Positions 1 through 64,000 of a DNA stretch of 64,000 nt are shown piece after piece. The notes under the pieces are model-generated. The model was given only the letters and a program-made list of their open reading frames with translations, did no database searches and had not been told where the DNA came from. The stretch is from Solirubrobacter phytolaccae. GTDB taxonomy: Bacteria; Actinomycetota; Thermoleophilia; Solirubrobacterales; Solirubrobacteraceae. Within the stretch, counting starts at the first letter, position 1. Each line of letters opens with the position of its first letter. Location of the stretch: the NCBI RefSeq assembly GCF_027587195.1, contig NZ_JAPDDP010000038.1, positions 1-64,000 on the forward strand. The letters are read 5' to 3'. A program made the position numbers and the translations under genes.

Positions 1-52
1 TGGCCTCCGACTTGCCCGGCCCGGCGCGCGCGGCCCGCCAGGCGCGGCGCGA

Positions 53-1027
53 CTACGCGGCGCCCAGGGCCGCGAGCAGCCGCGTCGTCGCGGCCTCGTC
101 GCGCAAAGTCACGCGGACGTGGCGGTCTGAGCCCCATGCGCTGCCCGGCGCGACGTAGATGCGCGCCGCGGCCAGCGCTTCGGCGTTTGCTTCGAGCCAG
201 ACGTAGGGACCGACACCGTCGACGACCCGTGGGCCCAACGCGTCGACCAAACGCGCGCGTTCGCGCTCGACCTGCTCGCGTCGGCGGGCCACGCCGGGCG
301 CGCCGTTCTCCACCGCCCAGAGCGCGCCCGCGACGGCGGCCGCGCCCACGCCGAGCACGGGCGCCAGGGGCAACTCGACGCCCGTGCCGACGATCGCGTA
401 GCCCACTCGGAAGCCGGCCATCGCGTGCGCCTTCGAGAACGAGCGGACCTGGATCACGCGCGGGTGGTCCACGATCTCCGCGCCGCCCGGGAGGAAGTCG
501 GCGAGCGCCTCGTCGACGATCAGCCAGTCGTCGCCCGGCTCGAGCGCGGCGACGGCGCCGGTCGGGTCCGCGGGACGCGTGAGGACCGTCGTGCGGCCCG
601 GCTCCGCGCGCTCGACCGGTACGGGTCGCGCGCCCGCCTCCTCGACGAGCGCCGGCAGCCACTGCCAGCCGGGCCAGACCAGCGCGACCTCGCCCGTCGC
701 GACCGCGCGCACCGCGGCGCGCAGGAGCTCGCTCGCGCCGTGGCCGACGACGACCCGCGCGGGATCCACGTCGTGCGAGGCGGCGATCGCCTGCCGCAGC
801 GGCCCCACGTCCGGGTACTCGTTGACCGCGCGGCGCAACGCGAACGTCGCGGCGTTGACGATCTCCGGATGCGGCGGGCCGTGCCAGGCCGCTCCGCTCA
901 GGTCCAAGGCCGGTTGCTCGACCACGTCGCGCGCCCGCTCGTCGTCGCGCCGGGCGCGCAGCTCGGCGGAGACCTCGTCCGGGGAGAGCTCGTCGAACTG
1001 CCGGTAGTAGCCGAAGAGCTTGCGCAT
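53..1027 (-). CDS. PLP-dependent class I/II aminotransferase, HisC/CobD-like
   Basis: 324 residues from the ATG at 1027; a longer upstream reading frame exists but is shadow sequence of the neighbouring gene. Fold-type I features are visible: the Asp of VDEA near residue 172 (pyridine nitrogen contact) and the Schiff-base Lys in SFSKAHAMAG near residue 199, followed by a GFRVGY motif. These resemble histidinol-phosphate and threonine-phosphate aminotransferase-like enzymes. The usual NPNNPTG loop is shortened to PADPTG. The start overlaps the stop of the upstream membrane-protein gene as TGATG, so the two are probably translationally coupled. Substrate cannot be assigned; no his or cob genes are nearby. 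Confidence 0.85.
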   Translation of the reverse strand: MRKLFGYYRQFDELSPDEVSAELRARRDDERARDVVEQPALDLSGAAWHGPPHPEIVNAATFALRRAVNEYPDVGPLRQAIAASHDVDPARVVVGHGASELLRAAVRAVATGEVALVWPGWQWLPALVEEAGARPVPVERAEPGRTTVLTRPADPTGAVAALEPGDDWLIVDEALADFLPGGAEIVDHPRVIQVRSFSKAHAMAGFRVGYAIVGTGVELPLAPVLGVGAAAVAGALWAVENGAPGVARRREQVERERARLVDALGPRVVDGVGPYVWLEANAEALAAARIYVAPGSAWGSDRHVRVTLRDEAATTRLLAALGAA

Positions 1028-1500
1028 CAGCCGGGCGCGAGCGAGGGCGCCGGACCTTCGAGCACGAGGAACCAGACGCCGAAGGCGATCAGCGCGACCA
1101 CGGCGGTGACGGCGAAGATCCGGGCCACCAGCCCCTCGCGCTGGTCGTGACCGGCGGCACGGCGCAGCAGTCGCCACACGCGATCCAGGCGATTGGCCAG
1201 CGCCAGCGTCACCAGCAGCGACGCCAGGATCCCGAAGAACGCGACGACGATCCCGAGGAAGTCGTTGTCGGCGTGGTAGGAGACCTGCGACGCGATCCAC
1301 AGCCAGGCCACCGGCTGCGGTCCCCACACCGACAGGCACAGCAGCGTCTCGACCACGAGCACGAGGAACGCGAGCAGCCCGTCCAACCGCCGGCGACCGG
1401 CGCCGCCGCGCTGAGGATCGCCGCGGTAGTGCAGCGGCCCGGTACCCGGACGGCGCCCGATGAAGAGCCCGCCCGTGTCCGTCGGATCGTTGCGCGCCAC
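1027..1500 (-). CDS. Small multi-pass membrane protein, unknown function
   Basis: 157 residues from a GTG at 1500. The soluble N-terminus (NDPTDTGGLFIGRRPGTG) precedes about three to four hydrophobic segments, with an aromatic WIASQVSY stretch between them. I recognise no named domain. The start was chosen because a TATCCT box (minus strand, 1508-1513) lies seven bases upstream, the leaderless spacing seen repeatedly in this window; earlier in-frame codons give an Arg/Glu-rich shadow sequence. It precedes the aminotransferase with a TGATG overlap and is divergent from the gene at 1528. Confidence 0.7.
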   Translation of the reverse strand: MARNDPTDTGGLFIGRRPGTGPLHYRGDPQRGGAGRRRLDGLLAFLVLVVETLLCLSVWGPQPVAWLWIASQVSYHADNDFLGIVVAFFGILASLLVTLALANRLDRVWRLLRRAAGHDQREGLVARIFAVTAVVALIAFGVWFLVLEGPAPSLAPG

Positions 1501-1527
1501 GACGCTGAGGATACGATCAACGACCGC
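1501..1527. promoter_or_regulatory. Compact divergent promoter with overlapping -10 boxes
   Basis: Only 27 bases separate two divergent GTG starts. TATCCT on the minus strand (1508-1513) sits 7 bases from the start at 1500, and TACGAT on the plus strand (1512-1517) sits 10 bases from the start at 1528. The boxes overlap, so simultaneous initiation in both directions looks sterically hard. Confidence 0.5.
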
Positions 1528-1983
1528 GTGAGCCGGCACAACAAGAGCAAGCGCCGGGCCCGCTCGAAGGCGACCGCGCCGCAGGTGCCGCCGCGGCCGC
1601 CGCGGCGCGTCGACGAGCGTCCGGACCGGGTCAACGCGCCCTGGCATCCGTTCCCGCTGGTCGAGATCAGCGTCCTGATCGGGATCGTCTGCATCGTCCT
1701 CGGGCTCTTCCGCACCGACGAGACGGGTGGTCGCGTGCTGCTCGCGCTGGGCGTCGCCCTCGGCGCGCTCGGCGGGCTGGACACCAGCCTCCGCGAGCAC
1801 TTCGCCGGCTACCGGTCGCACGCGCTCGTGCTGGCGGCGTTCCCGGCGGTCGCGACCGCCGCGATCATCGGCCTCGCGCACGCCCCGCTGTACGTGATCG
1901 TGCCCGTGATGCTGGGCGTCTTCCTGGTGGCGTTCGTCGCCCTCAGACGCGTCTGGGAGCACAAGCAGCGCGTGCCCGCGTAA
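1528..1983 (+). CDS. Small basic-N-terminal membrane protein, unknown function
   Basis: 151 residues from GTG 1528. The first 40 residues are strongly basic and proline-rich (HNKSKRRARSK, then PRPPRR), followed by about four hydrophobic helices (for example SVLIGIVCIVLGLF and YVIVPVMLGVFLVAFVAL). The tail is basic (RRVWEHKQRVPA). The basic N-terminus suggests a cytoplasmic face touching lipid or nucleic acid, but that is inference. It is divergent from the membrane protein at 1027-1500. No family recognised. Confidence 0.7.
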   Translation: MSRHNKSKRRARSKATAPQVPPRPPRRVDERPDRVNAPWHPFPLVEISVLIGIVCIVLGLFRTDETGGRVLLALGVALGALGGLDTSLREHFAGYRSHALVLAAFPAVATAAIIGLAHAPLYVIVPVMLGVFLVAFVALRRVWEHKQRVPA

Positions 1984-1993
1984 ACGAAGCGCC

Positions 1994-1999
1994 TATCCT
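1994..1999 (+). promoter_or_regulatory. Leaderless-type -10 box (TATCCT)
   Basis: Eight bases upstream of the GTG at 2008 and just after the stop of the preceding gene; no Shine-Dalgarno sequence is present. Confidence 0.45.
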
Positions 2000-2007
2000 T
2001 CCGCCGC

Positions 2008-2445
2008 GTGTCGGACGACAAGCGCATGCGGCTGCGTGGGTTGCACCACGTCACCGCCATCAGCAGCGACATCGAGCGCACCATCGCGTTCTACCGCGAC
2101 ACGCTCGGCCTGCCGATCGTGCACGACGCCGTTTCGGATGACGACCCGGATGCCCGCCACGTGTGGGTCGACGCCGGCGACGGCAGCTACCTGAGCTTCA
2201 TGGAGTACGCCAGCCTGCCCGAGGGCGTCGTGGGCACGGGCTCGACGCATCACTTCGCGCTCCGCGTGGAGACGAGCGACGAGCAGGAGGCGTGGCGCGA
2301 CTATCTGCGCGAACGCGACGTCGACTGCACCGACGTGCTCGACCGTGGCTCGTTCCGCTCGATCTACATCCGCGATCCCGACGGCCACGTCGTGGAGATC
2401 GCCACCGCCGGGCCCGGCTTCGGTGCCGGCGGGCCGTCCGCGTAA
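2008..2445 (+). CDS. VOC superfamily (glyoxalase/dioxygenase-fold) metalloprotein
   Basis: 145 residues from GTG 2008. The vicinal-oxygen-chelate pattern is clear: LHHVTAISSD at the first strand (metal His), a second His in THHFALRV after the helix, and the closing Glu in GHVVEIAT. The length matches a single two-module VOC domain. IRDPDGHVVEI is typical of glyoxalase/bleomycin-resistance and ring-cleaving dioxygenase relatives. Substrate is not predictable. It is monocistronic, convergent with mihF and preceded by a leaderless -10 box. Confidence 0.85.
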   Translation: MSDDKRMRLRGLHHVTAISSDIERTIAFYRDTLGLPIVHDAVSDDDPDARHVWVDAGDGSYLSFMEYASLPEGVVGTGSTHHFALRVETSDEQEAWRDYLRERDVDCTDVLDRGSFRSIYIRDPDGHVVEIATAGPGFGAGGPSA

Positions 2446-2474
2446 CGGACGAGCTCGCCGACACCGCAACCTTC

Positions 2475-2810
2475 CTAGGCCGCCATGCGGTCCTGGTCGC
2501 CCGTGAGGCGACCGGCCAGCTCTTTGCGCTGACGCTCGGTCATCGAGCCGATGGTCTTGGTCTCGAGCATCGAGATCGAGGTCAGGAACCGCCGGCAGCG
2601 CGAGCGCCCCCAGCGATGCTGGCTCATCAGCAGATCCGCGATGTTCATGCTCTCGGCCTCCCACGGGCACTCGAGCACGATTCCGGCAACCGTCGCCTCA
2701 CCATCCGCCACCTGGCGCTTGAGCTCGGCGCGCGCCAGGCGCACACGGTTGGCCTGCTCCAGCGCCCGCATGTGCTGCGGCGGCGCAGGGGCTATCGCAG
2801 ATGTTCCCAT
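2475..2810 (-). CDS. mihF: Actinobacterial integration host factor (mIHF-type nucleoid protein)
   Basis: 111 residues. The basic helical N-terminal half (RVRLARAELKRQV) is followed by a helix-two-turn-helix segment (NIADLLMSQHRWGRSRCRRF), the layout of the mycobacterial/Streptomyces mIHF family, whose members are about 105 residues and bend DNA. The family is restricted to Actinobacteria, so it helps place the organism. Translation is leadered: GGGAGG stands four bases before the ATG at 2810. The tail (ERQRKELAGRLTGDQDRMAA) is basic and acidic mixed. It stands alone downstream of the serine-palmitoyltransferase-like gene, separated by 279 bases. Confidence 0.85.
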   Translation of the reverse strand: MGTSAIAPAPPQHMRALEQANRVRLARAELKRQVADGEATVAGIVLECPWEAESMNIADLLMSQHRWGRSRCRRFLTSISMLETKTIGSMTERQRKELAGRLTGDQDRMAA

Positions 2811-3089
2811 CGAACCTCCCCGCTAGTAGTCCGCCCGCCGCGATTCAGCAGGCGTCCATTCGTTTTACGTACGTTCGGTCGATCGCGCGCGCAGACCAGT
2901 CTGACAACGCCCGACAGCGTCGCCCGACCTCGTCGGCCCGTTGAGTGTCCCGATCAACGGGCCCCGCGTGCAGCATCCAACCGAGTCAGCAGGCTAGCCG
3001 CGCTGCACCCGATCCGGCAACGCTCAACCACCCTCAAAATCAGCAAAGAGCATGGTTTTTAGTCGCGATGTAACCGTCCGGTGAATGTG
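2811..3089. other. Intergenic region upstream of mihF, low coding content
   Basis: No gene is visible. It is less GC-rich than its surroundings near 2850-2875 (TTCGTTTTACGTACGTTC, containing the palindrome ACGTACGT at 2867-2874) and near 3030-3065. It must carry the mihF promoter on the minus strand and the 3' end of the serine-palmitoyltransferase-like transcript. Confidence 0.5.
2935..2963. repeat. Perfect 10-bp inverted repeat / hairpin upstream of mihF
   Basis: GGCCCGTTGA and TCAACGGGCC flank a 9-base loop. It lies about 125 bases upstream of the mihF start and about 130 bases after the previous stop. No T-tract follows on either strand, so it could be an operator or a factor-dependent terminator. 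Confidence 0.5.
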
Positions 3090-4337
3090 CTATGCGCCTG
3101 GTGCGGGCAGCGCGCCATGCTCGGATTCGAATTTCTGCTTGACGTTTTCGAACGCGTCCAGCGCTCGGTCGAGCACGGCCTTGTCGTGGGTGGCCATGAC
3201 GCTCGTCCGCAGCAGCGCGCCGCCGGGCGGGACGGCCGGATGGATGGCGACGTTGACGTACACGCCGGCGTCGTAGAGCGCGCGCCAGAGCAGCACGGCC
3301 TTCCAGTCGTCCTCGACGAGGACGGGCACGATCGGCGTGATCGCCGGCTCGCCCCGCACCACCCGGAACCCCAGCGACTCCAGGCCGCGGCTCAGGTACT
3401 CGCCGTTGTCAAGCACGCGTGACAGCAGCTCCGGGCCCTCGTCGGAGCGGATGATCCGCAGCGCGGCCAGCGCGGCGCCGACCGCCGCCGGCACGCCCGA
3501 CGCCGTGAACAGGAACGCTCGCGAGGAGACGCGCAGGAAGTCGATCACCTCGTGCGAGCCGGCGATGAAGCCGCCGCACGACGCGAGGGACTTGCTGAAC
3601 GTGCCCATGCGCAGGTCCACGTCGGCCTCGACGCCGAACAGCTCCGAGACGCCCGCACCGCGCGCCCCGAGCACGCCGGCCCCGTGCGCCTCGTCGACCA
3701 TCAGCCGTGCGCCGTAGGCCTTGCACAGCTCGACGATCCGCGGGAGCGGCGCGATGTCGCCCTCCATGGAGAAGACGCCGTCGACGACCACCAGGACGCC
3801 GCCACCGTCCTCCACGGCGCGTCCGAGCATCTTCTCCAGGCGATCCAGGCGCCCGTGCTTGAACGGGCGCAGCTTGGCCTTGGAGATCAGGCAGCCGTCG
3901 AGGATCGAGGCGTGGTCGGCGCTGTCGACGATCACCGTGTCGCCCGGGCCGAGGATCGTGCCGAGCGTGCCGACGTTGGCCTGGTGGCCGGTCGAGAAGA
4001 CGATCGCCTCCTCGGTGCCCATCCACTCCGCGAGCTCGGCCTCCAGCTCCAGGTGCAGGTCGAGGGTGCCGTTGAGCAGGCGCGAGCCGGTCAGGCCCGT
4101 GCCGTACTTGTCGAGCGCGTCCCGGGCCGCGGCCTGCACGCGCGGGTCGGCGGTGAGGCCGAGGTAGTTGTTGGAGCCGAGCATGATCCGCTCGGCGCCC
4201 TCCATCTCCACGATCGGCCCCGCAGGGCCTTCGAGGCGCCTGAAGTAGGGCAGCAGGTCGGCCTCGCGGGCGGCGCGCAGCTGCTCGGCGCGCTCGTGCC
4301 CCCGGACCTTCGCGAAGACATCGATGGCTGTCGGCAT
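3090..4337 (-). CDS. Alpha-oxoamine synthase, serine-palmitoyltransferase-like
   Basis: 415 residues from ATG 4337. AOS-family enzymes condense an amino acid with an acyl-CoA or acyl-ACP by decarboxylation. Landmarks: SNNYLGL near 55-61, TGSRLLNGTLDLH near 83-95, the ring-stacking His in DSADHAS (about 142), DEAHGAG at 215-221, and the PLP Lys249 in GTFSKSLAS. The TFSKS form matches serine palmitoyltransferase rather than the TLGKA form of ALA synthase and KBL. BioF or KBL remains possible, but no biotin or threonine genes are near. It is divergent by 17 bases from a GNAT-like acyltransferase and a fatty-acid hydroxylase, which supports a long-chain-base role. Confidence 0.75.
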   Translation of the reverse strand: MPTAIDVFAKVRGHERAEQLRAAREADLLPYFRRLEGPAGPIVEMEGAERIMLGSNNYLGLTADPRVQAAARDALDKYGTGLTGSRLLNGTLDLHLELEAELAEWMGTEEAIVFSTGHQANVGTLGTILGPGDTVIVDSADHASILDGCLISKAKLRPFKHGRLDRLEKMLGRAVEDGGGVLVVVDGVFSMEGDIAPLPRIVELCKAYGARLMVDEAHGAGVLGARGAGVSELFGVEADVDLRMGTFSKSLASCGGFIAGSHEVIDFLRVSSRAFLFTASGVPAAVGAALAALRIIRSDEGPELLSRVLDNGEYLSRGLESLGFRVVRGEPAITPIVPVLVEDDWKAVLLWRALYDAGVYVNVAIHPAVPPGGALLRTSVMATHDKAVLDRALDAFENVKQKFESEHGALPAPGA

Positions 4338-4340
4338 TGC

Positions 4341-4346
4341 TAGGGT
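4341..4346 (+). promoter_or_regulatory. Leaderless-type -10 box (TAGGGT) of the acyltransferase gene
   Basis: Eight bases upstream of the GTG at 4355, inside the 17-base gap to the divergent gene. No Shine-Dalgarno sequence fits the plus-strand start. Confidence 0.5.
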
Positions 4347-4354
4347 CCGCCTCC

Positions 4355-5479
4355 GTGAGCGTGGTCGTCCGTCCGGTCTCCTCTTGGCGAGACCGCCGGG
4401 AGTTCGTCGAGCTCCCGTACCGGCTGCACTCTAACTCTCCGGTGTGGGTGCCCCCGTTGCGTCTGGAGCGGCACATCTTCCTGCTGCGCTCGCAGAACCC
4501 GCTGTTCAAGCACGGTGACGCGCAGCTGTTCCTCGCCTGGCGCGACGGCCGCGTCGTCGGTCGCATCAGCGCCCAGTTCGACGAGCTCTACAACGCCCAG
4601 CACGAAGACCTGACGGGCATGTTCGGCTTCCTGGAGTTCGAGGACGCGCCGGACATCGTCGCGCCGCTGCTGGAGGCCGCCGCCTCGTGGCTGCGGGCCC
4701 AGGGCCGCGACCGGATGATCGGCCCGATGGACTTCACGATGAACGACGAGTGCGGCGTGATGGTCGACGGCTTCGAGCGGATGCCGTTCGTCAAGCAGCC
4801 CTGGCACCCGCCGTACTACGGGGTCCGGTGCGAGGAGGCGGGGCTCGAGAAGGCCGTGGACCTCTTCATGTACGAGCTCGTGATCTCCGACCGCTCGAAG
4901 ATCCTGCCGGTCGTCTTCAAGCTCGCCGAGCGCGTCCAGAAGCGGCACAAGATCACGATCCGGCGCATGTCGCGGCGCTCGCTGCGGCGCGACATGGACG
5001 CCTTCGCGGCCGTCTACAACGAGGCCTGGAGCGACAACTGGGGCTTCGTGCCGTACACGAAGCCCGACCTGGACGCCTACGCCCAGGAGCACCAGCTCGT
5101 CTTCGACCGCAACTGGTACATGGTCGCCGAGACCGAGGAGGGCGAGACCGCCGCGGTCGCGATCACGGTGCCGGACATCAACCAGGTGCTGGTGAAGATG
5201 AAGGGCCGCCTGCTGCCCTTCGGCTGGTTCCACTTCCTGCGCAAGAAGTGGATCATCGACCGGGTTCGAGTCGGCTTCCTCGGCGTCAAGCACGCCTACC
5301 AGCACACGGGCGTGGCCGCGGCGCTGTACGTCGAGCACTTCGACACCGCCTCGCGCACGCCGCAGAAGTGGGGCGAGATGGGCTGGATCCTGGAGTCCAA
5401 CCACAACATGAACAAGGCGATGGAGGCGATGGGCGGCCGCGTCGTGCGGCGTTTCCGGGTCTACGAACGGGCCTTGTAA
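4355..5479 (+). CDS. GNAT-fold acyltransferase-like protein, candidate bacterial ceramide synthase
   Basis: 374 residues from GTG 4355. It opens with DRREFVELPYRLHSNSPVWVPPL and continues through AQLFLAWRDGRVVGRI, a pattern of the large two-lobed GNAT-like proteins. The C-terminal half (GFLGVKHAYQHTGVAAALY, then WGEMGWILESNHNMNKAME) looks like an acyl-CoA N-acyltransferase core with its Asn-rich exit. In Caulobacter, N-acylation of the sphingoid base is done by an unusual acyltransferase (bCerS). Assignment to that role here rests on the flanking serine-palmitoyltransferase-like and fatty-acid 2-hydroxylase-like genes, not on a diagnostic residue. Another lipid or amine acyltransferase is the alternative. 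Confidence 0.6.
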   Translation: MSVVVRPVSSWRDRREFVELPYRLHSNSPVWVPPLRLERHIFLLRSQNPLFKHGDAQLFLAWRDGRVVGRISAQFDELYNAQHEDLTGMFGFLEFEDAPDIVAPLLEAAASWLRAQGRDRMIGPMDFTMNDECGVMVDGFERMPFVKQPWHPPYYGVRCEEAGLEKAVDLFMYELVISDRSKILPVVFKLAERVQKRHKITIRRMSRRSLRRDMDAFAAVYNEAWSDNWGFVPYTKPDLDAYAQEHQLVFDRNWYMVAETEEGETAAVAITVPDINQVLVKMKGRLLPFGWFHFLRKKWIIDRVRVGFLGVKHAYQHTGVAAALYVEHFDTASRTPQKWGEMGWILESNHNMNKAMEAMGGRVVRRFRVYERAL

Positions 5480-5482
5480 GGT
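5477..5482 (+). promoter_or_regulatory. Leaderless-type -10 box (TAAGGT)
   Basis: Overlaps the stop codon of the acyltransferase gene and ends seven bases before the ATG at 5490, so the hydroxylase may have its own promoter as well as readthrough. Confidence 0.4.
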
Positions 5483-5489
5483 TCCCCTT

Positions 5490-6104
5490 ATGGATCGTTC
5501 GGAGTTCTTGAAGGCCTCTCCGCCGATGTTCAAGTCGGGGCTGTTGGACAAGTTCACCCGTGTCCATCACTTCGTCCCGATCGTGATCTTCCTGCCCGCG
5601 ATCGTCGTGCTCTTCGCGTTCGGCGTCGATCGCCTCGGGCTCTTCCGCTCGCTCGGCTTCGTGGTCGGCGGCTACTTCTTCTGGACGCTCGCCGAGTACT
5701 GGATCCACCGCGTGGTGTTCCACTTCGAGCCCGAGTCGGGCGTCGGTGCACGCCTGCACTGGATGGTCCACGGCGTCCATCACGACCATCCGAACGACCC
5801 GCTGCGGCTCGTGATGCCGCCGGGCGCCTCGGTGCCGCTGGCGCTGATCTTCTACGCGCTCTTCTGGTTCGTGCTGGGCGCGGACCGCGCGTTCGCCTTC
5901 GGCGCCGGCTTCCTCGGCGGTTACCTCGCTTACGACATGATCCACTACGCCCTGCACCACCACACGCCGAAGTCCCGCTTCGGAAAGTGGCTGCGGGAGC
6001 TGCATATGCGTCATCACTTCCAGGACGACGAGCGCGGCTTCGGCATCAGCGCCCCGTACTGGGATCGCGTGTTTGGCACGATGCATGTCCGCCGGGGACG
6101 GTAG
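5490..6104 (+). CDS. Fatty-acid hydroxylase superfamily protein (FA2H/Scs7-like)
   Basis: 204 residues. The di-iron histidine clusters of the membrane desaturase/hydroxylase superfamily are all present: His73 and His78 (WIHRVVFH), His90/94/97/98 (HWMVHGVHHDH), His152/156-158 (HYALHHH) and His172/175/176 (HMRHH). Four hydrophobic helices separate them. The compact size and the HHDHPNDP and DRVFGT signatures resemble fatty-acid 2-hydroxylases acting on ceramide acyl chains. It starts 10 bases after the acyltransferase gene. In this context it could make 2-hydroxy acyl chains; carotenoid hydroxylase is the alternative. Confidence 0.75.
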   Translation: MDRSEFLKASPPMFKSGLLDKFTRVHHFVPIVIFLPAIVVLFAFGVDRLGLFRSLGFVVGGYFFWTLAEYWIHRVVFHFEPESGVGARLHWMVHGVHHDHPNDPLRLVMPPGASVPLALIFYALFWFVLGADRAFAFGAGFLGGYLAYDMIHYALHHHTPKSRFGKWLRELHMRHHFQDDERGFGISAPYWDRVFGTMHVRRGR

Positions 6105-6107
6105 TGT
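6102..6107 (+). promoter_or_regulatory. Leaderless-type -10 box (TAGTGT)
   Basis: Nine bases upstream of the GTG at 6117 and overlapping the preceding stop codon. Confidence 0.4.
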
Positions 6108-6116
6108 CTCTCCTTC

Positions 6117-6407
6117 GTGGTTGAGGAAGACGGAGAAGTCGCTGAGGGCGAGGTCGTCGACGGCCTGCCGGTCGTCACGGACGCCGGCGTAGTGCAGGAA
6201 CCGGCTCCCGCGGGCGCGCTCTCCGTGCCCGGCGTGCAGGCCGCCGCACTGGCAGCAACGGGTTTTGTCGCGGGCGCCGCGACGGTCGCCGTCGTCAAGC
6301 GTCACCGCTCCAAGAAGGCGGCGAAGAAGCGCAAGTCGGGCCCACTCGGTGAGATCGTCGGCTCGAACTCGTTCCTCATCGACGTCCACCTGCTCCGCCG
6401 CAACTAG
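6117..6407 (+). CDS. Small acidic/basic single-helix protein, unknown function
   Basis: 96 residues from GTG 6117. An acidic N-terminus (VEEDGEVAEGEVVDG) is followed by one Ala/Gly-rich hydrophobic stretch (AAALAATGFVAGAATVAVV), a very basic patch (KRHRSKKAAKKRKSG) and a short tail. This is compatible with a single-pass anchor with a cytoplasmic nucleic-acid- or phospholipid-binding patch. No family recognised. It follows the hydroxylase by 12 bases and may belong to the same lipid locus. Confidence 0.65.
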   Translation: MVEEDGEVAEGEVVDGLPVVTDAGVVQEPAPAGALSVPGVQAAALAATGFVAGAATVAVVKRHRSKKAAKKRKSGPLGEIVGSNSFLIDVHLLRRN

Positions 6408-6409
6408 TC

Positions 6410-7480
6410 GTGTTGCAGCCGGCCGCGCACGCCGGACGGGGCGCCGCGCCCGTCCGTGCTCGCCGTCAGAGCGCGTCGCCCGCGGCGCTGCCCGTGCTCG
6501 TGCGGGAGGTCGTGGAGCCGCGCTGGCCGCACTTCCGGCTCGGGCCGCCTTCGCTGGACGGCCTCACGCGCCGCCGCGGGAACGGGCTCATCCGGCTGCT
6601 GCACGTGGACGGGGCGCCGGTGCTCGTCGCCGTGTCGGGCACGGTGTTCGCGGCCCGCGCGGTGGATGAGGCGTCCGCGCGCGAGGGCATCGCGCGGATG
6701 CGCTTCGCGACGGGCATAGACGACGACCTCGCAGAGTTCCACGCCCGCTTCCGCGACGACCCGGTGCTCGGTCGCGCGATCCGCGCGCGGCCGTGGCTGC
6801 GCGTGCGACGCAACCCGACGGCGTTCGAGTCGCTCGCGTGGGCGATCACCGAGCAGCTGATCGAGGTCGTCCGCGCCAACGCGATCCAGCGCCGCCTCGT
6901 GGCCGCCCACGGGCGCCGCCACGGCCTGTTGCGAGACTCGCCGGAAGCCGAGACCGTCGCGGGCCTCGCCCCGGCGGAGATCGACGCGTGCGGGCTCGCG
7001 CCGAAGCGCACGCTGGCGCTGCGCCGGGCCGCGCGCGAAGTCGCCGCGGGAAGGGTCGCGCTCGCGCGCCGGGCGGAAGGAGCGCCCGCGGCGACGGCCA
7101 CGCCCGCGCGCACCGCCCGGCTGGCCGACGGCCCGCGGGCCGCGCTCGTCGCCGGGGCCCACGGGGCGGACTTCGCCCGGTTGCTGGCGATCCCCGAGAT
7201 CGGGACGTGGACGGTCGAGATGCTCGCCCTGCACGGGCTCGGGCGCCTCGACGTGGTTCCCGCCGGAGACCTCGGCTACCTCAAGCTGGTCGGCCGGCTG
7301 CAGACGGGCAACCCGCGCGCCATCGCCGACGAGGACGAGGTGCGCGGGTTCTTCTCCGCCTACGCGCCGTACGCGGGGATGGCCGCCCAGTACCTCAGCG
7401 GTCCCGCGAGGACTCTGCCAGCCCCTCGCCGGGCAGGAACTCGTTGGTCAGCGGGCTCGCCTCGGACGGCGGCCGCGTGA
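6410..7480 (+). CDS. HhH-GPD DNA glycosylase, 3-methyladenine glycosylase II (AlkA)-like
   Basis: About 356 residues from GTG 6410. The helix-hairpin-helix and catalytic loop are seen as IPEIGTWTVEMLAL followed by an Asp in VVPAGDLGYLK, the HhH-GPD arrangement where that Asp activates base excision. AFESLAWAITEQLI matches the AlkA core helix. It excises alkylated bases in base-excision repair. The last 86 bases overlap the convergent binding-protein gene; the C-terminal tail past SGPARTLP is probably not conserved. The N-terminal 30 residues are low complexity, so the start is uncertain. Confidence 0.75.
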   Translation: MLQPAAHAGRGAAPVRARRQSASPAALPVLVREVVEPRWPHFRLGPPSLDGLTRRRGNGLIRLLHVDGAPVLVAVSGTVFAARAVDEASAREGIARMRFATGIDDDLAEFHARFRDDPVLGRAIRARPWLRVRRNPTAFESLAWAITEQLIEVVRANAIQRRLVAAHGRRHGLLRDSPEAETVAGLAPAEIDACGLAPKRTLALRRAAREVAAGRVALARRAEGAPAATATPARTARLADGPRAALVAGAHGADFARLLAIPEIGTWTVEMLALHGLGRLDVVPAGDLGYLKLVGRLQTGNPRAIADEDEVRGFFSAYAPYAGMAAQYLSGPARTLPAPRRAGTRWSAGSPRTAAA

Positions 7481-8480
7481 GCAGGTTCTCGCTGCGCATC
7501 CAGCGCTCGTAGTTCGCCCACACGATCGGCTCCTGCCAGCCCCAGGGCAGATCCTTCACGTTGGCCGGCGGGGTGATCGTCGTCGGCGCGGCGCGGTCCT
7601 CCGGGTCGGGCGGCACCGGGAAGAAGACGGGCAGTGTTGCCTTGATCGCCGCCTCCTGGAGCCCGGCATCCAGCCCCTTGTCGGCCTTGAGCAGCGCGTC
7701 CACGCCCGCCTTGGGGTTCTGCTTGAGCAGTCGGTGCCCGGCGGCCGTCGCGCTGAGGAAGCGCCGCAGCCGGGCGGCGCCGGCCTCGTCCAGGTCCTGG
7801 CGGCGCGCGACGAAGATCAGCTCGTTGTAGGTCGGCACCCCGATGTCCTCCATGCGCAGGATCGTCGGGTCCTCGTCGCGGCGTTGTAGGTCCACACCCT
7901 CGTAGTTCCAGAACGAGCCGAGCGAGGCGTCGGCCTTCTTGGACAGCATCGCCTGCGTGAGGTTGAAGCCGACGTTGATCTCCTTCACGGAGGTCGGGTC
8001 CACGTCGGCGTTCGCCAGGATCGTCTTCAGGTACGCGCTCTGGTACGGGATGCCGGACGTCGCGACGTTCTTGCCCGCGAGGTCCTTCGCCGTCTTCACG
8101 CCGCCGCTCGGCAGCGCGATCAGCGACGTCAGCGGCTTCTGGACCAGCGCGCCGACGGAGACGATGTCTTCCTGGCCGCTGTCGCGCGCGAGCAGCAGCT
8201 CGGGCGTGTAGGAGATCGCCAGGTCGGCCTTGCCCGCGGCAAGCAGCTTCAGCGGCGCGGACGGGTCCGGCGGCGCCTGGAGCTTGACGTCCAGCCCGGC
8301 CCGTTGGTACAGCCCCGCGTCGAGCGCGGCGTACAGGCCGGCGTGATCGGCGTTCGGGAAGTAGTCGAGCATCACGGTGAACGGCTCCTGGCGCGGCAGC
8401 TCGGAGCCGGTCGGCTCGGCCTTCTCGCCGCATCCGGCAACCGTCACCGCGAGCGCGGCGAGCAACAACAAACGTTTCAT
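7395..8480 (-). CDS. thiY: ABC transporter substrate-binding lipoprotein, NMT1/THI5-like (HMP importer)
   Basis: 361 residues with a lipoprotein signal (LLLLAALAVTVAGC, lipid Cys about 17). The mature protein begins with FTVMLDYFPNADHAGLYAA, the hallmark opening of NMT1/THI5 family binding proteins, some of which bind formyl-aminopyrimidine or hydroxymethylpyrimidine. A later AAGKADLAISYTPELL stretch fits the same fold. It is the last gene of a three-gene ABC operon preceded by a TPP riboswitch, so the ligand is most likely a thiamine pyrimidine precursor. The ATG overlaps the permease stop (ATGA). Confidence 0.85.
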   Translation of the reverse strand: MKRLLLLAALAVTVAGCGEKAEPTGSELPRQEPFTVMLDYFPNADHAGLYAALDAGLYQRAGLDVKLQAPPDPSAPLKLLAAGKADLAISYTPELLLARDSGQEDIVSVGALVQKPLTSLIALPSGGVKTAKDLAGKNVATSGIPYQSAYLKTILANADVDPTSVKEINVGFNLTQAMLSKKADASLGSFWNYEGVDLQRRDEDPTILRMEDIGVPTYNELIFVARRQDLDEAGAARLRRFLSATAAGHRLLKQNPKAGVDALLKADKGLDAGLQEAAIKATLPVFFPVPPDPEDRAAPTTITPPANVKDLPWGWQEPIVWANYERWMRSENLLTRPPSEASPLTNEFLPGEGLAESSRDR

Positions 8481-9217
8481 GAGACCGTCCTTGGCGACCA
8501 GGAGACAACCCGCCGCTCCAGCGCGCTGAACAGCACGTAGAGAGCGACGGCTTCGAAGACCAGCAACGCGGTGGCGGCGAAGACGCGCGCGCTTGCGAGT
8601 TGGGCGTTGGCGGTGATGATGAGGTGCCCGAGGCCCGCGGTGGAGCCCGCGGTCTCGGCCAGCACCGCGCCGATCACGGCCACGGCGGCCGCGATCCGGA
8701 GCCCGGTGAACCCGGCGGGCAGGGCGGACGGCGCCTCGAGGAAGCGCAGCCGCTGCCAGCGGGAGGTGCCGAGGGCGTTGAGCACCCGGCGCGCGTCGGG
8801 GTCGACGTCGCGTAGCCCGTCGGCGACGTTGACGACGACGGGGAAGAAGCAGATCAGCGCCACGACGACGATCTTGGGCGCGAGCCCGAAGCCGAGCGCG
8901 AACACGATCAGTGGCGCGAGCACCGGGATCGGCACGGCCTGCGAGCCCACCACGAGCGGACGCAGCGCCCGGTCGAGCATGGGCACGAGGTGCATCGCGA
9001 CCGCGAGGACGATCCCGAGCACGAGCGCGGCGAGCAGGCCGAACACGACCTCCTGGGTGGTGACCGCGAGGTCGGGCCCGAGGATCGCCCGGTCCTCCCA
9101 CAGCGAGGTGGCCACGGCGCTCGGCGCGGGCAGCAGCAGCGGGTCCACCCAGCCGGCCTGGCAGATGAGCTCCCAGCCGCCGATCAGCACGGCGAGGACG
9201 ATGAGCGGCGGGATCAC
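8477..9217 (-). CDS. thiX: ABC transporter permease for thiamine pyrimidine precursor
   Basis: 246 residues from GTG 9217, six predicted helices. It belongs to the SsuC/TauC-type permease family: the cytoplasmic coupling segment reads VDPDARRVLNALGTSRWQRLRFLEAPSA-like, with the usual Glu-Ala-Pro of the EAA loop. It overlaps the ATPase stop by 4 bases (GTGA) and the binding-protein start by 4 bases, so the three subunits are co-translated. Specificity is inferred from the riboswitch. Confidence 0.8.
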   Translation of the reverse strand: MIPPLIVLAVLIGGWELICQAGWVDPLLLPAPSAVATSLWEDRAILGPDLAVTTQEVVFGLLAALVLGIVLAVAMHLVPMLDRALRPLVVGSQAVPIPVLAPLIVFALGFGLAPKIVVVALICFFPVVVNVADGLRDVDPDARRVLNALGTSRWQRLRFLEAPSALPAGFTGLRIAAAVAVIGAVLAETAGSTAGLGHLIITANAQLASARVFAATALLVFEAVALYVLFSALERRVVSWSPRTVS

Positions 9218-9966
9218 TCGGCCACCCCGAGCGCGGCGAGCGCTCGCTCCCGCAGCTCGACCACCGCTTGTTCCGTGCGCGCACGCGGGCGCGCGAGGGG
9301 CACGTCCAGCACCGACACCACGCGCCCCGGCCGCTGGGAGAGCAGCACGACCCGGTCGGCCAGCAACACCGCCTCCTCCACGTCGTGCGTCACCAGCAGC
9401 ACCGTCCGCGGCTCGCGCGCGAGCGCTTCGGCGAGCCACGTCTGCGCCTGCGTGCGCGTGAGCGCGTCGAGCGCGCCGAACGGCTCGTCCAGGCACAGCA
9501 GCGGCCGGCCGGCGAGCAGCGTGCGCAGGAACGCGACGCGCTGGCGCATCCCGCCCGACAGCGTCGCCGGCCGCGCCTTCTCGAAGCCCTCCAGCCCGAA
9601 CCGCACGAAGTGCGCGTGGGCGGCCTCGCGTGCCGCGGCCTTCGACGCGCCTGCCACGCGCAGCGCGAGCGCCGCGTTGTCCAGCGCGCTCAGCCACGGC
9701 AGCAGCCCGTCGCGTTGGGGCATCAGCGCCGCCGCGGGCGCCTCGACCGTCCCGGCGTCGGCGGGTTCGAGCCCGCACACCAGCGACAGCAGGGTCGACT
9801 TGCCGCACCCGCTCGGCCCCACGACCGCGACGAGCTCACCCGCGGCCACCCGCAGGTCTACGCCGTCGAGCGCCACAACGTCCCCGTACGCCTTGCGCAC
9901 GCCGGACACCGACACTCCCGTCCCTACGCGAAGAGGCCCTGACAGAGCCTCGACCTCAGCCACCAT
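9214..9966 (-). CDS. thiZ: ABC transporter ATPase for thiamine pyrimidine precursor
   Basis: 250 residues. Walker A GPSGCGKST at 50-58, Q-loop in LMPQRDGLLPW near 81-91, signature LSGGMRQR at 136-143, Walker B LLCLDEP at 156-162 and an H-loop His in LLVTHDVEEAV. This is the SsuB/TauB/ThiZ branch. It is first in the operon and its ATG (9966) lies just four bases from the end of a TPP aptamer, whose last bases GGAGGGA also serve as the ribosome-binding site. High TPP should therefore shut off initiation directly. Confidence 0.85.
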   Translation of the reverse strand: MVAEVEALSGPLRVGTGVSVSGVRKAYGDVVALDGVDLRVAAGELVAVVGPSGCGKSTLLSLVCGLEPADAGTVEAPAAALMPQRDGLLPWLSALDNAALALRVAGASKAAAREAAHAHFVRFGLEGFEKARPATLSGGMRQRVAFLRTLLAGRPLLCLDEPFGALDALTRTQAQTWLAEALAREPRTVLLVTHDVEEAVLLADRVVLLSQRPGRVVSVLDVPLARPRARTEQAVVELRERALAALGVAE

Positions 9967-9970
9967 TCGC

Positions 9971-10057
9971 TCCCTCCGCGGGCATTACCCCGACCAGGTT
10001 CGAAGGGTCAGCGCCGGAGCGGGGCGCTATCTCAGCCGGGCGTTCCTCCCAGCCCCC
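9971..10057 (-). promoter_or_regulatory. TPP (thiamine pyrophosphate) riboswitch
   Basis: Read on the minus strand, the conserved THI-box blocks occur in order: GGCTGAGA, an optional P3a hairpin (GCGCC/GGCGC), ACCCTTCGAACCTG, GGGTAATGCCCGCGGAGGGA. These match the aptamer core that contacts the pyrimidine and pyrophosphate of TPP. The 3' element GGAGGGA doubles as the Shine-Dalgarno sequence of the ATPase gene. I see no terminator hairpin with a U-tract between aptamer and gene, so translational control is favoured. Confidence 0.92.
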
Positions 10058-10096
10058 CTGTTCAACAAAAACTGCCACGAGAGCGTACCGCCCGCA

Positions 10097-10102
10097 TAGG
10101 AT
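10097..10102 (+). promoter_or_regulatory. Leaderless-type -10 box (TAGGAT)
   Basis: Eight bases upstream of ATG 10111, on the opposite strand from the region just upstream of the TPP aptamer. Confidence 0.45.
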
Positions 10103-10110
10103 CGCCCGCG

Positions 10111-10695
10111 ATGTCCAACAAAGTGGCCCTGCTCATCGGTGGCGCGGTCGGCGTCGTGTTCGGCGTCGTCCTGATCACGCTCGACGCCCCGCCCATCGCC
10201 ATTGCGCTGGTGACGGTCCCCTTCCTGGCGTGGTTCGTGGGGTGCAAGCTCTACCTTCGGCACGCGGCGGCTCACGCCGTGCGCAAGGCGCTGCTGCGCC
10301 ACGTCGATCCCACGGCGACCGCGCCCGCCGGCGCGCAGCCCGCGGACAACCAGCTGATCCGGCGCCTGAACGCCACGTTCGACTGGGAGGTGGCCCGCCC
10401 GCTGATCACGTCGGACTTCACGATGGTCGACGTGCGCGGCCGCCGCTTCAACCAGAGCATCTACAAGCGCTCGCTGGCGGTCTACGAGTCCGCCTTCTCG
10501 CAGATCGAGAACCAGATCGAGGAGCTTTACGCGGACCCGCACGAGCCGGACGTGTTCCATGCGCGGGAGCGGCTGGTCGGCCGGCCGCACCGCGGGCCGG
10601 ACCTCGACGCCACGACGTGGTCACGCTACGTGCTCACCCCCGACGGCCAGCAGGTGCGCCAGGTCGAGTGCACCGCCGTGGTCAGCGTCGCCTGA
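10111..10695 (+). CDS. Membrane-anchored NTF2-like protein, paralogue 1
   Basis: 194 residues. Two N-terminal hydrophobic helices (VALLIGGAVGVVFGVVLIT and IAIALVTVPFLAWFVG) are followed by a domain of about 130 residues with the pattern FDWEVARPLITSDFTMVD and a C-terminal WSRYVLTPDGQQVRQ. The same pattern recurs in the next two genes, which suggests a SnoaL/NTF2-like cone fold. Catalytic residues are not evident. The stop overlaps the next ATG as TGATG. It is the only one of the three paralogues with membrane helices. Confidence 0.7.
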   Translation: MSNKVALLIGGAVGVVFGVVLITLDAPPIAIALVTVPFLAWFVGCKLYLRHAAAHAVRKALLRHVDPTATAPAGAQPADNQLIRRLNATFDWEVARPLITSDFTMVDVRGRRFNQSIYKRSLAVYESAFSQIENQIEELYADPHEPDVFHARERLVGRPHRGPDLDATTWSRYVLTPDGQQVRQVECTAVVSVA

Positions 10696-11126
10696 TGCGC
10701 CCGGAGGACGTGCGCGACGCGTTCGCGTGGATGGAGACCGTCGTGGCGCTGCCGCCGGCGACCGCGGTCGAGGTCGAGTGCGAGCTCGTCCACCGGCTCT
10801 ACACCACGCGTGAGTGGGAGCGCACGCGCCCGATGCTCGCCGACGACTTCGTGCTGGTCGGCCCGACCGGCCGCGCGGGCCTCGAGGCGCTGCGGCGCAC
10901 GAACGAGCTGATGGCGGACGCCTACGAGGACCTGCAGGCGGAGATCGAGACGATCGTGTCCGACCCGGCCGCGCCGGACGTCCTCTACGTGCGTGACCAC
11001 TCGCGTGGACGCCCGCGGGACGGCTCGCCGGCGCTCGACGTGCGCGCCTGGTCGCGCGTCGTCCTGACCGCCGACGGTACGCAGGTGCGCGAGCTCGGGC
11101 CCTCCAGCGTCATCCAGTCCGCTTGA
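10695..11126 (+). CDS. Soluble NTF2-like protein, paralogue 2
   Basis: 143 residues. Shares with its neighbours the block TREWERTRPMLADDFVLVG, a long helical linker, a VLYVRDHSRG strand and the C-terminal WSRVVLTADGTQVRELGPSSVI. The fold looks SnoaL/NTF2-like; no catalytic site can be assigned. It is translationally coupled on both sides by TGATG overlaps, implying equal expression and perhaps a heteromeric complex with its paralogues. Confidence 0.7.
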   Translation: MRPEDVRDAFAWMETVVALPPATAVEVECELVHRLYTTREWERTRPMLADDFVLVGPTGRAGLEALRRTNELMADAYEDLQAEIETIVSDPAAPDVLYVRDHSRGRPRDGSPALDVRAWSRVVLTADGTQVRELGPSSVIQSA

Positions 11127-11518
11127 TGCTCCCGCCCGAGCACGCCGTCCCGGTCGAGAGCCCGTTGATCGAGCGCTTCTACGCCGCGCACGACTGGTCG
11201 GTGACCGCGACGATGCTCGCGCCCGACTTCGTCTGGATCGACCAGGACGGCAAGGCCCGCAAGGCCAAGCACCTGCGCTCGCAGTCCCAGTGGTTCGAGG
11301 CCGCCTACGACAACGCGCACGCCACGCTGGACGCGGTCGTGGCCGACCTCGGCGAGCCGTCCGTGCTCTACGTCCGGGGCGTCACGCACGCCCGCGCGCG
11401 CAATCGCTTCCAGGAGCCGGCGCGGATCGACGTCGCCGTCTGGACGCGGTTCGTGATCACCTCCGACGGGACCCGGATCCGCCAGATCGGGCCATCCAGC
11501 GTCATCGACGGCGCATGA
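11126..11518 (+). CDS. Soluble NTF2-like protein, paralogue 3
   Basis: 130 residues from ATG 11126, which overlaps the previous TGA. The core HDWSVTATMLAPDFVWID and the tail WTRFVITSDGTRIRQIGPSSVI align with paralogues 1 and 2. The N-terminus is shortened. It is followed 19 bases later by the nucleotide cyclase gene, which has its own leaderless -10 box. Confidence 0.7.
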   Translation: MLPPEHAVPVESPLIERFYAAHDWSVTATMLAPDFVWIDQDGKARKAKHLRSQSQWFEAAYDNAHATLDAVVADLGEPSVLYVRGVTHARARNRFQEPARIDVAVWTRFVITSDGTRIRQIGPSSVIDGA

Positions 11519-11522
11519 GAGG

Positions 11523-11528
11523 TACCGT
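11523..11528 (+). promoter_or_regulatory. Leaderless-type -10 box (TACCGT)
   Basis: Nine bases upstream of ATG 11538 in the short gap after the third NTF2-like gene. Confidence 0.4.
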
Positions 11529-11537
11529 CCCGCTCTG

Positions 11538-12638
11538 ATGGACTGGGACGCCGAAGGACTCTTAGAGGGCCTCGAGGACGACCGCGCGCGGGATGCGCGG
11601 CGCCGCCTGCTCGACGAGCTGCACACGCAGGGGATGGGCCTGGAGGAGCTACGGCGCGTGGTCGCCGAGGACAAGCTCGTGCTCGCGCCGGTCGCTCGCG
11701 CGCTGAGCTCGGAGGCGCGCTACACCGCCGGGGAGATCGCCGAGCAGGCGAACATCGAGCTCGAGATGTTCACCGCCAGCCGGCGCGCGCTCGGGTTGCC
11801 CGTGCCCGGCGACGAGGAGCGCGTGTACGGCGAGAAGGACCTCGAGGCCGCGCGGCTGGGCACCGCGCACCGGCAGGCGGGCTTCGCCGACGAGGACGCG
11901 CTGGAGGTCGCCCGCGTGCTCGGCCAGGGCATGGCGCGCTACGCGGAGTCCACCAAGGCGCTCGTCGCGCGCACGTTCCTGGAGCCGGGGCTGGACGAGT
12001 ACGAGCTCGCGCACCGCTACCGGGTCGTGGCAGAGCAACTGATGCCGCTTGCCGGCCCGTGGCTGGAGCACGTGTTCGCGCTCCACTTGCAGCAGGTGCT
12101 GCGCAGCGACGCGATCACGCAGGAGCAGCGGCGCTCCGGCAAGGTCGACGACACCCAGCAGGCCGTCGTCGCGTTCGCGGACCTCGTCGGCTTCACCGAG
12201 CTGGGCGAGCAGCTGCCGGTAGAGGAGCTCGGCAGCGTCGCCGGGCGCCTCTCGCACCTGGCGGGTGAGGCGCTCGAGCCGTCCGTGAAGCTCGTGAAGC
12301 TGATCGGCGACGCGGTGATGCTCGTCTCGCCCGAGCCCGGGCCGATGGTCGAGAGCACGCTGCGGCTGGTGGAGATCGCCGAGCGCGACGCCGGCTACCC
12401 GCCGCTGCGGGCGGGCGTGGCGTGCGGTCAGGCCGTGCACCGCTGGGGCGACTGGTTCGGCACGCCCGTGAACCTGGCGAGCCGCCTGACCGCGCGGGCC
12501 CGCCCGTCGACGGTGCTTGTCTCGGCCGAAGTGCGCGACGGGATCGACGGCGCGCCCTTTGAGTTCTCCGACGCGGGCAAGAAGAAGCTCAAGGGCTTCT
12601 CCGCGCCCGTGCACGCGTTCAGAGCTCGGCGCGCCTGA
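11538..12638 (+). CDS. Class III adenylate/guanylate cyclase with Rv1264-like regulatory domain
   Basis: 366 residues. The helical N-terminal half (about 1-195) resembles the autoinhibitory pH-sensing domain of mycobacterial Rv1264. The catalytic domain follows: metal Asp215 in FADLVGFT, substrate Lys254 and metal Asp258 in VKLIGDAVM, and the transition-state pair Asn312/Arg316 in PVNLASRL. All core residues are present, so the enzyme is probably active as a homodimer making cAMP from ATP. It overlaps the convergent HAD gene by 20 bases. A related cyclase with a MerR domain lies at 48024. Confidence 0.85.
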   Translation: MDWDAEGLLEGLEDDRARDARRRLLDELHTQGMGLEELRRVVAEDKLVLAPVARALSSEARYTAGEIAEQANIELEMFTASRRALGLPVPGDEERVYGEKDLEAARLGTAHRQAGFADEDALEVARVLGQGMARYAESTKALVARTFLEPGLDEYELAHRYRVVAEQLMPLAGPWLEHVFALHLQQVLRSDAITQEQRRSGKVDDTQQAVVAFADLVGFTELGEQLPVEELGSVAGRLSHLAGEALEPSVKLVKLIGDAVMLVSPEPGPMVESTLRLVEIAERDAGYPPLRAGVACGQAVHRWGDWFGTPVNLASRLTARARPSTVLVSAEVRDGIDGAPFEFSDAGKKKLKGFSAPVHAFRARRA

Positions 12639-13221
12639 GCTCGTCCATCGAGCCGTAGACCGCGTCGGCCTCGTGCAGCGCTTCCGCGCCGTGCGAGGTC
12701 GTCAGCGCGACCACGCGCATCCCGGCGGCCTTGCCCGCCGCGATCCCCGCGGGCGCGTCCTCGATCACGAGGCAGTCCTCGGGCGCGACGCCGAGCCGCT
12801 GAGCGGCCTTCAGGTACGGCTCGGGGTCGGGCTTCCCGCGCGTGATGTCGTCGGCGGAGACGAGCACGTCCGGGATCGGATGGCCGACGGCGTTGAGCCG
12901 CCCGAGTGCCAGCTCGCGCCCGCCGGAGGTGGCGATCGCCCAGCGCGGCGCGGCCTCGATCGCCTCGCGCGCGCCCGGGACGGCGGTCAGCCGCGCCTCC
13001 TCGGCCATCTCGTACGCGGTGATCGTCGCGACCTCGTGGTCGGCGTCCAGGTGCGGCGCGAACTCGTGCACGAGCTCCCGCCCGGGCCGGCCGTGCAGGA
13101 CCGGCAGCAGCGCGTCCCAGTCGACGTCGCGCTCCTCGGCCCAGCGGTTCCAGGAGGCCTCGACGACGGGCGCCGAGGCGACGAGCACGCCGTCGAGGTC
13201 GAAGAGGACGGCGCTAGGCAT
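12619..13221 (-). CDS. HAD-superfamily phosphatase (DOG/sugar-phosphatase-like)
   Basis: 200 residues. Motif I DLDGVLV at about 8-14 with the nucleophile Asp and general acid Asp, motif II Thr/Ser in IATSGG, motif III Lys in RGKPDPEPYL, motif IV IEDAPAG. A helical cap lies between motifs I and II, so subfamily IA. Such enzymes dephosphorylate small sugar phosphates such as phosphoglycolate or 2-deoxyglucose-6-phosphate. It starts 8 bases inside the stop region of the VWA protein gene, forming a likely operon with the MoxR/VWA pair. Confidence 0.85.
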   Translation of the reverse strand: MPSAVLFDLDGVLVASAPVVEASWNRWAEERDVDWDALLPVLHGRPGRELVHEFAPHLDADHEVATITAYEMAEEARLTAVPGAREAIEAAPRWAIATSGGRELALGRLNAVGHPIPDVLVSADDITRGKPDPEPYLKAAQRLGVAPEDCLVIEDAPAGIAAGKAAGMRVVALTTSHGAEALHEADAVYGSMDELRRAEL

Positions 13222-14587
13222 GCATCGGCCGCGTGAGCGCCTTCACGAAGGTCTCGAGCTGGGGGGTCGTCCAGCACTCGTAGGCCTCGCAGTAGGGCTC
13301 GTAGGCGGAGATCACGGAGTCGCCGTAGTTCCAGTAGAGCTTCGGCTCCGGGTTCAGCCAGAAGGTGCGGCCGGCGCGCTCGGACACGCGGGCGAAGATG
13401 TCGGCGCGGGGGTCGCGGCCGTTGGTGCGGGCGTCGCCGAGGACGATCACCGTGGCGCGCGGATGCAGGTCGTCCTCGACGGACTCGAGGAACTCGCGCC
13501 AGACGCGGCCGTAGTCGGTGTAGCCGCTCACATCCGCCACGCCGGCGTCCTTGGAGATGGCTTCGTTGACGGCCTTGAAGTCCCGCTCGCGGCTGAAGAC
13601 GTCGGTGACCTCGGAGATGCGCTCGACGAAGACGAAGGAGCGCATCTTGCGGAACGAGTCGTGCAGCGCGTGGAGCACGCTCAGGAAGAAGACGGACGCG
13701 CTCGTCACTGAGGTCGAGACGTCGCACAACACATAGAGCTCGGGGCGGCGGGGCCGCTTCGGCTTGTACTTGAGCACCACCGGCACGCCGCCGGTCTCCA
13801 GCGACGCCCGCATGGTCCGGCGCACGTCGACGTGGGCGTGCCGCGCGTGCCCGCGCGCCTGGTGGCCCTGCGAGGCCAGCCGGCGCTTGAGCTGCATCAC
13901 GACGCGGTGCACGGCGGCCAGGTCCTGCGCGGGGCCGGACGGCAGCGCGCGGTCCAGCTCGTTCAACGGCCGCGCGGCGGGCAGCGTCTGGGTGCGCTCG
14001 ATCTGCGCGCGCTCGAGCTCCCGGCGCAGGTACTGCTCGAACTTGCGGATCTGGTCGCGGCTCAGCGGATACTCGACGGACGAGCCTTCGCCCTTGACCA
14101 TCTGGCCGGGCTCGGACTTCAGGCCCAGCGCGCGGCGGATGCGCTGGACGTCGACGCCGAGCACGCCGGAGCCCTGGCCCTGGCGCCCGAAGGCCGCGAT
14201 CGCCAGCCGGGCGAGATCGCGCAGCGCGGCCTCGTCGCCGGCCGCGATCGCCTCGAGGATCTGCTCCCGCAGCGCCTCGTAGTCGATCCGGTCGCCCTGC
14301 TCGCCGCCCATGCCCTCGGCGGCCGCCTCGCTCTCGCGGATGCCGGCCTGCAGCGCGGCGCCCTCCGCGGCACGGAAGAAGTAGCGATCGAAGACGAGGT
14401 CGAAGACGCGGCGGTCGTCCGGGGACTTCGCCAGCGTCGCCGCGAGCGCCTCGCGGAACGGCCCGGGGGCGGTCCAGCCGACCTCACCGAGCGCGGCGAA
14501 CGCGTCGTTGAGCTCGGAGGTGCCGATCGCGACCCCCTCACGGCGCAGCTCGTCGCCGAAGCCGACGAGGTGCTGCGGCAACGACAT
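13214..14587 (-). CDS. VWA-domain protein, CoxE-like
   Basis: 457 residues. The first 250 are mostly helical and charged. The C-terminal VWA domain shows the MIDAS motif DVSTSVTSAS and a downstream VIVLGDARTNGRDP strand with the second metal-site Asp. CoxE-like proteins pair with MoxR/CoxD ATPases to mature or activate metalloenzymes, for example CO dehydrogenase. The partner ATPase lies immediately upstream (stop-to-start gap 4 bases). No target metalloenzyme is encoded in the window, so the client is unknown. Confidence 0.8.
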   Translation of the reverse strand: MSLPQHLVGFGDELRREGVAIGTSELNDAFAALGEVGWTAPGPFREALAATLAKSPDDRRVFDLVFDRYFFRAAEGAALQAGIRESEAAAEGMGGEQGDRIDYEALREQILEAIAAGDEAALRDLARLAIAAFGRQGQGSGVLGVDVQRIRRALGLKSEPGQMVKGEGSSVEYPLSRDQIRKFEQYLRRELERAQIERTQTLPAARPLNELDRALPSGPAQDLAAVHRVVMQLKRRLASQGHQARGHARHAHVDVRRTMRASLETGGVPVVLKYKPKRPRRPELYVLCDVSTSVTSASVFFLSVLHALHDSFRKMRSFVFVERISEVTDVFSRERDFKAVNEAISKDAGVADVSGYTDYGRVWREFLESVEDDLHPRATVIVLGDARTNGRDPRADIFARVSERAGRTFWLNPEPKLYWNYGDSVISAYEPYCEAYECWTTPQLETFVKALTRPMHA

Positions 14588-14591
14588 GGCG

Positions 14592-15461
14592 CTAGGCCGC
14601 CAGCCGCACGCCGACCCGCTCCGCGACGGTGTCGAGATCCGTGCGGTGCTTGACGATGATCGACATCGTCTCGCGGAAGGTCTGCTGGTCGATGTCCTCG
14701 GCGCCGAGGAGCAGCAACGCGCGCGCCCAGTCGATCGACTCGGCGATCGAGGGCGGCTTCTTCAGGTCCAGCTCGCGCACCATCGACACGACCTCGACGA
14801 GCCGCGCGGCGACCGTCTCCGGCAGCTCCGGCGCGTGCAGGCGGACGATCTCCAGCTCGCGCTCGGGCGTCGGGTAGTCGAGCCACAGGTACAGGCAGCG
14901 GCGCTTCAGCGCTTCGGTCAGCTCACGCGAGTTGTTCGACGTGAGCAGCACGACCGGCATCGTCTTCGCCTCGATGCGGCCCAGCTCGGGGATCGAGATC
15001 TGGAAGTCGCTGAGCAGCTCGAGCAGCATCGCCTCGAACTCCTGGTCGGTCTTGTCGATCTCGTCGATCAGCAGGACCACCGGCTCCTCGGAGGCGATCG
15101 CCTGCAGCAGCGGTCGCGAGAGGAGGAACTCCTCGCCGAAGATGTCGTCCTGCACGGCCTGCCAGCCGGCGTCCTCGGCCTCGGTCTGGATCCGCAGCAG
15201 CTGCTTGCGGTAGTTCCACTCGTACAGCGCCTTGGCCTCGTCGAGACCCTCGTAGCACTGCAGACGCACGAGGTCGCGGCCCAGATACTCGGCCAGCTTC
15301 TTGGCCAGCTCGGTCTTGCCGACACCGGCGGGACCCTCGACCAGCACGGGCTTGCCGAGCCGCGTCGCCAGGTAGGACACCAGCGCCGTCGACTCACCGG
15401 GGAGGTACCCGGCAGCCTGCAGGCCGCTCGTGACGTCGTCGACAGACCCAGGGACGATCAT
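14592..15461 (-). CDS. MoxR-family AAA+ ATPase (CoxD-like)
   Basis: 289 residues. Walker A GPAGVGKT at 43-50, Walker B VVLLIDEIDK, sensor region LLTSNNSREL and the MoxR-type C-terminal helical lid. MoxR ATPases act as chaperones with VWA partners, here the downstream CoxE-like gene. The ATG at 15461 is preceded by TAGACT (minus strand, 15469-15474) with a 7-base spacer, lying inside the 3' end of the TetR gene, so this operon may have its own leaderless promoter. Confidence 0.85.
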   Translation of the reverse strand: MIVPGSVDDVTSGLQAAGYLPGESTALVSYLATRLGKPVLVEGPAGVGKTELAKKLAEYLGRDLVRLQCYEGLDEAKALYEWNYRKQLLRIQTEAEDAGWQAVQDDIFGEEFLLSRPLLQAIASEEPVVLLIDEIDKTDQEFEAMLLELLSDFQISIPELGRIEAKTMPVVLLTSNNSRELTEALKRRCLYLWLDYPTPERELEIVRLHAPELPETVAARLVEVVSMVRELDLKKPPSIAESIDWARALLLLGAEDIDQQTFRETMSIIVKHRTDLDTVAERVGVRLAA

Positions 15462-15466
15462 CCCGG

Positions 15467-16048
15467 TCAGTCTATGAGCCTCGCGACCAAGTCCTCATAC
15501 GCGCGGGTCAGCTCCTCCAACGAGCGCTCGCGCACATCGCGCTGGTAGAGGAACGCGGGGGCGGCCAGCGGCGCCATCAGCACGTCGGCCAGGTACTGCG
15601 CGGAGTCGCCGCAGCCGGCCTGCTCGAGCAGCAGGGAGACGTGCGTGCGATAGAGCGCGTACGGCTCGCTGAGCAGCCAGGACGCACCTTCCGCGGTGGC
15701 GAGCAGCCGGCCGTGCACCTCGAGGAAGCGCAGGTACGCGGCGCCGAACGCGATCAGCCGCTCCCGCGCGGGCGCGCCCGGCCCGAGCGGCGGCGCGCCG
15801 CGGATGAGGTCCTCCTGCAGCTGGATCTCGGTGTCGGAGATGAGCGCCCGGACGAGCCCGGCGCGGTCGCCGAAGCGGCGGAAGACGGTGCCCTTGCCGA
15901 CGCCTGCCTCGGCCGCCACGGCCTCCATCGTCACGCACTCCGGGTTGCGCGCGAACAGCCGCCCCGCGGCCTCCAGCACGAGCTTGCGGTTGCGGGCGGC
16001 ATCCGCGCGCTCGGGCGGTTCGGCGTTGAACACGGGGAGCGCGGACAT
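15467..16048 (-). CDS. TetR-family transcriptional repressor
   Basis: 193 residues. The N-terminal helix-turn-helix reads VTMEAVAAEAGVGKGTVFRRF, typical TetR. The ligand domain is unassigned. The start at 16048 was chosen because upstream in-frame sequence is operator DNA. It is divergent from a YceI and an NADPH-FMN reductase gene; two nearly identical 12-bp palindromes lie between the genes, so it most likely represses both itself and the YceI operon. Confidence 0.85.
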   Translation of the reverse strand: MSALPVFNAEPPERADAARNRKLVLEAAGRLFARNPECVTMEAVAAEAGVGKGTVFRRFGDRAGLVRALISDTEIQLQEDLIRGAPPLGPGAPARERLIAFGAAYLRFLEVHGRLLATAEGASWLLSEPYALYRTHVSLLLEQAGCGDSAQYLADVLMAPLAAPAFLYQRDVRERSLEELTRAYEDLVARLID

Positions 16049-16067
16049 ACCCACAGGATAGCTAACT

Positions 16068-16079
16068 GGACCATGGTCC
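16068..16079. promoter_or_regulatory. TetR operator 1 (GGACCATGGTCC)
   Basis: Perfect 12-bp palindrome, 19 bases upstream of the tetR start. It matches operator 2 except for one central base. Confidence 0.7.
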
Positions 16080-16113
16080 GTTTCGTGTGCTACCTTTCCG
16101 CCAGCAAGCAAAC

Positions 16114-16125
16114 GGACCACGGTCC
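16114..16125. promoter_or_regulatory. TetR operator 2 (GGACCACGGTCC)
   Basis: Near-perfect copy of operator 1, centred 46 bases away and 16 bases before the YceI start. The pair brackets the divergent promoter region. Confidence 0.7.
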
Positions 16126-16141
16126 ACTTACGGGAGCGACC

Positions 16142-16690
16142 ATGACCGCCATCGCCCAGAGCACCATCCCCGCCAACAGCACCTGGACCGCCGACACGGT
16201 CCACTCGACCGTCGGCTTCGCCGTCAAGCACATGCTCGTCTCGACCTTCCGCGGCCGGTTCGAGAGCTACGACGCGACGCTCACCGCGGCCGAGGACGGC
16301 ACGCTGCGCCTCACCGGCTCCGTCGCCGCCGACTCGATCCTCGTCAAGGACGACAACCTCGCCGCCCATCTGCGCGCGCCCGACTTCTTCGACACCGAGC
16401 GCTTCCCGACCGTCACCTTCGACTCGACGCTGATCCGCAGCGAGGACGGCGAGCTGATCGTCGACGGCACGCTGACGATCAAGGGCACCTCCCGCCCGAT
16501 CGAGGCCCGCGGCACGATCACGGACCCGGCGATCACGCTCGGCGACGTCGAGAAGCTCGGCCTGGTGCTCGAGGCGATCGTCGACCGCCGCGAGTATGGC
16601 CTCGACTGGAACGCGCCGCTGCCCAAGGGCGGCTTCGCGCTGGCCAACGAGGTCAAGCTGACCGTCGAGCTCGAGCTGGCACGCGCGTAA
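16142..16690 (+). CDS. YceI-family lipid-binding protein, cytoplasmic form
   Basis: 182 residues from ATG 16142 with GGGAG five bases upstream. The lipocalin-like YceI domain fills the protein: WTADTVHSTVGFAVKHM at the start and SILVKDDNLAAHLRAPDFFD in the middle. There is no signal peptide, unlike E. coli YceI, as is common in actinobacteria. Family members bind polyprenoid or long-chain amides. TetR-controlled and followed after 5 bases by an NADPH-FMN reductase gene. Confidence 0.85.
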   Translation: MTAIAQSTIPANSTWTADTVHSTVGFAVKHMLVSTFRGRFESYDATLTAAEDGTLRLTGSVAADSILVKDDNLAAHLRAPDFFDTERFPTVTFDSTLIRSEDGELIVDGTLTIKGTSRPIEARGTITDPAITLGDVEKLGLVLEAIVDRREYGLDWNAPLPKGGFALANEVKLTVELELARA

Positions 16691-16695
16691 CGGCG

Positions 16696-17259
16696 ATGAA
16701 GATCCTCGGCCTCTCCGGCAGCCTGCGCGCCGGCTCCCACAACGCCAAGCTCCTCCGCGCCGCGGGCAACCTGCTGCCGCCCGACGTGCAGCTGGAGGTC
16801 TTCGACGGCCTGAAGGCGATCCCGCCGTTCGACGAGGACGACGAGCACACCCGCCCCGACGCCGTGCAGGCGCTCTGGGACGCGATCGCCGGCGCGGACG
16901 CGGTGCTCGTCGCGACCCCCGAGTACAACCACTCGCTCCCGGGCCAGCTCAAGAACGCGCTGGACTGGCTCTCACGCCCGCTCGCCGAGTCGCCGCTGCG
17001 CAACACGCCGACGGCGGTCATCGGCACCTCGACCGGCCTGTTCGGCGCGGTCTGGGCACAGGCCGAGGGGCGCAAGGTCCTGGCCGCGATCGGCGCGCGC
17101 GTGATCGACCGCGAGCTGCCGATCGGCCTCGCCGACGACGCCTTCCACCCACACGGTCACCTGACCGACGACGAGCAGGCGCTCGCGCTGGCAGGCATCC
17201 TCGCCGAGCTGGTCGGCGAGGTCGACCAGACGCTTACGCCAGCTCGAGCTGCTTCGTGA
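16696..17259 (+). CDS. NADPH-dependent FMN reductase (flavodoxin-like)
   Basis: 187 residues. [19 protein letters not shown] is the phosphate-binding loop of FMN reductases of the ChrR/YieF/AzoR-like family, and [18 protein letters not shown] is the second diagnostic block. Such enzymes reduce quinones, chromate, azo dyes or nitro compounds. The pairing with YceI behind a TetR operator suggests response to an electrophilic or quinone-like compound. The last 26 bases overlap the convergent chemoreceptor gene. Confidence 0.85.
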
Positions 17260-18772
17260 GCTCGGACAGCGCTTCCGACTGAGCGGAGAGCTGCGACACC
17301 GAGGACACGATCTCCTGGGTGGACGCGTTGGTCTGCTGCGTCGTCGCCGACATCTCCTCGGCCGACGCGGCGGTCTCCTCGGCGTACTCGGCGATGTCGC
17401 TCGTGAGCTGGCTCATGCCGCCGAGCTCGAGCGTGATCCGGCCGACGGCGCCGTCGATCTCCTCGAGGGCGCTGCGGGCGCGGTCGGAGGCCTCGGTGCC
17501 GGCGTGGGTGCGGCTCGCGGCGTCGCGGACGAGCTGGACGGCGTCGTTGGTCTCGGCCTGGATGCCGGCGATGATCCCGCCGGCGTCCGCCGCCGACTGC
17601 GCGGCGCGCTCGGCGAGCCGGCGCACCTCCTCGGCGACGACCGCGAAGCCCTTGCCCTTCTCACCCGCGCGGGCGGCCTCGATCGCGGCGTTGAGCGCGA
17701 GCAGGTTGGTCTGGCTGGAGATCTCCTGGATCGCCTCGACGATGCCGCCGACCTGCTCGGAGCGGGCGGCGAGCGCGGTGATCGCGGTCGCGGCGTCCTC
17801 GATCCGGGTGCGGGCGTCGGCGAGCGACGTGGTCGCCTCGATCGCGGCCTCGATGCCGTTGCGGGAGAGGTCGGTGGCGCCGGACGCGGCGGCGCTCGCC
17901 TGGTCGACGGCACTGCGGCCCTGGGTGGCGACGTCGGCTTGGCGCGCGGCGCCCTCGGCCACGCGCTGGGCGCTCAGCGCCAGCTCGTTGACGGCCTGGC
18001 CGGTCTCGCTCAGGGACCGGTTCATGCCCGAGCACATCTCCTGCACGACGAACGTGGAGTCGTTGAAGCTCTTGAGCGTGTCGTGCATCGTGTTGCGCAC
18101 GTCGGCGAACAGGTCGGAGATGTCCCGGCCCGGGCCGGCCTCGCCCATCGTCTTCAGGTTCACGCCCATCGAGGTGAACGTGTCGTAGTAGAAGGACTCG
18201 ACGATCGCCTGCGAGTCGTAGTTGAAAACGCGGCTGATCGCGCGCTCGGCGTCCGCGAGCAGCGCGATGTCGACGCCGTCGGTGGAGCGGCGGCCGAAGC
18301 TCTTCTTGGCCTGGCGCGCGGGCTCGGGCACGTCGGCGAGCATCGCCGCGTGGACGAGGTCGATGAAGACGGGGTAGGTGCCGAGGAACCACTTCAGCGG
18401 CAGGTTGATGCGGCTGTGCAGCGCGCCGACGCCGAGCAGCGCCTCGAAGTAGGAGACGCCGAAGCCGCCCGGCTTGGCCGCCTCGGAGAAGATCGCCTTG
18501 AAGTGGCCGGCCTGCGCCGCGCCCCAGCCGCGCTTGAGATCGGCGACGCGGATGCCCTTGCCGTTCGCGTAGTCGGCCAGGAACTGGCCGGCGGAGGCGT
18601 GCCCGAAGGTGTGCTCGGCGAGTGCGACACCGATGGCGTCGGCGTTGCGGTCGGCCCAGGCTTGCATGCTGCCCAGGAGCGTGAGCTCCGCGGGGGTCAT
18701 GCCCATATAGGTGCGGCGCAGCTCGAGTCCGCGCTCGTCGATCTGGTACAGGGAGGCGGCTGAAGGCTTCAT
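17234..18772 (-). CDS. Soluble globin-coupled methyl-accepting chemotaxis protein (HemAT-like)
   Basis: 512 residues with no membrane helix. Residues about 20-180 form a sensor globin; the proximal haem ligand is probably His119 in [18 protein letters not shown]. The C-terminal signalling domain includes the hairpin tip [21 protein letters not shown]-like sequence and long coiled-coil heptads. The architecture matches HemAT oxygen sensors. No che or flagellar genes are in the window, so its histidine-kinase partner is elsewhere. Start at ATG 18772. Confidence 0.88.
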
Positions 18773-18828
18773 CTCACCATCGGTGATCGACCGATTGGTG
18801 GAGAAGTTGACTGGACCGATCGGCCCGC

Positions 18829-19572
18829 TTACTCGTCGTCCCAGAGACGTTCGGTCGCCTCCGGGCGGCGTTCCCTGCGCGTGGGTGCTTCAGACGGGTC
18901 TTCGGGCAGCTTGGTGGTGGGTGCGTCGTCGAGCCGAGTCGTCGGTGCGTCGTCCAACCGCGAGGTGGGCGCGTCCGCGATGTCGCCCTCCCACGAGGGG
19001 CGGTCGCGCAGGAACTCGGTGACGGCGGTCGCGTCGCGCGGGCGGCGATCCGGCGTGCGCTCGCGCTCCCGGCGCGGCGGCGCGACCCAGCCCGTCTCGT
19101 CCGCGGCGGGGTTCGGCGGCTCGGGCGCGTCGATCGCCTTCACGCGCAGACCGGCGGCGATCAGCAGGCCCGCGGCGAGCATGGCGCCGAAGATGCCCCA
19201 CTGGATGCCGATCGTGGCGCCCACGCCCTCGCCCTGGATGCCGGGCTTGTCGAAGAGCCGGTAGACGAGCAGCAGCATCGCCCAGCCGCCGGCGATGACG
19301 ATCGCCGTTCCGTCGCCGCCCGGCAGGTGGAACGCCTTGTTCTGCCGCCGCGTCCAGACGAGGAACACCACCGCGATGGCGACGAGCAGGATCCCGGCCT
19401 CGACGAACGAGAACGCTCCGAGCGCGCTGACGTTGGACTGGACGGGCCGGCCGTCCGGGAAGATCGCCTTCTGGTACCAGGGCAGGACGAAGGAGAGCAC
19501 GAGGAGCACCGCCGCGGCGGCGGCGAGCTGCAGCTCCTTGGGCAGGCCCAGCGGTTCTCGGCGTGGGCTCAT
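18829..19572 (-). CDS. Membrane protein with Asp/Thr-rich repeat tail, unknown function
   Basis: 247 residues. Four hydrophobic helices in the first 145 residues, then a disordered charged tail containing tandem nonapeptide-like repeats: [24 protein letters not shown]. The TT-R-L spacing could be phosphorylation sites. It is the last gene of a three-gene set (ArsA-like ATPase, small helical protein, this) with 4-8 base overlaps, so a shared process at the membrane is likely. No named domain recognised. Confidence 0.7.
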
Positions 19573-19910
19573 GAGATCGGGATGTCCTCCACGTCGCGGG
19601 CGGGCGCGGGCGGGCGCTCCAGGCGCTCGATCGAGTAGTCGATGACGGCGCGCAGGGCGAGCAGCAGCTCGCGCAGCGCGTCCGCGACCTGGCGGAGCAG
19701 CTCGGGCGGCAGGTTGTCCTTGGCCGCGTCGAGCAGCGCGAACAGCGCGTTGAAGTCCGGCGTGGCGGCCTTGGGCGTCTCGCCGGGCGTGGCCCAGCCG
19801 TTCGGCGGCGCGCTCGCCTCGGCGGCGCGCGCGGCTTCCTCGGCCCGCGCGTGCGCCTCGCGGACGAGCCGCTCGGCGGCCGCGTAGGCCTCGCGGTCGG
19901 GCTCAGCCAT
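19569..19910 (-). CDS. Small helical protein, unknown function
   Basis: 113 residues. The N-terminal Ala/Glu/Arg helix (AAAERLVREAHARAEEAARA) and a second amphipathic segment (PPELLRQVADALRELLLALRAVIDYSIERLE) suggest a coiled-coil or helical bundle adaptor. It overlaps the stop of the ArsA-like gene by 8 bases and the start of the membrane protein by 4. Function unknown; operon partner of an ArsA/Get3-type ATPase. Confidence 0.7.
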   Translation of the reverse strand: MAEPDREAYAAAERLVREAHARAEEAARAAEASAPPNGWATPGETPKAATPDFNALFALLDAAKDNLPPELLRQVADALRELLLALRAVIDYSIERLERPPAPARDVEDIPIS

Positions 19911-21075
19911 GCTCGAACCCCACGGTCAGCGCGCCCTCCTCGAGCGTGGCGGACGTCGGCTTGTAGCCCGCGAGCGCGCCCGGCAACACGATCGTGCGCT
20001 TGTGCGTGTCCACGCGGACGATCAGCTCGAGCCCGATCTTCTTGAGCTGCACGTCGCCCTTGGCGGCGAACGGGAGGTCCAGCCGCAGCGACGCGTGCCC
20101 GTTGCTCACCGACAGCTCCTGCGCGAGCCGGTCGTGCAGCACCGCGGCCGGGTCGTGGTCGGCGAACAGCGCCGCGCCGAGCTCGTCCAGGCGCTCGTCG
20201 CCGATCACCTCGGCGGCGTAGTACGGCGCGTGCAGCACCGGAACCGGCGCGAAGCCCGCGTCGACGAGCTCGAGCTGCTCGCGCTGGACGGCGTGCCAGG
20301 CGCCGAAGTAGCCCTCGGCCAGCTCGTCGGGGAAGACGCGGTTCACGATCACGGCGTCCGTGAGGTACCCGTAGAGGTTCAGGTACGTAAACGTCCGCAT
20401 CGCCTCCGCGACGACCATCCGGTCGGGCGTCATCACGAGCCGCATCGAGACGCGCTCGGCGTCGCGCAGCAGCTCGTGCATCGCGACGAGGTTGGCGACG
20501 AGCTTCTGGATCTCGGCGACGACCTGCTCGTCGGGGAGCTGGACGTCGAGGAACATCCGGGCGAGCGGGCGCGCGGCGGAGAGCATCGACTGCTCCTTGC
20601 CGACCACCTTGTCCAGCCACCAGCGGGCGGCGTCGGGGAAGCTCAGCAGCCGCAGCGTCTCGCCGGTGGGCGCGCAGTCGACGACGATCACGTCCCACTC
20701 GCCGGACTCCACGTGGCCCTTGAGGACGAGCAGGCTGAAGAGCTCGTCACCGCCGGGCGGGACGGTCAGCTCCTCGGCCGCGATCCGCTCCACGCCGCGC
20801 TCCATCAGCAGCGTGCCCATCCACTCGCTGACCGCGCTCCAGTGGTGCTCGAGCTCGTCCTGCGCCTGCACCTGCTGGGCGAACAGACGCTCGGAGACCT
20901 CGGTCGGGGAGCCCTGGACGGGCGTGTCCAGGACGTCGGCGAGCGAGTGCGCGGGGTCGGTCGAGATGACGAGCGTGCGGGCGCCCGCGGCCGCGCACCG
21001 GCGGGCGGTGGCCGCGGCGACCGAGGTCTTTCCTACCCCGCCCTTGCCTGTGTAGAGGATCGTCCGCGCCGCCAT
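19903..21075 (-). CDS. ArsA/Get3-family ATPase
   Basis: 390 residues. Deviant Walker A GKGGVGKT at 10-17, switch I DPAHSLADVLDT and Walker B VDCAPTGETLRLLSFP are diagnostic of ArsA/Get3. There is a single nucleotide-binding half, so dimeric. The C-terminal about 80 residues (LRLDLPFAAKGDVQLKKIGLELIVRV) form the alpha-crystallin-like ArsA HSP20 domain. No arsenic-resistance genes are near; a membrane-protein-targeting or regulatory role with the two downstream genes is as likely. The start could be a few codons upstream. Confidence 0.85.
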   Translation of the reverse strand: MAARTILYTGKGGVGKTSVAAATARRCAAAGARTLVISTDPAHSLADVLDTPVQGSPTEVSERLFAQQVQAQDELEHHWSAVSEWMGTLLMERGVERIAAEELTVPPGGDELFSLLVLKGHVESGEWDVIVVDCAPTGETLRLLSFPDAARWWLDKVVGKEQSMLSAARPLARMFLDVQLPDEQVVAEIQKLVANLVAMHELLRDAERVSMRLVMTPDRMVVAEAMRTFTYLNLYGYLTDAVIVNRVFPDELAEGYFGAWHAVQREQLELVDAGFAPVPVLHAPYYAAEVIGDERLDELGAALFADHDPAAVLHDRLAQELSVSNGHASLRLDLPFAAKGDVQLKKIGLELIVRVDTHKRTIVLPGALAGYKPTSATLEEGALTVGFEHG

Positions 21076-21089
21076 CCGGACTGACGACT

Positions 21090-22442
21090 CTACCCACGCT
21101 TCTTGACGGTGATCACTCCAGTCGTGGTGGCGGTGTTGTTGGCGAGGTCGGTCGCGGTGACCGTGACGTCGTAGTCGCCGGACTTCTTCGGCGCGGTCCA
21201 GGCGACCGACTTGCTCCCGTAGCCGAGGACGCCGGGGGTGAGCGTGGCGACCGCCTTGCCGTCGCGCGTGATCTTCAACGTGACCCGCGAGATCTTCGAG
21301 AGCTTGAAGCGCACGGTGCCGAGCTTGCGGGCGGTGAGCGTGCTCTTCAGCGGCTCCAGGGTCGGCGGCAGCGTGAGGTACTCGGTGAAGTGCTGCTCGG
21401 CGGCGCAGTACTCGACCGTGGTCGTGCGCGAGCACAGCGCCTTGAGGAAGTCACGGAGGAGCTTGTGGTAGCCGAGGTCGGACTCGCGGGTGACCGGCGC
21501 GCCGCGGCTGTAGAGGCTCCACGCGCCCGTGTCGAACGTGCCGATCTCCTGGCGGGCGGCGCGGTCGCCGTCCTCGAACAGCGACTGCGCGGTCGGGTCG
21601 CCGGTCAGGTTGGCGAAGTCGTAGAGGCCGACCAGCGACTGGATGAAGCCGTTCGCGACCTTGAAGGTCGGCAGGCCGGAGTACTGCAGGTAGTGGGCGC
21701 CGGTACCGGACGGGATCCGCACGCCGGACGGCGGCGCCGCGGTGAAGATCGACAGGCCGGCGAGCGCGACGGGAAAGACATCCTCCTGGCGGTTCAGGCG
21801 CGTGGCCGAGCGGGCCATCGCCTGCAGACCGGTGCCCTGGGCGAGCGAGGAGACCCACGGCGGCGACTGGCCGTCGAACGGGAACAGGTACTCCCACGCG
21901 AGCCCGCCGGCGCGCTGGGCCGAGAGGCCCTTGATCTCGTCCAGCAGGGCGCCGGCGCGCACGTCGTAGCGCTTGCCGCCGCTCCAGTAGCCGTTGAGCT
22001 TGCCGAACGTGCCGAGCCACTGGATCTGGATGCCGTGGCCGGGATAGAACTGGAAGACGAGCTCGGAGCCGGTGAAGGAGACGCGCTCACCGGCGTTGAG
22101 GAGGCGCTGCGTGGTCCACCACTCGACGTTGCGCTGCAGCGTGAGGAACAGGCTCGGGAGGCGGCTGGCCGTGAACTGCTTGCGCGCCGCCATGCCTTCG
22201 AGGTCCGTGATCACGCCGCCCAGCTGGACCTTGCGGGCGCCCGTCAGCTTCTTCACACGCGCGCGAGCGTCGGTGTAGGTCGCGCGGTAGCCCGAGATCG
22301 CCGCGGGGTCGGCGCCCGCGGCCTGCAGGCGCTTGAGCTCGGCGGCCACCGTGACCTTCTTCTGGGCCTGTGCCGGACTGGCCGCCAATACGAAAAGGCT
22401 GCACAAAATCGGCACAAAAGCTGAACAAAACGTGCGTCTCAC
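21090..22442 (-). CDS. Secreted D-glucuronyl C5-epimerase-like protein with Ig-like domain
   Basis: About 450 residues from GTG 22442. Signal peptide ends after SPAQAQ. The central region contains PWVSSLAQGTGLQAMARSA, YLQYSGLPTFKVANGFIQSLVGLYDF and FDTGAWSLYSRG, the alpha/alpha-barrel motifs of the glucuronyl C5-epimerase C-terminal family. The last about 90 residues look like a bacterial Ig-like beta domain (SGDYDVTVTATDLANNTATTTGV). It may act on an extracellular uronic-acid polymer. It is divergent from the lipoprotein gene. Confidence 0.8.
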   Translation of the reverse strand: MRRTFCSAFVPILCSLFVLAASPAQAQKKVTVAAELKRLQAAGADPAAISGYRATYTDARARVKKLTGARKVQLGGVITDLEGMAARKQFTASRLPSLFLTLQRNVEWWTTQRLLNAGERVSFTGSELVFQFYPGHGIQIQWLGTFGKLNGYWSGGKRYDVRAGALLDEIKGLSAQRAGGLAWEYLFPFDGQSPPWVSSLAQGTGLQAMARSATRLNRQEDVFPVALAGLSIFTAAPPSGVRIPSGTGAHYLQYSGLPTFKVANGFIQSLVGLYDFANLTGDPTAQSLFEDGDRAARQEIGTFDTGAWSLYSRGAPVTRESDLGYHKLLRDFLKALCSRTTTVEYCAAEQHFTEYLTLPPTLEPLKSTLTARKLGTVRFKLSKISRVTLKITRDGKAVATLTPGVLGYGSKSVAWTAPKKSGDYDVTVTATDLANNTATTTGVITVKKRG

Positions 22443-22458
22443 GCGGAATCTCCGATGG

Positions 22459-22464
22459 TAACTT
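22459..22464 (+). promoter_or_regulatory. Leaderless-type -10 box (TAACTT)
   Basis: Six bases upstream of ATG 22471 in the 28-base divergent gap. No Shine-Dalgarno sequence. Confidence 0.4.
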
Positions 22465-22470
22465 CGACGT

Positions 22471-23328
22471 ATGCGCTTCCTCGGTGTTCTGCTTGCAACC
22501 GCTCTACTGGCCGCAGGTTGCGGTGCCGACGGCTCAGAGCGGGCGAGTGCAACGTCGGATGCACGTGAGCTGCTGAGCGCGACGGTCAACAACCTCGGCT
22601 CGCTGCAGTCGGCGACGTTGGACGCCAAGCTGGACGCCGCCGCCGGCCAGCAGGAGACCCAGGTCGCCGTCCGCGGGCCGTTCGAGGTCGGCAAGAAGGG
22701 GGAGACGCCGCGCTTCGCGGTCTCGGCCGACGTCACCGCCGCGGGGCAGAAGCAGACGGTCGGCGCCACCTCCACCGGCGAGTCGGCCTTCGTGACGCTG
22801 CAGGGCAAGACCTACGAGGTGCCGTCGATGCTCGCCGGCCAGCTCACCGCCGGCCTCGAGCAGGCGCTCGGCCAGGGCGGCCCGCTGATCAACATCGACC
22901 TCAAGCGCTGGGTGCCGAACCCGGTCAACGCCGGCACCGCCGAAGTCGGCGGCGTGGAGACGATCAAGCTCACCGGTCCGGCCGACGTCCGCAAGGTGAT
23001 CGCGGACGTCAACCTGCTCGCCGGCCAGCTCAGCGCGCTGCAACTCCCGGGCGCGGGCACGAACGGCAAGCTGCCGAGCAAGATCCCCGCCGAAGCGGCC
23101 GACGAGGTCAAGGACCTGACGGTCACCGTTTACACCGGCGCGGAGGACCAGGTGCTGCGCCGCCTCGTCGTCGAGGGCACCGCCGCGACCGGCAACGGCC
23201 GCGCGCTGCTGGACCTCACGCTCACGAAGGTCGGCGAGGACCAGGACATCGCGGCGCCCAAGGGCGCCCGTCCGTTCGCCGAGCTGCTCGCGCAGCTGCA
23301 GGCCGGCGGCAGCGTCTTCGGCGGCTGA
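22471..23328 (+). CDS. Secreted lipoprotein, LppX/LprG-like
   Basis: 285 residues. Lipoprotein signal MRFLGVLLATALLAAGC with lipid Cys17. The mature protein is beta-strand-rich with repeated Val/Thr strands (TQVAVRGPFEVGKK, FAVSADVTAAGQK, SAFVTLQGKTYEVP), compatible with the LppX/LprG fold that carries lipids in mycobacteria. The family assignment is tentative. It stands alone and is followed by a 361-base hairpin-rich intergenic region. Confidence 0.75.
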   Translation: MRFLGVLLATALLAAGCGADGSERASATSDARELLSATVNNLGSLQSATLDAKLDAAAGQQETQVAVRGPFEVGKKGETPRFAVSADVTAAGQKQTVGATSTGESAFVTLQGKTYEVPSMLAGQLTAGLEQALGQGGPLINIDLKRWVPNPVNAGTAEVGGVETIKLTGPADVRKVIADVNLLAGQLSALQLPGAGTNGKLPSKIPAEAADEVKDLTVTVYTGAEDQVLRRLVVEGTAATGNGRALLDLTLTKVGEDQDIAAPKGARPFAELLAQLQAGGSVFGG

Positions 23329-23362
23329 ACGTCAACGGCTGACCACACCCACTAGCGCCGCG

Positions 23363-23421
23363 TCAAACAATTCATGCCCCGGCGTGGGCGGAGCGCGGCG
23401 CGGTCGTCAGGAATTGCTTGA
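23363..23421. repeat. Imperfect terminal-type inverted repeat TCAAACAATTC / GAATTGCTTGA
   Basis: Eleven-bp arms with one mismatch flank 37 bases of GC-rich sequence. It is AT-rich relative to the genome and could be an extrusion site or the arms of a small structured RNA. Confidence 0.5.
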
Positions 23422-23453
23422 CCCGTCGCGGCGGGTGTGGTGTGTGGGGGTGG

Positions 23454-23488
23454 GGAACCAAAGTCCCGCTATGCGGGAGTTTGGTTCC
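23454..23488. repeat. Strong 35-base hairpin (GGAACCAAA ... TTTGGTTCC)
   Basis: Nine-bp outer arms, then two unpaired bases on each side, then CCCGC/GCGGG closing a TAT loop. Flanking GGGG and CCCC runs can extend the stem. No T-tract follows. Confidence 0.7.
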
Positions 23489-23526
23489 TCGCCCCCTCGC
23501 GACGTCGGCCTGAGCCTTACGAGCAG

Positions 23527-23563
23527 GGGAACGCACGGCGTTCCCACAGTCCGGGAACCGGAC
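23527..23563. repeat. Two adjacent perfect hairpins
   Basis: GGGAACG/CGTTCCC (23527-23545, loop CACGG) and GTCCGG/CCGGAC (23549-23563, loop GAA). Both repeat the GGGAAC theme of the larger upstream hairpin. Confidence 0.55.
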
Positions 23564-23674
23564 CTCATTTGCCCACAAGCGCGCCGGCCGCGGCGCCCGA
23601 CGGTGTGCTCGCCGTAGCCGTGGCCGTACCGTCCCTGCTCGGACCTCATAAAACACTCATGTATTAGTGGCGCC

Positions 23675-23680
23675 TAAGCT
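23675..23680 (+). promoter_or_regulatory. Leaderless-type -10 box (TAAGCT)
   Basis: Nine bases upstream of ATG 23690. Confidence 0.4.
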
Positions 23681-23689
23681 GCGCTGCCG

Positions 23690-24820
23690 ATGACCTCGGC
23701 GGCTCAGCCCTTCAACTTGCGGCGTTTCCTGTTCAGCGGGTCCGGTTGGCCGTATCTGCTGCTGCCGTTCATCGTGATCGCGGTCGTGCTCGACCTGCTC
23801 GAGGCGGACCCGATCCTGGTCTTCTTCGCGAGCGCGCTCGGCGTCGTGCCGACCGCGGCGTTGATGGGGCGGGCGACCGAGGAGCTCGCGCATCGGGCGG
23901 GCCCGGGCATCGGCGGGCTGCTGAACGTGACGTTCGGCAACGCGCCGGAGCTGATCATCGCGTTGTTCGCGCTCGAGAAGGGGCTGCAGGAGGTCGTGAA
24001 GGCGTCGATCATCGGCTCGATCCTCGGCAACCTGCTGCTGGTGATGGGTGCGGCGTTCCTGATCGGCGGCTGGGGGCGCGAGCGCAACAAGTTCGTGGCC
24101 GAAGCCGCCAGCGCGCAGGCGACGATGCTGCTGCTCGCGGTGGTCGCGCTCGTGCTACCGGCGATGTTCCTGATCGCCCAGGGCGGCGAGCTGCCCAAGC
24201 TCGGCGAGGAGGCGACGAACTTCCCGGCGAGCGTCGAGCACATGTCGTTCGCGGTCGCGATCGTGCTGCTGATCTCGTACTTCGCCGGGTTGTGGTTCTC
24301 GCTCAAGACCCATCACGACGTCTTCAACCCGGACAGCGAGGACGACACGCCCGAGGACGCGTGGAGCGTCAAGCGCAGCGTGGGCATGCTCGCGGGCGCC
24401 GGCGTCGCGGTCGGCGTGATGTCGGAGATCCTCGTCGGCTCGATCGAGGAGGCGTCGAAGGGCATCGGGCTCTCGCCGTTCTTCGTCTCGCTGATCATCG
24501 TCGCGATCGTCGGAAATGCCGCCGAGCACTGGGTGGCCGTGTACTTCGCCGCCCGCAACAAGATGGACATCGCGATCGGGATCGCGATCGGCTCCAGCGC
24601 GCAGATCGCCCTCTTCGTGATGCCGGTCCTGGTGCTGCTGAGCTTCGTGCTCGGCCCGTTCCCGCTCGCGCTCGAGTTCAGCTCGATCGAGATCGGCGCG
24701 GTGCTGCTCGCGGTGCTGATCGCCGCGCACGTATCGCAAGACGGCGAGTCCACGTGGTTCGAAGGCGTGCAGCTGCTCGCCGTCTACGTGGTCCTCGGCA
24801 TCGTCTTCTACTTCGTCTAG
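23690..24820 (+). CDS. cax: Calcium/proton antiporter (CaCA/CAX family)
   Basis: 376 residues, about 11 helices. The two inverted alpha-repeats are obvious: GGLLNVTFGNAPELIIALFAL near 75-95 and VAIVGNAAEHWVAVYFA near 266-282, each with the catalytic acidic residue that binds Ca2+ and protons. An acidic cytoplasmic loop (NPDSEDDTPEDAW) separates the halves. It exchanges cytosolic Ca2+ for protons. It stands alone, preceded by hairpins and a leaderless -10 box. Confidence 0.9.
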   Translation: MTSAAQPFNLRRFLFSGSGWPYLLLPFIVIAVVLDLLEADPILVFFASALGVVPTAALMGRATEELAHRAGPGIGGLLNVTFGNAPELIIALFALEKGLQEVVKASIIGSILGNLLLVMGAAFLIGGWGRERNKFVAEAASAQATMLLLAVVALVLPAMFLIAQGGELPKLGEEATNFPASVEHMSFAVAIVLLISYFAGLWFSLKTHHDVFNPDSEDDTPEDAWSVKRSVGMLAGAGVAVGVMSEILVGSIEEASKGIGLSPFFVSLIIVAIVGNAAEHWVAVYFAARNKMDIAIGIAIGSSAQIALFVMPVLVLLSFVLGPFPLALEFSSIEIGAVLLAVLIAAHVSQDGESTWFEGVQLLAVYVVLGIVFYFV

Positions 24821-24867
24821 CGCGCGTCGGCCGGCGCGGGTTGACGTAGGCCTCCGCATTCAGTTCA

Positions 24868-24879
24868 ATTGTCGACAAT
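24868..24879. promoter_or_regulatory. GntR/FCD-type operator (ATTGTCGACAAT)
   Basis: Perfect 12-bp palindrome with the TTGT-N2-ACAA half-sites typical of FCD-subfamily GntR regulators. It overlaps the ATG at 24878 of the first gene of an operon whose last gene is a GntR/FCD regulator. A possible promoter (TTGACG at 24841-24846, TTCAAT at 24864-24869, 17-base spacer) places the operator on the transcription start. Confidence 0.7.
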
Positions 24880-25543
24880 GCAACGAAGCGACGAGCGCTG
24901 GATCACCTTCGACTGCTACGGGACGCTGCTGGACTGGCAGACGGCGTTCCGCCGGATCCTCGAACCGGTCGCCGACGGGCGGATCGAGGACCTCGTGCAC
25001 GCGTTCCACGCGGTCGAGCCGGAGGTCCAGCGCGACGCGCCGACCGCGTCCTACAAGGCGATCCTGCTCGAGGGCGTCGCGCGCGCCTCGCAGCGCATCG
25101 GGCTCGACCTGGCCCCGGCGGACCAGGAGCGGATCGTCACGGAGTGGGGCACGATCGAGGCCTTCCCGGACACGCCCGGAGCACTGGGCGCGCTCCGCGA
25201 CGCCGGCTGGAAGCTCGGCATTCTCACCAACTGCGACAACGACCTGTTCGAGTCCACCCGCGCCGCGCTGGGCGTCGAGATCGACTGCGTCGTGACCGCC
25301 GAGGAGATCCACAGCTACAAGCCCGCGCTCGGCCACTTCGAGGTGTTCGAGGCGCGGACCGGCGTCGACCGGGCCAACTGGGTCCACGCCGCCGTCGCCT
25401 GGTGGCACGACATGGTCCCGGCCCGCGACCTCGGCCTGCGCCGCGTCTGGGTGGACCGCGAGCACTCGGGCCACGACGCCTCGATCGTCACCGCCCACAT
25501 CCACGACATGGCGAGCCTGCCCGCCACGGTGGCGTCGCTGTGA
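24878..25543 (+). CDS. HAD-superfamily hydrolase, type II haloacid dehalogenase-like
   Basis: 221 residues from ATG 24878; a TTG three codons upstream lies inside the operator palindrome. Motif I FDCYGTLLDW with nucleophile Asp, motif II ILTNCDND, motif III Lys in HSYKPALGHF, then WWHDMVPARDLGLRRVWVDR, where the haloacid dehalogenase Asp-Pro-Ala pattern is partly changed. It could dehalogenate or dephosphorylate a small acid. The stop overlaps the aminotransferase GTG (GTGA). Confidence 0.8.
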   Translation: MQRSDERWITFDCYGTLLDWQTAFRRILEPVADGRIEDLVHAFHAVEPEVQRDAPTASYKAILLEGVARASQRIGLDLAPADQERIVTEWGTIEAFPDTPGALGALRDAGWKLGILTNCDNDLFESTRAALGVEIDCVVTAEEIHSYKPALGHFEVFEARTGVDRANWVHAAVAWWHDMVPARDLGLRRVWVDREHSGHDASIVTAHIHDMASLPATVASL

Positions 25544-26826
25544 CCGCGCGGGAAGAGCGCGGTGGGGTGGCCGCGGGCGGCGAGACCGCTGTGGGCGGCG
25601 GCGGGTCCGTGGTGGGTGGCGACGCCGTGGCCGGCGCGCTGCGCGACGCGGTCGCGCGGTACGTCGCCGCCAACCCCGCCAGCGCCGCGCGGGCCGAGCG
25701 CGCGGCGGCCCACCTGCCCGGGGCGAACACGCGCAGCGTCCTGCACTTCGATCCGTTCCCGCTCGCGTTCGCACGGGCGGAGGGCGCGCACCTGTACTCG
25801 CTCGACGGCCGCCGCTACACGGACTTCCTCGGCGAGTTCACGGCCGGCCTCTACGGCCACTCGCACCCCGTCATCCTCGACGCCGTCCGCGGCGCGCTCG
25901 ACCGTGGCCTGAACTACGGCGGCAGCTCGGAGCTCGAGGGCGAGCTGGCTGAGCTCCTGTGCGCGCGCTTCCCGGCGCTGGAGCTCGTGCGCTTCACCAA
26001 CTCGGGGACCGAGGCGAACCTGATGGCGCTCGCGCTCGCGCTGCACCACACCGGGCGGCGCGAGGTGCTCGTGTTCAAGGGCGGCTACCACGGTGGCGTG
26101 CTGGCCTTCGGCGGAGGCGAGCCGAGTCCGGTCACCGTCCCGCACGCCTGGGTGCTCGGCGACTACGACGACGTCGAGGGCACGCGCGCGCTGATCCGCG
26201 CGCACCGCTTCGGCGCGATCCTCGTCGAGCCGATGCTCGGGTCCGGCGGCTGCCGTCCCGCCTCGCGTGCGTTCCTGCAGATGCTGCGCGAGGAGGCCAC
26301 GAAGGCCGGCGCGATGCTGATCTTCGACGAGGTGATGACCTCGCGGCTCGGCCCGCGTGACACGCCCGGCTACGACGGCGTCGTGCCGGACCTGATGACG
26401 GTCGGCAAGTACCTCGCGGGCGGGATGTCGTTCGGCGCGTTCGGCGGCCGCCGCGACCTGATGGCCGCCTACGACCCGACGCGGCCCGGTGCGCTGTTCC
26501 ACGCCGGCACGTTCAACAACAACGTGCTGTCGATGAGCGCGGGCATCGCGGGCCTCACCCAGGTCCTCACCGACGACACGCTCCGAGACCTCAACGCCCG
26601 CGGCGACCGCCTGCGCGCCGCGCTCGACCGCGTCGTCACCACCACCGGCCGCGGCTCGCTGATGACGATGCATCCAGCCACCGACGACCTCAAGCAGCTG
26701 CTCTTCTTCGAGCTGCTGGACGCGGGCTACTGGATCGCCGCGCGCGGCATGATCGCGCTCAGCCTCGCGATCACGGACGAGGACTGCGAGGCGTTCGCCG
26801 CCACCGTCGAGAAGATCCTGGCCTGA
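25540..26826 (+). CDS. Class III aminotransferase, glutamate-1-semialdehyde aminomutase-like
   Basis: 428 residues from GTG 25540. Landmarks: GANTRSVLHFDPFPLAF, FTNSGTEANLMALALA (PLP phosphate loop), FDEVMTSRLG and the Schiff-base Lys about 290 in TVGKYLAGGMSFGAFGG. It resembles HemL and amino-acid/beta-amine transaminases of catabolic clusters. The Gly-rich first 30 residues are not conserved-looking. There are no tetrapyrrole genes nearby, so a catabolic amine or amino-acid role, induced through the GntR regulator, is more likely than haem synthesis. Confidence 0.85.
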   Translation: MTAREERGGVAAGGETAVGGGGSVVGGDAVAGALRDAVARYVAANPASAARAERAAAHLPGANTRSVLHFDPFPLAFARAEGAHLYSLDGRRYTDFLGEFTAGLYGHSHPVILDAVRGALDRGLNYGGSSELEGELAELLCARFPALELVRFTNSGTEANLMALALALHHTGRREVLVFKGGYHGGVLAFGGGEPSPVTVPHAWVLGDYDDVEGTRALIRAHRFGAILVEPMLGSGGCRPASRAFLQMLREEATKAGAMLIFDEVMTSRLGPRDTPGYDGVVPDLMTVGKYLAGGMSFGAFGGRRDLMAAYDPTRPGALFHAGTFNNNVLSMSAGIAGLTQVLTDDTLRDLNARGDRLRAALDRVVTTTGRGSLMTMHPATDDLKQLLFFELLDAGYWIAARGMIALSLAITDEDCEAFAATVEKILA

Positions 26827-27476
26827 TGTTGAGCCGGACGCTTCCCACCCAGGTCGCCGACCACATCCGCGAGCGGATCCTGTCCGGCGAGCTCGCGCCG
26901 GGCGAGCGGATCATCGAGACCGACCTCGCGGCCGAGTTCGAGGTCAGCCGCCACACGCTCCGCAGCGCGCTGCAGACGCTCACCCACGAGGGCCTGCTCG
27001 AGCAGAGCCAGTTCAAGAGCACGCACGTCACCCGCCCCACGGCCGACGACGTGTTCGAGATCTACACGCTCCGCAACGCGCTGGAGGCGATGGCCTGCCG
27101 GCTCGCGGCGCAGCGCGCGGGCGACACCACCGGGATGGACGCCGCCGTCACGCGCATGCGCAACGCCGCCCAAGCCGGTGACACACCCGCGATGAAGGTC
27201 GCGGACTTCGACTTCCACACCGCGGTGATCGAGCTCGCGGGCCACACGCGGCTGCGCGAGCACTACCGCGCGCTGCACGCCCAGACACGGCTGTACCTGA
27301 ACCTCACGGCGACCGTCGGCTACGAGCTCGACGAGATCGCCGCCAAGCACGCGGAGCTCGCCGACGCGATCCGCACCGGTGACGCCGCGCGCGCCGAGCA
27401 GCTCGGCGGCGGGCACAACACCGCCGACGGCGAGCGCCTGGTCGCGCTGCTCACGGCTCCAGCCCCGCAAGGATGA
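26826..27476 (+). CDS. GntR-family regulator with FCD domain
   Basis: 216 residues. Winged helix: QVADHIRERILSGELAPGERI then FEVSRHTLRSALQTLTHEGLLEQ. The FCD ligand domain contains the metal-binding pattern RNALEAMACRLAA, Asp/His in DFDFHTAVIELAGHTRL and a C-terminal KHAELADAI His. The ATG overlaps the aminotransferase stop (TGATG). It likely represses its own operon at the palindrome 24868-24879. The 3' end overlaps the convergent tetR by 26 bases. Confidence 0.88.
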   Translation: MLSRTLPTQVADHIRERILSGELAPGERIIETDLAAEFEVSRHTLRSALQTLTHEGLLEQSQFKSTHVTRPTADDVFEIYTLRNALEAMACRLAAQRAGDTTGMDAAVTRMRNAAQAGDTPAMKVADFDFHTAVIELAGHTRLREHYRALHAQTRLYLNLTATVGYELDEIAAKHAELADAIRTGDAARAEQLGGGHNTADGERLVALLTAPAPQG

Positions 27477-28095
27477 GCTCGAGCCCGAACGCGAACTCGG
27501 TCGCGTAGTCGTAGCCGGCCGTGGCCATCTCGGTCATCACCTCGACCAGGTAGGGGAACGGCGTCATGTCCGGGATCGCCGCCTGCTTGACCTCGATCAC
27601 CGCCCCGTGCTCCTCGGGGGTATCGAACGGCAGGCTGCGCTCCTGCAGCGCGAAGCCGTAGATGTAGGCGTCGAGCACCGAGGAGGCGTGCACCGCCTCG
27701 CGAAACCCGAAGCCCGCTTCGCGCAGGCACCCCATCGTCGCGTTGTGGAAGCGCAGGTTCTCCGGCCCCGGCGCGACCCGTGACTCCATCAGCCCGACCG
27801 CCCAGCGGTGGCGGTTAAGGACGTCGCGCATCGAGTGCGCGCGGCGCCGCAGCGCGTCCTTCCAGTCCGCAGCGCCGGGCTCGGGCGCCTCGAGCTCGCC
27901 GAAGACGATGTCGACGAGCCCGTCGAGCAGGTCCTCCTTGTTGGCGACGTGGTTGTAGAGCGACATCGCCTCCACGCCGACCGCCGCCGCAACCTTGCGC
28001 ATCGACAGCGACTCGAAGCCGCCGCCGTCGGCGAGCTCGAGCGCGGCGCCCAGCACGCGCTCGCGGGTGAGTGGCTCACGTCCTCGTGGACTCAT
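27451..28095 (-). CDS. TetR-family repressor with tetracycline-repressor-like C-domain
   Basis: 214 residues. Helix-turn-helix: SLSMRKVAAAVGVEAMSLYNHVANKEDLLDG-like sequence, the TetR(B)-type recognition helix. The C-terminal part resembles TetR_C regulators. It is divergent from a DUF4386 membrane protein; the gap contains two 13-bp palindromes and a half-site. TAAGGT (minus, 28106-28111) 10 bases before the ATG overlaps the first palindrome, consistent with autorepression. Confidence 0.88.
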   Translation of the reverse strand: MSPRGREPLTRERVLGAALELADGGGFESLSMRKVAAAVGVEAMSLYNHVANKEDLLDGLVDIVFGELEAPEPGAADWKDALRRRAHSMRDVLNRHRWAVGLMESRVAPGPENLRFHNATMGCLREAGFGFREAVHASSVLDAYIYGFALQERSLPFDTPEEHGAVIEVKQAAIPDMTPFPYLVEVMTEMATAGYDYATEFAFGLELILAGLEP

Positions 28096-28107
28096 CGACT
28101 TGACAAC

Positions 28108-28120
28108 CTTACGGCGTAAG
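28108..28120. promoter_or_regulatory. TetR operator 1 (CTTACGGCGTAAG)
   Basis: 13-bp palindrome with arms CTTACG/CGTAAG. Overlaps the probable tetR -10 box. Confidence 0.75.
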
Positions 28121-28125
28121 CGTAC

Positions 28126-28138
28126 CTTACGCCGTAAG
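28126..28138. promoter_or_regulatory. TetR operator 2 (CTTACGCCGTAAG)
   Basis: Second copy, centred 18 bases from the first. A half-site GCGTAAG follows at 28145-28151. Confidence 0.75.
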
Positions 28139-28163
28139 CATACAGCGTAAGTAAGGAGTCGCC

Positions 28164-28817
28164 ATGACCTCGTCCCTCCGCCCTGGCCGCCTCGTCGGCA
28201 TCCTCTTCGCCCTCACGTTCATCACCGGCATCGCGGCGGTGATCTTCTACGGCGACGACCCGCGCGCCGCGTCCGACACGCGCCTCGGGCTCGGCGCCGT
28301 GCTCGAGCTGCTGCTGATCGCCGCCAACCTCGGCACGGCGCTCGCGCTCCTCCCGCTGGTGCGCAAGCAGCAGGCCCTCGCGTTCAGCTACGTCGCCGCA
28401 CGCGTGATCGAGTGCACGTTCATCGCGATCGGCCTGCTGAGCCTGCTCACGCTGACAAAGACGAGCGACGCCGGCGTCGCGGGCGCCCTCGTCGAGATCA
28501 AGAACTGGACGTTCCTGCTCGGCCCGAACCTCGTCGTCGGCATCGGCAACGGCCTCATCCTCGGGACGCTGCTCTACCGCGCCGGCCTGGTCCCGCGCGG
28601 GATGGCGCTCGTGGGCATCATCGGCGGCCCGTTGCTCACGCTGGCGGCGGCGGGCGTCATCGTCGGCGTCTTCGACGAGCTGCCCAAGGTGGCCGCGCTG
28701 CCCGAGATCGTCTGGGAGGGCTACCTGGCGACGTACGTCGCGATCAAGGGCTTCAAGCTGACGACGGCCGGCGCCCGGGACCGGGCGCCGCTCGTCCAGA
28801 CGGCGGTCGCCGTCTAG
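28164..28817 (+). CDS. DUF4386 family membrane protein
   Basis: 217 residues, about six helices, RBS AAGGAG six bases before ATG 28164. The opening GRLVGILFALTFITGIAAVIFY and the central ARVIECTFIAIGLLSLL match the DUF4386 pattern. Function of the family is unknown; genes are often next to TetR regulators, as here. Probably induced by a small molecule sensed by the divergent repressor. Convergent with the acidic protein gene, overlapping by 4 bases. Confidence 0.85.
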   Translation: MTSSLRPGRLVGILFALTFITGIAAVIFYGDDPRAASDTRLGLGAVLELLLIAANLGTALALLPLVRKQQALAFSYVAARVIECTFIAIGLLSLLTLTKTSDAGVAGALVEIKNWTFLLGPNLVVGIGNGLILGTLLYRAGLVPRGMALVGIIGGPLLTLAAAGVIVGVFDELPKVAALPEIVWEGYLATYVAIKGFKLTTAGARDRAPLVQTAVAV

Positions 28818-29128
28818 TAGTCGTCGTCGGGATCGGGCTCGAGCTCGTCTTCCTCGACGTCCTCGTCCTCGTCCGGGTCGTCAGGAGCGGAAGACCGGGC
28901 ACGGCGGGTCTCGAAGGCCTCGACGAGCTCGTCGCGCTTGTGCTCGTCGATCGCGGGGTCGTCGCCGAGCAGGATCCACTCGGAAGCGTCGTCCTCTTCG
29001 TCCTCGATCAGCTCGAGGTCCACGTGGGCCGAGTCATCCACGATGAGGACGATCTCGGTCTCGGGATTGAAGTACGTCCCGGGGCGGGTGAGGAGCTCGT
29101 CCACGTCGAAGCGTCGGAGGGCTGGCAT
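28814..29128 (-). CDS. Small acidic protein, unknown function
   Basis: 104 residues from the ATG at 29128. A core (RRFDVDELLTRPGTYFNP then EIVLIVDDSAHVDLELIED) is followed by a nearly pure Asp/Glu tail (DPDEDEDVEEDELEPDPDDDY). The start was chosen over an ATG 6 codons upstream because TAGCCT (minus, 29136-29141) lies 7 bases before it, the leaderless pattern. The acidic tail suggests a DNA mimic or a partner of basic proteins; unproven. Confidence 0.7.
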   Translation of the reverse strand: MPALRRFDVDELLTRPGTYFNPETEIVLIVDDSAHVDLELIEDEEDDASEWILLGDDPAIDEHKRDELVEAFETRRARSSAPDDPDEDEDVEEDELEPDPDDDY

Positions 29129-29135
29129 GGCCGGG

Positions 29136-29141
29136 AGGCTA
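29136..29141 (-). promoter_or_regulatory. Leaderless-type -10 box (TAGCCT)
   Basis: Seven bases upstream of the ATG at 29128; lies in the 3' end of the preceding minus-strand gene. Confidence 0.4.
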
Positions 29142-29420
29142 CCCATCCTGGCGCGTCAGACGCCGCTCGACCTCGGCTTCCACGTCGAGCGGCGGCTCGC
29201 CGCGAGCGATGCGGCGGGCGTTGGCCGCCTCCACGAAAGCCCGAACTTCGGCGCGTAGGTCGTTCGTCGAGCGTGGCGCCTCATGGTCGAAGGTGATGTC
29301 CGAGCGGCCGATCTGGTCGTAGGTCCCGCGTGCGCCGAACGCCAGCGCCACGGCGACCACCCCGGCGAGTGCCGCCACGGCCACGACCACGATCGGGAGC
29401 AGATCCTGCACGAAGGTCAA
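29139..29420 (-). CDS. Small single-pass membrane protein, unknown function
   Basis: 93 residues if begun at TTG 29420; GTG 29411 is an alternative. One N-terminal helix (LLPIVVVAVAALAGVVAVALAF) anchors a charged cytoplasmic tail (RAEVRAFVEAANARRIARGEPPLDVEAEVERRL). No family recognised. It is divergent from the acyl-CoA dehydrogenase gene and 10 bases from the following acidic protein gene. Confidence 0.65.
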   Translation of the reverse strand: MTFVQDLLPIVVVAVAALAGVVAVALAFGARGTYDQIGRSDITFDHEAPRSTNDLRAEVRAFVEAANARRIARGEPPLDVEAEVERRLTRQDG

Positions 29421-29460
29421 TTGTGCCGTTCGTCTCCAGACCGGGTACTCTTAACCCCTG

Positions 29461-29476
29461 TTGACTGACCAGTCAA
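29461..29476. promoter_or_regulatory. FadR/TetR-like operator (TTGACTG-AC-CAGTCAA)
   Basis: Seven-bp inverted arms around a 2-base centre, 25 bases before the acyl-CoA dehydrogenase start. Operators of this TGACTGnnCAGTCA type are known for TetR-family fatty-acid-degradation repressors. No such regulator gene is adjacent, so it would act in trans. Confidence 0.6.
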
Positions 29477-29501
29477 TCTGGAGATTTGGCAAGGAGAGCG
29501 A

Positions 29502-30662
29502 ATGGTCGATTTCACGCTGACCGACGAGCAGATCGCCCTGCGCGAGATGGCGCACGACTTCGCGGAGAAGGAGATCCGGCCCGTCGCCTGGGAGTTCGAC
29601 AAAGAGGGCACCTGGCCGCAGGAGATCCTCGAGAAGGCGTGGGAGCTCGGGCTCATGAACGCCCACGTCGAGGAGCAGTACGGCGGCCCGGGCGTCTCTT
29701 ATCTCGAGGGCTGCCTGATCGAGGAGGAGCTCTGCTGGGGCTGCTCGGGCATCGCGACCTCGATCGGCGCGAACGGCCTCGCCACCGCGCCGCTGGCGAT
29801 CGGCGGCTCCGAGGAGCTCAAGCGCAAGTACTTCGGCTGGCTCACCGAGGAGCCCGTCTTCGCCTCCTTCTGCCTCACGGAGCCCGACGCCGGCTCGGAC
29901 GTGTCCGGCATGCGCACCACGGCGACCCGCAAGGGCGACAAGTGGGTCATCAACGGCTCCAAGTGCTTCATCACCAACGGCAGCCACGCGTCGTTCTTCA
30001 CCGTCTACGCCAAGACGGACAAGGAGCAGGGCCACCGCGGCATCTCCTGCTTCATCGTGCCCAAGGACGACACGGTCACGGTGGACAAGAAGGAAGACAA
30101 GATGGGCCAGCGGGCCTCCAACACCGCGACCATCACCTTCAACAACACCGAGATCCCGCTCGATCACCTCATCGGTGAAGAGAACAAGGGCTTCAAGCTG
30201 GCGATGATGACCCTGGACCGCACGCGCCCCGGCGTGGCGGCGATGGCCACCGGCATCTCGCGCGCGGCCTTCGAGTTCGCGACGAACTACTCCAAGGAGC
30301 GCGTGCAGTTCGGCGTCCCGATCGCCATGCACCAGGGGATCCAGTTCATGATCGCCGACATGGCGACCAAGGTGCACCTGAGCCGCCTCGCCGCCTGGCA
30401 CTCCGCCGTCCTGCTCGACCAGGGCAAGCGCAACACGCTCGAGTCCTCGCACGCCAAGCGCTACGCGGCCGACTCCGCGATGGAGGTCACCACGGACGCC
30501 GTGCAGGTCTACGGCGGCTACGGCTTCATCAAGGACTACCCGGTCGAGAAGCTCATGCGCGACGCGAAGATCATGCAGCTGTACGAAGGCACGTCGCAGA
30601 TCCAGCGCCTCGTCATCGCCCGCGAGACGCTGCTCCCGCGCCGCGTCGAAGTCGCCGCCTAA
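29502..30662 (+). CDS. Acyl-CoA dehydrogenase
   Basis: 386 residues, the family's usual length, with AAGGAG before ATG 29502. FAD-binding and acyl-CoA motifs: FCLTEPDAGSD near 125-135, FITNGSHAS, the RTRPGVAAMATG helix, and the catalytic Glu in MQLYEGTSQIQR near 365-376. It catalyses the first alpha,beta-dehydrogenation of beta-oxidation with ETF as acceptor. The FadR-like palindrome upstream suggests release by long-chain acyl-CoA. It is convergent with the dienelactone hydrolase gene (4-base overlap). Confidence 0.92.
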   Translation: MVDFTLTDEQIALREMAHDFAEKEIRPVAWEFDKEGTWPQEILEKAWELGLMNAHVEEQYGGPGVSYLEGCLIEEELCWGCSGIATSIGANGLATAPLAIGGSEELKRKYFGWLTEEPVFASFCLTEPDAGSDVSGMRTTATRKGDKWVINGSKCFITNGSHASFFTVYAKTDKEQGHRGISCFIVPKDDTVTVDKKEDKMGQRASNTATITFNNTEIPLDHLIGEENKGFKLAMMTLDRTRPGVAAMATGISRAAFEFATNYSKERVQFGVPIAMHQGIQFMIADMATKVHLSRLAAWHSAVLLDQGKRNTLESSHAKRYAADSAMEVTTDAVQVYGGYGFIKDYPVEKLMRDAKIMQLYEGTSQIQRLVIARETLLPRRVEVAA

Positions 30663-31393
30663 GCGGCTTCCAGCTTCGAGATGAATCCCAGGATGCGTTC
30701 CCACGCGTCCTGGGACTCGCTCGCGTACTGCTCCGCGCGCCGGTCGAAGAAGGAGTGCGGCGCGCCCGGGTAGACGTGGATCTCGTGCTCCACCGGCAGC
30801 GCCGCGTCGAACGCGTCGATCTCGTGCTGCGGGATGCTCTCGTCGTCGCCGGCGAACAGCCCGAGCACGGGCACCTTGGCGTCCGGGGCGCGCTCGATCA
30901 CGCCGCGGCGGCTGAGGCCGCCGTAGAAGCCGACCGCGCCGGCGAGCCCGGCGTGGCCTTCCGCGGCCTGGTGGAACGACATCGAGCCGCCGAAGCAGAA
31001 GCCGACCGTGACGACGCGCTCGGCGTCCAGCGCCTCGATCGCCGCCGCGACGTCCTGCGCGACGTGCTCCGGCGTGGACTGCTCGATGTGCGGCCGCCAC
31101 TCGAAGGCCTCGTCGCGCGGGCCGAGACCCGCCGTGCGGCCGAAGTAGTCGAATGCGATCGCGGGGTGCCCGGCGGCGGCGAAGCGCTCCGCCAGCTCTT
31201 CGTAGAAGCGGAACAGGCCGCGCACGTCGGGGAGGATCACGACGCCGGTCGGGCCCTCGGCACGGGCGAGGTAGGCCGAGAACTCGGTGCCGTCGGTGGA
31301 GGTGAGCGTGAGGCGCTCACCGGCGGCGCCGCCGCCGATGACCTGAAAGCCGGGCGGGAGGTCGGGGACGATCGCGTCGAACGGGAAGCACAT
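30659..31393 (-). CDS. Dienelactone hydrolase family protein
   Basis: 244 residues from ATG 31393. Alpha/beta hydrolase with the dienelactone-hydrolase Cys nucleophile: Cys133 in VGFCFGGSM, Asp about 183 in FAGDDES and His213 in APHSFFD. It hydrolyses dienelactones or other small esters in the cytoplasm. TAAGGT (minus, 31402-31407) is 8 bases before the start. No aromatic-degradation genes nearby, so the natural substrate is uncertain. Confidence 0.88.
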   Translation of the reverse strand: MCFPFDAIVPDLPPGFQVIGGGAAGERLTLTSTDGTEFSAYLARAEGPTGVVILPDVRGLFRFYEELAERFAAAGHPAIAFDYFGRTAGLGPRDEAFEWRPHIEQSTPEHVAQDVAAAIEALDAERVVTVGFCFGGSMSFHQAAEGHAGLAGAVGFYGGLSRRGVIERAPDAKVPVLGLFAGDDESIPQHEIDAFDAALPVEHEIHVYPGAPHSFFDRRAEQYASESQDAWERILGFISKLEAA

Positions 31394-31401
31394 GGCAAGG
31401 C

Positions 31402-31407
31402 ACCTTA
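31402..31407 (-). promoter_or_regulatory. Leaderless-type -10 box (TAAGGT)
   Basis: Eight bases upstream of ATG 31393, overlapping the stop of the lipoprotein gene. Confidence 0.45.
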
Positions 31408-32007
31408 CGGGCGAGGGGGAAACGCGAAGGACGCGTGCGGCTCCACGTACCCGCCGATCTCGATCACGATCTGCGCTTCGTCGGTGAGCGGGAGCGTGGC
31501 GGGATCCTGCTCGACGCGCTCGCCGGCGACGAAGGCCTGGACCGTGCCGGTGAACGAGAGCAGCCGGTGATCGCCGAGGCGCTGACCCCAGACGGCGAAC
31601 AGGTCGGCGACCGTGAGCCCGCGCTCGTCGAACTCGACGACGCCCGTCGGCTCGAGCGTGCGCACGCGGGCGCGGCAGTCGGCGGCGACGATCCGGTTGT
31701 TCTCGTCGCGGCGCGGTGCCTTCAGGCCGATGCCGGCCGGGATCAGCACCGCCTGACGACGGGCGAACAGCTCGACGTGCGCGCGAAAGCGGCCCTGGAC
31801 CGGGCCGGCCGTGCACGGCTCGGAGGTCGGGCCGGCGGGCGGTGAGAAGCGCGGGCCCGCGCCGATCGGGACCGGGAACACGCCCTGGGCGGTCGGGACG
31901 CCCCCGGGCGGGTCGCGCCACTGCTCACGTGGCGTTCCTCCACAGCCCACGAGCAGCACCACGGCGGCCAGCACTGGACGGATTGCCATGGACCGGCGAA
32001 CGGGCAC
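31405..32007 (-). CDS. Lipoprotein, unknown function
   Basis: 200 residues from GTG 32007, or 194 from ATG 31989. Lipobox VVLLVGC. The mature domain has four Cys-poor strands and the sequence FSFTGTV-like LLSFTGTVQAFVAGERVEQDPATLPLTDEAQIVIEIGGYVEPHASF, where the His and surrounding strands recall extracellular metal-handling proteins but no family is recognised. It is divergent from the copper-operon lipoprotein across about 18 bases. Confidence 0.65.
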   Translation of the reverse strand: MPVRRSMAIRPVLAAVVLLVGCGGTPREQWRDPPGGVPTAQGVFPVPIGAGPRFSPPAGPTSEPCTAGPVQGRFRAHVELFARRQAVLIPAGIGLKAPRRDENNRIVAADCRARVRTLEPTGVVEFDERGLTVADLFAVWGQRLGDHRLLSFTGTVQAFVAGERVEQDPATLPLTDEAQIVIEIGGYVEPHASFAFPPRP

Positions 32008-32012
32008 GGGGC

Positions 32013-32018
32013 TAATCT
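32013..32018 (+). promoter_or_regulatory. Leaderless-type -10 box (TAATCT)
   Basis: Seven bases upstream of ATG 32026, in the short divergent gap. Confidence 0.45.
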
Positions 32019-32025
32019 TGCCGCG

Positions 32026-32898
32026 ATGGGGTGGAGGTCACAGCGGCTCGCCGCGGTGCTGGTCGCTGGCGCGATGGTCGTCGTCGCGGGCTGCGGCGGC
32101 AGTGGCGAGGGCGGTGCCCCCGCGGGTGAGCTGCCCGCGCCGCCGCCGGCCAAGACGTTCGCGATCGCCGACCTGGAGCCGGCCGGCGCGATCGGCGAGG
32201 GCGACAAGACCGAGGTCTCGTTCAACGTCCGGCAGCCGTCGGGCAAGCCGCTCACCGGGTACGCCACCGGCGACGGGCCGCACACCGGCGTCCACGTCAT
32301 GTACGTGCGCAGCGACCTGTCGGAGATCATCCACCGCCATCCGCCGATCGCCCCCGACGGCACGATCGACGACAAGGTCACGTTCAAGGACACGGGCCGC
32401 TATCGCATGGTCGTCGACGCCTACCCGAAGCCGTCCGGCGCGCTGAAGAACTTCCAGCTCTTCCGCTGGCTCGACGTCGGCGAGAAGGCACAGGACGAGC
32501 CGCTCCCCGCGTTCAAGGCCGAGCAGAAGGTCGACGGCTTCACGGTCCGGATGGAGAGCGCGCCCGACCTGGAGGCGCTCAACGCCTCGCTGATCGACGT
32601 CACGGTCACCGATCCCAAGGGCCGCCCGGCCGAGTTCACGCCGTACTACGGCGCGCTCGCCCACGCGATCTTCTTCCGCGAGCAGTCGCTGGACTACTTC
32701 CATACGCACGTGTGCGCGCCCGGGACACCCGGCTGCACGAGCACGCTCGGCGGCGCGCAGGTCACGGGCCAGACGGGCGCGCCCGGCAGGCTCTCGGTCG
32801 GCGTGCTGCTGCCGGTCGCCGGCACGTGGCGTCTGTTCATCCAGGTCCGCGCGAACGGCAAGCTGTTGACCGCCCCGTTCACGCTCACCGTCAAGTGA
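32026..32898 (+). CDS. Secreted His-rich lipoprotein of copper operon
   Basis: 290 residues. Lipobox VVVAGC (Cys about 23). Two similar beta domains: the first has HVMYVRSDLSEIIHRHPP, the second HAIFFREQSLDYFHTHVCAPG. Each places a His at the strand start and a His-x-His near its end, a layout suited to Cu or Cu(I)/(II) binding; the second also has Cys residues. YtkA/FixH-like relatives are possible. It heads an operon with ycnI and a CopC-CopD fusion, which supports a role in envelope copper handling. Confidence 0.75.
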   Translation: MGWRSQRLAAVLVAGAMVVVAGCGGSGEGGAPAGELPAPPPAKTFAIADLEPAGAIGEGDKTEVSFNVRQPSGKPLTGYATGDGPHTGVHVMYVRSDLSEIIHRHPPIAPDGTIDDKVTFKDTGRYRMVVDAYPKPSGALKNFQLFRWLDVGEKAQDEPLPAFKAEQKVDGFTVRMESAPDLEALNASLIDVTVTDPKGRPAEFTPYYGALAHAIFFREQSLDYFHTHVCAPGTPGCTSTLGGAQVTGQTGAPGRLSVGVLLPVAGTWRLFIQVRANGKLLTAPFTLTVK

Positions 32899-32909
32899 GG
32901 TACTAGACC

Positions 32910-33485
32910 ATGCCCAGGTGGCTCGTGCCGCCGCTGGCGGTCCTCGCCGCGCTCGTGATCTGCGCGAGCGCGTTCGCGCACCCCAGCCTCAGCCCGCCGC
33001 TCGTCGAGCAGGGCGTCAGCCAGCTGTTCACGCTCGCCGTGCCGACCGAGAAGGACGGCGTGACGACGACCCAGATCGAGCTCACGCCGCCGGAGGGCTT
33101 CGCGATCGAGGCGTTCGTGCCCGCGCAGGGTTGGAAGCGGACGGCGGACCAGTCGGGCAGCGGCGAGGACGTCGTGATCCGCAAGGCGACGTTCACCGGC
33201 GGCGCGACGCCGTCGGGCGAGGCCGCGGTGATCCAGTTCGTCGGCTACGCCACCGAAGCCTCCGCCTACGACTTCCGCGTCCGCCAGACCTACTCGGACG
33301 GGACGGTCGTGAGCTGGACGGGCGAGCCGAGCTCCGAGACGCCCGCCGCGCGGGTCGAGGCGAAGGCGCAGATCGGCGGCGGCAGCGGCTCGCTCGCGAT
33401 CATCGCGTTCGTGATCGCCACCGCCGCGCTCGTCGCCGGCGCGATCGCACTCCTGCTGCAGGCTGGGAACCGCGACCTGGCGTGA
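32910..33485 (+). CDS. ycnI: YcnI/DUF1775 copper-binding membrane protein
   Basis: 191 residues. After the signal peptide the mature protein begins with His (AFAHPSLSPP, His24), the mononuclear Cu site residue of B. subtilis YcnI, and a conserved Trp occurs in VVSWTGEPSSETPA. One C-terminal helix (IIAFVIATAALVAGAIALLL) anchors it. RBS-like GTGAGG precedes the ATG. It lies between the His-rich lipoprotein and the CopC-CopD gene, as YcnI does near YcnJ. Confidence 0.88.
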   Translation: MPRWLVPPLAVLAALVICASAFAHPSLSPPLVEQGVSQLFTLAVPTEKDGVTTTQIELTPPEGFAIEAFVPAQGWKRTADQSGSGEDVVIRKATFTGGATPSGEAAVIQFVGYATEASAYDFRVRQTYSDGTVVSWTGEPSSETPAARVEAKAQIGGGSGSLAIIAFVIATAALVAGAIALLLQAGNRDLA

Positions 33486-35119
33486 GGCGCGCGGCGCTCA
33501 TCGCGCTCGTCGTCCTGCTCGCCCTCCCCGCGGCGGCGTTCGGCCACGCCACGCTGATCCGGAGCACCCCCGGGTCCAGCGGCGTCGTCAACACGCCGCC
33601 GAGGACCGTCACGCTCGAGTTCTCGGAGCCCGTCGAGGCGCGCTTCGCGTCCGTGTCGGTCACCGACGCGCCCGGCAACCAGCTCCGTGACGGGCGTCCG
33701 ACCGCCGAGGGCAACACGCTCGTCGTCCCGATCAAGGAGGTCGGGGAGGGCTGGTACCTCGTGTACTGGCGCGTCGTCTCCACGGACGGGCACCCGATCC
33801 GCGGCGCGTTCACGTTCGCGGTCGGCCCGAACCCGGGCCCGTCGCCGGAGTTCAAGATCCCCTCGATCTCGGAGACCGCCGCGACGCCCGGGCTGGTCAC
33901 GGCGCGCTGGATCGTCCTGCTCGCCGCGATGGCCGCGATCGGCCTGTTCGTGTTGCGCCTCCTGACCGCCCGGCCGGCCGGGGATCTGCGCAACGTCACG
34001 AAGGCGTTCGGCGTGGCGAGCGCGGTCGCACTCGTGGTCGCGCCCGTCTACCTCGTGATGTCGACGGCGCAGTTCTCCTTGCGCAGCGCCTTCGACCTGG
34101 GCGAAGTGCTGCCGCTGCTCGACGGGACCGAGTTCGGCAAGGGCTTCATCCGGCTCGAGCTGTGCTTTGCGCTGTTCGTGGCCGCCGCCGGGATTGCGAT
34201 CTGGCTCGACGACCCCGCCCGCCCGCGGCGCACGATCGCCGACCTGCTCGCCACGACCGGCGCGCTGCTCGCCGCGGCCGGCGTCCTGCTCATCCCCGGC
34301 ACGTCCGGCCACCCGGGCACCGCCGAGCCGCGCGGGCTCGCGATCGTGCTCGACGCCGTCCACCTCGGCGCGGGGTCGATCTGGATCGGCGGGCTGATCG
34401 GGCTCCTCATCCTCTGGCGCAGCCGACAGCTCGCGCTCGCCGTCCGGCGCTTCTCAGCCGTCGCGCTGTACGCCGTCGGCGTGCTGGTCGCGACCGGCAT
34501 CTGGGCGTCGATCGTGCATCTGCCGACGCTCGCCTCGCTGTGGGAGACGGGCTACGGGCAGGCGCTGCTGGTGAAGATGGCGCTGCTCGTGGTCGCGGTG
34601 GTCCTGGCCGCCGTGAACCTGCTGCGCACGAAGACCCGGCTGCTGGCCGGGGAGCGGCAGTCGCCGCGGTTCGTCGGCGGGGAGGTCGTGCTGATCGCCG
34701 GCGCCGTGTTCGCGGCCGCGATCGTGACGAGCCTCGCCCCACCCGCCAAGGCGATCGCCGAGATCGGCAAGCCGGCCGCCGAGGTCGGGCCCGGGCCGGT
34801 CGACAAGACGGTCGAGCGCGACGGCTACGAGATCACCTTCGGCCTCACTCCGAACCGGGCCGCGACGCAGAACCAGGTGAGCATCGCCGTGCGCAAGGAC
34901 GGCAAGCCCGTGACCGGCGCGGCGGTGACCGAGAGCTTCGCCATGCTGGACATGGAGATGGGCCGCCAGGAGTACGAGCTGACCGAGACCGCGCCCGGCA
35001 CGTACGGCCGCGAGACGTCCGCGCTCGTGATGGCCGGCCGCTGGGGCCTGACCGTCCGCGTGGAGCCGCCCGGCGCCGAGCCGTTCACCGTGACCGTCCT
35101 CGACCACGCCGACGGATGA
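33482..35119 (+). CDS. CopC-CopD fusion with C-terminal YtkA/FixH-like domain (YcnJ-like)
   Basis: 545 residues from GTG 33482 (GTGA overlap). Order: signal peptide; CopC domain with Cu-ligand His22 (AFGHATLIRS) and a second His in VSTDGHPIRGAFTF; about eight helices of CopD (e.g. VHLGAGSIWIGGLIGLLILW); then an extracellular beta domain (about 450-545) with FAMLDMEMGRQEYEL, rich in Met and resembling YtkA/FixH. It is a probable copper importer whose Met-rich tail may hand over Cu(I). Confidence 0.88.
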   Translation: MRRAALIALVVLLALPAAAFGHATLIRSTPGSSGVVNTPPRTVTLEFSEPVEARFASVSVTDAPGNQLRDGRPTAEGNTLVVPIKEVGEGWYLVYWRVVSTDGHPIRGAFTFAVGPNPGPSPEFKIPSISETAATPGLVTARWIVLLAAMAAIGLFVLRLLTARPAGDLRNVTKAFGVASAVALVVAPVYLVMSTAQFSLRSAFDLGEVLPLLDGTEFGKGFIRLELCFALFVAAAGIAIWLDDPARPRRTIADLLATTGALLAAAGVLLIPGTSGHPGTAEPRGLAIVLDAVHLGAGSIWIGGLIGLLILWRSRQLALAVRRFSAVALYAVGVLVATGIWASIVHLPTLASLWETGYGQALLVKMALLVVAVVLAAVNLLRTKTRLLAGERQSPRFVGGEVVLIAGAVFAAAIVTSLAPPAKAIAEIGKPAAEVGPGPVDKTVERDGYEITFGLTPNRAATQNQVSIAVRKDGKPVTGAAVTESFAMLDMEMGRQEYELTETAPGTYGRETSALVMAGRWGLTVRVEPPGAEPFTVTVLDHADG

Positions 35120-35211
35120 CCAAGAAACTGCTCTTCGCGCTGCTGGCGCTCGCCCTCGGGATCCTCGCGTTGACGCTGGCGTTGATGCTTGTCAACGCCG
35201 GGTTCCGTTGA
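35116..35211 (+). CDS. 31-residue membrane peptide at the end of the copper operon
   Basis: Starts at ATG 35116 overlapping the CopC-CopD stop (ATGA). The peptide is a short basic N-terminus (MTKK) plus one helix (LLFALLALALGILALTLALML). The overlap, clean hydrophobicity and stop shortly before the next promoter support a real gene; it could be a small regulatory or assembly subunit of the transporter. Confidence 0.6.
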   Translation: MTKKLLFALLALALGILALTLALMLVNAGFR

Positions 35212-35276
35212 CCGGGCCTTTAGGTCCCAGTTAGTCTCGGTCCAAATCACCCGGGGTCAAACGGAGGGGGATGTAC

Positions 35277-37556
35277 ATGCGTAGTGCCTTGGGGGCGTTG
35301 CTGACGGCAACGGTCCTGATGGTGGGATCTTCGACGGCGCTGGCGGCTGGACCGCCCGCGACGCCTGCCGACGACGCGGCCACCCAGGCCAAGACGACGG
35401 CGGCGACCGTCGCGCGCGCCAAGGAGATCGCGGCCGATCTGAAGACCGCGTCCGACGCGGCCGCCGCCGCTTCCGCCGCGGATCCGGACAACGTCGACAA
35501 GCGGGCCGCCGCCGCCGCGGCCTTGGCCAAGTACGCGACGGCCGACGCCGACGCCAACGCCGAGCAGAAGTCGCTCGAGGGCGTCAACGGTGGCGTCGCG
35601 ACCGAGGGGTCGATCGACCCGAAGCATCCGGCGGACGTGCACAACCCCGCCGCGGGTGCCGTCAAGTCGGACAACATCGAGTGGGTCTCGAACAGCCGCG
35701 GCCTGCCGAACCAGGTGCAGAAGCCGACCAACGCGAACGGCAACTACGCCGGCGCGACGTTCATGCACTACGAGGGCCTGGGCTACGACTTCATGCTCGG
35801 CGACGGCACGGGCGGCCTGTCGATCTGGTCGCTCAAGGATCCCGAGAAGCCGCTGTTCGTCGGTGGCGTGAACTCCAACGACCTACGCCAGCCGGCCGAC
35901 GCGCACGGCCCCGAGGACCCGCTCCTCACCGACCCGGCCAGCAACACGCGCGGCTTCTACGAGGGTGAGAACCCGACGGTCGACTCGCGCCGCAAGCTCG
36001 CCTACCTGGCCCGGGACCCGCGCTCGTGGGGCGCCGGCCACCCGAACGGCCGCACCGGCCTCTACATCATCGATGTCAAGGACCCGTGGAAGCCGAAGGT
36101 CGTCACCTACCACTGGGTGCCCGCCGGCCACACCGCGACCTGCATCAACGACTGCCGCTACATCTGGAGCGTCGGCCCGGCCAACAACGGCTCCAAGGTG
36201 GGCAGCACGCCACAGGACGTCGCCGGCGTGCTCCACCCGGAGTGGTCGGGCGTCCCGGCGTTCGTGACCGACGTGCGTGACATCAACCACCCGTACACGT
36301 ACGCCAAGCCGGTCGACGCGGGCCGTAACAACAACAAGACGGCCTACACGCACTCCGTCGACGTCGACCAGCACGGCCTGGCGTGGACGTCCGGCTTCGG
36401 TGGTGTCCGCGGCTACTACACGTCCGGCAAGCACCTCGACCCGACCACGGGCGTGGAGCGCCAGGCGACCGCGACCGACCCGATCCCGTACGCGGGTGGC
36501 TCGGTGCCGTCGCTCGAGACCCCGGCGCAGTACGCGCAGGTCTCGCTCGAGCACAACTCCTACCACCGCACGCAGGCGGCTTCGGACACGTCCTCGCCGA
36601 CCGTCACGACCGCCTCCGGGCGCACGCTCAACAAGAGCGACCTGCAGTACGTCACGCAGGAGAACGTGATCACCTGCACCCGGACGGACGGCGGCGGCCC
36701 CGGCCGCTTCGTGATCGCCAACCTCGCCGGCTCCTACACCGGCAAGGCGTGGGACCCGACGCTCGACGCGGCCGACCCGAACAAGCGCTACTTCATCGAG
36801 AAGCTGGACGACTACACGCCGCTCGGCCAGCCGGGCGACCTGCCCAACGGCTCGTGCTCGGCGCACTGGTTCACGGTGCAGGGCGACATGGTCGCGATCG
36901 GGTTCTACGCCCAGGGCACGCGCATCCTCGACGTGTCCGACCCGACGGACATCAAGCAGTCCGCGTACCTGCGCATCCCGTCCGCGACCGGCCAGCTGGC
37001 CACCAACGCGTCCGCGGTGTACTGGCACAACGGCTACCTGTACGTCGCCGACTACACCCGCGGCATCGACGTCCTGCGCTACAAGGACCCGATCAAGGGC
37101 GTCGTCCAGCCGAAGGTGTGCTGGAACGCCTGCGACGACTCGCAGACGCCGGCCAAGACGACGAGCGTGACCACGCCCGTCGGAAACGGCCCGGGCGGCA
37201 CGGTCCCGGCGACGCTGTCGCTGGCGCTCGGCACGCCGGCCGCGTTCGGCGCGTTCACGCCGGGCCTCGCGAAGGAGTACACGGCGAGCACCGACGCGAC
37301 CGTGATCTCCACGGCCGGTGACGCGACGCTCGCCGTCGCGGACCCGAGCACGACCGCCAACGGCCACCTGGTCAACGGCGCGTTCGTCCTGCCGCAGCCC
37401 CTGCAGGGCCTGGGCACCGTGAAGACGTACACGGGCCCGGTCTCGAACGACAAGCCGGTCATCACGTTCAAGCAGGCGATCGGCAACACCGACGCGTTGC
37501 GGACCGGGACGTACAGCAAGACGCTGACGTTCACGTTGTCCACGAGCAACCCGTAG
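35277..37556 (+). CDS. Large secreted LVIVD-repeat-like (beta-propeller) protein
   Basis: 759 residues from ATG 35277; the ATG two codons earlier is too close to the GGAGG at 35263-35267. Signal peptide ends near TALAAG, then an Ala/Asp coiled stretch (about 25-90). The main domain has repeated YIIDVKDPWKPKVV, FVTDVRDINHP and RILDVSDPTDIKQSA blocks, the LVIVD-type propeller pattern. Four or more Cys (CINDCRY, CWNACDD) suggest disulfides. A C-terminal beta domain follows. Function unknown; surface or matrix role likely. A strong terminator follows. Confidence 0.8.
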   Translation: MRSALGALLTATVLMVGSSTALAAGPPATPADDAATQAKTTAATVARAKEIAADLKTASDAAAAASAADPDNVDKRAAAAAALAKYATADADANAEQKSLEGVNGGVATEGSIDPKHPADVHNPAAGAVKSDNIEWVSNSRGLPNQVQKPTNANGNYAGATFMHYEGLGYDFMLGDGTGGLSIWSLKDPEKPLFVGGVNSNDLRQPADAHGPEDPLLTDPASNTRGFYEGENPTVDSRRKLAYLARDPRSWGAGHPNGRTGLYIIDVKDPWKPKVVTYHWVPAGHTATCINDCRYIWSVGPANNGSKVGSTPQDVAGVLHPEWSGVPAFVTDVRDINHPYTYAKPVDAGRNNNKTAYTHSVDVDQHGLAWTSGFGGVRGYYTSGKHLDPTTGVERQATATDPIPYAGGSVPSLETPAQYAQVSLEHNSYHRTQAASDTSSPTVTTASGRTLNKSDLQYVTQENVITCTRTDGGGPGRFVIANLAGSYTGKAWDPTLDAADPNKRYFIEKLDDYTPLGQPGDLPNGSCSAHWFTVQGDMVAIGFYAQGTRILDVSDPTDIKQSAYLRIPSATGQLATNASAVYWHNGYLYVADYTRGIDVLRYKDPIKGVVQPKVCWNACDDSQTPAKTTSVTTPVGNGPGGTVPATLSLALGTPAAFGAFTPGLAKEYTASTDATVISTAGDATLAVADPSTTANGHLVNGAFVLPQPLQGLGTVKTYTGPVSNDKPVITFKQAIGNTDALRTGTYSKTLTFTLSTSNP

Positions 37557-37564
37557 GTACCTTT

Positions 37565-37596
37565 GATGCGGGCCGCCTTCACGGGCGGCCCGCATC
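37565..37596. terminator. Intrinsic-type terminator hairpin
   Basis: Perfect 12-bp stem GATGCGGGCCGC / GCGGCCCGCATC with an 8-base loop, directly after the LVIVD protein gene; the following GCGTTTGG gives only a weak T-run. Confidence 0.8.
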
Positions 37597-37623
37597 GCGT
37601 TTGGAGCAAGAGGAGAAGTGTTC

Positions 37624-38787
37624 ATGCGTAGGAGCGCCATCGCGCTCGCGCTGATGGCGGCAGTCGTTGTCGCAGGATGCGGCGACAAGAAGGACAAGCC
37701 GGAAGCGGCGCAACTCAAGGGCGCCGTGGCCATCGGGGTGCTCGCCCCGACCTCGGGCACGCAGTCGGCGCGCGGCGCGGACCTCATCGACGGCGCCAAG
37801 CTGGCCGCCGGGGAGCTCAACGCCAAGGGTGGCGTGCTCGGGCACAAGGTCGAGCTGCAGCCCGTCGACGACGCGTGCGAGCCGTACATCGCGTACGAAT
37901 CGGCCAAGACCTTCGTCACCGACGGGGGCGGCGCGATCGGCGTGATCGGGGGTGTGTGCGACGAGGTCGCCGAACGCGAGGTCTCGACGGTCGACGCGAC
38001 CGAGAAGCCGTTCCTGGTCACCTCGGCGACGGCCGACGGGATCGTGAGCGAGAAGACCCCGTTCACGTTCCAGATGAACGGCACCCTCTACCAGCAGGCG
38101 CTGTCCTCGGTGTTCTGGATGAACTACGAGGAGACCGAGCGGCTGGCGGTCGTGCAGGACGAGTCGGCCGAGTCCAAGTCGATCGCCAAGCAGGCGATCG
38201 GGCTGCTCGAGGGGCAGCCGAAGCTCGTCTCGCTGCAGACCGTGGAGCCGAAGGGCCCGAAGGTCAAGACGATCGCCAAGGCCGCGATCGCCGCCAAGCC
38301 GGACCTCGTGCTGTGGACGGGCAGCGCTCAGGGAGGCGGCGAGCTCGTGGCCGCCCTGCGCGAAGCCGGCTTCAAGGGCAAGTTCACCGCGACGGCGGCG
38401 TCCGAGGCGCCGGAGTTTCTGTCCGCGGCCGGCCCGGCGGGCGAGGGCGCGACGGTGATGGCCACCGGCTCGCCCCAGAACACGCCGACGGCGGAGACGT
38501 TCCGGGCCGCGTTCAAGGCCAAGTTCAACCGCGAGCCCGGCTTCGACGCGCAGCAGGCGTACGACGCCGTGCAGGTGCTCGCCCACGCCGCCAATCGGGC
38601 CAAGAGCACGGACAGCGCGAAGATGGTGGCCAAGCTCACCGAGCTCGACCCGAAGTTCTCGAACGCCCTCGGTGTCGTGCGGTTCGCGCCCGACCACACG
38701 CTGCTCTACGACAACCGCGTCATCCTGAAGGTGAAGGACGGGAAGTTCACCTGGGACCGCTCGCTGCGCACCGATTCGCTGGGGTGA
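37624..38787 (+). CDS. Periplasmic amino-acid-type binding lipoprotein (Peripla_BP_6)
   Basis: 387 residues from ATG 37624, with AGGAG upstream. Lipobox AAVVVAGC. The ligand-binding fold is clear: AIGVLAPTSGTQSARGADLIDGAKLA, then LGHKVELQPVDDACEPYIA and GFDAQQAYDAVQVLA, as in branched-chain amino-acid (LivJ) receptors. There are no liv permease or ATPase genes adjacent, so it may be an orphan receptor or use a transporter elsewhere. Overlaps the next gene by GTGA. Confidence 0.85.
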   Translation: MRRSAIALALMAAVVVAGCGDKKDKPEAAQLKGAVAIGVLAPTSGTQSARGADLIDGAKLAAGELNAKGGVLGHKVELQPVDDACEPYIAYESAKTFVTDGGGAIGVIGGVCDEVAEREVSTVDATEKPFLVTSATADGIVSEKTPFTFQMNGTLYQQALSSVFWMNYEETERLAVVQDESAESKSIAKQAIGLLEGQPKLVSLQTVEPKGPKVKTIAKAAIAAKPDLVLWTGSAQGGGELVAALREAGFKGKFTATAASEAPEFLSAAGPAGEGATVMATGSPQNTPTAETFRAAFKAKFNREPGFDAQQAYDAVQVLAHAANRAKSTDSAKMVAKLTELDPKFSNALGVVRFAPDHTLLYDNRVILKVKDGKFTWDRSLRTDSLG

Positions 38788-39413
38788 GAAGGCTCGCCGC
38801 GTTGGTCGCGGTTCTCCTGTGCTTGCCCGGCGGCGTCGCGTTCGCCGACGGTGACCCCGCCAGCGACGTGCTCGCCTCCGCGCGCGTGTTCTGGCCCTAC
38901 AGCGTCAAGGTCCCGAAGGAGAGTCGCGAGCGTCTGAACGAGACGGTCAAGGCGGTCACCCGCAACGGCCTGCCCGTGCGCGTCGCGATGGTGCAGAACG
39001 AGTTCGACCTCGGCTCGGTCGGCGTGCTCTTCGGGCACCCGCAGGACTACTCGAAGTTCCTCGCCCAGGGGCTGGCGAACTTCAACCGTGACTGGGTGAT
39101 CGTCGTGATGCCCGGCGGCTACGGCGTCTACCACTGCGTGCCGATCAAGCGGGCCGAGGGCTACCTCGACCCGTGCGAGAAGGAGCTCCCGACCGGCGCA
39201 GACCAGAAGCGCCTGCGGACGCTCGCGCCGGTCTCGAAGTCGGGGGTCGACATGGCCACAGCCGCCGAGCAGGCCGTGCGCACGTTCGCCGAGGGCCGCG
39301 GCGTGTCGGCGGACAGCGGTGGCGGTGTCGGCGTGGTCGCGCCGGTCGCCGGGTCCATCGTCGGGATCCTGCTCGCCCTGGCGTTCTTCGCGCGCCGCGG
39401 CGTCAAGTCATGA
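38784..39413 (+). CDS. Secreted TPM-like membrane-anchored protein
   Basis: 209 residues from GTG 38784. Signal peptide (LAALVAVLLCLPGGVAFA), a domain with PVRVAMVQNEFDLGSVGVLFGHPQDYSKFLAQGL and DWVIVVMPGGYGVYHC resembling a TPM/YgcG-type fold, and one C-terminal helix. Coupled to the binding lipoprotein by GTGA, so both probably act on the outer face of the membrane. The exact role is unknown. It is convergent with the degenerate gene next to it. Confidence 0.7.
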   Translation: MRRLAALVAVLLCLPGGVAFADGDPASDVLASARVFWPYSVKVPKESRERLNETVKAVTRNGLPVRVAMVQNEFDLGSVGVLFGHPQDYSKFLAQGLANFNRDWVIVVMPGGYGVYHCVPIKRAEGYLDPCEKELPTGADQKRLRTLAPVSKSGVDMATAAEQAVRTFAEGRGVSADSGGGVGVVAPVAGSIVGILLALAFFARRGVKS

Positions 39414-40242
39414 GGGCGGCGCGGCGACTCGTGTGATCGCGAATCGATTGCGTGGCGCGTCGGTGACCGTCCACGTCCAGCCGCCGGACGTCTGGGTCGC
39501 CCGAACCCAGCCGGCTCCGAGTGATGTGTCGACCACGACGCCGCTCTCGAGCTCCACGCGACGGATCGACCGGTTCGCGTCCGGCTGGTCGGCGGGGTCG
39601 AAGCCGTAGTAGGCGAATCGCCCGTCGATCGACGGGCCCAGGAAACCCGCGCCGCCGCGTGGCGCGTCGCAGTCTTCGTCGAGCACGTGCAGCTTGCGTG
39701 GGTTGAGGTCGTAGAGCGCGATTGCGGACTTGGGGAACACGACGCTCGACCGGTTGCCGCAGGCGTCGGGCTCGGGGAGGTACGCCCAGCCGACGATGGC
39801 GCGGTCCCCGACAGCGTCGATCGTGCGCGGACCGACGTTGCCCTCACCGACCTGCGTGTGCGCGAACCCCCGCGGGCGCGGGAGCCGTTGCTCGCGGTAC
39901 CGGTGGAGCGTCGCCGAGATCAGGTGAGGCAGCTGTCCGCGCCGCTCCTGGCGTGCGAACACAAGCCGGTGACGAGCCGCCCGCGGGCGTCGAGGCCGAG
40001 GTCGGCATCGAACGGTGCTGGACGGGACCGGTTGGCAAGGTCTCCTTGCGGCCGGCGTGCCAGAGCACCAGCCTGAACGCGCGGCCGTCGAAGTGGCTCC
40101 AGGCGGCGTAGCCGGCGTGGGTTGTGATCGGCGTGATCCGCTTCTCGAGCGCGATTCGCTCGGCCCGGGCGGGCGGCGCGGCGCATGCCCAGACGAGCAG
40201 GTTCGCTACAACGGCGGTCGTGAAAGTGGTGCGCGCGGTCAT
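39408..40242 (-). pseudogene. Frameshifted secreted-protein gene (two apparent -1 shifts)
   Basis: A single protein is recoverable across three frames: a signal-peptide start (MTARTTFTTAVVANLLVWAC, ATG 40242) through ETLPTGPVQ; then FDADLGLDARGRLVTGL in a second frame (near 40015-39970); then VFARQERRGQLPHLI to the stop at 39408 in the third. Both changes equal one lost base. The C-terminal part is a beta-propeller-like domain (YYGFDPADQPD, RRVELESGVVVDT). Either a real pseudogene or two sequencing errors in GC-rich DNA. Confidence 0.6.
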
Positions 40243-40663
40243 CGTGGTGGAGTCGTCGGGCATCGAGGCCGAGCAGCTCTGGCACGATCGTTCCCGCTGG
40301 GCGTCCTGGATAGACGGCTTTGCGCATTTGGAGAAGCTCGAGGGCGAGTGGCCGGAGGTGGGCGCGCGGCGCGTGTACTCCTCGCACGTGACCGGGCGGG
40401 CGCTCGTGTCCGAGAAGGTCATGCGGCTGGAGGCGGGCTCCGGGCTGACACTGATCGTCGAGGACGAGCGGACGACCGCGACGCAGCGCGTGCGCTTCGA
40501 GAGCGACGGCGCGCGCACGCGGATCACGGTCGAGGTCGAGGCGCAGCCGAAGGAGAAGATGCCGCCCGGGCAGCGCTGGTGGTGGCGGCGCAAGTGCGGT
40601 GAGTCGCTCGCGCGAACGCTGCAGCGGTTCTCGTACGAGTTGGCGGCCGACGCGGATCGCTAG
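40220..40663 (+). CDS. SRPBCC (polyketide cyclase/START-like) protein
   Basis: 147 residues from GTG 40220. The fold is seen in VIVVESSGIEAEQLWHDRSRWASWIDGFAHLEKLEG followed by strands ending LTLIVEDERTTATQRVRFES and a C-terminal helix, the helix-grip of SRPBCC proteins that bind lipids or hydrophobic ligands. The start overlaps the start of the divergent degenerate gene on the other strand. Precedes the beta-oxidation fusion gene by 10 bases. Confidence 0.75.
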   Translation: MKVVRAVIVVESSGIEAEQLWHDRSRWASWIDGFAHLEKLEGEWPEVGARRVYSSHVTGRALVSEKVMRLEAGSGLTLIVEDERTTATQRVRFESDGARTRITVEVEAQPKEKMPPGQRWWWRRKCGESLARTLQRFSYELAADADR

Positions 40664-40666
40664 GGT
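40661..40666 (+). promoter_or_regulatory. Leaderless-type -10 box (TAGGGT)
   Basis: Its TAG is the stop codon of the SRPBCC gene; 7 bases upstream of ATG 40674. Confidence 0.45.
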
Positions 40667-40673
40667 CGAAGCC

Positions 40674-42146
40674 ATGTTCGTGTTCAAGGCGGCGGTGGTC
40701 GGGACGGGCGCGCTGGGGGACGAGATCGCGGGCGCGATCGAGGCCGCCGGGGTGCCGGTCGTGCACGTGGAGACCGGGTCCTACGACGGGCTCGGGGACG
40801 TCGACTTCGTGATCGAGGCGGGCGAGGACGACCTCGGCGCCAAGCACGAGGCGTTCGCGTGGCTCGATGCGCGGACGGCGGGCCGCGCGGTCTTGGCGTC
40901 CGCGACCGCGGGGTGCTCGATCACCGAGGTCAGCGGCGTCACGTTGCGGCCGGAGAAGGTCGTCGGCTTCCACTGGTTCCCGGGCAAACGCCTGGTCGAG
41001 GTCATCGAGGGTGACGACACGTCCGAGGCGACCGTGCAGGCCGCGCTCAGCTTCGCGCAGACGCTGCGCAAGACCGCGGTGCGGTGCGCGGACACGCCCG
41101 GCCAGATCGTCGCGCGGGTGACGGCGGCCGCCGAGCCGCTGGTCGAGGCGTGCGCGGTGGTCGAGGAGGGTGTCGCGGGCGTGCGCGAGGTCGACACGGC
41201 GCTCGCGCTCGGCGCGGACGTGAAGCCCGGCCCGTTCGCGGCGGCCGACCGGGAAGGGCTCGACGAGGTGCTCGCGCGGCTGCCCGACCCTCCCGTCCTG
41301 CTCCGCCGGCTCGTCGCCGCGGGGCGGCTGGGCCTGGTCTCCGGGCAGGGCTTCTACCCGTACCCGCAGCCGGCGAAGGGCTACGAGGACGCGGTCGTCA
41401 AGCTCGAGTGGCGTGACGACGTCGCGGTCGTCTGGCTCGCCAACCCGCCCGCGAACTCGCTGGCGCCGGCGACGATCGCCGCGCTCCGCCGCGCCTGGAA
41501 CGACCTGCGCGACCGGGCACGGGCGATGGTGCTCGCGTCCGCGAACCCGGCCCTGTTCTGCGCGGGCGCGGACATCAAGGCGTTCACGACCTGGGACGCG
41601 GACAGCGCCCGCGCGCACCTGGAGGAGATCCACGCACTCGCGCGTGAGTGGGAGCGCTCGCCGGTCGTGACGATCGCGGCGGTGAACGGGCTCGCGTTCG
41701 GCGGCGGCTGCGAGATCGCGATGGCCTGCGACTTCCGCCTCGCCGCGTTCTCGGCCACCTTCGGGCAGCCCGAGGTCAACCTGGGGATCATCCCGGGCTT
41801 CGGCGGCACCCAGCGGCTGGCGCGGCTCGTCGGCCCGGCCAAGGCGCTCGAGCTGAACCTGCTCGGCGAGCCGATCTCCGCCGAGGCGGCGTTCGAGCAC
41901 GGTCTGGTGAACCGCGTCGTCGACGACCACGAGCTCTTCGACACCGCGCTCGCCTGGGGCCGCAAGGCCGCCGGCCAGGCCCCGGTCGCGCTCGCGCAGA
42001 TCAAGCGCGTGTCCGCGCACGCGGACCTCGACGCGGGCCTCGCGGCCGAGGTCGACGGCTTCGTCGAGGCGTTCACTTCGGACGACGCGCGCGAGGGCAT
42101 CGGCGCCTTCATCGAGAAGCGCAAGCCGGAGTGGCGCGGGCGGTGA
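40674..42146 (+). CDS. 3-hydroxyacyl-CoA dehydrogenase / enoyl-CoA hydratase fusion
   Basis: 490 residues. N-terminal dehydrogenase: NAD loop GTGALG at 10-15, a compact Rossmann domain with HWFPGKRLVEVI and a short C-terminal helical domain. From about 240 the crotonase domain: FCAGADIKAF oxyanion loop and FGQPEVNLGIIPGFGG with the catalytic Glu. This dehydrogenase-first order is the reverse of FadB and resembles archaeal hydroxybutyrate-cycle fusions. It could catalyse two consecutive beta-oxidation steps. GTGA overlap with the sirtuin gene. Confidence 0.85.
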   Translation: MFVFKAAVVGTGALGDEIAGAIEAAGVPVVHVETGSYDGLGDVDFVIEAGEDDLGAKHEAFAWLDARTAGRAVLASATAGCSITEVSGVTLRPEKVVGFHWFPGKRLVEVIEGDDTSEATVQAALSFAQTLRKTAVRCADTPGQIVARVTAAAEPLVEACAVVEEGVAGVREVDTALALGADVKPGPFAAADREGLDEVLARLPDPPVLLRRLVAAGRLGLVSGQGFYPYPQPAKGYEDAVVKLEWRDDVAVVWLANPPANSLAPATIAALRRAWNDLRDRARAMVLASANPALFCAGADIKAFTTWDADSARAHLEEIHALAREWERSPVVTIAAVNGLAFGGGCEIAMACDFRLAAFSATFGQPEVNLGIIPGFGGTQRLARLVGPAKALELNLLGEPISAEAAFEHGLVNRVVDDHELFDTALAWGRKAAGQAPVALAQIKRVSAHADLDAGLAAEVDGFVEAFTSDDAREGIGAFIEKRKPEWRGR

Positions 42147-42910
42147 CCGGGGCGGAGCGGCTGGCCGAGCTGATCGGCACCTCCGGACCGGTGGTGGCGC
42201 TGACCGGCGCGGGCATCTCCGTGCCCTCCGGCATCCCGGACTTCCGCACGCCGATGACCGGCCTGTGGGAGAACGTCGACCCGATGGAGGTCGCGCACAT
42301 CTCCGTCTGGCGTCGCGACCCCGCGCGCTTCTGGTCCTTCTACGGCCAGCGCTTCGCCGCGCTCGACGGCAAGCAGCCCAACGGCGCCCACCGCGCCTTG
42401 GTGGAGCTGGAGCGCCGCGGCCTGCTCACTGGCGTCATCACCCAGAACATCGACGGCCTGCACGCCCGCGCCGGCACGGCCGACCCGGTCGAGGTGCACG
42501 GGTCGATCCGCACCGCCTCCTGCCTGCGCTGTGGCCAGTCGTTCTCCCTGGAGGAGACGCGCCGCCGCCTGGACGAGGAAGCCGACGGCGTCCCTTTGTG
42601 CGACTGCGGCGCGCCGCTGAAGCCCGACGTCGTCCTGTTCGGCGAGTTCCTCCCGGAGGACGCGATCAACCAGGCCACCGCCCTCGCGTCGACGGCGGGC
42701 CTGATGCTCGCGATCGGCTCGTCCCTGGAAGTCCACCCGGTGGCGGGCCTGCCCGCGGACACCCTCCGCAACGGCGGCCGGTTGGCGATCGTCACGATGG
42801 GCGCGACGCCCTACGACGACGAGGCGACCGTCAAGCTCTCAGGTGACGTCGTCGCCGAGCTCGATGCCGTTCTAGCCGCCCTCGGCGGCGTAGATCGCAC
42901 GAGCGCGTAG
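42143..42910 (+). CDS. NAD-dependent protein deacylase, Sir2 family
   Basis: 255 residues from GTG 42143. GAGIS near 22-26 and IPDFR for NAD binding, [12 protein letters not shown], catalytic His in VEVHGS, zinc Cys pairs (CLRCG and CDCG) and a GSSLEVHP loop. It removes acyl groups from lysines in proteins. Translational coupling to a beta-oxidation enzyme suggests regulation of acyl-CoA metabolism by deacylation; this is inference. It overlaps the convergent gene by 39 bases. Confidence 0.9.
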
Positions 42911-43675
42911 CGCCGCCTCCAGCCGTTCGAGCGCGTCCGAGAGCCCTTCGAGCGCGGTCGCCTCGAGCGTCCCCTCGCGGGCGGACGCTGCAGCCTGAGC
43001 GACGGTCTCGCGCAGACCATCAAGCTCCACTAGACGCTGAGACATGTCTCCCTGCTCGCGCCAGCCGGCCAGCTCGGCGAGCGCCGTGATGAGCGCCGCC
43101 TCCAGCTGGAGCGCCGTCTCGCGGACGCGACCAAGGTCCAGGTCCTGGCGCGCCCGAAGGGTCAGGTCTTCGCAGGCGAGGATCGCGTCGCGGCCCGAGA
43201 GCAGCGCCGCCAGGCGATCGGTGGGGCGGTGCTTGGAGCGCTTGGAGCCACGCTGGCGCGGGGTGGGCGCGTCGAGCTCGCGCGCCTCGGTCCACTCGCC
43301 GTCGGCGACCTGCTCACCGCTGCCGTAGCCGACGCGGGTGCGCCAGGCGCGGGACAGATCGAGGTCGGCGAGGTACGGGTCGGCGGAGGCGACGCGGAAC
43401 GAGCGGACCAGCCGGTTGAGGGTCTCGGGGCCGAACGACGGGAGGCCGGCGGAGCGGAGCCACTCCGAAGCGGTCGCGTCGTCGAACAGCGGGTCCGCGT
43501 CGATCACCGTCACCCGCGTCACGGGCACGGTGTCGCGTGGTTCGCGGCGCCCCACGCGGCGGGGCGCCGTTCCTTCCGAGATGACGACGACCGCCTGCGC
43601 GTCGTCACCGGCGTAGCGGCGGACGACGTAGCGGCCGGGTGGCGGCCCGAGGCGGCCGGGCCACTCCCACTGCAC
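42872..43675 (-). CDS. Hypothetical helical protein
   Basis: About 267 residues from GTG 43675; the true start could lie nearer the preceding stop. N-terminal part (PPGRYVVRRYAGDDAQAVVVIS then TRVTVIDADPLFDD) has two beta segments, the rest is long helices (LRARQDLDLGRVRETALQLEAALITALAELAG, then [16 protein letters not shown]) that could form a coiled coil. A basic stretch QRGSKRSKHRP sits between. No family recognised. It follows the muralytic enzyme gene on the same strand. Confidence 0.65.
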   Translation of the reverse strand: MQWEWPGRLGPPPGRYVVRRYAGDDAQAVVVISEGTAPRRVGRREPRDTVPVTRVTVIDADPLFDDATASEWLRSAGLPSFGPETLNRLVRSFRVASADPYLADLDLSRAWRTRVGYGSGEQVADGEWTEARELDAPTPRQRGSKRSKHRPTDRLAALLSGRDAILACEDLTLRARQDLDLGRVRETALQLEAALITALAELAGWREQGDMSQRLVELDGLRETVAQAAASAREGTLEATALEGLSDALERLEAALRARAIYAAEGG

Positions 43676-43698
43676 GAAGCGGAAGCGGCGCTCCTCGA

Positions 43699-46191
43699 TC
43701 AGTCCGTGCCGGTCGGGTCGACTTTGAGGGCGGACTTCGACGGGTTGAGCGGGACGATCGGGTTGTCGATCTCGCCCAGGCGCTCGATCAGGCGGCCCCA
43801 CTGGTCCGGCTTGAGGACCGCCGTGAGCTCCTTGGACGCCTCGGAGTTCGGGCCGTGCTGGGCCGCGAACCCGACGTGGATGTGATCGTCGTGGTCGCCC
43901 ATGGCCAGGGTGTTGTCCGCGCCCTCGAACTTCATCAGGGAGATGATCTGGTGCGGCTTCATGTTGCCCTGGAGGGTCAGGAGCGACTGGATGACCTGCT
44001 CGGTGATCGAGCCCTTGCCCTGGGTGCTCGGGGAGATCGTCGTGCCGTTGATCGCGGCGATGTCCATCGCGCTGCCGATCGAGTGCTCGGACACGTTCCC
44101 CGAGGCGGTCAGGTAGGAGTGGCCGCACTGCAGCGACGAGATCGTCGGGTTGAAGCCGTTGGCGACGAGGAACTCGAGGGTCGCGAGCACGCGGCGGTCG
44201 ATCGCGCCGGCCTGGATGTCCTGGCGCCCGCAGCCGTAGATCGTGATCTTCGGGTTGTTCAGGACGCGCTGGATCAGCGAGTCCTTGCTCATCAGCAGGA
44301 TCTGGCCGACCGTCGGCGCGGCGGAGTCGGTGGCGACGAACGGGTTCTCACCCTGCGCGCGGTAGATCGCCGTGGACTCGAGCAGCTTCCAGCCGTCGAG
44401 GATCGGCTTCGGGTCGATGCGCGGGGCGCCGCTGCCGGCCGGGCGGATCTCGAAGCGCACGTGCGGGTGCGTCTTCGAGGACGCGGTGCCGATGCGGCCG
44501 AGCACCGTGCCGGCGGGCACCTGCGAGCCGACCTTGAGGTTCTTGATGACGATCTGGTCGCGCCCGAGGCCGAGCGCCTCGGCGGGCGTGAGCGCGCCGT
44601 CGACGCGGCCCGTGCGCAGGAACTCCTGCTGGGCGCCGCCGGCGACGGAGGCGTTCACGCGCGTCGGGTTCGCGAACAGGCGCTGCTTGACGGGCGCCGC
44701 GGCGGCGGGAGCGATCGCGTCCGTGGCCGCCTCGAGGCCGGACGAGGCGTCGGCCTCGATCGTCTTGGACTTCGGCGCGGGACGGTCGGTGCTGGAGGCG
44801 GCGACCGTCGGCTTCTTGTCCTTGGGCGCTTCGGCGAGCATCCGCTTGACCTCGGCCGGGTCCACCTTCTGCGGCTTGGGCGCGGCGTAGCGCTGCGAGA
44901 CCTTGGCGAGGCGGCCGTACGTGTACGTGTTGCCGTACGCGTCCTGGACCTGGATGAACCGACCGAGGCGCTCGGAGACGCCGATCTTGGTCACCTGCAC
45001 GTCGCTGACCGCGACGACCGGGGCGCCGGCGTCCGCATAGATCGACAGGCCCGTGCGGTTCGCGTTGCCCTCGACGACGGCCTTCTTGCCCGTCTTCTTC
45101 GAGAGGTTCTCGGTGTCGACCTCGTTGGCGTACGTCGCCTTCGACGCGACCGGGAAGCGGCCCTCGGTCAGGCCCGTGAGCGAGGAGACGAGGCTCTCCG
45201 GCATGCCGCCGATCACCTGCGCGCGCAGGAGGACGGAGTCCACGTACCAGTCCGCGTGGTTGTAGGCCCACACGGCGGCGCGGAGGTCCTTGTCGGCGCC
45301 CGCGGCCTTCAGGTAGCGCGCGGCGGAGAAGATCGCGTCGACCGGGTTGTACGGATCGGCGAGGCCGTCCTTGTTGCCGTCCACGCCGTACGCCTTCCAC
45401 GTGGCGGGCATGAACTGCATCCAGCCCTCGGCGCCGGCGCTGGAGGTGACGCCGTTCAGGCGGCCGTAGTTCGTCTCGATCTCGTTGATCGCGGCGAGCA
45501 CTTCCCAGCGGATCCCGTACTCGGTGCCGGCCGCCTGGTAGATCGGCAGCAGGAACGGCGGGATCTTGAACTTGTCGATGAAGAAGTTCGGCACGCCCGC
45601 CTTCGCGGCGCCGGGCTCGGCGACCGACAGCGACGGGTCGTCCGGCGACGGCGGGTCCACCTGGTCGTCCGGGACGGGCGTGGGGGTCGGCGTGGGCGTC
45701 GCGACCTTGCCCGCGAGCGACTCCGTGTTCGCCTCGCCGGTGCCCTTGTTGGCGTCCTGGTCCGCGGGCTCGTCCGCTTCCTGCTTGTCGTCCGCCGGCT
45801 TGTCCTTCTTGCCGGTGTCGTAGTCCGAGTCCTTCTTGCCGCCGCCCTTGCTCGAGTTCGGCGCGGGCGTCGTCGTCGGGTTCGGCGCGGGGGTGGGCGT
45901 CGCGGTCGCCGTCGGCACCACGGTCACGACCGGCGGGGCGGTCGCGGTCGGCGTCGGGGTGCTGTCCGTCGACCCGAGGTCCACGATCGAGGCGATCGGG
46001 GCCGGCAGACCGGGGATCTGCAGCTGGTCGACAGGCGTTCCGGGCGGGATGTCCACCGTGATCGTGAGCTGCTGGCCGGTCACCAACGTCACACGCACGT
46101 AGTGCATCTCGGCGTGGGCGCTCGTCACGAAGATGCCCGCGTAGAACGCGGACGTAGCGAGAGCGATGGCGAACGGGCGGCGTGAGTTCAT
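43699..46191 (-). CDS. Multidomain peptidoglycan hydrolase: lytic transglycosylase + M23-like + M15-like
   Basis: 830 residues from ATG 46191. Signal peptide, then a long Pro/Thr linker (about 60-190). Residues about 215-330: MltB-type lytic transglycosylase, with catalytic Glu in AAINEIETNYGR and WMQFMPATWKAYG. About 370-440 and 560-600: LysM-free M23-like beta barrel (VVAVSDVQVTKIG, then THPHVRFEIRP), split by a linker. About 690-775: M15/VanY-like SEHSIGSAMD and HDDHIHVGF zinc motifs. It would cleave both glycan and peptide bonds in the wall. Confidence 0.82.
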   Translation of the reverse strand: MNSRRPFAIALATSAFYAGIFVTSAHAEMHYVRVTLVTGQQLTITVDIPPGTPVDQLQIPGLPAPIASIVDLGSTDSTPTPTATAPPVVTVVPTATATPTPAPNPTTTPAPNSSKGGGKKDSDYDTGKKDKPADDKQEADEPADQDANKGTGEANTESLAGKVATPTPTPTPVPDDQVDPPSPDDPSLSVAEPGAAKAGVPNFFIDKFKIPPFLLPIYQAAGTEYGIRWEVLAAINEIETNYGRLNGVTSSAGAEGWMQFMPATWKAYGVDGNKDGLADPYNPVDAIFSAARYLKAAGADKDLRAAVWAYNHADWYVDSVLLRAQVIGGMPESLVSSLTGLTEGRFPVASKATYANEVDTENLSKKTGKKAVVEGNANRTGLSIYADAGAPVVAVSDVQVTKIGVSERLGRFIQVQDAYGNTYTYGRLAKVSQRYAAPKPQKVDPAEVKRMLAEAPKDKKPTVAASSTDRPAPKSKTIEADASSGLEAATDAIAPAAAAPVKQRLFANPTRVNASVAGGAQQEFLRTGRVDGALTPAEALGLGRDQIVIKNLKVGSQVPAGTVLGRIGTASSKTHPHVRFEIRPAGSGAPRIDPKPILDGWKLLESTAIYRAQGENPFVATDSAAPTVGQILLMSKDSLIQRVLNNPKITIYGCGRQDIQAGAIDRRVLATLEFLVANGFNPTISSLQCGHSYLTASGNVSEHSIGSAMDIAAINGTTISPSTQGKGSITEQVIQSLLTLQGNMKPHQIISLMKFEGADNTLAMGDHDDHIHVGFAAQHGPNSEASKELTAVLKPDQWGRLIERLGEIDNPIVPLNPSKSALKVDPTGTD

Positions 46192-46417
46192 GAACCGGCG
46201 GCCGGGGACTGGACACCCCGGAGTGTTGGGCAAGCTAGCGGCATCTGGTGTCTGCAACAACGAAGAACGGGTAATCGTGACGATTCTGTTGGTCGCGAGT
46301 CGCAGTTCGCGTTGCCACTTTGTGTAGTGTCAACCTCGGGTAGAGGCTTAGACACATCAGATGACGCTGCCTAAGGTACCTTCCGCTACATACACGTTCG
46401 ATAAGGAGTTGCTTGGG

Positions 46418-46912
46418 ATGGCAGACGATGGCTTCCGCGACCGGGTGTCGCGGCAAGGCGAGGAAGCGCTCGGCAAGCTCGCGACGGACCTGCTCGAGAA
46501 CCCGCTGGTCAACTCTGCAATCACGCGTGCATTCTCCGCTCGCGAAAAGGCGGTGCAGGCGCAGGAGGCCGCGATGGGCGCGCTCAACCTGCCGTCGGCC
46601 GCGGACATCGACCGGCTGACGCGCCGGCTGCGCACCGTGAGCACGCGGCTCGAGGGCATCGAGGAGTCGATCGACCGCCTGCAGGACGGCGTCGACAAGC
46701 TCTCCGCCAAGCTCGGCAGCGAAGCCGCGCTCGTCGAGCGCCTGGCCGCGCTGGAGGGCCAGCTGTCCAAGCTCACCCACGACGTCTCGCACGTGTCGGA
46801 CGCGATCGACGCGGTCCCGCCGCCCGTTCCGCGCGAGCAGGAGCGGCTGGCGGTCGACACGCCAACACCGAAACCCGCCCGCAAGCGCGCGGCAGCGAAG
46901 AAGAAGTCCTAA
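46418..46912 (+). CDS. Phasin-like coiled-coil protein
   Basis: 164 residues from ATG 46418, chosen because AAGGAG lies 9 bases upstream; a longer frame from 46361 lacks an RBS. Helical throughout: NPLVNSAITRAFSAREKAV, then a long coiled coil (RRLRTVSTRLEGIEESIDRLQDGVDKLSAKLGS) and a basic tail RKRAAAKKKS. Resembles PHA granule-associated phasins or segregation-type coiled-coil proteins. Forms a pair with the downstream AKP-tailed protein. Confidence 0.7.
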   Translation: MADDGFRDRVSRQGEEALGKLATDLLENPLVNSAITRAFSAREKAVQAQEAAMGALNLPSAADIDRLTRRLRTVSTRLEGIEESIDRLQDGVDKLSAKLGSEAALVERLAALEGQLSKLTHDVSHVSDAIDAVPPPVPREQERLAVDTPTPKPARKRAAAKKKS

Positions 46913-46928
46913 TAAGGTTCGTGTGAAT

Positions 46929-47579
46929 ATGAGCAAGAAGGACAAGGACAAGAAGAAGAAGGACAAGAAGGGCGCCGACGATCCCGTCGCCGCTCTGCGC
47001 GCCGCCGTCGAGAGCACGCTTCGTGCTTCCGCAGAAGGCGCCAATGTGACCCGCGAGCGCACGCGCGAGATCGTCGAGGAGATCGCCGCCGCGGCCGGCC
47101 GGGTCCGTCACACCCTCGAGGACCTGCGCGTCCTCGACGAGGTGAAGAGCCTGCGCAGCGAGGTCGAGGCGCTCGCCTCCCGGGTCGCGTCGCTCGAGAT
47201 CCGGCCGAAGGGGGCCAGCAAGCCGGAGGCGGTCACGCCGACGGTGCCGGCGAAGAAGCCGGCAGCCGCGCGCAAGCGCAGCGCCGCCCGCAAGCCGGCG
47301 GCCGCGAAGAAGCCGGCGCCCGCGAAGCCCAAGCCCGTCGCCAAGAAGCCGGTGGCGGCGAAGCCCGCCGCAGCGGCGAAGAAGCCCGCGGCGGTCGCCA
47401 AGAAGCCGGCCGCGGCGGCCAAGAAGCCGGCGGCCGCGCGCAAGCGCACCCCGGCCCGCAAGCCGACGGCCCCGGCGAAGAAGCCGGCCGCCGTGACCAA
47501 GCCCGTGGCGAGCACCCCGGTGGCGCCCGCCCCCGCGAAGCCCACGCCCGCTCCGCCCAAGCCCACCCCGTCCTCCTAG
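46929..47579 (+). CDS. Histone-H1-like protein with AKP-repeat tail
   Basis: 216 residues from ATG 46929 (GTG 46923 possible). A Lys/Asp-rich start (KKDKDKKKKDKKGADD), a phasin-like coiled-coil of about 80 residues (DDPVAALRAAVESTL then TREIVEEIAAAAGRV), then about 110 residues of AAKKPA/ARKP/APAK repeats. The tail resembles eukaryotic H1 and bacterial HupB/PhaF-type tails that bind DNA. A PhaF-like role tethering granules to the nucleoid is plausible. Confidence 0.75.
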   Translation: MSKKDKDKKKKDKKGADDPVAALRAAVESTLRASAEGANVTRERTREIVEEIAAAAGRVRHTLEDLRVLDEVKSLRSEVEALASRVASLEIRPKGASKPEAVTPTVPAKKPAAARKRSAARKPAAAKKPAPAKPKPVAKKPVAAKPAAAAKKPAAVAKKPAAAAKKPAAARKRTPARKPTAPAKKPAAVTKPVASTPVAPAPAKPTPAPPKPTPSS

Positions 47580-47581
47580 GC

Positions 47582-48007
47582 ATGAGCGTCTCGTTCGAGT
47601 CCGCCAAAGAGCTGCGCGAGGTCATCGACGCGGTCTTCACGATGATGGACTCGGACGAGGAGATGGGGCCCAAGCTGCGGGATGCCGACACGCCTCAGCA
47701 GTTCGAGTTCAGCGACTTCGACGTCGTCGTCAACATCCGTGCGGCCACCGACGGCGAGGAGGGCAACCTCCACTGGGAGTGGTCCGACGACGTCGACTGG
47801 AAGCCGAAGGTCAAGATGACGATGTCCTCGGAGGTGGCCAACCGCTACTTCCAGGGCAAGGAGAACGTCGCGATGGCCGTCGCGCGGCGCCGGATCAAGA
47901 CGGGCGGGGACATGAAGGCCGCGCTCGACCTGATCCCGCTCACCAAGCCGATCTACGCGCAGTACCGCGACTACCTCGAGCGCGAGAAGCCGCACCTGCT
48001 CGTCTAG
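47582..48007 (+). CDS. SCP2-like sterol/lipid carrier domain protein
   Basis: 141 residues. The single domain shows FSDFDVVVNIRAA, LHWEWSDDVDWKPKVKMTMSSEVANRYFQGKENV and ARRRIKTGGDMKAALDLIPL, the hydrophobic-pocket pattern of SCP2 carrier proteins. It probably binds acyl or sterol-like lipids. It follows the two phasin-like genes by 2 bases, consistent with a granule or lipid-storage context. Confidence 0.8.
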   Translation: MSVSFESAKELREVIDAVFTMMDSDEEMGPKLRDADTPQQFEFSDFDVVVNIRAATDGEEGNLHWEWSDDVDWKPKVKMTMSSEVANRYFQGKENVAMAVARRRIKTGGDMKAALDLIPLTKPIYAQYRDYLEREKPHLLV

Positions 48008-48023
48008 GCCTCTGGCCGTCGCG

Positions 48024-49202
48024 ATGGCCGACTCGCTGACCGACGTCGCCCGCGCGCTCTCCGTCTCTCCCGCCACCCTGCGCCGCTGGGTGGCGGAGGG
48101 GATCGTGCCGCTGCGGGACGGCGAGTGGACGCCGGCGGCGCTCGCGCAGGCCCGGATCGTCGCGCGCATGCGGGCGCGTGGGCACTCCCTCGCGCAGCTC
48201 CGCGGCGCGGCCAAGCAGGGCCGGCTCGCCTACGGCTACCTGGAGGACCTGTTCGGCGACGAGGGCGGCGGTGCGCCGCGGACGCTCGAGGAAGCGGTCG
48301 AGGAGACCGGGATGGAGGCGGAGCTGATCCGCCGCATCTGGGCCGCGGCGGGGTTCCCGGCCGCGTCGCTGGAGGCGCTGAGCGACGATGACGTCGCGCT
48401 GCTGCGCTCGTTGGGCACCGTGCTCGACTCCGGGCTGCCGCTCGTGGCCTTCCTGCAGATCGTGCGCGTGTACGGGCAGGCGCTCGCCCAGATCGCCGAC
48501 GCCGAGGTCAAGCTCTTCCACCTCTTCGTGCACGAGCCGATGATCCGCGACGGCGCGCCCGTGCTGGAGATGGCCGAGGAGCTCAGCGGCCTGGCGAGCG
48601 AGCTGCTGCCGCTGTCGGGGCCGATCATGGAGTCGCTGCACACGCGGCTGCTGCGCCACTTCCTCGAGCAGGACGTCGTCGGGCACCTCGAGCTCGTCGC
48701 CGACGACGCGCAGCTCGGGCGGATGCGCGTCGCGATCTGCTTCGCCGACCTGGCCGGCTACACGCGGCTGACCGAGGAGGTCGGTGAGGAGGAGGCGCTG
48801 GAGGTGGTCGAGCGGTTCGTCGAGCAGGTCACCGAGACGCTCCCCGACGACGCGCGCGTGATCAAGACGATCGGCGACGAGGTGATGGTCGTCGGCACCG
48901 ACCTGGGCGCGCTGGTCGACTGGGCCGTCGGGTTCCAGGCGCTGCAGACCGAGCGCCCGCTGCCGCGGATCGGCCTCCACGCGGGCTCGGTGCTCTACCG
49001 CGACGGCGACTACTACGGCCGCGCCGTCAACCTCGCCTCGCGGGTCGCCGCACGCGCGACGGGCGGCGAGGTGCTCGTGACGCGCGAGGTGCGCGCGGTC
49101 GCGGGTCGCCACCTCGCGTTCCAGCCGATCGGCGAGGTCAAGCTGAAGGGCTTCGACGAGGCCACGGAGCTGTTCCTGGCCCGCTCGGCGGCGGGGAGAT
49201 GA
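48024..49202 (+). CDS. MerR-type HTH fused to class III nucleotide cyclase
   Basis: 392 residues. N-terminal MerR-like winged helix (about 3-70: TDVARALSVSPATLRRWVAEGIV), a helical middle domain (about 85-230) similar to the Rv1264-type regulatory domain, and a cyclase domain with metal Asp242 in FADLAGYT, Lys281, metal Asp285 in IKTIGDEVM, and Asn336/Arg340 in AVNLASR. All catalytic residues are kept. A protein able both to bind DNA and to make cAMP is unusual. ATGA overlap with tilS. Confidence 0.85.
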   Translation: MADSLTDVARALSVSPATLRRWVAEGIVPLRDGEWTPAALAQARIVARMRARGHSLAQLRGAAKQGRLAYGYLEDLFGDEGGGAPRTLEEAVEETGMEAELIRRIWAAAGFPAASLEALSDDDVALLRSLGTVLDSGLPLVAFLQIVRVYGQALAQIADAEVKLFHLFVHEPMIRDGAPVLEMAEELSGLASELLPLSGPIMESLHTRLLRHFLEQDVVGHLELVADDAQLGRMRVAICFADLAGYTRLTEEVGEEEALEVVERFVEQVTETLPDDARVIKTIGDEVMVVGTDLGALVDWAVGFQALQTERPLPRIGLHAGSVLYRDGDYYGRAVNLASRVAARATGGEVLVTREVRAVAGRHLAFQPIGEVKLKGFDEATELFLARSAAGR

Positions 49203-50488
49203 CCCGGCGCGGCGAGGGCGAGGCGGGCGGCGGCGAGGCGCGCGAGCGCGGCCCGGTGGCGGGCGGGCACGACTCGCATCGCGCGGCGAACGGCGTGGCC
49301 GACTCGGTTGAGGCGCGCGTCGCCGCGACCGGCCTGCTCGCCGGCCCCGTCGTCGTGCTCCTCTCCGGCGGGCGCGACTCCGTCTGCCTGCTCGACCTCG
49401 CCGTGCGGCTCGCCGGGCCCGTCAGCGCGCTGCACGTCAACTACGGGTTGCGCGACGCGGCCGACGCCGACGAGGCGCACTGCGTCGCGCTGTGCGAGCG
49501 GCTCGGCGTGCCCCTGGTCGTGCGCCGGGCGGGTGCGCCCGCCGGCAACGTGCAGGCCTGGGCGCGGGACGTGAGGTACGCGGCGGCCCACGCGCTCGAC
49601 GGCACGATCGCCACCGGCCACACGGCGACCGACCAGGCCGAGACGGTGCTCTACCGGCTGGTCTCCTCGCCGGGGCGGCGGGCGCTCCTGGGGATGGCGC
49701 CCCGCCGCGGGCGCGTGGTCCGGCCGTTGCTCGGCGTCACGCGGGCCGAGACCGCCGCCTACTGCGCCGAGCGCGAGCTGCCGTACGTCGACGACGCGAC
49801 CAACGCGACCTCCGCTCGGGGCCGCATCCGTGAGATCCTGGAGCTGCACCCGGCGGCGGAGGCCAACGTCGCGAGCACGCTGGACCAGCTGCGCGACGAG
49901 GCGGAGGTGCTCGACGCGCTGATCGACCCCGACGCCGACCTCACGACGCTCCCGCCCGCGCTCGCCCGGCTCACCGTGCAGCACGTGGTCGGTGCCGCGC
50001 CCGCCCGGTACATGGACGAGATCCTCGCCCTGGCCTGGCGGGGCGGGACCGGCCACGTCGATCTTCCGGGTGCGCGGGTGACCGTCGAGTACGGGCGGGT
50101 GCGTCTCGCCTCGGAGACGGCCGCTCCGGAGCCGGCGACGCTTGCCGTGCCCGGCCGGGTCGCGTTCGGCGCGGGGGAGCTGACGTGCGAGGTTGGCGCG
50201 TTCGACCTCGCGGACGGGACGCTCGCCGCCGACGCGCTCGCCCCGGCGCTCCAGGTACGGGCCTGGCGGCCCGGCGACCGGATGCGGCCGCTGGGGCTCG
50301 ACGGCACGAAATCCCTGCAGGACCTGTTCACGGACCGCAAGGTGCCCACGGGCGCTCGCCACCAGCTCCCCGTGGTGGTCTCGAACGGCGAGATCGCGTG
50401 GGTCCCGGGCGTCGCGACCGGTGCACGATTTCGTGTAAACGCGGCCACGAAGCTCCACGTTCGCCTGCAATGGCATCCCGGGTCTTAG
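49199..50488 (+). CDS. tilS: tRNA(Ile)-lysidine synthase
   Basis: 429 residues. PP-loop SGGRDS at 56-61, then GHTATDQAETVLYRL, typical of TilS; residues about 210-430 give the C-terminal substrate domain (WRPGDRMRPLGLDGTKSLQDLFTDRKVP). It adds lysine to C34 of tRNA-Ile2 so AUA is read as Ile. The first 35 residues are low-complexity and may not be translated if an internal start is used. It heads the tilS-hpt-ftsH housekeeping run. Confidence 0.92.
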   Translation: MTRRGEGEAGGGEARERGPVAGGHDSHRAANGVADSVEARVAATGLLAGPVVVLLSGGRDSVCLLDLAVRLAGPVSALHVNYGLRDAADADEAHCVALCERLGVPLVVRRAGAPAGNVQAWARDVRYAAAHALDGTIATGHTATDQAETVLYRLVSSPGRRALLGMAPRRGRVVRPLLGVTRAETAAYCAERELPYVDDATNATSARGRIREILELHPAAEANVASTLDQLRDEAEVLDALIDPDADLTTLPPALARLTVQHVVGAAPARYMDEILALAWRGGTGHVDLPGARVTVEYGRVRLASETAAPEPATLAVPGRVAFGAGELTCEVGAFDLADGTLAADALAPALQVRAWRPGDRMRPLGLDGTKSLQDLFTDRKVPTGARHQLPVVVSNGEIAWVPGVATGARFRVNAATKLHVRLQWHPGS

Positions 50489-50491
50489 ACT
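50486..50491 (+). promoter_or_regulatory. Leaderless-type -10 box (TAGACT) of hpt
   Basis: Its TAG is the tilS stop codon; 8 bases upstream of GTG 50500. Confidence 0.5.
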
Positions 50492-50499
50492 GCGGCGGC

Positions 50500-51030
50500 G
50501 TGAGCGAAGAGATCGGCGAGATCCTCGTCCAAGCTGACGAGCTGCAGCACAAGATCAAGCAGATGGCGGAGGAGATCACCCGCGACTACGACGGGAAGAG
50601 CCTGCTGCTGATCGGCGTCCTCAAGGGCGCCGTGCTGTTCCTGGCGGACCTGATGCGCCACCTCGACGTCAGCTGCGAGATCGACTTCATGGCGGTCTCC
50701 TCGTACGGGTCCTCGACCGAGTCGAGTGGCGTCGTGCGCATCCTCAAGGACCTGGACGCGCCGCTCGAGGGCCGTCACGTGCTGGTCGTCGAGGACATCG
50801 TGGACAGCGGTCTGACACTTCAGTACCTGCTCCGCACGCTCGAAGCGCGCGGGCCGGCGAGCCTCGAGGTGTGCGCGCTGCTGACCAAGCCGAGCCGCCG
50901 CAGCGTGGACCTGCCCGTCCGTTACACCGGCTTCGAGATCCCTGACAAGTTCGCCATCGGCTACGGCCTGGACTACGCGGAGCGCTACCGCGGGCTGCCC
51001 TATGTGGCCGCCCTCACCCTCACCGACTGA
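50500..51030 (+). CDS. hpt: Hypoxanthine phosphoribosyltransferase
   Basis: 176 residues from GTG 50500, the start indicated by the leaderless -10 box. PRPP-binding loop VLVVEDIVDSGLTLQYL, LLIGVLKGAVLFLADL and SSYGSSTESSGVVRI hood loop. Converts hypoxanthine and guanine to IMP and GMP with PRPP in purine salvage. The tilS-hpt-ftsH order is widely conserved in bacteria. Confidence 0.95.
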   Translation: MSEEIGEILVQADELQHKIKQMAEEITRDYDGKSLLLIGVLKGAVLFLADLMRHLDVSCEIDFMAVSSYGSSTESSGVVRILKDLDAPLEGRHVLVVEDIVDSGLTLQYLLRTLEARGPASLEVCALLTKPSRRSVDLPVRYTGFEIPDKFAIGYGLDYAERYRGLPYVAALTLTD

Positions 51031-51168
51031 CGGGTGAAGGTTCCATTAGCCACCCCATAGGTAGCCGCACCACACTGCGCCAACCCCCTTTGGACCCGCG
51101 ATTCCCCTGGTAGCCTTGATCCCCTTGACTCGCCGTACCACCCCTGCGCGCTGGAAGCGCGCTCACTC
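51031..51168. promoter_or_regulatory. ftsH upstream region
   Basis: 138 bases without a gene. A possible sigma-A-type promoter is TTTGGA (51089-51094) and TAGCCT (51111-51116) with 16 bases between, giving a leader of about 45-50 bases before ATG 51169. GGAAG near 51152 is a weak RBS. Confidence 0.4.
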
Positions 51169-53166
51169 ATGAGTCGTTTCTTCAAGAGCGCGGCCTTCCC
51201 GATCCTGATCGTGATCGTGCTGGCCTTCTTCGCCTCCAAGCTCATCCAGAGCGGCAACGAGGCGCCCAAGACGTCGTACAGCCAGTTCATCAAGCAGCTG
51301 GACGGCGGTCAGATCGACAAGGTCGTCCTGCGCACGAAGGACAACTCCGCCGAGGTGACCCTCAAGGGCGCCGACCCGAAGAAGTACACGACGGGTTGGG
51401 TCCAGGGCGACTCGGCGAGCGTGTTGATCAACCGCCTCCAGAAGGCGGAGGCCGACGGCAAGATCAGCTCGTACGACATCAAGCCCGCGCGCTCGAACGT
51501 GCTGCTGTCGCTGCTGACGTACGTGTTCCCGATCCTGATCTTCATCGGCTTCTGGATCTTCCTGATGAACCAGGTCCAGGGCGGCGGCTCGAAGGTCATG
51601 TCGTTCGGCAAGTCCCGCGCCAAGCGCATGAGCGTGGACTCGCCGAAGATCACCTTCCGCGACGTGGCGGGTGCCGACGAGGCGGTCGAGGAGCTGCACG
51701 AGATCAAGGAGTTCCTCGAGAACCCGAAGAAGTTCCAGGCGCTCGGCGCGCGGATCCCGAAGGGCGTGCTGCTCTACGGGCCTCCCGGCACCGGCAAGAC
51801 GCTCCTCGCGCGTGCCGTCGCGGGTGAAGCCGGCGTGCCGTTCTTCTCGATCTCGGGCTCGGACTTCGTCGAGATGTTCGTCGGCGTGGGCGCGTCCCGC
51901 GTGCGCGACCTCTTCGAGCAGGCCAAGCAGAACTCGCCCTGCATCATCTTCATGGACGAGATCGACGCCGTCGGCCGCCACCGTGGCGCCGGCATGGGCG
52001 GCGGTCACGACGAGCGCGAGCAGACGCTGAACCAGCTCCTGGTGGAGATGGACGGCTTCGAGGCCAAGGACAACATCATCATGATCGCGGCCACCAACCG
52101 GCCCGACATCCTTGACCCCGCCCTGCTGCGCCCGGGCCGCTTCGACCGGCAGATCACCGTCGACCGTCCGGACCGCAAGGGCCGCGCGAAGATCCTCGAG
52201 GTCCACACCCGCGGCAAGCCGCTGGCGAAGGGCATCGACGTCGACACGCTCGCCGGCCAGACGCCGGGCTTCACGGGCGCCGACCTCGCGAACCTCGTCA
52301 ACGAAGCCGCGCTCCTCGCCGCCCGCACGGGCAAGAAGGAGATCACGCAGACCGAGCTCGAAGAGGGCATTATGCGCGTGGTCGCCGGCCCGGAGAAGAA
52401 GACCCGGGTCATGGGCGAGAAGGAACGCCTGATCACCGCGTACCACGAGATGGGTCACGCGCTGGTCGGCCACTTCCTCGAGCACTCGGACCCGGTCCAC
52501 AAGATCTCGATCATCAGCCGCGGCCAGGCGCTCGGCTACACGATCAGCATGCCGAGCGAGGACAAGTTCCTCACGACGCGCGCGGAGCTCCTGGACACGA
52601 TGGCGATGACGCTCGGCGGCCGTGCCGCGGAGGAGATCATCTTCCACGAGATCACCACGGGCGCGTCCAACGACCTCGAGAAGGTCACGGCCACGGCCAA
52701 GCAGATGGTCATGCGCTTCGGCATGAGCGACAAGCTCGGCCCGCGCGTGTTCGGGCACGACCACGGCCAGCCGTTCCTCGGTCGCGAGTTCAGCTCCGAG
52801 CCGGACTACTCGGACGAGATCGCGCGTGAGATCGACGACGAGATCCGCCGGATCGTCGAAGGCGCCCACCAGGTCGCCAAGGACATCCTCGCCGAGCACC
52901 GCGACCACCTCGAAGTGATCTCCGAGCTGCTGCTCAAGCGTGAGACGATCGAGGCCGACCAGTTCGTCGCGCTGCTCGAGGGCAAGACCGAGATCGAGGT
53001 CTGGGGCGAAGAGGCCGAGGAGCTTCCGCCCGGCCCGGAGCGTCCCGAGATCCCCGGCACGGTCACGCGTGACCGTGAGCAGGCCAAGCGGGCGATCCCG
53101 CGTCCCGGCCTCGCCGGTGGCGCCGCGGAGTACCGCGGCCACCCGGAAAAGCCGGACCTGGCTTAG
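51169..53166 (+). CDS. ftsH: ATP-dependent zinc metalloprotease FtsH
   Basis: 665 residues. Two N-terminal helices ([17 protein letters not shown] and [19 protein letters not shown]) flank a periplasmic domain; Walker A GPPGTGKT near 204-211, Walker [22 protein letters not shown] and zinc site HEMGH at 426-430 with the third ligand Asp in the downstream DLEKVT region. Degrades misfolded and regulatory membrane proteins. The C-terminus is acidic then basic. Slightly longer than E. coli FtsH. Confidence 0.97.
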
Positions 53167-53248
53167 CGAGGCGCGGCGGCCCGCCGTCGCGCCCGCGAGT
53201 TCGCCAAGTGGCGCCGGGGCGGCGCGGCCTCGCCGCGAACTCGCCGAA

Positions 53249-53269
53249 GCATCGCCCTCTGGGCGATGC
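53249..53269. terminator. Terminator-like hairpin
   Basis: GCATCGCCC/GGGCGATGC, 9-bp perfect stem, 3-base loop, directly 3' of the minus-strand small ORF ending at 53272 and downstream of ftsH on the plus strand, so may serve both. Confidence 0.65.
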
Positions 53270-53271
53270 GA

Positions 53272-53490
53272 CTAGCCCCAGTTGCGGCCGGAGAGCTCGC
53301 CACGGAACGTGGCCAGCTCGGTCACCGCGGCACCGACGTACGCGGCCTTCGAGCGCGCGATGTCGCGCTCCAGGTCAGCCATGTAAGAGGCGATGTTGGC
53401 GACGCCGGTCTCTTCGGCGAGGGCGCGCTCGGCGTGGAGCTCGAGGAGTTGGTTGTGGAGGTCGTGGGCGGACATCGTGGGGTAGAGCAT
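53272..53490 (-). CDS. Small helical protein, unknown function
   Basis: 72 residues from ATG 53490, preceded by GGAG. Helical sequence (SAHDLHNQLLELHAERALAEETGVANIASYMADLERDIARSKAAYVGAAV). No membrane helix or signal. Followed by a perfect terminator hairpin, which supports independent expression. No family recognised; possibly a small adaptor. Confidence 0.6.
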   Translation of the reverse strand: MLYPTMSAHDLHNQLLELHAERALAEETGVANIASYMADLERDIARSKAAYVGAAVTELATFRGELSGRNWG

Positions 53491-53522
53491 CGCGCTCCGG
53501 CTCCTGATACGTGGGGGTGCGA

Positions 53523-53599
53523 CCACGCCAATGGCGTGGCCGGTGGTCCCCCCGGTGAGGTGTGGCTAGCCCGACCAGGAGATCCGCGAAGCGATCTCC
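53523..53599. repeat. Two hairpins upstream of small minus-strand ORF
   Basis: CCACGCC/GGCGTGG (53523-53539) and GGAGATC/GATCTCC (53578-53599, 8-base loop). They lie between two tiny minus-strand genes. Confidence 0.5.
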
Positions 53600-53607
53600 A
53601 AGCCGAA

Positions 53608-53641
53608 GAGGGCACGCGCCGGCGAAGCCGGCCGCGCCCTC
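53608..53641 (-). terminator. Terminator-like hairpin with UUCG loop
   Basis: Read on the minus strand, a long GC stem is closed by a CTTCGG-type tetraloop; it follows the stop of the small ORF at 53652 directly. Confidence 0.7.
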
Positions 53642-53651
53642 GTGGCGCCGA

Positions 53652-53828
53652 CTAGTTGACGAGCAGCTGCTGGGCAGCCGCGGAGAGCTGCAGGATCACG
53701 TCCGCGTGCTGCTGCGGCGTGGTGGCCTGCTGCTGCTGGGCCTGGGCAGAGGCCATGGTCTGCCGGACTGCGTCCAGGCTGTTGGCCTGGATCATCATCG
53801 CGGCGCTGGCTTGGATCTCCATGCCCAT
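53652..53828 (-). CDS. Tiny Gln/Ala-rich protein, YjfB-motility-like
   Basis: 58 residues from ATG 53828 (ATG 53822 also possible). Sequence MEIQASAAMMIQANSLDAVRQ, then a Gln run and LQLSAAAQQLLVN; length and pattern recall the YjfB putative motility family, but similarity is weak. It has its own terminator hairpin. Near-equal spacing with the neighbouring small ORF suggests a small-protein island between ftsH and lrp. Confidence 0.55.
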   Translation of the reverse strand: MGMEIQASAAMMIQANSLDAVRQTMASAQAQQQQATTPQQHADVILQLSAAAQQLLVN

Positions 53829-53847
53829 GTGATCGACGGGGTCGCCG

Positions 53848-54339
53848 TCAACCCCGACGCGATTGGACGGATGTCGCACGCACGGGCAGCGGCGATGAAG
53901 GTTTCAGCTCGCCGAGGCGCAGCAGCGTGATCAGCCGCTGCGCGCCCCCGCGCGTGCTCAGGCGCGAGAGGACGAGCTGGAGCTCCCCCACGTCGCGCGC
54001 GGCGATCATCAGCAGCGCGTCGGTCTCGCCGGCCACGGAGTCGGCGGCGATGATGTTGTCGCTCGACGCCACCTCGGCGTTGAAGCGCTTCTCCGCCGCC
54101 TCGTCGTGGCGCGCGAGCGTGACCATCACGTAGACCTGCAGCGTGAACCCCGCGGCGGCCGAGTCCAGCCGCGCGGCGATCTTGCGGATCACCCCCGACT
54201 CCTTGAGCCGGCGCACGCGGTTGAGCGTCGCGGCGGGGGAGAGGCCGATGATGCGCGCCAGCTCCACGTTCGGTCGGTCGGCGTCCAGCTCCAGCTCCCT
54301 GAGCAATCGGACGTCGATTTCGTCAAGTTGGATGGCCAT
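53848..54339 (-). CDS. Lrp/AsnC-family transcriptional regulator
   Basis: 163 residues from ATG 54339. Winged helix (VRLLRELELDADRPNVELARIIGLSPAATLNRVRRLKESGVI) and C-terminal RAM domain (VMVTLARHDEAAEKRF, then AGETDALLMIAARDVGELQLVL). TATTGT (minus, 54348-54353) lies 8 bases before the start. Divergent from an EamA exporter; Lrp regulators often control adjacent amino-acid exporters, so the exporter is a likely target. Confidence 0.9.
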   Translation of the reverse strand: MAIQLDEIDVRLLRELELDADRPNVELARIIGLSPAATLNRVRRLKESGVIRKIAARLDSAAAGFTLQVYVMVTLARHDEAAEKRFNAEVASSDNIIAADSVAGETDALLMIAARDVGELQLVLSRLSTRGGAQRLITLLRLGELKPSSPLPVRATSVQSRRG

Positions 54340-54347
54340 AGAACCAA

Positions 54348-54353
54348 ACAATA
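54348..54353 (-). promoter_or_regulatory. Leaderless-type -10 box (TATTGT) of the lrp gene
   Basis: Eight bases upstream of ATG 54339, in the 84-base lrp-eamA gap, which is AT-rich (ACAATATTTCG). Confidence 0.45.
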
Positions 54354-54423
54354 TTTCGTCTGAGCATGGATCCAAGCGATCTACACAAGTCGCAAGCGTT
54401 TGGCGCCGATCATCAGACGTGTC

Positions 54424-55440
54424 ATGCAGCTCGTTCGCCGTCATTCCGCTCTGTTCGCACTCGTCGCCGCCGGTCTCCTCTGGGGGCTGACCGTCCCGCT
54501 GTCCAAGCTCGCGCTGGACTGGCTGCCGGGCGGCTGGCTCACGGTCGTGCGCTTCGCCGCCGCTGCACCGCTGCTCGCGCTCGTGAGCCGTCGCGACCTG
54601 CGCCGCGCGTTCACGCCGAAGATCCTCTTCGCGGGTGCGGTCGGCTACGGCGCGGTCGTGATGCTCCAGAACGCCGGCATCCACGCGACGAGCGTGAGCC
54701 ACGCGGCGCTGATCATCGGCGCGGTGCCGGCGCTCGTCGCGTTGATCAGCGCGGCCACGGGCAAGGGCTCGGCCGGCAAGCTGGCCTGGTTCGGCTTCGC
54801 GCTCGCCCTCGCGGGCGTCGGGATCGTCGCCGGAGGCGGCGGCGGTGGCGCGACCCTCGGCGGCGACGGGCTGATGCTGGCCTCGTCCGCGCTGAGCGCG
54901 ACGTTCGTGGTCGTCCAGTCGCAGCTGCTGAAGGGGCAGAACCCGATCGCCATGACCGCGGTGCAGATGTTCGCGGGTGCGCTTGCGGGCATTCCGAACG
55001 CGATCGTCGAGGGCGTCCCGGCCGCGCCGGCGACCCTCGCGCCGGTCGCCGCGCTGCTCGCGCTGATCGTGGCGGGCACGCTGCTGCCGTTCGCGCTCTT
55101 CGCCTGGGGCCAGTCGAAGGTCAAGCCGCAGCTCGCGGGCGCGTTCCTGAACCTCGAGCCGCTCGTCGGCGCCGCGGCGGGCGCGCTGGCCTTCGGCGAT
55201 CCGTTCGGCCCGGTGCAGTTGCTGGGCGGCCTGGTGATCCTGTCCGGCATCGCGCTGAGCACCGCGCCGCCGCGCAAGCGCCCGGAGCCCGCGCGGGTGG
55301 TCAGCCGCCACGAGGGGCGGACCCACCGCACCCGCCCGGTGCGGTCTTCCGCACCGCGGGACGCCAGCCACCTCCCTCATCAGGAGTGGCCCAGGAGGGC
55401 AAGCTACGTATCAAGCAGCACCCCTCCTCACTCTCACTGA
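54424..55440 (+). CDS. DMT-superfamily EamA transporter
   Basis: 338 residues from ATG 54424. About ten helices in two EamA repeats (SALFALVAAGLLWGLTVPLSKLAL; LMLASSALSATFVVVQSQLLKG). It probably exports an amino acid or metabolite, regulated by the divergent Lrp. After residue about 285 the sequence becomes hydrophilic and odd (TAPPRKRPEPARVVSRHEGRTHRTRPVRS) and the DNA folds into a strong hairpin at 55337-55356, so the natural C-terminus may be shorter. Confidence 0.8.
   Translation: MQLVRRHSALFALVAAGLLWGLTVPLSKLALDWLPGGWLTVVRFAAAAPLLALVSRRDLRRAFTPKILFAGAVGYGAVVMLQNAGIHATSVSHAALIIGAVPALVALISAATGKGSAGKLAWFGFALALAGVGIVAGGGGGGATLGGDGLMLASSALSATFVVVQSQLLKGQNPIAMTAVQMFAGALAGIPNAIVEGVPAAPATLAPVAALLALIVAGTLLPFALFAWGQSKVKPQLAGAFLNLEPLVGAAAGALAFGDPFGPVQLLGGLVILSGIALSTAPPRKRPEPARVVSRHEGRTHRTRPVRSSAPRDASHLPHQEWPRRASYVSSSTPPHSH
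55337..55356. repeat. Perfect hairpin inside the eamA 3' end
   Basis: CGGTGCGG/CCGCACCG with a TCTT loop. It falls in codons of the abnormal C-terminal tail. Confidence 0.6.
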
Positions 55441-55601
55441 CATGACCCTCCTCGTCCCCCGAACCTCCCGCAGCGTGCCTCCCCACACGTATGTGGTCCC
55501 CGTGGTTCGGGAGCTCCCCATCTCCTCCTCGACCCCCGCGGCTGCCGGCAACCCCTCCTCCTCTGCCTGGTAGTCGCACCTGACACCCGCAAGACCCGAT
55601 A

Positions 55602-55626
55602 CCGGCCGCCCCGCAAGGGCGGTCGG
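55602..55626. terminator. Hairpin just before the folP promoter
   Basis: CCGGCCGCCC/GGGCGGTCGG with CGCAA loop, one G-T pair; ends immediately before TAGCGT. It probably ends upstream transcripts. Confidence 0.6.
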
Positions 55627-55632
55627 TAGCGT
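55627..55632 (+). promoter_or_regulatory. Leaderless-type -10 box (TAGCGT) of folP
   Basis: Eight bases upstream of GTG 55641. Confidence 0.5.
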
Positions 55633-55640
55633 TTAAGCCC

Positions 55641-56465
55641 GTGGACTTCGAGATCATGGGTGTGGTCAACGTCACGCCCGACTCCTTCTCGGACGGCGGG
55701 CAGTTCGACGACGCCGCCCAAGCCATCGCCCACGGCCGCCGGCTCGCCGCCGAGGGTGCCGTGATCCTCGACGTGGGCGGCGAGTCCACGCGCCCCGGGG
55801 CGGACCCGGTCCCGGCGGGCGACGAGGCCGCGCGCGTGGTGCCGGTGGTCGCGGGCCTGCGTGACGTCGCGCGGGTCTCGATCGACACGATGAAGCTCGA
55901 CGTGGCGGTCGCCGCGGTCGAAGCGGGCGCGAGCTACGTCAACGACGTCACCGCCTTCCGGCACGACCCGGACCTGGCGGGCTTCGTCGCCGACCGGGGG
56001 CTCGACTGCTGCCTGATGCACATGCTCGGCGAGCCGCGCACGATGCAGCGCGACCCGCGCTACCTCGACGTCGTCTCGGAGGTCAAGTCCTTCCTGGTCG
56101 AGCGGATGGAGGCGGCGGTCGCGGCGGGCGTGCCCGAGTCCAAGATCCAGCTCGACCCGGGGATCGGCTTCGGCAAGACGATGGAGCACAACCTGACGCT
56201 GCTTGCCCGGCTCGACGAGCTGACCGACCTCGGGCGGCCACTCGTGATCGGCACCTCGCGCAAGACGTTCATCGGGCGGTTGACCGGGCGAGACGTGACC
56301 GAGCGTGTGCACGGCACCGTCGCCACGTGCGTGATCGCGCTGGAGCGCGGTGCGCAGGTCTTCCGCGTCCATGACGTCGCCGCCGTCGCTGACGCGCTCA
56401 AGGTCGCGGCTGCTACTTTCGCCGCATGGCCGACGAAGAGCCCGACGAGTACGACGACGAGCTAG
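55641..56465 (+). CDS. folP: Dihydropteroate synthase
   Basis: 274 residues from GTG 55641. MGVVNVTPDSFSDGG at the N-terminus, DVGGESTRPG, and C-terminal LVIGTSRKTFIGRL and VHDVAA are the DHPS signatures; condenses dihydropterin pyrophosphate with p-aminobenzoate, the sulfonamide target. First gene of the folP-folB pair; its last 40 bases contain the folB start and a -10 box for folB. The end is Thr/Ser-rich (PTKSPTSTTTS) from reading into the overlap. Confidence 0.95.
   Translation: MDFEIMGVVNVTPDSFSDGGQFDDAAQAIAHGRRLAAEGAVILDVGGESTRPGADPVPAGDEAARVVPVVAGLRDVARVSIDTMKLDVAVAAVEAGASYVNDVTAFRHDPDLAGFVADRGLDCCLMHMLGEPRTMQRDPRYLDVVSEVKSFLVERMEAAVAAGVPESKIQLDPGIGFGKTMEHNLTLLARLDELTDLGRPLVIGTSRKTFIGRLTGRDVTERVHGTVATCVIALERGAQVFRVHDVAAVADALKVAAATFAAWPTKSPTSTTTS
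56414..56419 (+). promoter_or_regulatory. Leaderless-type -10 box (TACTTT) of folB, inside folP
   Basis: Six bases upstream of ATG 56426. Confidence 0.45.
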
Positions 56466-56860
56466 AAGACGATGACGACGACGAGGAAGGCCTCGAAGTC
56501 GGCGTCACCATCGAGATCGTCGGTCTCTCCCTCTACACGCACCACGGCGTCACCGCCGAGGAGCGCAAGGTCGGGCAGCGGATCCTCATCGACGTGCGCT
56601 TCGACGTCGGCGAGCCGGATGCGCTGATCACCGACCGCGTCGAGGACACGATCGACTACGGCGAGGTCTGCCAGGTCATCGCCCTGGTCGCCCAGCAGCA
56701 GTCCTACCGGACCCTCGAGCGGCTGTGCGCGGTCATCGCGGACCGGCTGGCGTCCCAGTTCGGGGCGATCAGCGTGACGGTGAAGGCGAGCAAGCCCGAG
56801 CCGCCGATCCCGCTGCCGGTCGAAGAGGTCTCGGTCGAAGTCTGGCGTGAAGAACGTTAG
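56426..56860 (+). CDS. folB: Dihydroneopterin aldolase with acidic N-terminal extension
   Basis: 144 residues. The catalytic domain (about 24-144) has IVGLSLYTHHGVTAEERKVGQ with the conserved Glu, and YRTLERLCAVIADRL. Residues 1-23 are almost pure Asp/Glu (ADEEPDEYDDELEDDDDDEEG), unusual for FolB (about 120 residues). Converts dihydroneopterin to hydroxymethyl-dihydropterin. It overlaps folP by 40 bases but seems to have its own -10 box. Confidence 0.92.
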   Translation: MADEEPDEYDDELEDDDDDEEGLEVGVTIEIVGLSLYTHHGVTAEERKVGQRILIDVRFDVGEPDALITDRVEDTIDYGEVCQVIALVAQQQSYRTLERLCAVIADRLASQFGAISVTVKASKPEPPIPLPVEEVSVEVWREER

Positions 56861-56871
56861 TGATCACTAAC
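56856..56871. promoter_or_regulatory. TetR operator (GTTAGTGATCACTAAC)
   Basis: Perfect 16-bp palindrome overlapping the folB stop and ending 14 bases before the tetR start at 56886; a classic autoregulatory TetR site. Confidence 0.75.
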
Positions 56872-56885
56872 ATACGGGTGTAGTC

Positions 56886-57401
56886 ATGGCCCGTATGTCC
56901 GCAGAGGCCCGCCGCGAGGAAGTCGTCGGCATCGCGTTCCGGCACTTCGCCGAGGGCGGGTTCGACGGCACCTCGACCGAGGCGATCGCGCGCGAGGCGG
57001 GTGTCTCCCAGCCGTACCTGTTCCGGCTGTTCAAGACCAAGCGCGGGCTCTACGAGGCGTGTGTGGACAAGTGCTTCGAGCGGGTCGAGACCGTGTTCTC
57101 GGACGCGGTCGCCGGCAGCACTCCCGAAGAGCGCTTCGAGGCGATGGGGCACGCGTACGGCGCGCAGCTGCTGCCCGACCGCCACGCGCTGCTGTTCCAG
57201 ATGCGGGCCTACGCGGTCGCGGACCCGGAGATCCGCGCGTACGTGCGCACGAAGTTCGGCCATCTGCGCGGGACGCTCGCGGAGCTCGCCGGCGTCGCGC
57301 CCGAGGACACCTGGGACTTCTTCGGCGAGGGCATGCTGCTCAACGTCGTGACCATGCTGGAGTTCGACTGGCCACACCCGGATGATCTTCCGTCGGCGTA
57401 A
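56886..57401 (+). CDS. TetR-family repressor of MMPL exporter
   Basis: 171 residues. HTH: FDGTSTEAIAREAGVSQPYLFRLFKTKRGLYEAC. Regulates itself and the downstream MMPL gene through the perfect palindrome at 56856-56871. Its stop lies 20 bases inside the MMPL gene. Inserted between folB and folK, so this TetR-MMPL pair interrupts the usual fol gene order. Confidence 0.9.
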   Translation: MARMSAEARREEVVGIAFRHFAEGGFDGTSTEAIAREAGVSQPYLFRLFKTKRGLYEACVDKCFERVETVFSDAVAGSTPEERFEAMGHAYGAQLLPDRHALLFQMRAYAVADPEIRAYVRTKFGHLRGTLAELAGVAPEDTWDFFGEGMLLNVVTMLEFDWPHPDDLPSA

Positions 57402-59430
57402 GCCGATCCTGCTCGGCTCGCTGGTCATGGTGCTGGTGGCGGCGGTGTTCGCCCTGCCGGTGTTCGGGGAGCTGGGCAACGAGAACGACTTCGACGACCC
57501 GTCGGCCGAGGCGGTCACGGCGCGGGAGGCGGTCGTCGCCGCGACCGGCACCTACGCCGCGCCGCAGCTGGTCGCGCTGGTGCGGCTGGACGCGTCGGCG
57601 GACTCGGCGTTCGGGCTGGGGCGGATCCGGACCGTCGCGCGGGCGATGGAGCATCCGGGCGTGGCGTCGGTGGTGGCCTACCAGCCGGGCGGCGACCGGC
57701 GGCTGGTGTCCAAGGACGGACGCTCCACCTACCTGCTCGCCACCTACCGGGAGGACGAGCGCGGGGCGACGGACGCGATCGAGGCGCGGCTGCGGGCGCT
57801 GCCATTCGTCACGCTCGGCGGGGGCGCGATCGCCGCGCCACAGGTCGGCGACCAGGTGTCGGCCGACATCCTGCGCGCGGAGCTGATCGCGTTCCCGATC
57901 CTGTTCCTGCTCTCGCTGCTCGTGTTCCGCAGCGCGGTGTCCGCGCTGCTGCCGCTGGCCGTGGGCGGAGCGACGATCCTGCTGACGTTCCTGGCGATCC
58001 GGCTGATCAACACGCACGTCAACCCGATGTCGATCTACGCGCTGAACCTGGTCAACGGGCTCGGGCTGGGGTTGGCGATCGACTACTCGCTGTTCATGGT
58101 CTCGCGGTTCCGGGAGGAGCTGGCGGCCGGGCGGTCGCGCGAGGAGGCGCTGGCGGTGACGATGCGGACCGCCGGGCACGTCGTGCTGTTCAGCGCGGTG
58201 ACGGTCGCCGCGGCTTTGGCGGCGTTGATCGTGTTCCGGCAGCGGTTCCTGTACTCGATGGGCGTCGGGGGCGCGTTGTGTGCGCTGATCGCGGCGGGCG
58301 TGTCCTTGACGCTGCTGCCGGCGCTGCTGGGGGCGCTGGGCGAGCGGGTGAACGCGGGCGGGCCGCGGCGCTGGAAGGACGCGATCGCGCGCGAGGCGGC
58401 GGCCGAGCGGACTGGCTTCTGGTACCGCCACTCGCGGCGCGTGATGCGCCGGCCGCTGCCGTTCGCGCTCGGTGCCGCGGCGCTGCTGATCGCCCTGGGG
58501 CTGCCGTTCCTGCGGATCGAGTTCACGGGCGTGGACGCGTCCGTGCTGCCCAAAGACCAGAGCGCGCGGATCGTCGACGACGCGATCAAGGCCGAGTTCC
58601 CGCCGAGCGAGACGTCCCCCGTCTACGTCGCGGTGCGGCCGGGCGTGTCGGAGGCGGAGCTCGAGCGGTTCGCGGCGCGGCTGCCGGCGCCGGTCTCGCC
58701 CCCGGAGATCTCGGCGGGCCGGATCGACCTGATCGCGCCGGGACCCGCTCTGGGGGCGGCGGCGAAGGACCTCGTGCGTGACGCGCGCGCGGTGGAGGCG
58801 CCGTTCGACTTCTGGGTCGGCGGGCAGACGGCGCAGTTCGTCGACCAGCAGGCCTCCCTCGCCGATCACCTCCCGGTGGCGCTCGCGCTCCTGTGCGCGA
58901 CGACGCTGCTGATCCTGTTCGTGATGCTGCGCTCGATCGTGCTGCCGGTGAAGGCGCTCGTCATGAACCTGCTGACGATCTGCGCCGCGTTCGGGCTGAT
59001 GGTGCTCGTGTTCCAGGACGGGCACCTCGACTGGCTCTTCCGCTTCGACTCGCAGGGGGCGATCGAGTCGAGTCAGCCCGTGCTGCTGTTCGCGGTCGCC
59101 TTCGGGCTCTCCACCGACTACGGCGTGTTCCTGCTCGGACGCATCAAGGAGCTGCACGACGGCGGGATGTCCAACGAGGAGGCCGTGGCGTTGGGGCTGC
59201 AGCGGACCGGGCGGATCGTGACCTTCGCGGCGGCGCTGATGGTGGTCGCGCTGGGGTGCTTCGTGACGGCGTCGGTGATCTTCATCAAGCAGCTCGGGTT
59301 CGGCGTCGCGGTGGCGGTCCTGATCGACGCGACGATCGTTCGCGCGCTGCTCGTTCCGGCTTTGATGCGCCTTCTGGGGGACTGGAACTGGTGGGTTCCG
59401 CGCCCGATCGGCAGACTGCTGGGCGCGTGA
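57382..59430 (+). CDS. MMPL/RND-family exporter
   Basis: 682 residues, twelve predicted helices. Two large extracellular loops; the proton-relay Asp-Tyr pairs are seen in GLAIDYSLFMVSRFREE and AFGLSTDYGVFLLGR. Size and symmetry match MmpL-type lipid or drug exporters, smaller than mycobacterial MmpL3. Controlled by the upstream TetR. Substrate unknown; lipid or antimicrobial export likely. Its end overlaps folK by GTGA. Confidence 0.9.
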   Translation: MIFRRRKPILLGSLVMVLVAAVFALPVFGELGNENDFDDPSAEAVTAREAVVAATGTYAAPQLVALVRLDASADSAFGLGRIRTVARAMEHPGVASVVAYQPGGDRRLVSKDGRSTYLLATYREDERGATDAIEARLRALPFVTLGGGAIAAPQVGDQVSADILRAELIAFPILFLLSLLVFRSAVSALLPLAVGGATILLTFLAIRLINTHVNPMSIYALNLVNGLGLGLAIDYSLFMVSRFREELAAGRSREEALAVTMRTAGHVVLFSAVTVAAALAALIVFRQRFLYSMGVGGALCALIAAGVSLTLLPALLGALGERVNAGGPRRWKDAIAREAAAERTGFWYRHSRRVMRRPLPFALGAAALLIALGLPFLRIEFTGVDASVLPKDQSARIVDDAIKAEFPPSETSPVYVAVRPGVSEAELERFAARLPAPVSPPEISAGRIDLIAPGPALGAAAKDLVRDARAVEAPFDFWVGGQTAQFVDQQASLADHLPVALALLCATTLLILFVMLRSIVLPVKALVMNLLTICAAFGLMVLVFQDGHLDWLFRFDSQGAIESSQPVLLFAVAFGLSTDYGVFLLGRIKELHDGGMSNEEAVALGLQRTGRIVTFAAALMVVALGCFVTASVIFIKQLGFGVAVAVLIDATIVRALLVPALMRLLGDWNWWVPRPIGRLLGA

Positions 59431-59945
59431 ACGAGATCGCTTACCTCGGATTGGGCTCGAACATCGGTGACCGGCGGATGAATCTGCAGGCCACGGTCGA
59501 GTCGTTGTGGACGCACGACGTCGTGGTGCTGGCCTCCTCGTCCGTCTACGAGACCGAGCCCGTGGGCGAGGTGCTCGAGCAGCGGTCGTTCTTCAACGCC
59601 GTGCTGCGCGTGGAGACCCGGCTCGGGCCGGAGCAGCTCCTGGACGCGTGCAAGGCGGTCGAGCGGGCGTTCGGGCGGACCCAGCTCGGCGAGGACGGCT
59701 ACGTCAAGGACGGGCCGCGCGCGATCGACGTCGACCTGCTCCTGCTCGGTGAGCTGGAGTACTCGAGCGAGCGGCTCACGCTGCCCCATCGCGAGGTGAC
59801 CTCGCGCCGGTTCGTCCTGGTGCCGCTGCTGGAGCTCGCGCCGGACCTCGAGGTCCCGGGCCGTGGACCGGCCGTTCTCGCTCTGGACTTGATCGAAGGC
59901 CAGGACGTGACCGTCGCCGGCCCACCCCTGGAGGTCGGACCGTGA
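59427..59945 (+). CDS. folK: 6-hydroxymethyl-7,8-dihydropterin pyrophosphokinase
   Basis: 172 residues from GTG 59427. AYLGLGSNIGDRRMNLQ at the start and KDGPRAIDVDLLLLG with the Mg-binding Asp pair. Transfers pyrophosphate from ATP to hydroxymethyldihydropterin, the step before FolP. Overlaps the MMPL stop and the coaX start (GTGA both sides), so expression depends on the exporter transcript. Confidence 0.95.
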   Translation: MNEIAYLGLGSNIGDRRMNLQATVESLWTHDVVVLASSSVYETEPVGEVLEQRSFFNAVLRVETRLGPEQLLDACKAVERAFGRTQLGEDGYVKDGPRAIDVDLLLLGELEYSSERLTLPHREVTSRRFVLVPLLELAPDLEVPGRGPAVLALDLIEGQDVTVAGPPLEVGP

Positions 59946-60706
59946 AGCTGCTCGTCGTCGACGTCGGCAACACCCAGACGCATCTCGGCGTCTATGACGG
60001 GGACCAGCTCGTGCACGACTGGCGCTTCGCGACCGTGCGCGAGTCCACGTCGGACGAGCTCGGCGCGGCGTTGCGGGCCCTGCTGGCCCTGCGCGGGCTG
60101 GAGTTCTCGGACGTGGACGCCTCGATCGTGTCCGCGACCGTGCCGTCGCTCCGGCCGCAGTGGGTCGGGATGGCCGCCCGGTACCTCTCGCACGAGATGC
60201 TGCTGGTCGGCCCGGGCCTGAAGACCGGCATGCCGATCCGCTACGACAACCCGCGCGAGATCGGCCCCGACCGCCTCGTCAACGCCGTCGCGGGCTACGA
60301 GCGCGTCGGCGGCGCGTGCGTGATCGTCGACTTCGGCACGGCCGTCACGCACGACGTGGTCAGTGCCGGCGGCGAGTACATGGGCGGCGTGATCTTCCCG
60401 GGCGTGGAGATCTCCCTAGAGGCGCTTTCGTCCCGGGCCGCCGCGCTCCCCACCATCGACCTGACGCCGCCGCGCGCCCTGATCGGCAAGTCGACGGTCG
60501 ACGCGATCCGCGCCGGCGTCCTCTACGGCTTCGCGGGCATGGTCGACGGCATCAACCGCCGCCTCCGCGCCGAGCTGGGCGACTTCACGACCCTGGCCAC
60601 GGGCGGCCTCGCCGGTGCGGTCGTCCCGCACTGCGAGACGATCGACGCCGCCGACGAGCTGCTCACCCTCACCGGCCTGCGGATCATTTGGGAGCGGAAC
60701 TCCTAA
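59942..60706 (+). CDS. coaX: Type III pantothenate kinase
   Basis: 254 residues from GTG 59942. DVGNTQTHLGVYDG phosphate loop, DFGTAVTHDVV with catalytic Asp, and GGVIFPGVEISLEAL. First enzyme of CoA synthesis. The pantothenate pathway gene sits directly after folK, as in many actinobacteria. The 3' end overlaps the downstream small ankyrin gene by about 19 bases. Confidence 0.95.
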   Translation: MKLLVVDVGNTQTHLGVYDGDQLVHDWRFATVRESTSDELGAALRALLALRGLEFSDVDASIVSATVPSLRPQWVGMAARYLSHEMLLVGPGLKTGMPIRYDNPREIGPDRLVNAVAGYERVGGACVIVDFGTAVTHDVVSAGGEYMGGVIFPGVEISLEALSSRAAALPTIDLTPPRALIGKSTVDAIRAGVLYGFAGMVDGINRRLRAELGDFTTLATGGLAGAVVPHCETIDAADELLTLTGLRIIWERNS

Positions 60707-61155
60707 CTTCGCCGGAGCGGCTGCGCGCCGCCTTGGCCGCGGACCCGTCGCTGGCCCGCGCCCGCCCGGACGGCGTCCGCACCCTGCTGCACATGCTCGC
60801 CGACTGGCCCGGCCATCGCGAGGGCGCGTCAGAGCTGGCGGCGATCCTGGTCGAGTCGGGCGCGGACGTGAACGCGCCCTTCGGCGGCCCGCAGCACGAC
60901 GAGACGCCGCTGCACTGGGCGGCGAGTGCGGACGACGTCCCGTTGCTGGACGCGCTCGTGGATTTGGGCGCGGATCTCGAGGCGCGAGGCGGGACGATCG
61001 CGGGCGGGACGGCCCTGGACGACGCGGTGGGCTACGAGCAGTGGGCCGCGGCGACGCGTCTGTTGGAGCGGGGTGCCACGACTTCGCCGTGGATCGTCGA
61101 GCGAGCCGCGGGGTTTCCTTCCGTCCTGGACTGGGTCCGCAGCGTTTCCGGCTAG
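60688..61155 (+). CDS. Ankyrin-repeat protein
   Basis: About 155 residues if begun at TTG 60688; the exact start is uncertain and overlaps coaX in another frame. Three ankyrin-like units: TLLHMLADWPGHREGASELAAILVESGADVN, DETPLHWAASADDVPLLDALVDLGADLEA and TALDDAVGYEQWAAATRLLERGA. Mediates protein-protein contacts. Function and partner unknown. Confidence 0.75.
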   Translation: MGAELLTSPERLRAALAADPSLARARPDGVRTLLHMLADWPGHREGASELAAILVESGADVNAPFGGPQHDETPLHWAASADDVPLLDALVDLGADLEARGGTIAGGTALDDAVGYEQWAAATRLLERGATTSPWIVERAAGFPSVLDWVRSVSG

Positions 61156-61346
61156 CGACCAACCGCGCCCGTGCCGACTGGGTGATCCGTCAGTTGACCC
61201 CCCTCAAGGGCGTCAAGTGACGGATGACCTCACCGGGCCGGGTGTTCGTTCGCTCTCGGCCCGAGCGAATCGCCGACGGGGAACGCGAACGCGTTCACAG
61301 TCCGGGTGTGCTCGCCGTTCACGCGGCCCCTACTCTGGATAAGCGA

Positions 61347-62330
61347 ATGCGCTCTCTCCGCGACCCATGGACCATCGGCGATCTCACCTTCGAGAACCGC
61401 GTGATGCTCGCCCCGCTCGCCGGGATCGGGAACTGGTTCGTGCGCCTGCAGGCCAAGCGCTTCGGCGCCGGGCTCGCGGTCAGCGAGATGGTCTCGAGCT
61501 TCGCGATCCACTACGGCAACGAGAAGACGCTCACCGAGCTGCTGCGCGTGCACCCCGACGAAGGGCCGCTCGCGATCCAGCTGTTCGGGCACGACCCGGA
61601 GATCATGCGCAGCGCCGCCGCCGAGGTGGCGAAGGTCGGCGCGGACATCCTCGATCTGAACATGGGCTGCCCGGTCCCGAAGGTGATGAAGACCGGGGCG
61701 GGCGCGGCGATGATCAAGGACCCGGACACCGCGGTCGCCGTGGCCAAGGCCGCGCGCGAGGGCTCCGGCCTTCCGGTCACCGTCAAGCTGCGCGCGTCGA
61801 TCAAGCAGGGCGGCGTCGAGGGCCTGGAGCTGGCGCGCCGCCTCGTGGACGAGGCCGGCGTCAGCGGCATCACCTTCCACCCGCGCTCCGCCGCCGTGCG
61901 CCACAAGGGCGTGCCGGACTACGACCTCGCGGCCGAGCTGGTCCGTGAGCTGCCGGTGCCCGTGATCGTCAGCGGCGGTATGGAGGGCGCGGAGCACATC
62001 CGCTGGGTGTTCGAGCACACGGGCTGCGAAGCGGTGATGCTCGCGCGCGGCGCGCTCGGGAACCCGTGGCTGTTCGCGCAGGTGCTCGGCGAGCGCGACG
62101 AGGACCCCACGGCGGAGGAGATCCTCCACGAGTGGCACTGGGTGATCGACCGCGCGGAGGAGCACCTGGGCGCGGATCGCGCGGCCCGCTACCTGAAGAA
62201 GTTCCACCCCTGGTACATCGAGCGACTCGGGGCGCCGAAGGCCCTCCAGGACGCCCTTCAGCGGGCAGACACTCTTGAGCAACAGCGCGAGGTCCTGTTG
62301 CTATCCTGCGCGCCCTCCGCGCCGCTTTAG
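61347..62330 (+). CDS. dusB: tRNA-dihydrouridine synthase
   Basis: 327 residues from ATG 61347. FMN enzyme: VMLAPLAGIGNWFVR, DLNMGCPVPKVMKTGAGAAM with catalytic Cys, ITFHPRSAAVRHKG and AVMLARGALGNPWLF. Reduces uridines in tRNA D-loops. A longer frame from 61224 has an unlikely N-terminus. TACTCT lies 10 bases upstream of the ATG. Followed by greA, with a hairpin between. Confidence 0.93.
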   Translation: MRSLRDPWTIGDLTFENRVMLAPLAGIGNWFVRLQAKRFGAGLAVSEMVSSFAIHYGNEKTLTELLRVHPDEGPLAIQLFGHDPEIMRSAAAEVAKVGADILDLNMGCPVPKVMKTGAGAAMIKDPDTAVAVAKAAREGSGLPVTVKLRASIKQGGVEGLELARRLVDEAGVSGITFHPRSAAVRHKGVPDYDLAAELVRELPVPVIVSGGMEGAEHIRWVFEHTGCEAVMLARGALGNPWLFAQVLGERDEDPTAEEILHEWHWVIDRAEEHLGADRAARYLKKFHPWYIERLGAPKALQDALQRADTLEQQREVLLLSCAPSAPL

Positions 62331-62333
62331 GCG

Positions 62334-62370
62334 TGGAAAACCGGTCCGCCTGACGAGCGGGCCGTTTCCA
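62334..62370. terminator. Hairpin between dusB and greA
   Basis: TGGAAA/TTTCCA closing an interrupted GC stem (CGGTCCGC/GCGGGCCG); may end the dusB transcript or fold in the greA leader. Confidence 0.6.
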
Positions 62371-62400
62371 TCTTCAGCCCCGCAGAAGGACTGACGCAGC

Positions 62401-62877
62401 ATGCAGAAGGACGTCATCCTCACCCCAGAAGGACTCGAGAACCTCAAGAAGGAGATCGAGTACCTGTCGACGACCAAGCGCCGTGAGGTCGCCGAGCGCA
62501 TCAAGGAAGCGCGGGAATTCGGCGACATCTCCGAGAACTCGGAGTACGACGACGCGAAGAACGAGCAGGCGATGCTCGAGTCGCGCATCATGACGCTCGA
62601 GGACAAGCTTCGCTCCGCTTCGGTGATCGACGCCAAGGAGCTGTCGGCAGACGTCGTGCGCGTCGGCTCCGCGGTGCAGGTCACCGACGACAAGGGCAAG
62701 AAGCTCGCCTACACGATCGTCGGCTCGACCGAGGCGAACCCGTCGGAGAACAAGCTCTCCAACGAGTCGCCGGTGGGCAAGGCCCTGGTTGGCCGCAAGA
62801 AGGGCGACTCCGTCAAAGTCGTGCTTCCCAGCGGCAAGCAGCGCCAGCTCACGGTCGACAAGATCGAAGTCGCATAA
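62401..62877 (+). CDS. greA: Transcription elongation factor GreA
   Basis: 158 residues, AAGGA 10 bases before ATG 62401. N-terminal coiled-coil with the acidic tip (EFGDISENSEYDDAKNEQA) and C-terminal FKBP-like domain (ISNESPVGKALVGRKKGDSV-type). It stimulates RNA cleavage by backtracked RNA polymerase. Confidence 0.95.
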   Translation: MQKDVILTPEGLENLKKEIEYLSTTKRREVAERIKEAREFGDISENSEYDDAKNEQAMLESRIMTLEDKLRSASVIDAKELSADVVRVGSAVQVTDDKGKKLAYTIVGSTEANPSENKLSNESPVGKALVGRKKGDSVKVVLPSGKQRQLTVDKIEVA

Positions 62878-62879
62878 CG

Positions 62880-64000
62880 GTGTCGACCGAGGAGTCCCCC
62901 TCGGAGCTCCTCGCCGTCCGCCGCCGCAAGCTCGAGAGCCTGCGCGAGGCGGGCGTCGAGCCGTTCCCGCACGCCTACGCGGACGTGACCTCGGTCGCGG
63001 ATGCGAAGGCCCCGCATGAAGGCCTGGCCGACGGAGAGGAGACGGAAGCGCGAGTACGCGTGGCCGGCCGCCTCCACGCCCGCCGTGGTCAGGGCAAGAT
63101 GGCGTTCCTGGACCTGGACGACCGCACCGGTCGGATCCAGCTGCAGGCGCGCCGGGACGTCCTCGGCGACGAGGCGTTCGAACGGCTCCTGACGATGGAC
63201 CTCGGCGACCTGATCGGCGCCGACGGCACGATCTTCAAGACCCGCCGCGGCGAGCTGTCGGTCCTCGTGAGCGACTGGACGCTGCTGGCGAAGTCACTGC
63301 GTCCGCCGCCGGACAAGCACTCGGGCCTCACGGACACCGAGACCCGCTTCCGGCACCGCGAGCTGGACCTGATCGCGAACCCGGAGACGCGTGACGTGTT
63401 CATCACGCGCGCCAAGATCGTGTCCGCGATTCGACGGTTCCTGGACGCGGACGGCTTCATCGAGGTCGAGACCCCGGTCCTGCAGCCCATCTACGGCGGC
63501 GCCCTGGCGCGGCCGTTCGAGACGCACTTCAACGCGCTCGACAAGACGATGTACCTGCGGATCGCGACCGAGCTGTACCTCAAGCGCCTGATCGTGGGCG
63601 GCCTGGAGCGTGTCTACGAGCTCGGCAAGGACTTCCGCAACGAGGGTCTGAGCCCCAAGCACAACCCCGAGTTCACGATGCTCGAGTGGTACGAGGCCTA
63701 CGCGGACTGGGAAGTCGTCGCGGACCGGGCGGAGCGAATGGTGCGTTCGGTTGCGGACGCCGTCGGCTCGGAGAAGTTCGCCCAGCCGTGGAAGCGCGAG
63801 ACGCTTGCGGGCTCGGTGCAATCCCGGGTCGGCATCGACATCCTCGGCAACCGCACGCTCGAGTCGCTGCAGGGCGCCATGCGCGAAGCCGGCATGGAAA
63901 TTCCGGACGAGCCCAACTGGGCAGCACTCGTCGACTACTTGGTCTCCAAGCACGTCGAGCCGACGTTGATCGAGCCGACGATGCTGCACGACTACCCGGT
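62880..64000 (+). CDS. lysS: Lysyl-tRNA synthetase, class II (partial, continues past the window)
   Basis: Starts at GTG 62880, two bases after the greA stop, and reads open to the window end (about 373 codons). OB-fold anticodon domain (RVAGRLHARRGQGKMAFLDL), class II motif 2 FRNEGLSPKHNPEFTMLEWYEAY, and motif 1 region DADGFIEVETPVLQPIYGGA. Charges tRNA-Lys. The 3' end is missing because the window ends. Confidence 0.93.
   Translation, partial: MSTEESPSELLAVRRRKLESLREAGVEPFPHAYADVTSVADAKAPHEGLADGEETEARVRVAGRLHARRGQGKMAFLDLDDRTGRIQLQARRDVLGDEAFERLLTMDLGDLIGADGTIFKTRRGELSVLVSDWTLLAKSLRPPPDKHSGLTDTETRFRHRELDLIANPETRDVFITRAKIVSAIRRFLDADGFIEVETPVLQPIYGGALARPFETHFNALDKTMYLRIATELYLKRLIVGGLERVYELGKDFRNEGLSPKHNPEFTMLEWYEAYADWEVVADRAERMVRSVADAVGSEKFAQPWKRETLAGSVQSRVGIDILGNRTLESLQGAMREAGMEIPDEPNWAALVDYLVSKHVEPTLIEPTMLHDYP

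What the first reader, a model, noticed from the sequence alone, without database searches (positions are those of the whole stretch)
48024..49202. MerR DNA-binding domain fused to an intact nucleotide cyclase
A MerR-type winged helix, a Rv1264-like regulatory domain and a cyclase with all catalytic residues occur in one protein. A regulator that both binds DNA and makes cAMP (or moonlights as a DNA-tethered cyclase) would be a new signalling design. A cyclase lacking the MerR part but with the same middle domain lies at 11538 for comparison.
Basis: partly seen in the sequence, partly recalled or inferred. Interest (0 to 1): 0.75.

Follow-up and report, generated by a model that had tools for sequence, protein, structure and literature searches.

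The report
Adenylate cyclase with MerR DNA-binding head
A soil-bacterium gene joins a gene-switch type DNA-binding module to an apparently intact enzyme that makes the messenger cAMP; the module is conserved across a whole bacterial order, and the enzyme's known pH-sensing part (as in a tuberculosis enzyme) turns out to be built from the same kind of DNA-binding fold.

Summary
48024-49202(+) encodes 392 aa with MerR_1 (4-63), Ad_Cy_reg (36-213) and Guanylate_cyc (235-384), all above Pfam cut-offs. The class III catalytic residues are invariant in 40 relatives. It is a real, old gene: full-length orthologs occur in about 155 of 232 genomes of its order, mostly between an SCP2 gene and tilS-hpt. 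The same layout occurs, about 30% identical, in other families of the phylum.

(1) The 'Rv1264-like middle domain' is itself a degenerate MerR winged helix: profile and structure searches return Rv1264, then CarH, RacA, CueR, GlnR. So this is tandem MerR domains plus cyclase, and Rv1264's pH-sensing domain is MerR-derived. (2) Only in Solirubrobacterales does the first domain keep DNA-binding chemistry (net charge +4.9; T18, R/K20, R21, W22); in other families it is acidic (-2.2).

Most likely a soluble adenylyl cyclase that binds DNA through its first winged helix: cAMP synthesis very likely, DNA binding likely but unproven, coupling inferred. HTH-cyclase fusions are already known (LuxR type, Mycobacterium), so this is a new variant. 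Side find: an undescribed structured RNA upstream of the gene in relatives.

The parts
48024..49202 (+). gene for the 392-aa MerR-MerR'-cyclase protein (stop included)
   Evidence: ORF; Pfam; orthologs in about 155 of 232 genomes of the order
48033..48215 (+). first winged helix (WH1), residues 4-64, canonical MerR_1
   Evidence: Pfam; profile against PDB; model topology; hhalign against 37 genuine MerR domains 98.6%
48069..48095 (+). recognition helix, residues 16-24 (T18, R20, R21, W22)
   Evidence: helix in model; T18 99%, R21 100%, W22 100% in 87 distinct orthologs, pos. 20 R/K in 79 of 86
48276..48473 (+). second, degenerate MerR-like winged helix (WH2), residues 85-150; core of Ad_Cy_reg
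   Evidence: hhalign against MerR 95% with controls under 0.2%; PDB profile hits CarH/CarA/RacA after Rv1264; model of 78-178 matches Rv1264 then MerR-family proteins
48561..48701 (+). long transducing helix, residues 180-226, joining WH2 to the cyclase
   Evidence: model; structural match to active-state Rv1264 over 19-389, Z 24.6
48717..49187 (+). class III nucleotide cyclase domain, residues 232-388
   Evidence: Pfam; structure match to Ma1120, Z 24.6, rmsd 1.6
48747..48749 (+). D242, metal-binding Asp 1 (D222 of Rv1264)
   Evidence: invariant in 40 relatives; alignment to Rv1264; role from established knowledge
48864..48878 (+). K281 (substrate-specifying, K261 of Rv1264) and D285 (metal-binding Asp 2, D265 of Rv1264)
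   Evidence: invariant; Rv1264 D265A is catalytically dead (PMC8856561)
49008..49043 (+). D329 (substrate-specifying), N336 and R340 (transition state)
   Evidence: invariant in 40 relatives; assignment by alignment to Rv1264
47582..48007 (+). SCP2-type lipid-carrier gene directly upstream (context)
   Evidence: Pfam SCP2 23.3 bits (cut-off 21.3); neighbour in most relatives
49199..50488 (+). tilS, overlapping the stop codon by 4 bases (ATGA); followed by hpt at about 50485-51030 (context)
   Evidence: Pfam; conserved order SCP2-cyclase-tilS-hpt
11538..12638 (+). second Ad_Cy_reg cyclase of this genome, without the helix-turn-helix of WH1 (comparison)
   Evidence: Pfam; only these two Ad_Cy_reg proteins in the genome

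Best explanation
A soluble, homodimeric Rv1264-type adenylyl cyclase whose regulatory half is made of two MerR-type winged helices. WH2 is degenerate and acidic and acts as the signal-transducing hub onto the long helix and cyclase, as in Rv1264. In Solirubrobacterales WH1 is still a basic MerR recognition module and most likely binds a DNA site, so that cAMP is made by a DNA-bound enzyme and DNA occupancy and cyclase state influence each other. The cAMP would act through the CRP-type receptors of the same genome. Shown by sequence and predicted structure: architecture, fold, conserved active site, constraint on WH1. Inferred: catalysis, dimerisation, DNA binding. Speculative: coupling direction and the input signal (pH or a lipid, by analogy with Rv1264 and the neighbouring SCP2 gene).
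For: Three Pfam domains in one ORF. Whole model matches the Rv1264 holoenzyme, Z 24.6 over 344 residues. All six catalytic residues invariant. In Solirubrobacterales WH1 has mean net charge +4.9 against -2.2 in other families and +2.8 for genuine MerR domains; W22 and R21 are invariant and position 20 basic. pN/pS in WH1 0.08-0.33, as low as in the cyclase. Orthologs and gene order kept across the order. WH2 is MerR-like. Seven cNMP-binding proteins above cut-off in the genome; three of the ORFs read appear CRP-like, with a C-terminal HTH (by eye).
Against: The wing is short and lacks the usual GYR motif of MerR proteins. No MerR-type antiparallel dimerisation helix follows WH1 directly; WH2 does. 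In other families of the phylum WH1 is kept although its DNA-binding residues are gone, so WH1 can serve without DNA. Some Solirubrobacterales have no cyclase gene at this locus. A dyad search upstream found only parts of a structured RNA, not an operator. No experiment.
Confidence: 0.5

Rival explanations
1. A pure adenylyl cyclase in which both winged helices are recycled folds serving only as sensor or dimerisation parts; the basic WH1 of Solirubrobacterales contacts an acidic partner, the cyclase or a membrane or lipid rather than DNA.
For: WH2 shows the fold can be kept without a basic surface (mean charge -3.8 to -4.3). In other families WH1 is also acidic and lacks T18, R20 and W22. Rv1264 and the 11538 protein have only part of WH1.
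Against: In 87 Solirubrobacterales orthologs precisely the recognition-helix positions are kept (T18, R/K20, R21, W22), and WH1 is more basic than ordinary MerR domains.
Confidence: 0.33
2. Mainly a transcription factor: the cyclase domain binds ATP as a sensor of energy state or pH, and cAMP made is incidental.
For: A DNA-binding head with a dimeric nucleotide-binding body is a plausible one-component regulator; WH1 is as constrained as the cyclase.
Against: Complete conservation of metal, base-specifying and transition-state residues over the family points to selection on catalysis, not only binding.
Confidence: 0.1
3. Artefact: a chance or assembly-made fusion of a MerR gene and a cyclase gene.
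For: None found.
Against: Orthologs in about 155 genomes, several from complete chromosomes, with the same neighbours.
Confidence: 0.01

Closest known systems
Rv1264 of Mycobacterium tuberculosis (pH-sensing class III adenylyl cyclase; PDB 1y10, 1y11, 2ev1-2ev4)
   Same: Ad_Cy_reg region, long transducing helix and cyclase; model matches the active state over residues 19-389; same catalytic residues. Its residues ~59-160 are the same MerR-like fold as WH2.
   Different: Aligns only from residue 19 of this protein on; no complete first winged helix was seen in it, so no DNA-binding head.
MerR family regulators (MerR, CueR, CarH, RacA)
   Same: WH1 sequence profile and predicted topology; recognition helix of the type TLRRW.
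   Different: No effector-binding C-terminus or immediate dimerisation coiled coil; short wing without the GYR motif; the output part is an enzyme.
Cyclase (CHD)+LuxR proteins of Mycobacterium (Rv0386, Rv1358, Rv2488c; PMC3466318)
   Different: LuxR-type HTH instead of MerR; described there as restricted to Mycobacterium among the Actinobacteria studied.
Ad_Cy_reg cyclases without a WH1 HTH (window 11538; L203-L222)
   Same: WH2 + helix + cyclase.
   Different: First winged helix absent or reduced to its second half.

Membership tests
Class III adenylyl cyclase | cyclase homology domain above family cut-off | tested here: met
   Guanylate_cyc 48.9 bits against 21.9
Class III adenylyl cyclase | two metal-binding Asp, Lys/Asp substrate pair, Asn/Arg transition-state pair | tested here: met
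   D242, D285, K281, D329, N336, R340 invariant in 40 relatives
Class III adenylyl cyclase | forms cAMP as a dimer | not testable with these tools
   needs assay
Rv1264 / Ad_Cy_reg cyclases | Ad_Cy_reg regulatory domain followed by cyclase | tested here: met
   45.7 bits against 28.6; structure match Z 24.6 to 1y11
Rv1264 / Ad_Cy_reg cyclases | pH or fatty-acid control through the regulatory domain | not testable with these tools
   oleate in Rv1264 reported in PMC12505454
MerR family | N-terminal MerR_1 winged helix | tested here: met
   31.9 bits against 21.6; PDB profile hits; model
MerR family | basic recognition helix with the conserved Arg/aromatic positions | tested here: met
   R/K20 in 79 of 86, R21 and W22 invariant in orthologs
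MerR family | wing with the GYR motif | tested here: not met
   wing reads PLRDGEWTP; G33 and W35 conserved, no GYR
MerR family | long dimerisation helix right after the winged helix | tested here: not met
   a second winged helix follows
MerR family | DNA binding at an operator | not testable with these tools
   needs assay; no operator-like dyad identified
MerR-like fold for WH2 (residues 85-150) | homology to MerR domains beyond controls | tested here: met
   hhalign 95%, E 7e-9, controls under 0.2%; one relative's WH2 scores 30.1 bits for MerR_1; fold search

The most novel reading that the evidence does not exclude
A DNA-tethered adenylyl cyclase: cAMP is made at the promoter, and binding to the operator switches the enzyme on or off (or the enzyme's pH or lipid state switches DNA binding), conserved over a whole bacterial order. 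More broadly, the Rv1264 family arose from MerR transcription factors whose winged helices were recruited as an enzyme regulator.
Probability: 0.3. Interest if true: 0.8.

Novelty: new variant of a known kind. Interest (0 to 1): 0.5.

Why it matters
If the head binds DNA, this is a transcription-factor-like protein whose output is a second messenger, and it gives a natural system to ask whether cAMP can be made and used locally on the chromosome. Independently, recognising a MerR winged helix inside the Rv1264 regulatory domain gives that well-studied pH-sensing module an origin and a mechanical model: MerR domains move on a dimer axis to distort DNA, and here a similar movement could be passed down the long helix to the cyclase.

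Tried and rejected
Whole-model PDB searches were filled by cyclases and could not test the winged helices, so the middle domain was modelled alone. Operator search by dyad enumeration upstream of orthologs gave a strong signal that proved to be helices of a structured RNA, not an operator. I considered that this RNA might be the leader or target of the cyclase; rejected as obligatory, because the RNA is kept in loci without the cyclase, while the window's genome has the cyclase and no match to the RNA. Rfam search for the RNA: nothing at gathering or at E<1 over the element. NCBIfam: no family above cut-off. Paper searches for Rv1264 with MerR or winged helix, and for MerR-cyclase fusions: nothing relevant; the library lacks most subscription papers, including the Rv1264 structure papers, so absence there is weak. 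The 2004 survey of actinobacterial cyclases (PMC2447327) is held only as abstract and references. Rooted tree: cyclases without WH1 lie nearest the outgroup, which suggests WH1 was gained later, but the outgroup branches are long and the root is not trusted. Fusion artefact: rejected.

Full report
WHAT IS THERE. The ORF at 48024-49202(+) encodes 392 residues. Pfam finds MerR_1 at 4-63, Ad_Cy_reg at 36-213 and Guanylate_cyc at 235-384, each above its curated cut-off. By sequence its nearest solved relative is Rv1264 of M. tuberculosis (E 9.7e-28). The AlphaFold model (40 natural relatives, mean pLDDT 91) shows a MerR-like winged helix at 4-64, a second helical module at 85-150, helices 140-175 and 180-226, and a cyclase fold. 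The model matches the active-state Rv1264 holoenzyme over residues 19-389 (Z 24.6, 344 residues). The gene overlaps tilS by an ATGA and follows an SCP2 gene by 16 bases.

IT IS AN OLD, SELECTED ARCHITECTURE. In 232 genomes of the same order, 185 hold a match at E<=1e-30; by my count of the table about 155 of these are orthologs, nearly all of them running from residue ~4 to ~388 at 42-94% identity (the rest are weaker paralogs). The nearest named relatives are Solirubrobacter species, then Paraconexibacter, Svornostia, Patulibacter and many uncultured Solirubrobacterales. Most loci read SCP2, cyclase, tilS, hpt, in that order. Across the phylum 104 of 296 genomes have a relative at E<=1e-10, and many of the better matches cover the first winged helix as well at about 30% identity. 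Within the genus pN/pS is 0.08-0.33 for WH1, 0.23-0.61 for WH2 and 0.08-0.43 for the cyclase.

THE MIDDLE DOMAIN IS A SECOND, DEGENERATE MERR WINGED HELIX. A profile of residues 82-160 of 24 family members finds in the PDB Rv1264 (1e-12), then CarH (1.1e-3), CarA (0.014) and RacA (0.15) (a designed repeat protein also scores 1e-4, but only by summing five sub-threshold repeats). Against 37 genuine MerR domains from the class, hhalign gives 95% probability, E 7e-9, while reversed, column-shuffled and unrelated segments give under 0.2%. WH1 and WH2 match each other at 88%. The one other raised value, WH2 against helix 150-226 at 29%, comes from an 11-column overlap of the two segments. One relative's middle domain (L214) passes MerR_1's own cut-off (30.1 bits against 21.6) over the stretch that Ad_Cy_reg also covers. 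Modelled alone (residues 78-178, pLDDT 93), it matches Rv1264 first and then an almost unbroken list of MerR-superfamily structures: CarH, NmlR, CueR, RacA, GlnR, TnrA (Z 5-7, modest but consistent). So the Rv1264 regulatory domain contains a MerR-type fold. I found no statement of this in the papers available, but the original structure papers are not in that library.

WHO KEEPS A COMPLETE FIRST WINGED HELIX. Three grades exist: complete WH1 (Solirubrobacterales and several other families), only its second half (11538 in this window, Rv1264-like L034, L203, L208, L211, L221), and none (for example L209, L210 and L213) (the grades of several rows were set by eye). On the tree the complete-WH1 rows need only one change, though that branch has support of only 40, and the root is unreliable.

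DOES IT BIND DNA? In Solirubrobacterales WH1 is basic (mean +4.9; genuine MerR domains +2.8). In 87 distinct orthologs T18 is 99%, R21 100% and W22 100% conserved, and position 20 is R/K in 79 of 86. In 17 complete-WH1 proteins from other families the mean charge is -2.2, position 20 is mostly not basic and position 22 is Leu. This is the pattern expected if DNA binding is present in Solirubrobacterales and absent elsewhere. Against it: the wing is short and lacks the GYR motif, no MerR dimerisation helix follows, and no operator was found. I put DNA binding at about 0.55-0.6.

DOES IT MAKE cAMP? D242, K281, D285, D329, N336 and R340 are invariant in all 40 relatives. The K/D pair is that of ATP-specific enzymes (established knowledge of class III cyclases; Rv1264 D265, here D285, is essential, PMC8856561). 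The genome has eight class III cyclase domains and seven cNMP-binding proteins above cut-off; the sequences of three look CRP-like by eye. I put cAMP synthesis at about 0.85.

MECHANISM. Shown: architecture, folds, active site, constraint. Inferred: homodimer with composite active sites, WH2 and the long helix acting as the switch as in Rv1264, WH1 on DNA. Speculative: the input. Rv1264 carries oleate between regulatory and catalytic domains and Rv2212 is activated by it (PMC12505454); the gene next door encodes an SCP2-type lipid-carrier domain, so a lipid is an attractive guess, pH another.

NOVELTY. Cyclase+HTH fusions are known in Mycobacterium (LuxR type, PMC3466318), and Rv1264-type cyclases are known. 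A complete MerR head that looks able to bind DNA on such an enzyme, conserved over an order, and the MerR origin of the regulatory domain are new as far as I could search. Hence 'new variant of a known kind'.

SIDE FIND. In many relatives the gap between SCP2 and the cyclase gene holds a promoter-like TTGACA...TAGACC followed by a ~120-nt element with six helices. Sixteen of 41 pairs show changes on both sides (7.0 in shuffles), and 96% of cells pair, against 35-55% when slid. No Rfam family matches. A covariance model finds exactly one copy in 24 of 121 genomes of the order, none in the window's genome. Where the cyclase is present at that locus, the RNA sits just upstream of it. None of nine other RNA loci examined has a cyclase match near the RNA, and in six of them tilS follows the RNA within about 0.7 kb. 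It looks like an independent small-RNA gene.

Noticed in passing
Relatives, between SCP2 and the cyclase gene: e.g. L071:4760-4950, L077:4757-4960, L085:4751-4948, L116:4761-4943: Undescribed structured RNA (~120 nt, six helices, TTGACA promoter-like start, terminator-like 3' hairpin) with strong covariation and no Rfam match; one copy per genome in 24 of 121 genomes of the order, no match in the window's genome.
   Followed up: partly
L247-L254: Solirubrobacterales that keep the RNA but have no cyclase match beside it; in L248 and L250-L254 tilS follows the RNA within about 0.7 kb, as if the cyclase gene had been cleanly lost.
   Followed up: partly
window 9954-10069 (-): TPP riboswitch above Rfam gathering score (58.8 bits).
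   Followed up: no
window 10111-11518 (+): Three consecutive small, similar-looking ORFs before the second Ad_Cy_reg cyclase at 11538; the third is SnoaL_2 by Pfam.
   Followed up: no
window 46361-47579 (+): Two coiled-coil proteins with histone-H1-like AAKKP-rich tails upstream of SCP2; the first is kept near this locus in many relatives.
   Followed up: no
L138 and L140: Records titled 'MAG: Bifidobacterium breve' carry the Solirubrobacterales cyclase ortholog and gene order; the labels look wrong.
   Followed up: no
L023:1480-2814 (+): A relative with MerR_1, Ad_Cy_reg, cyclase and an extra C-terminal YHS domain.
   Followed up: no
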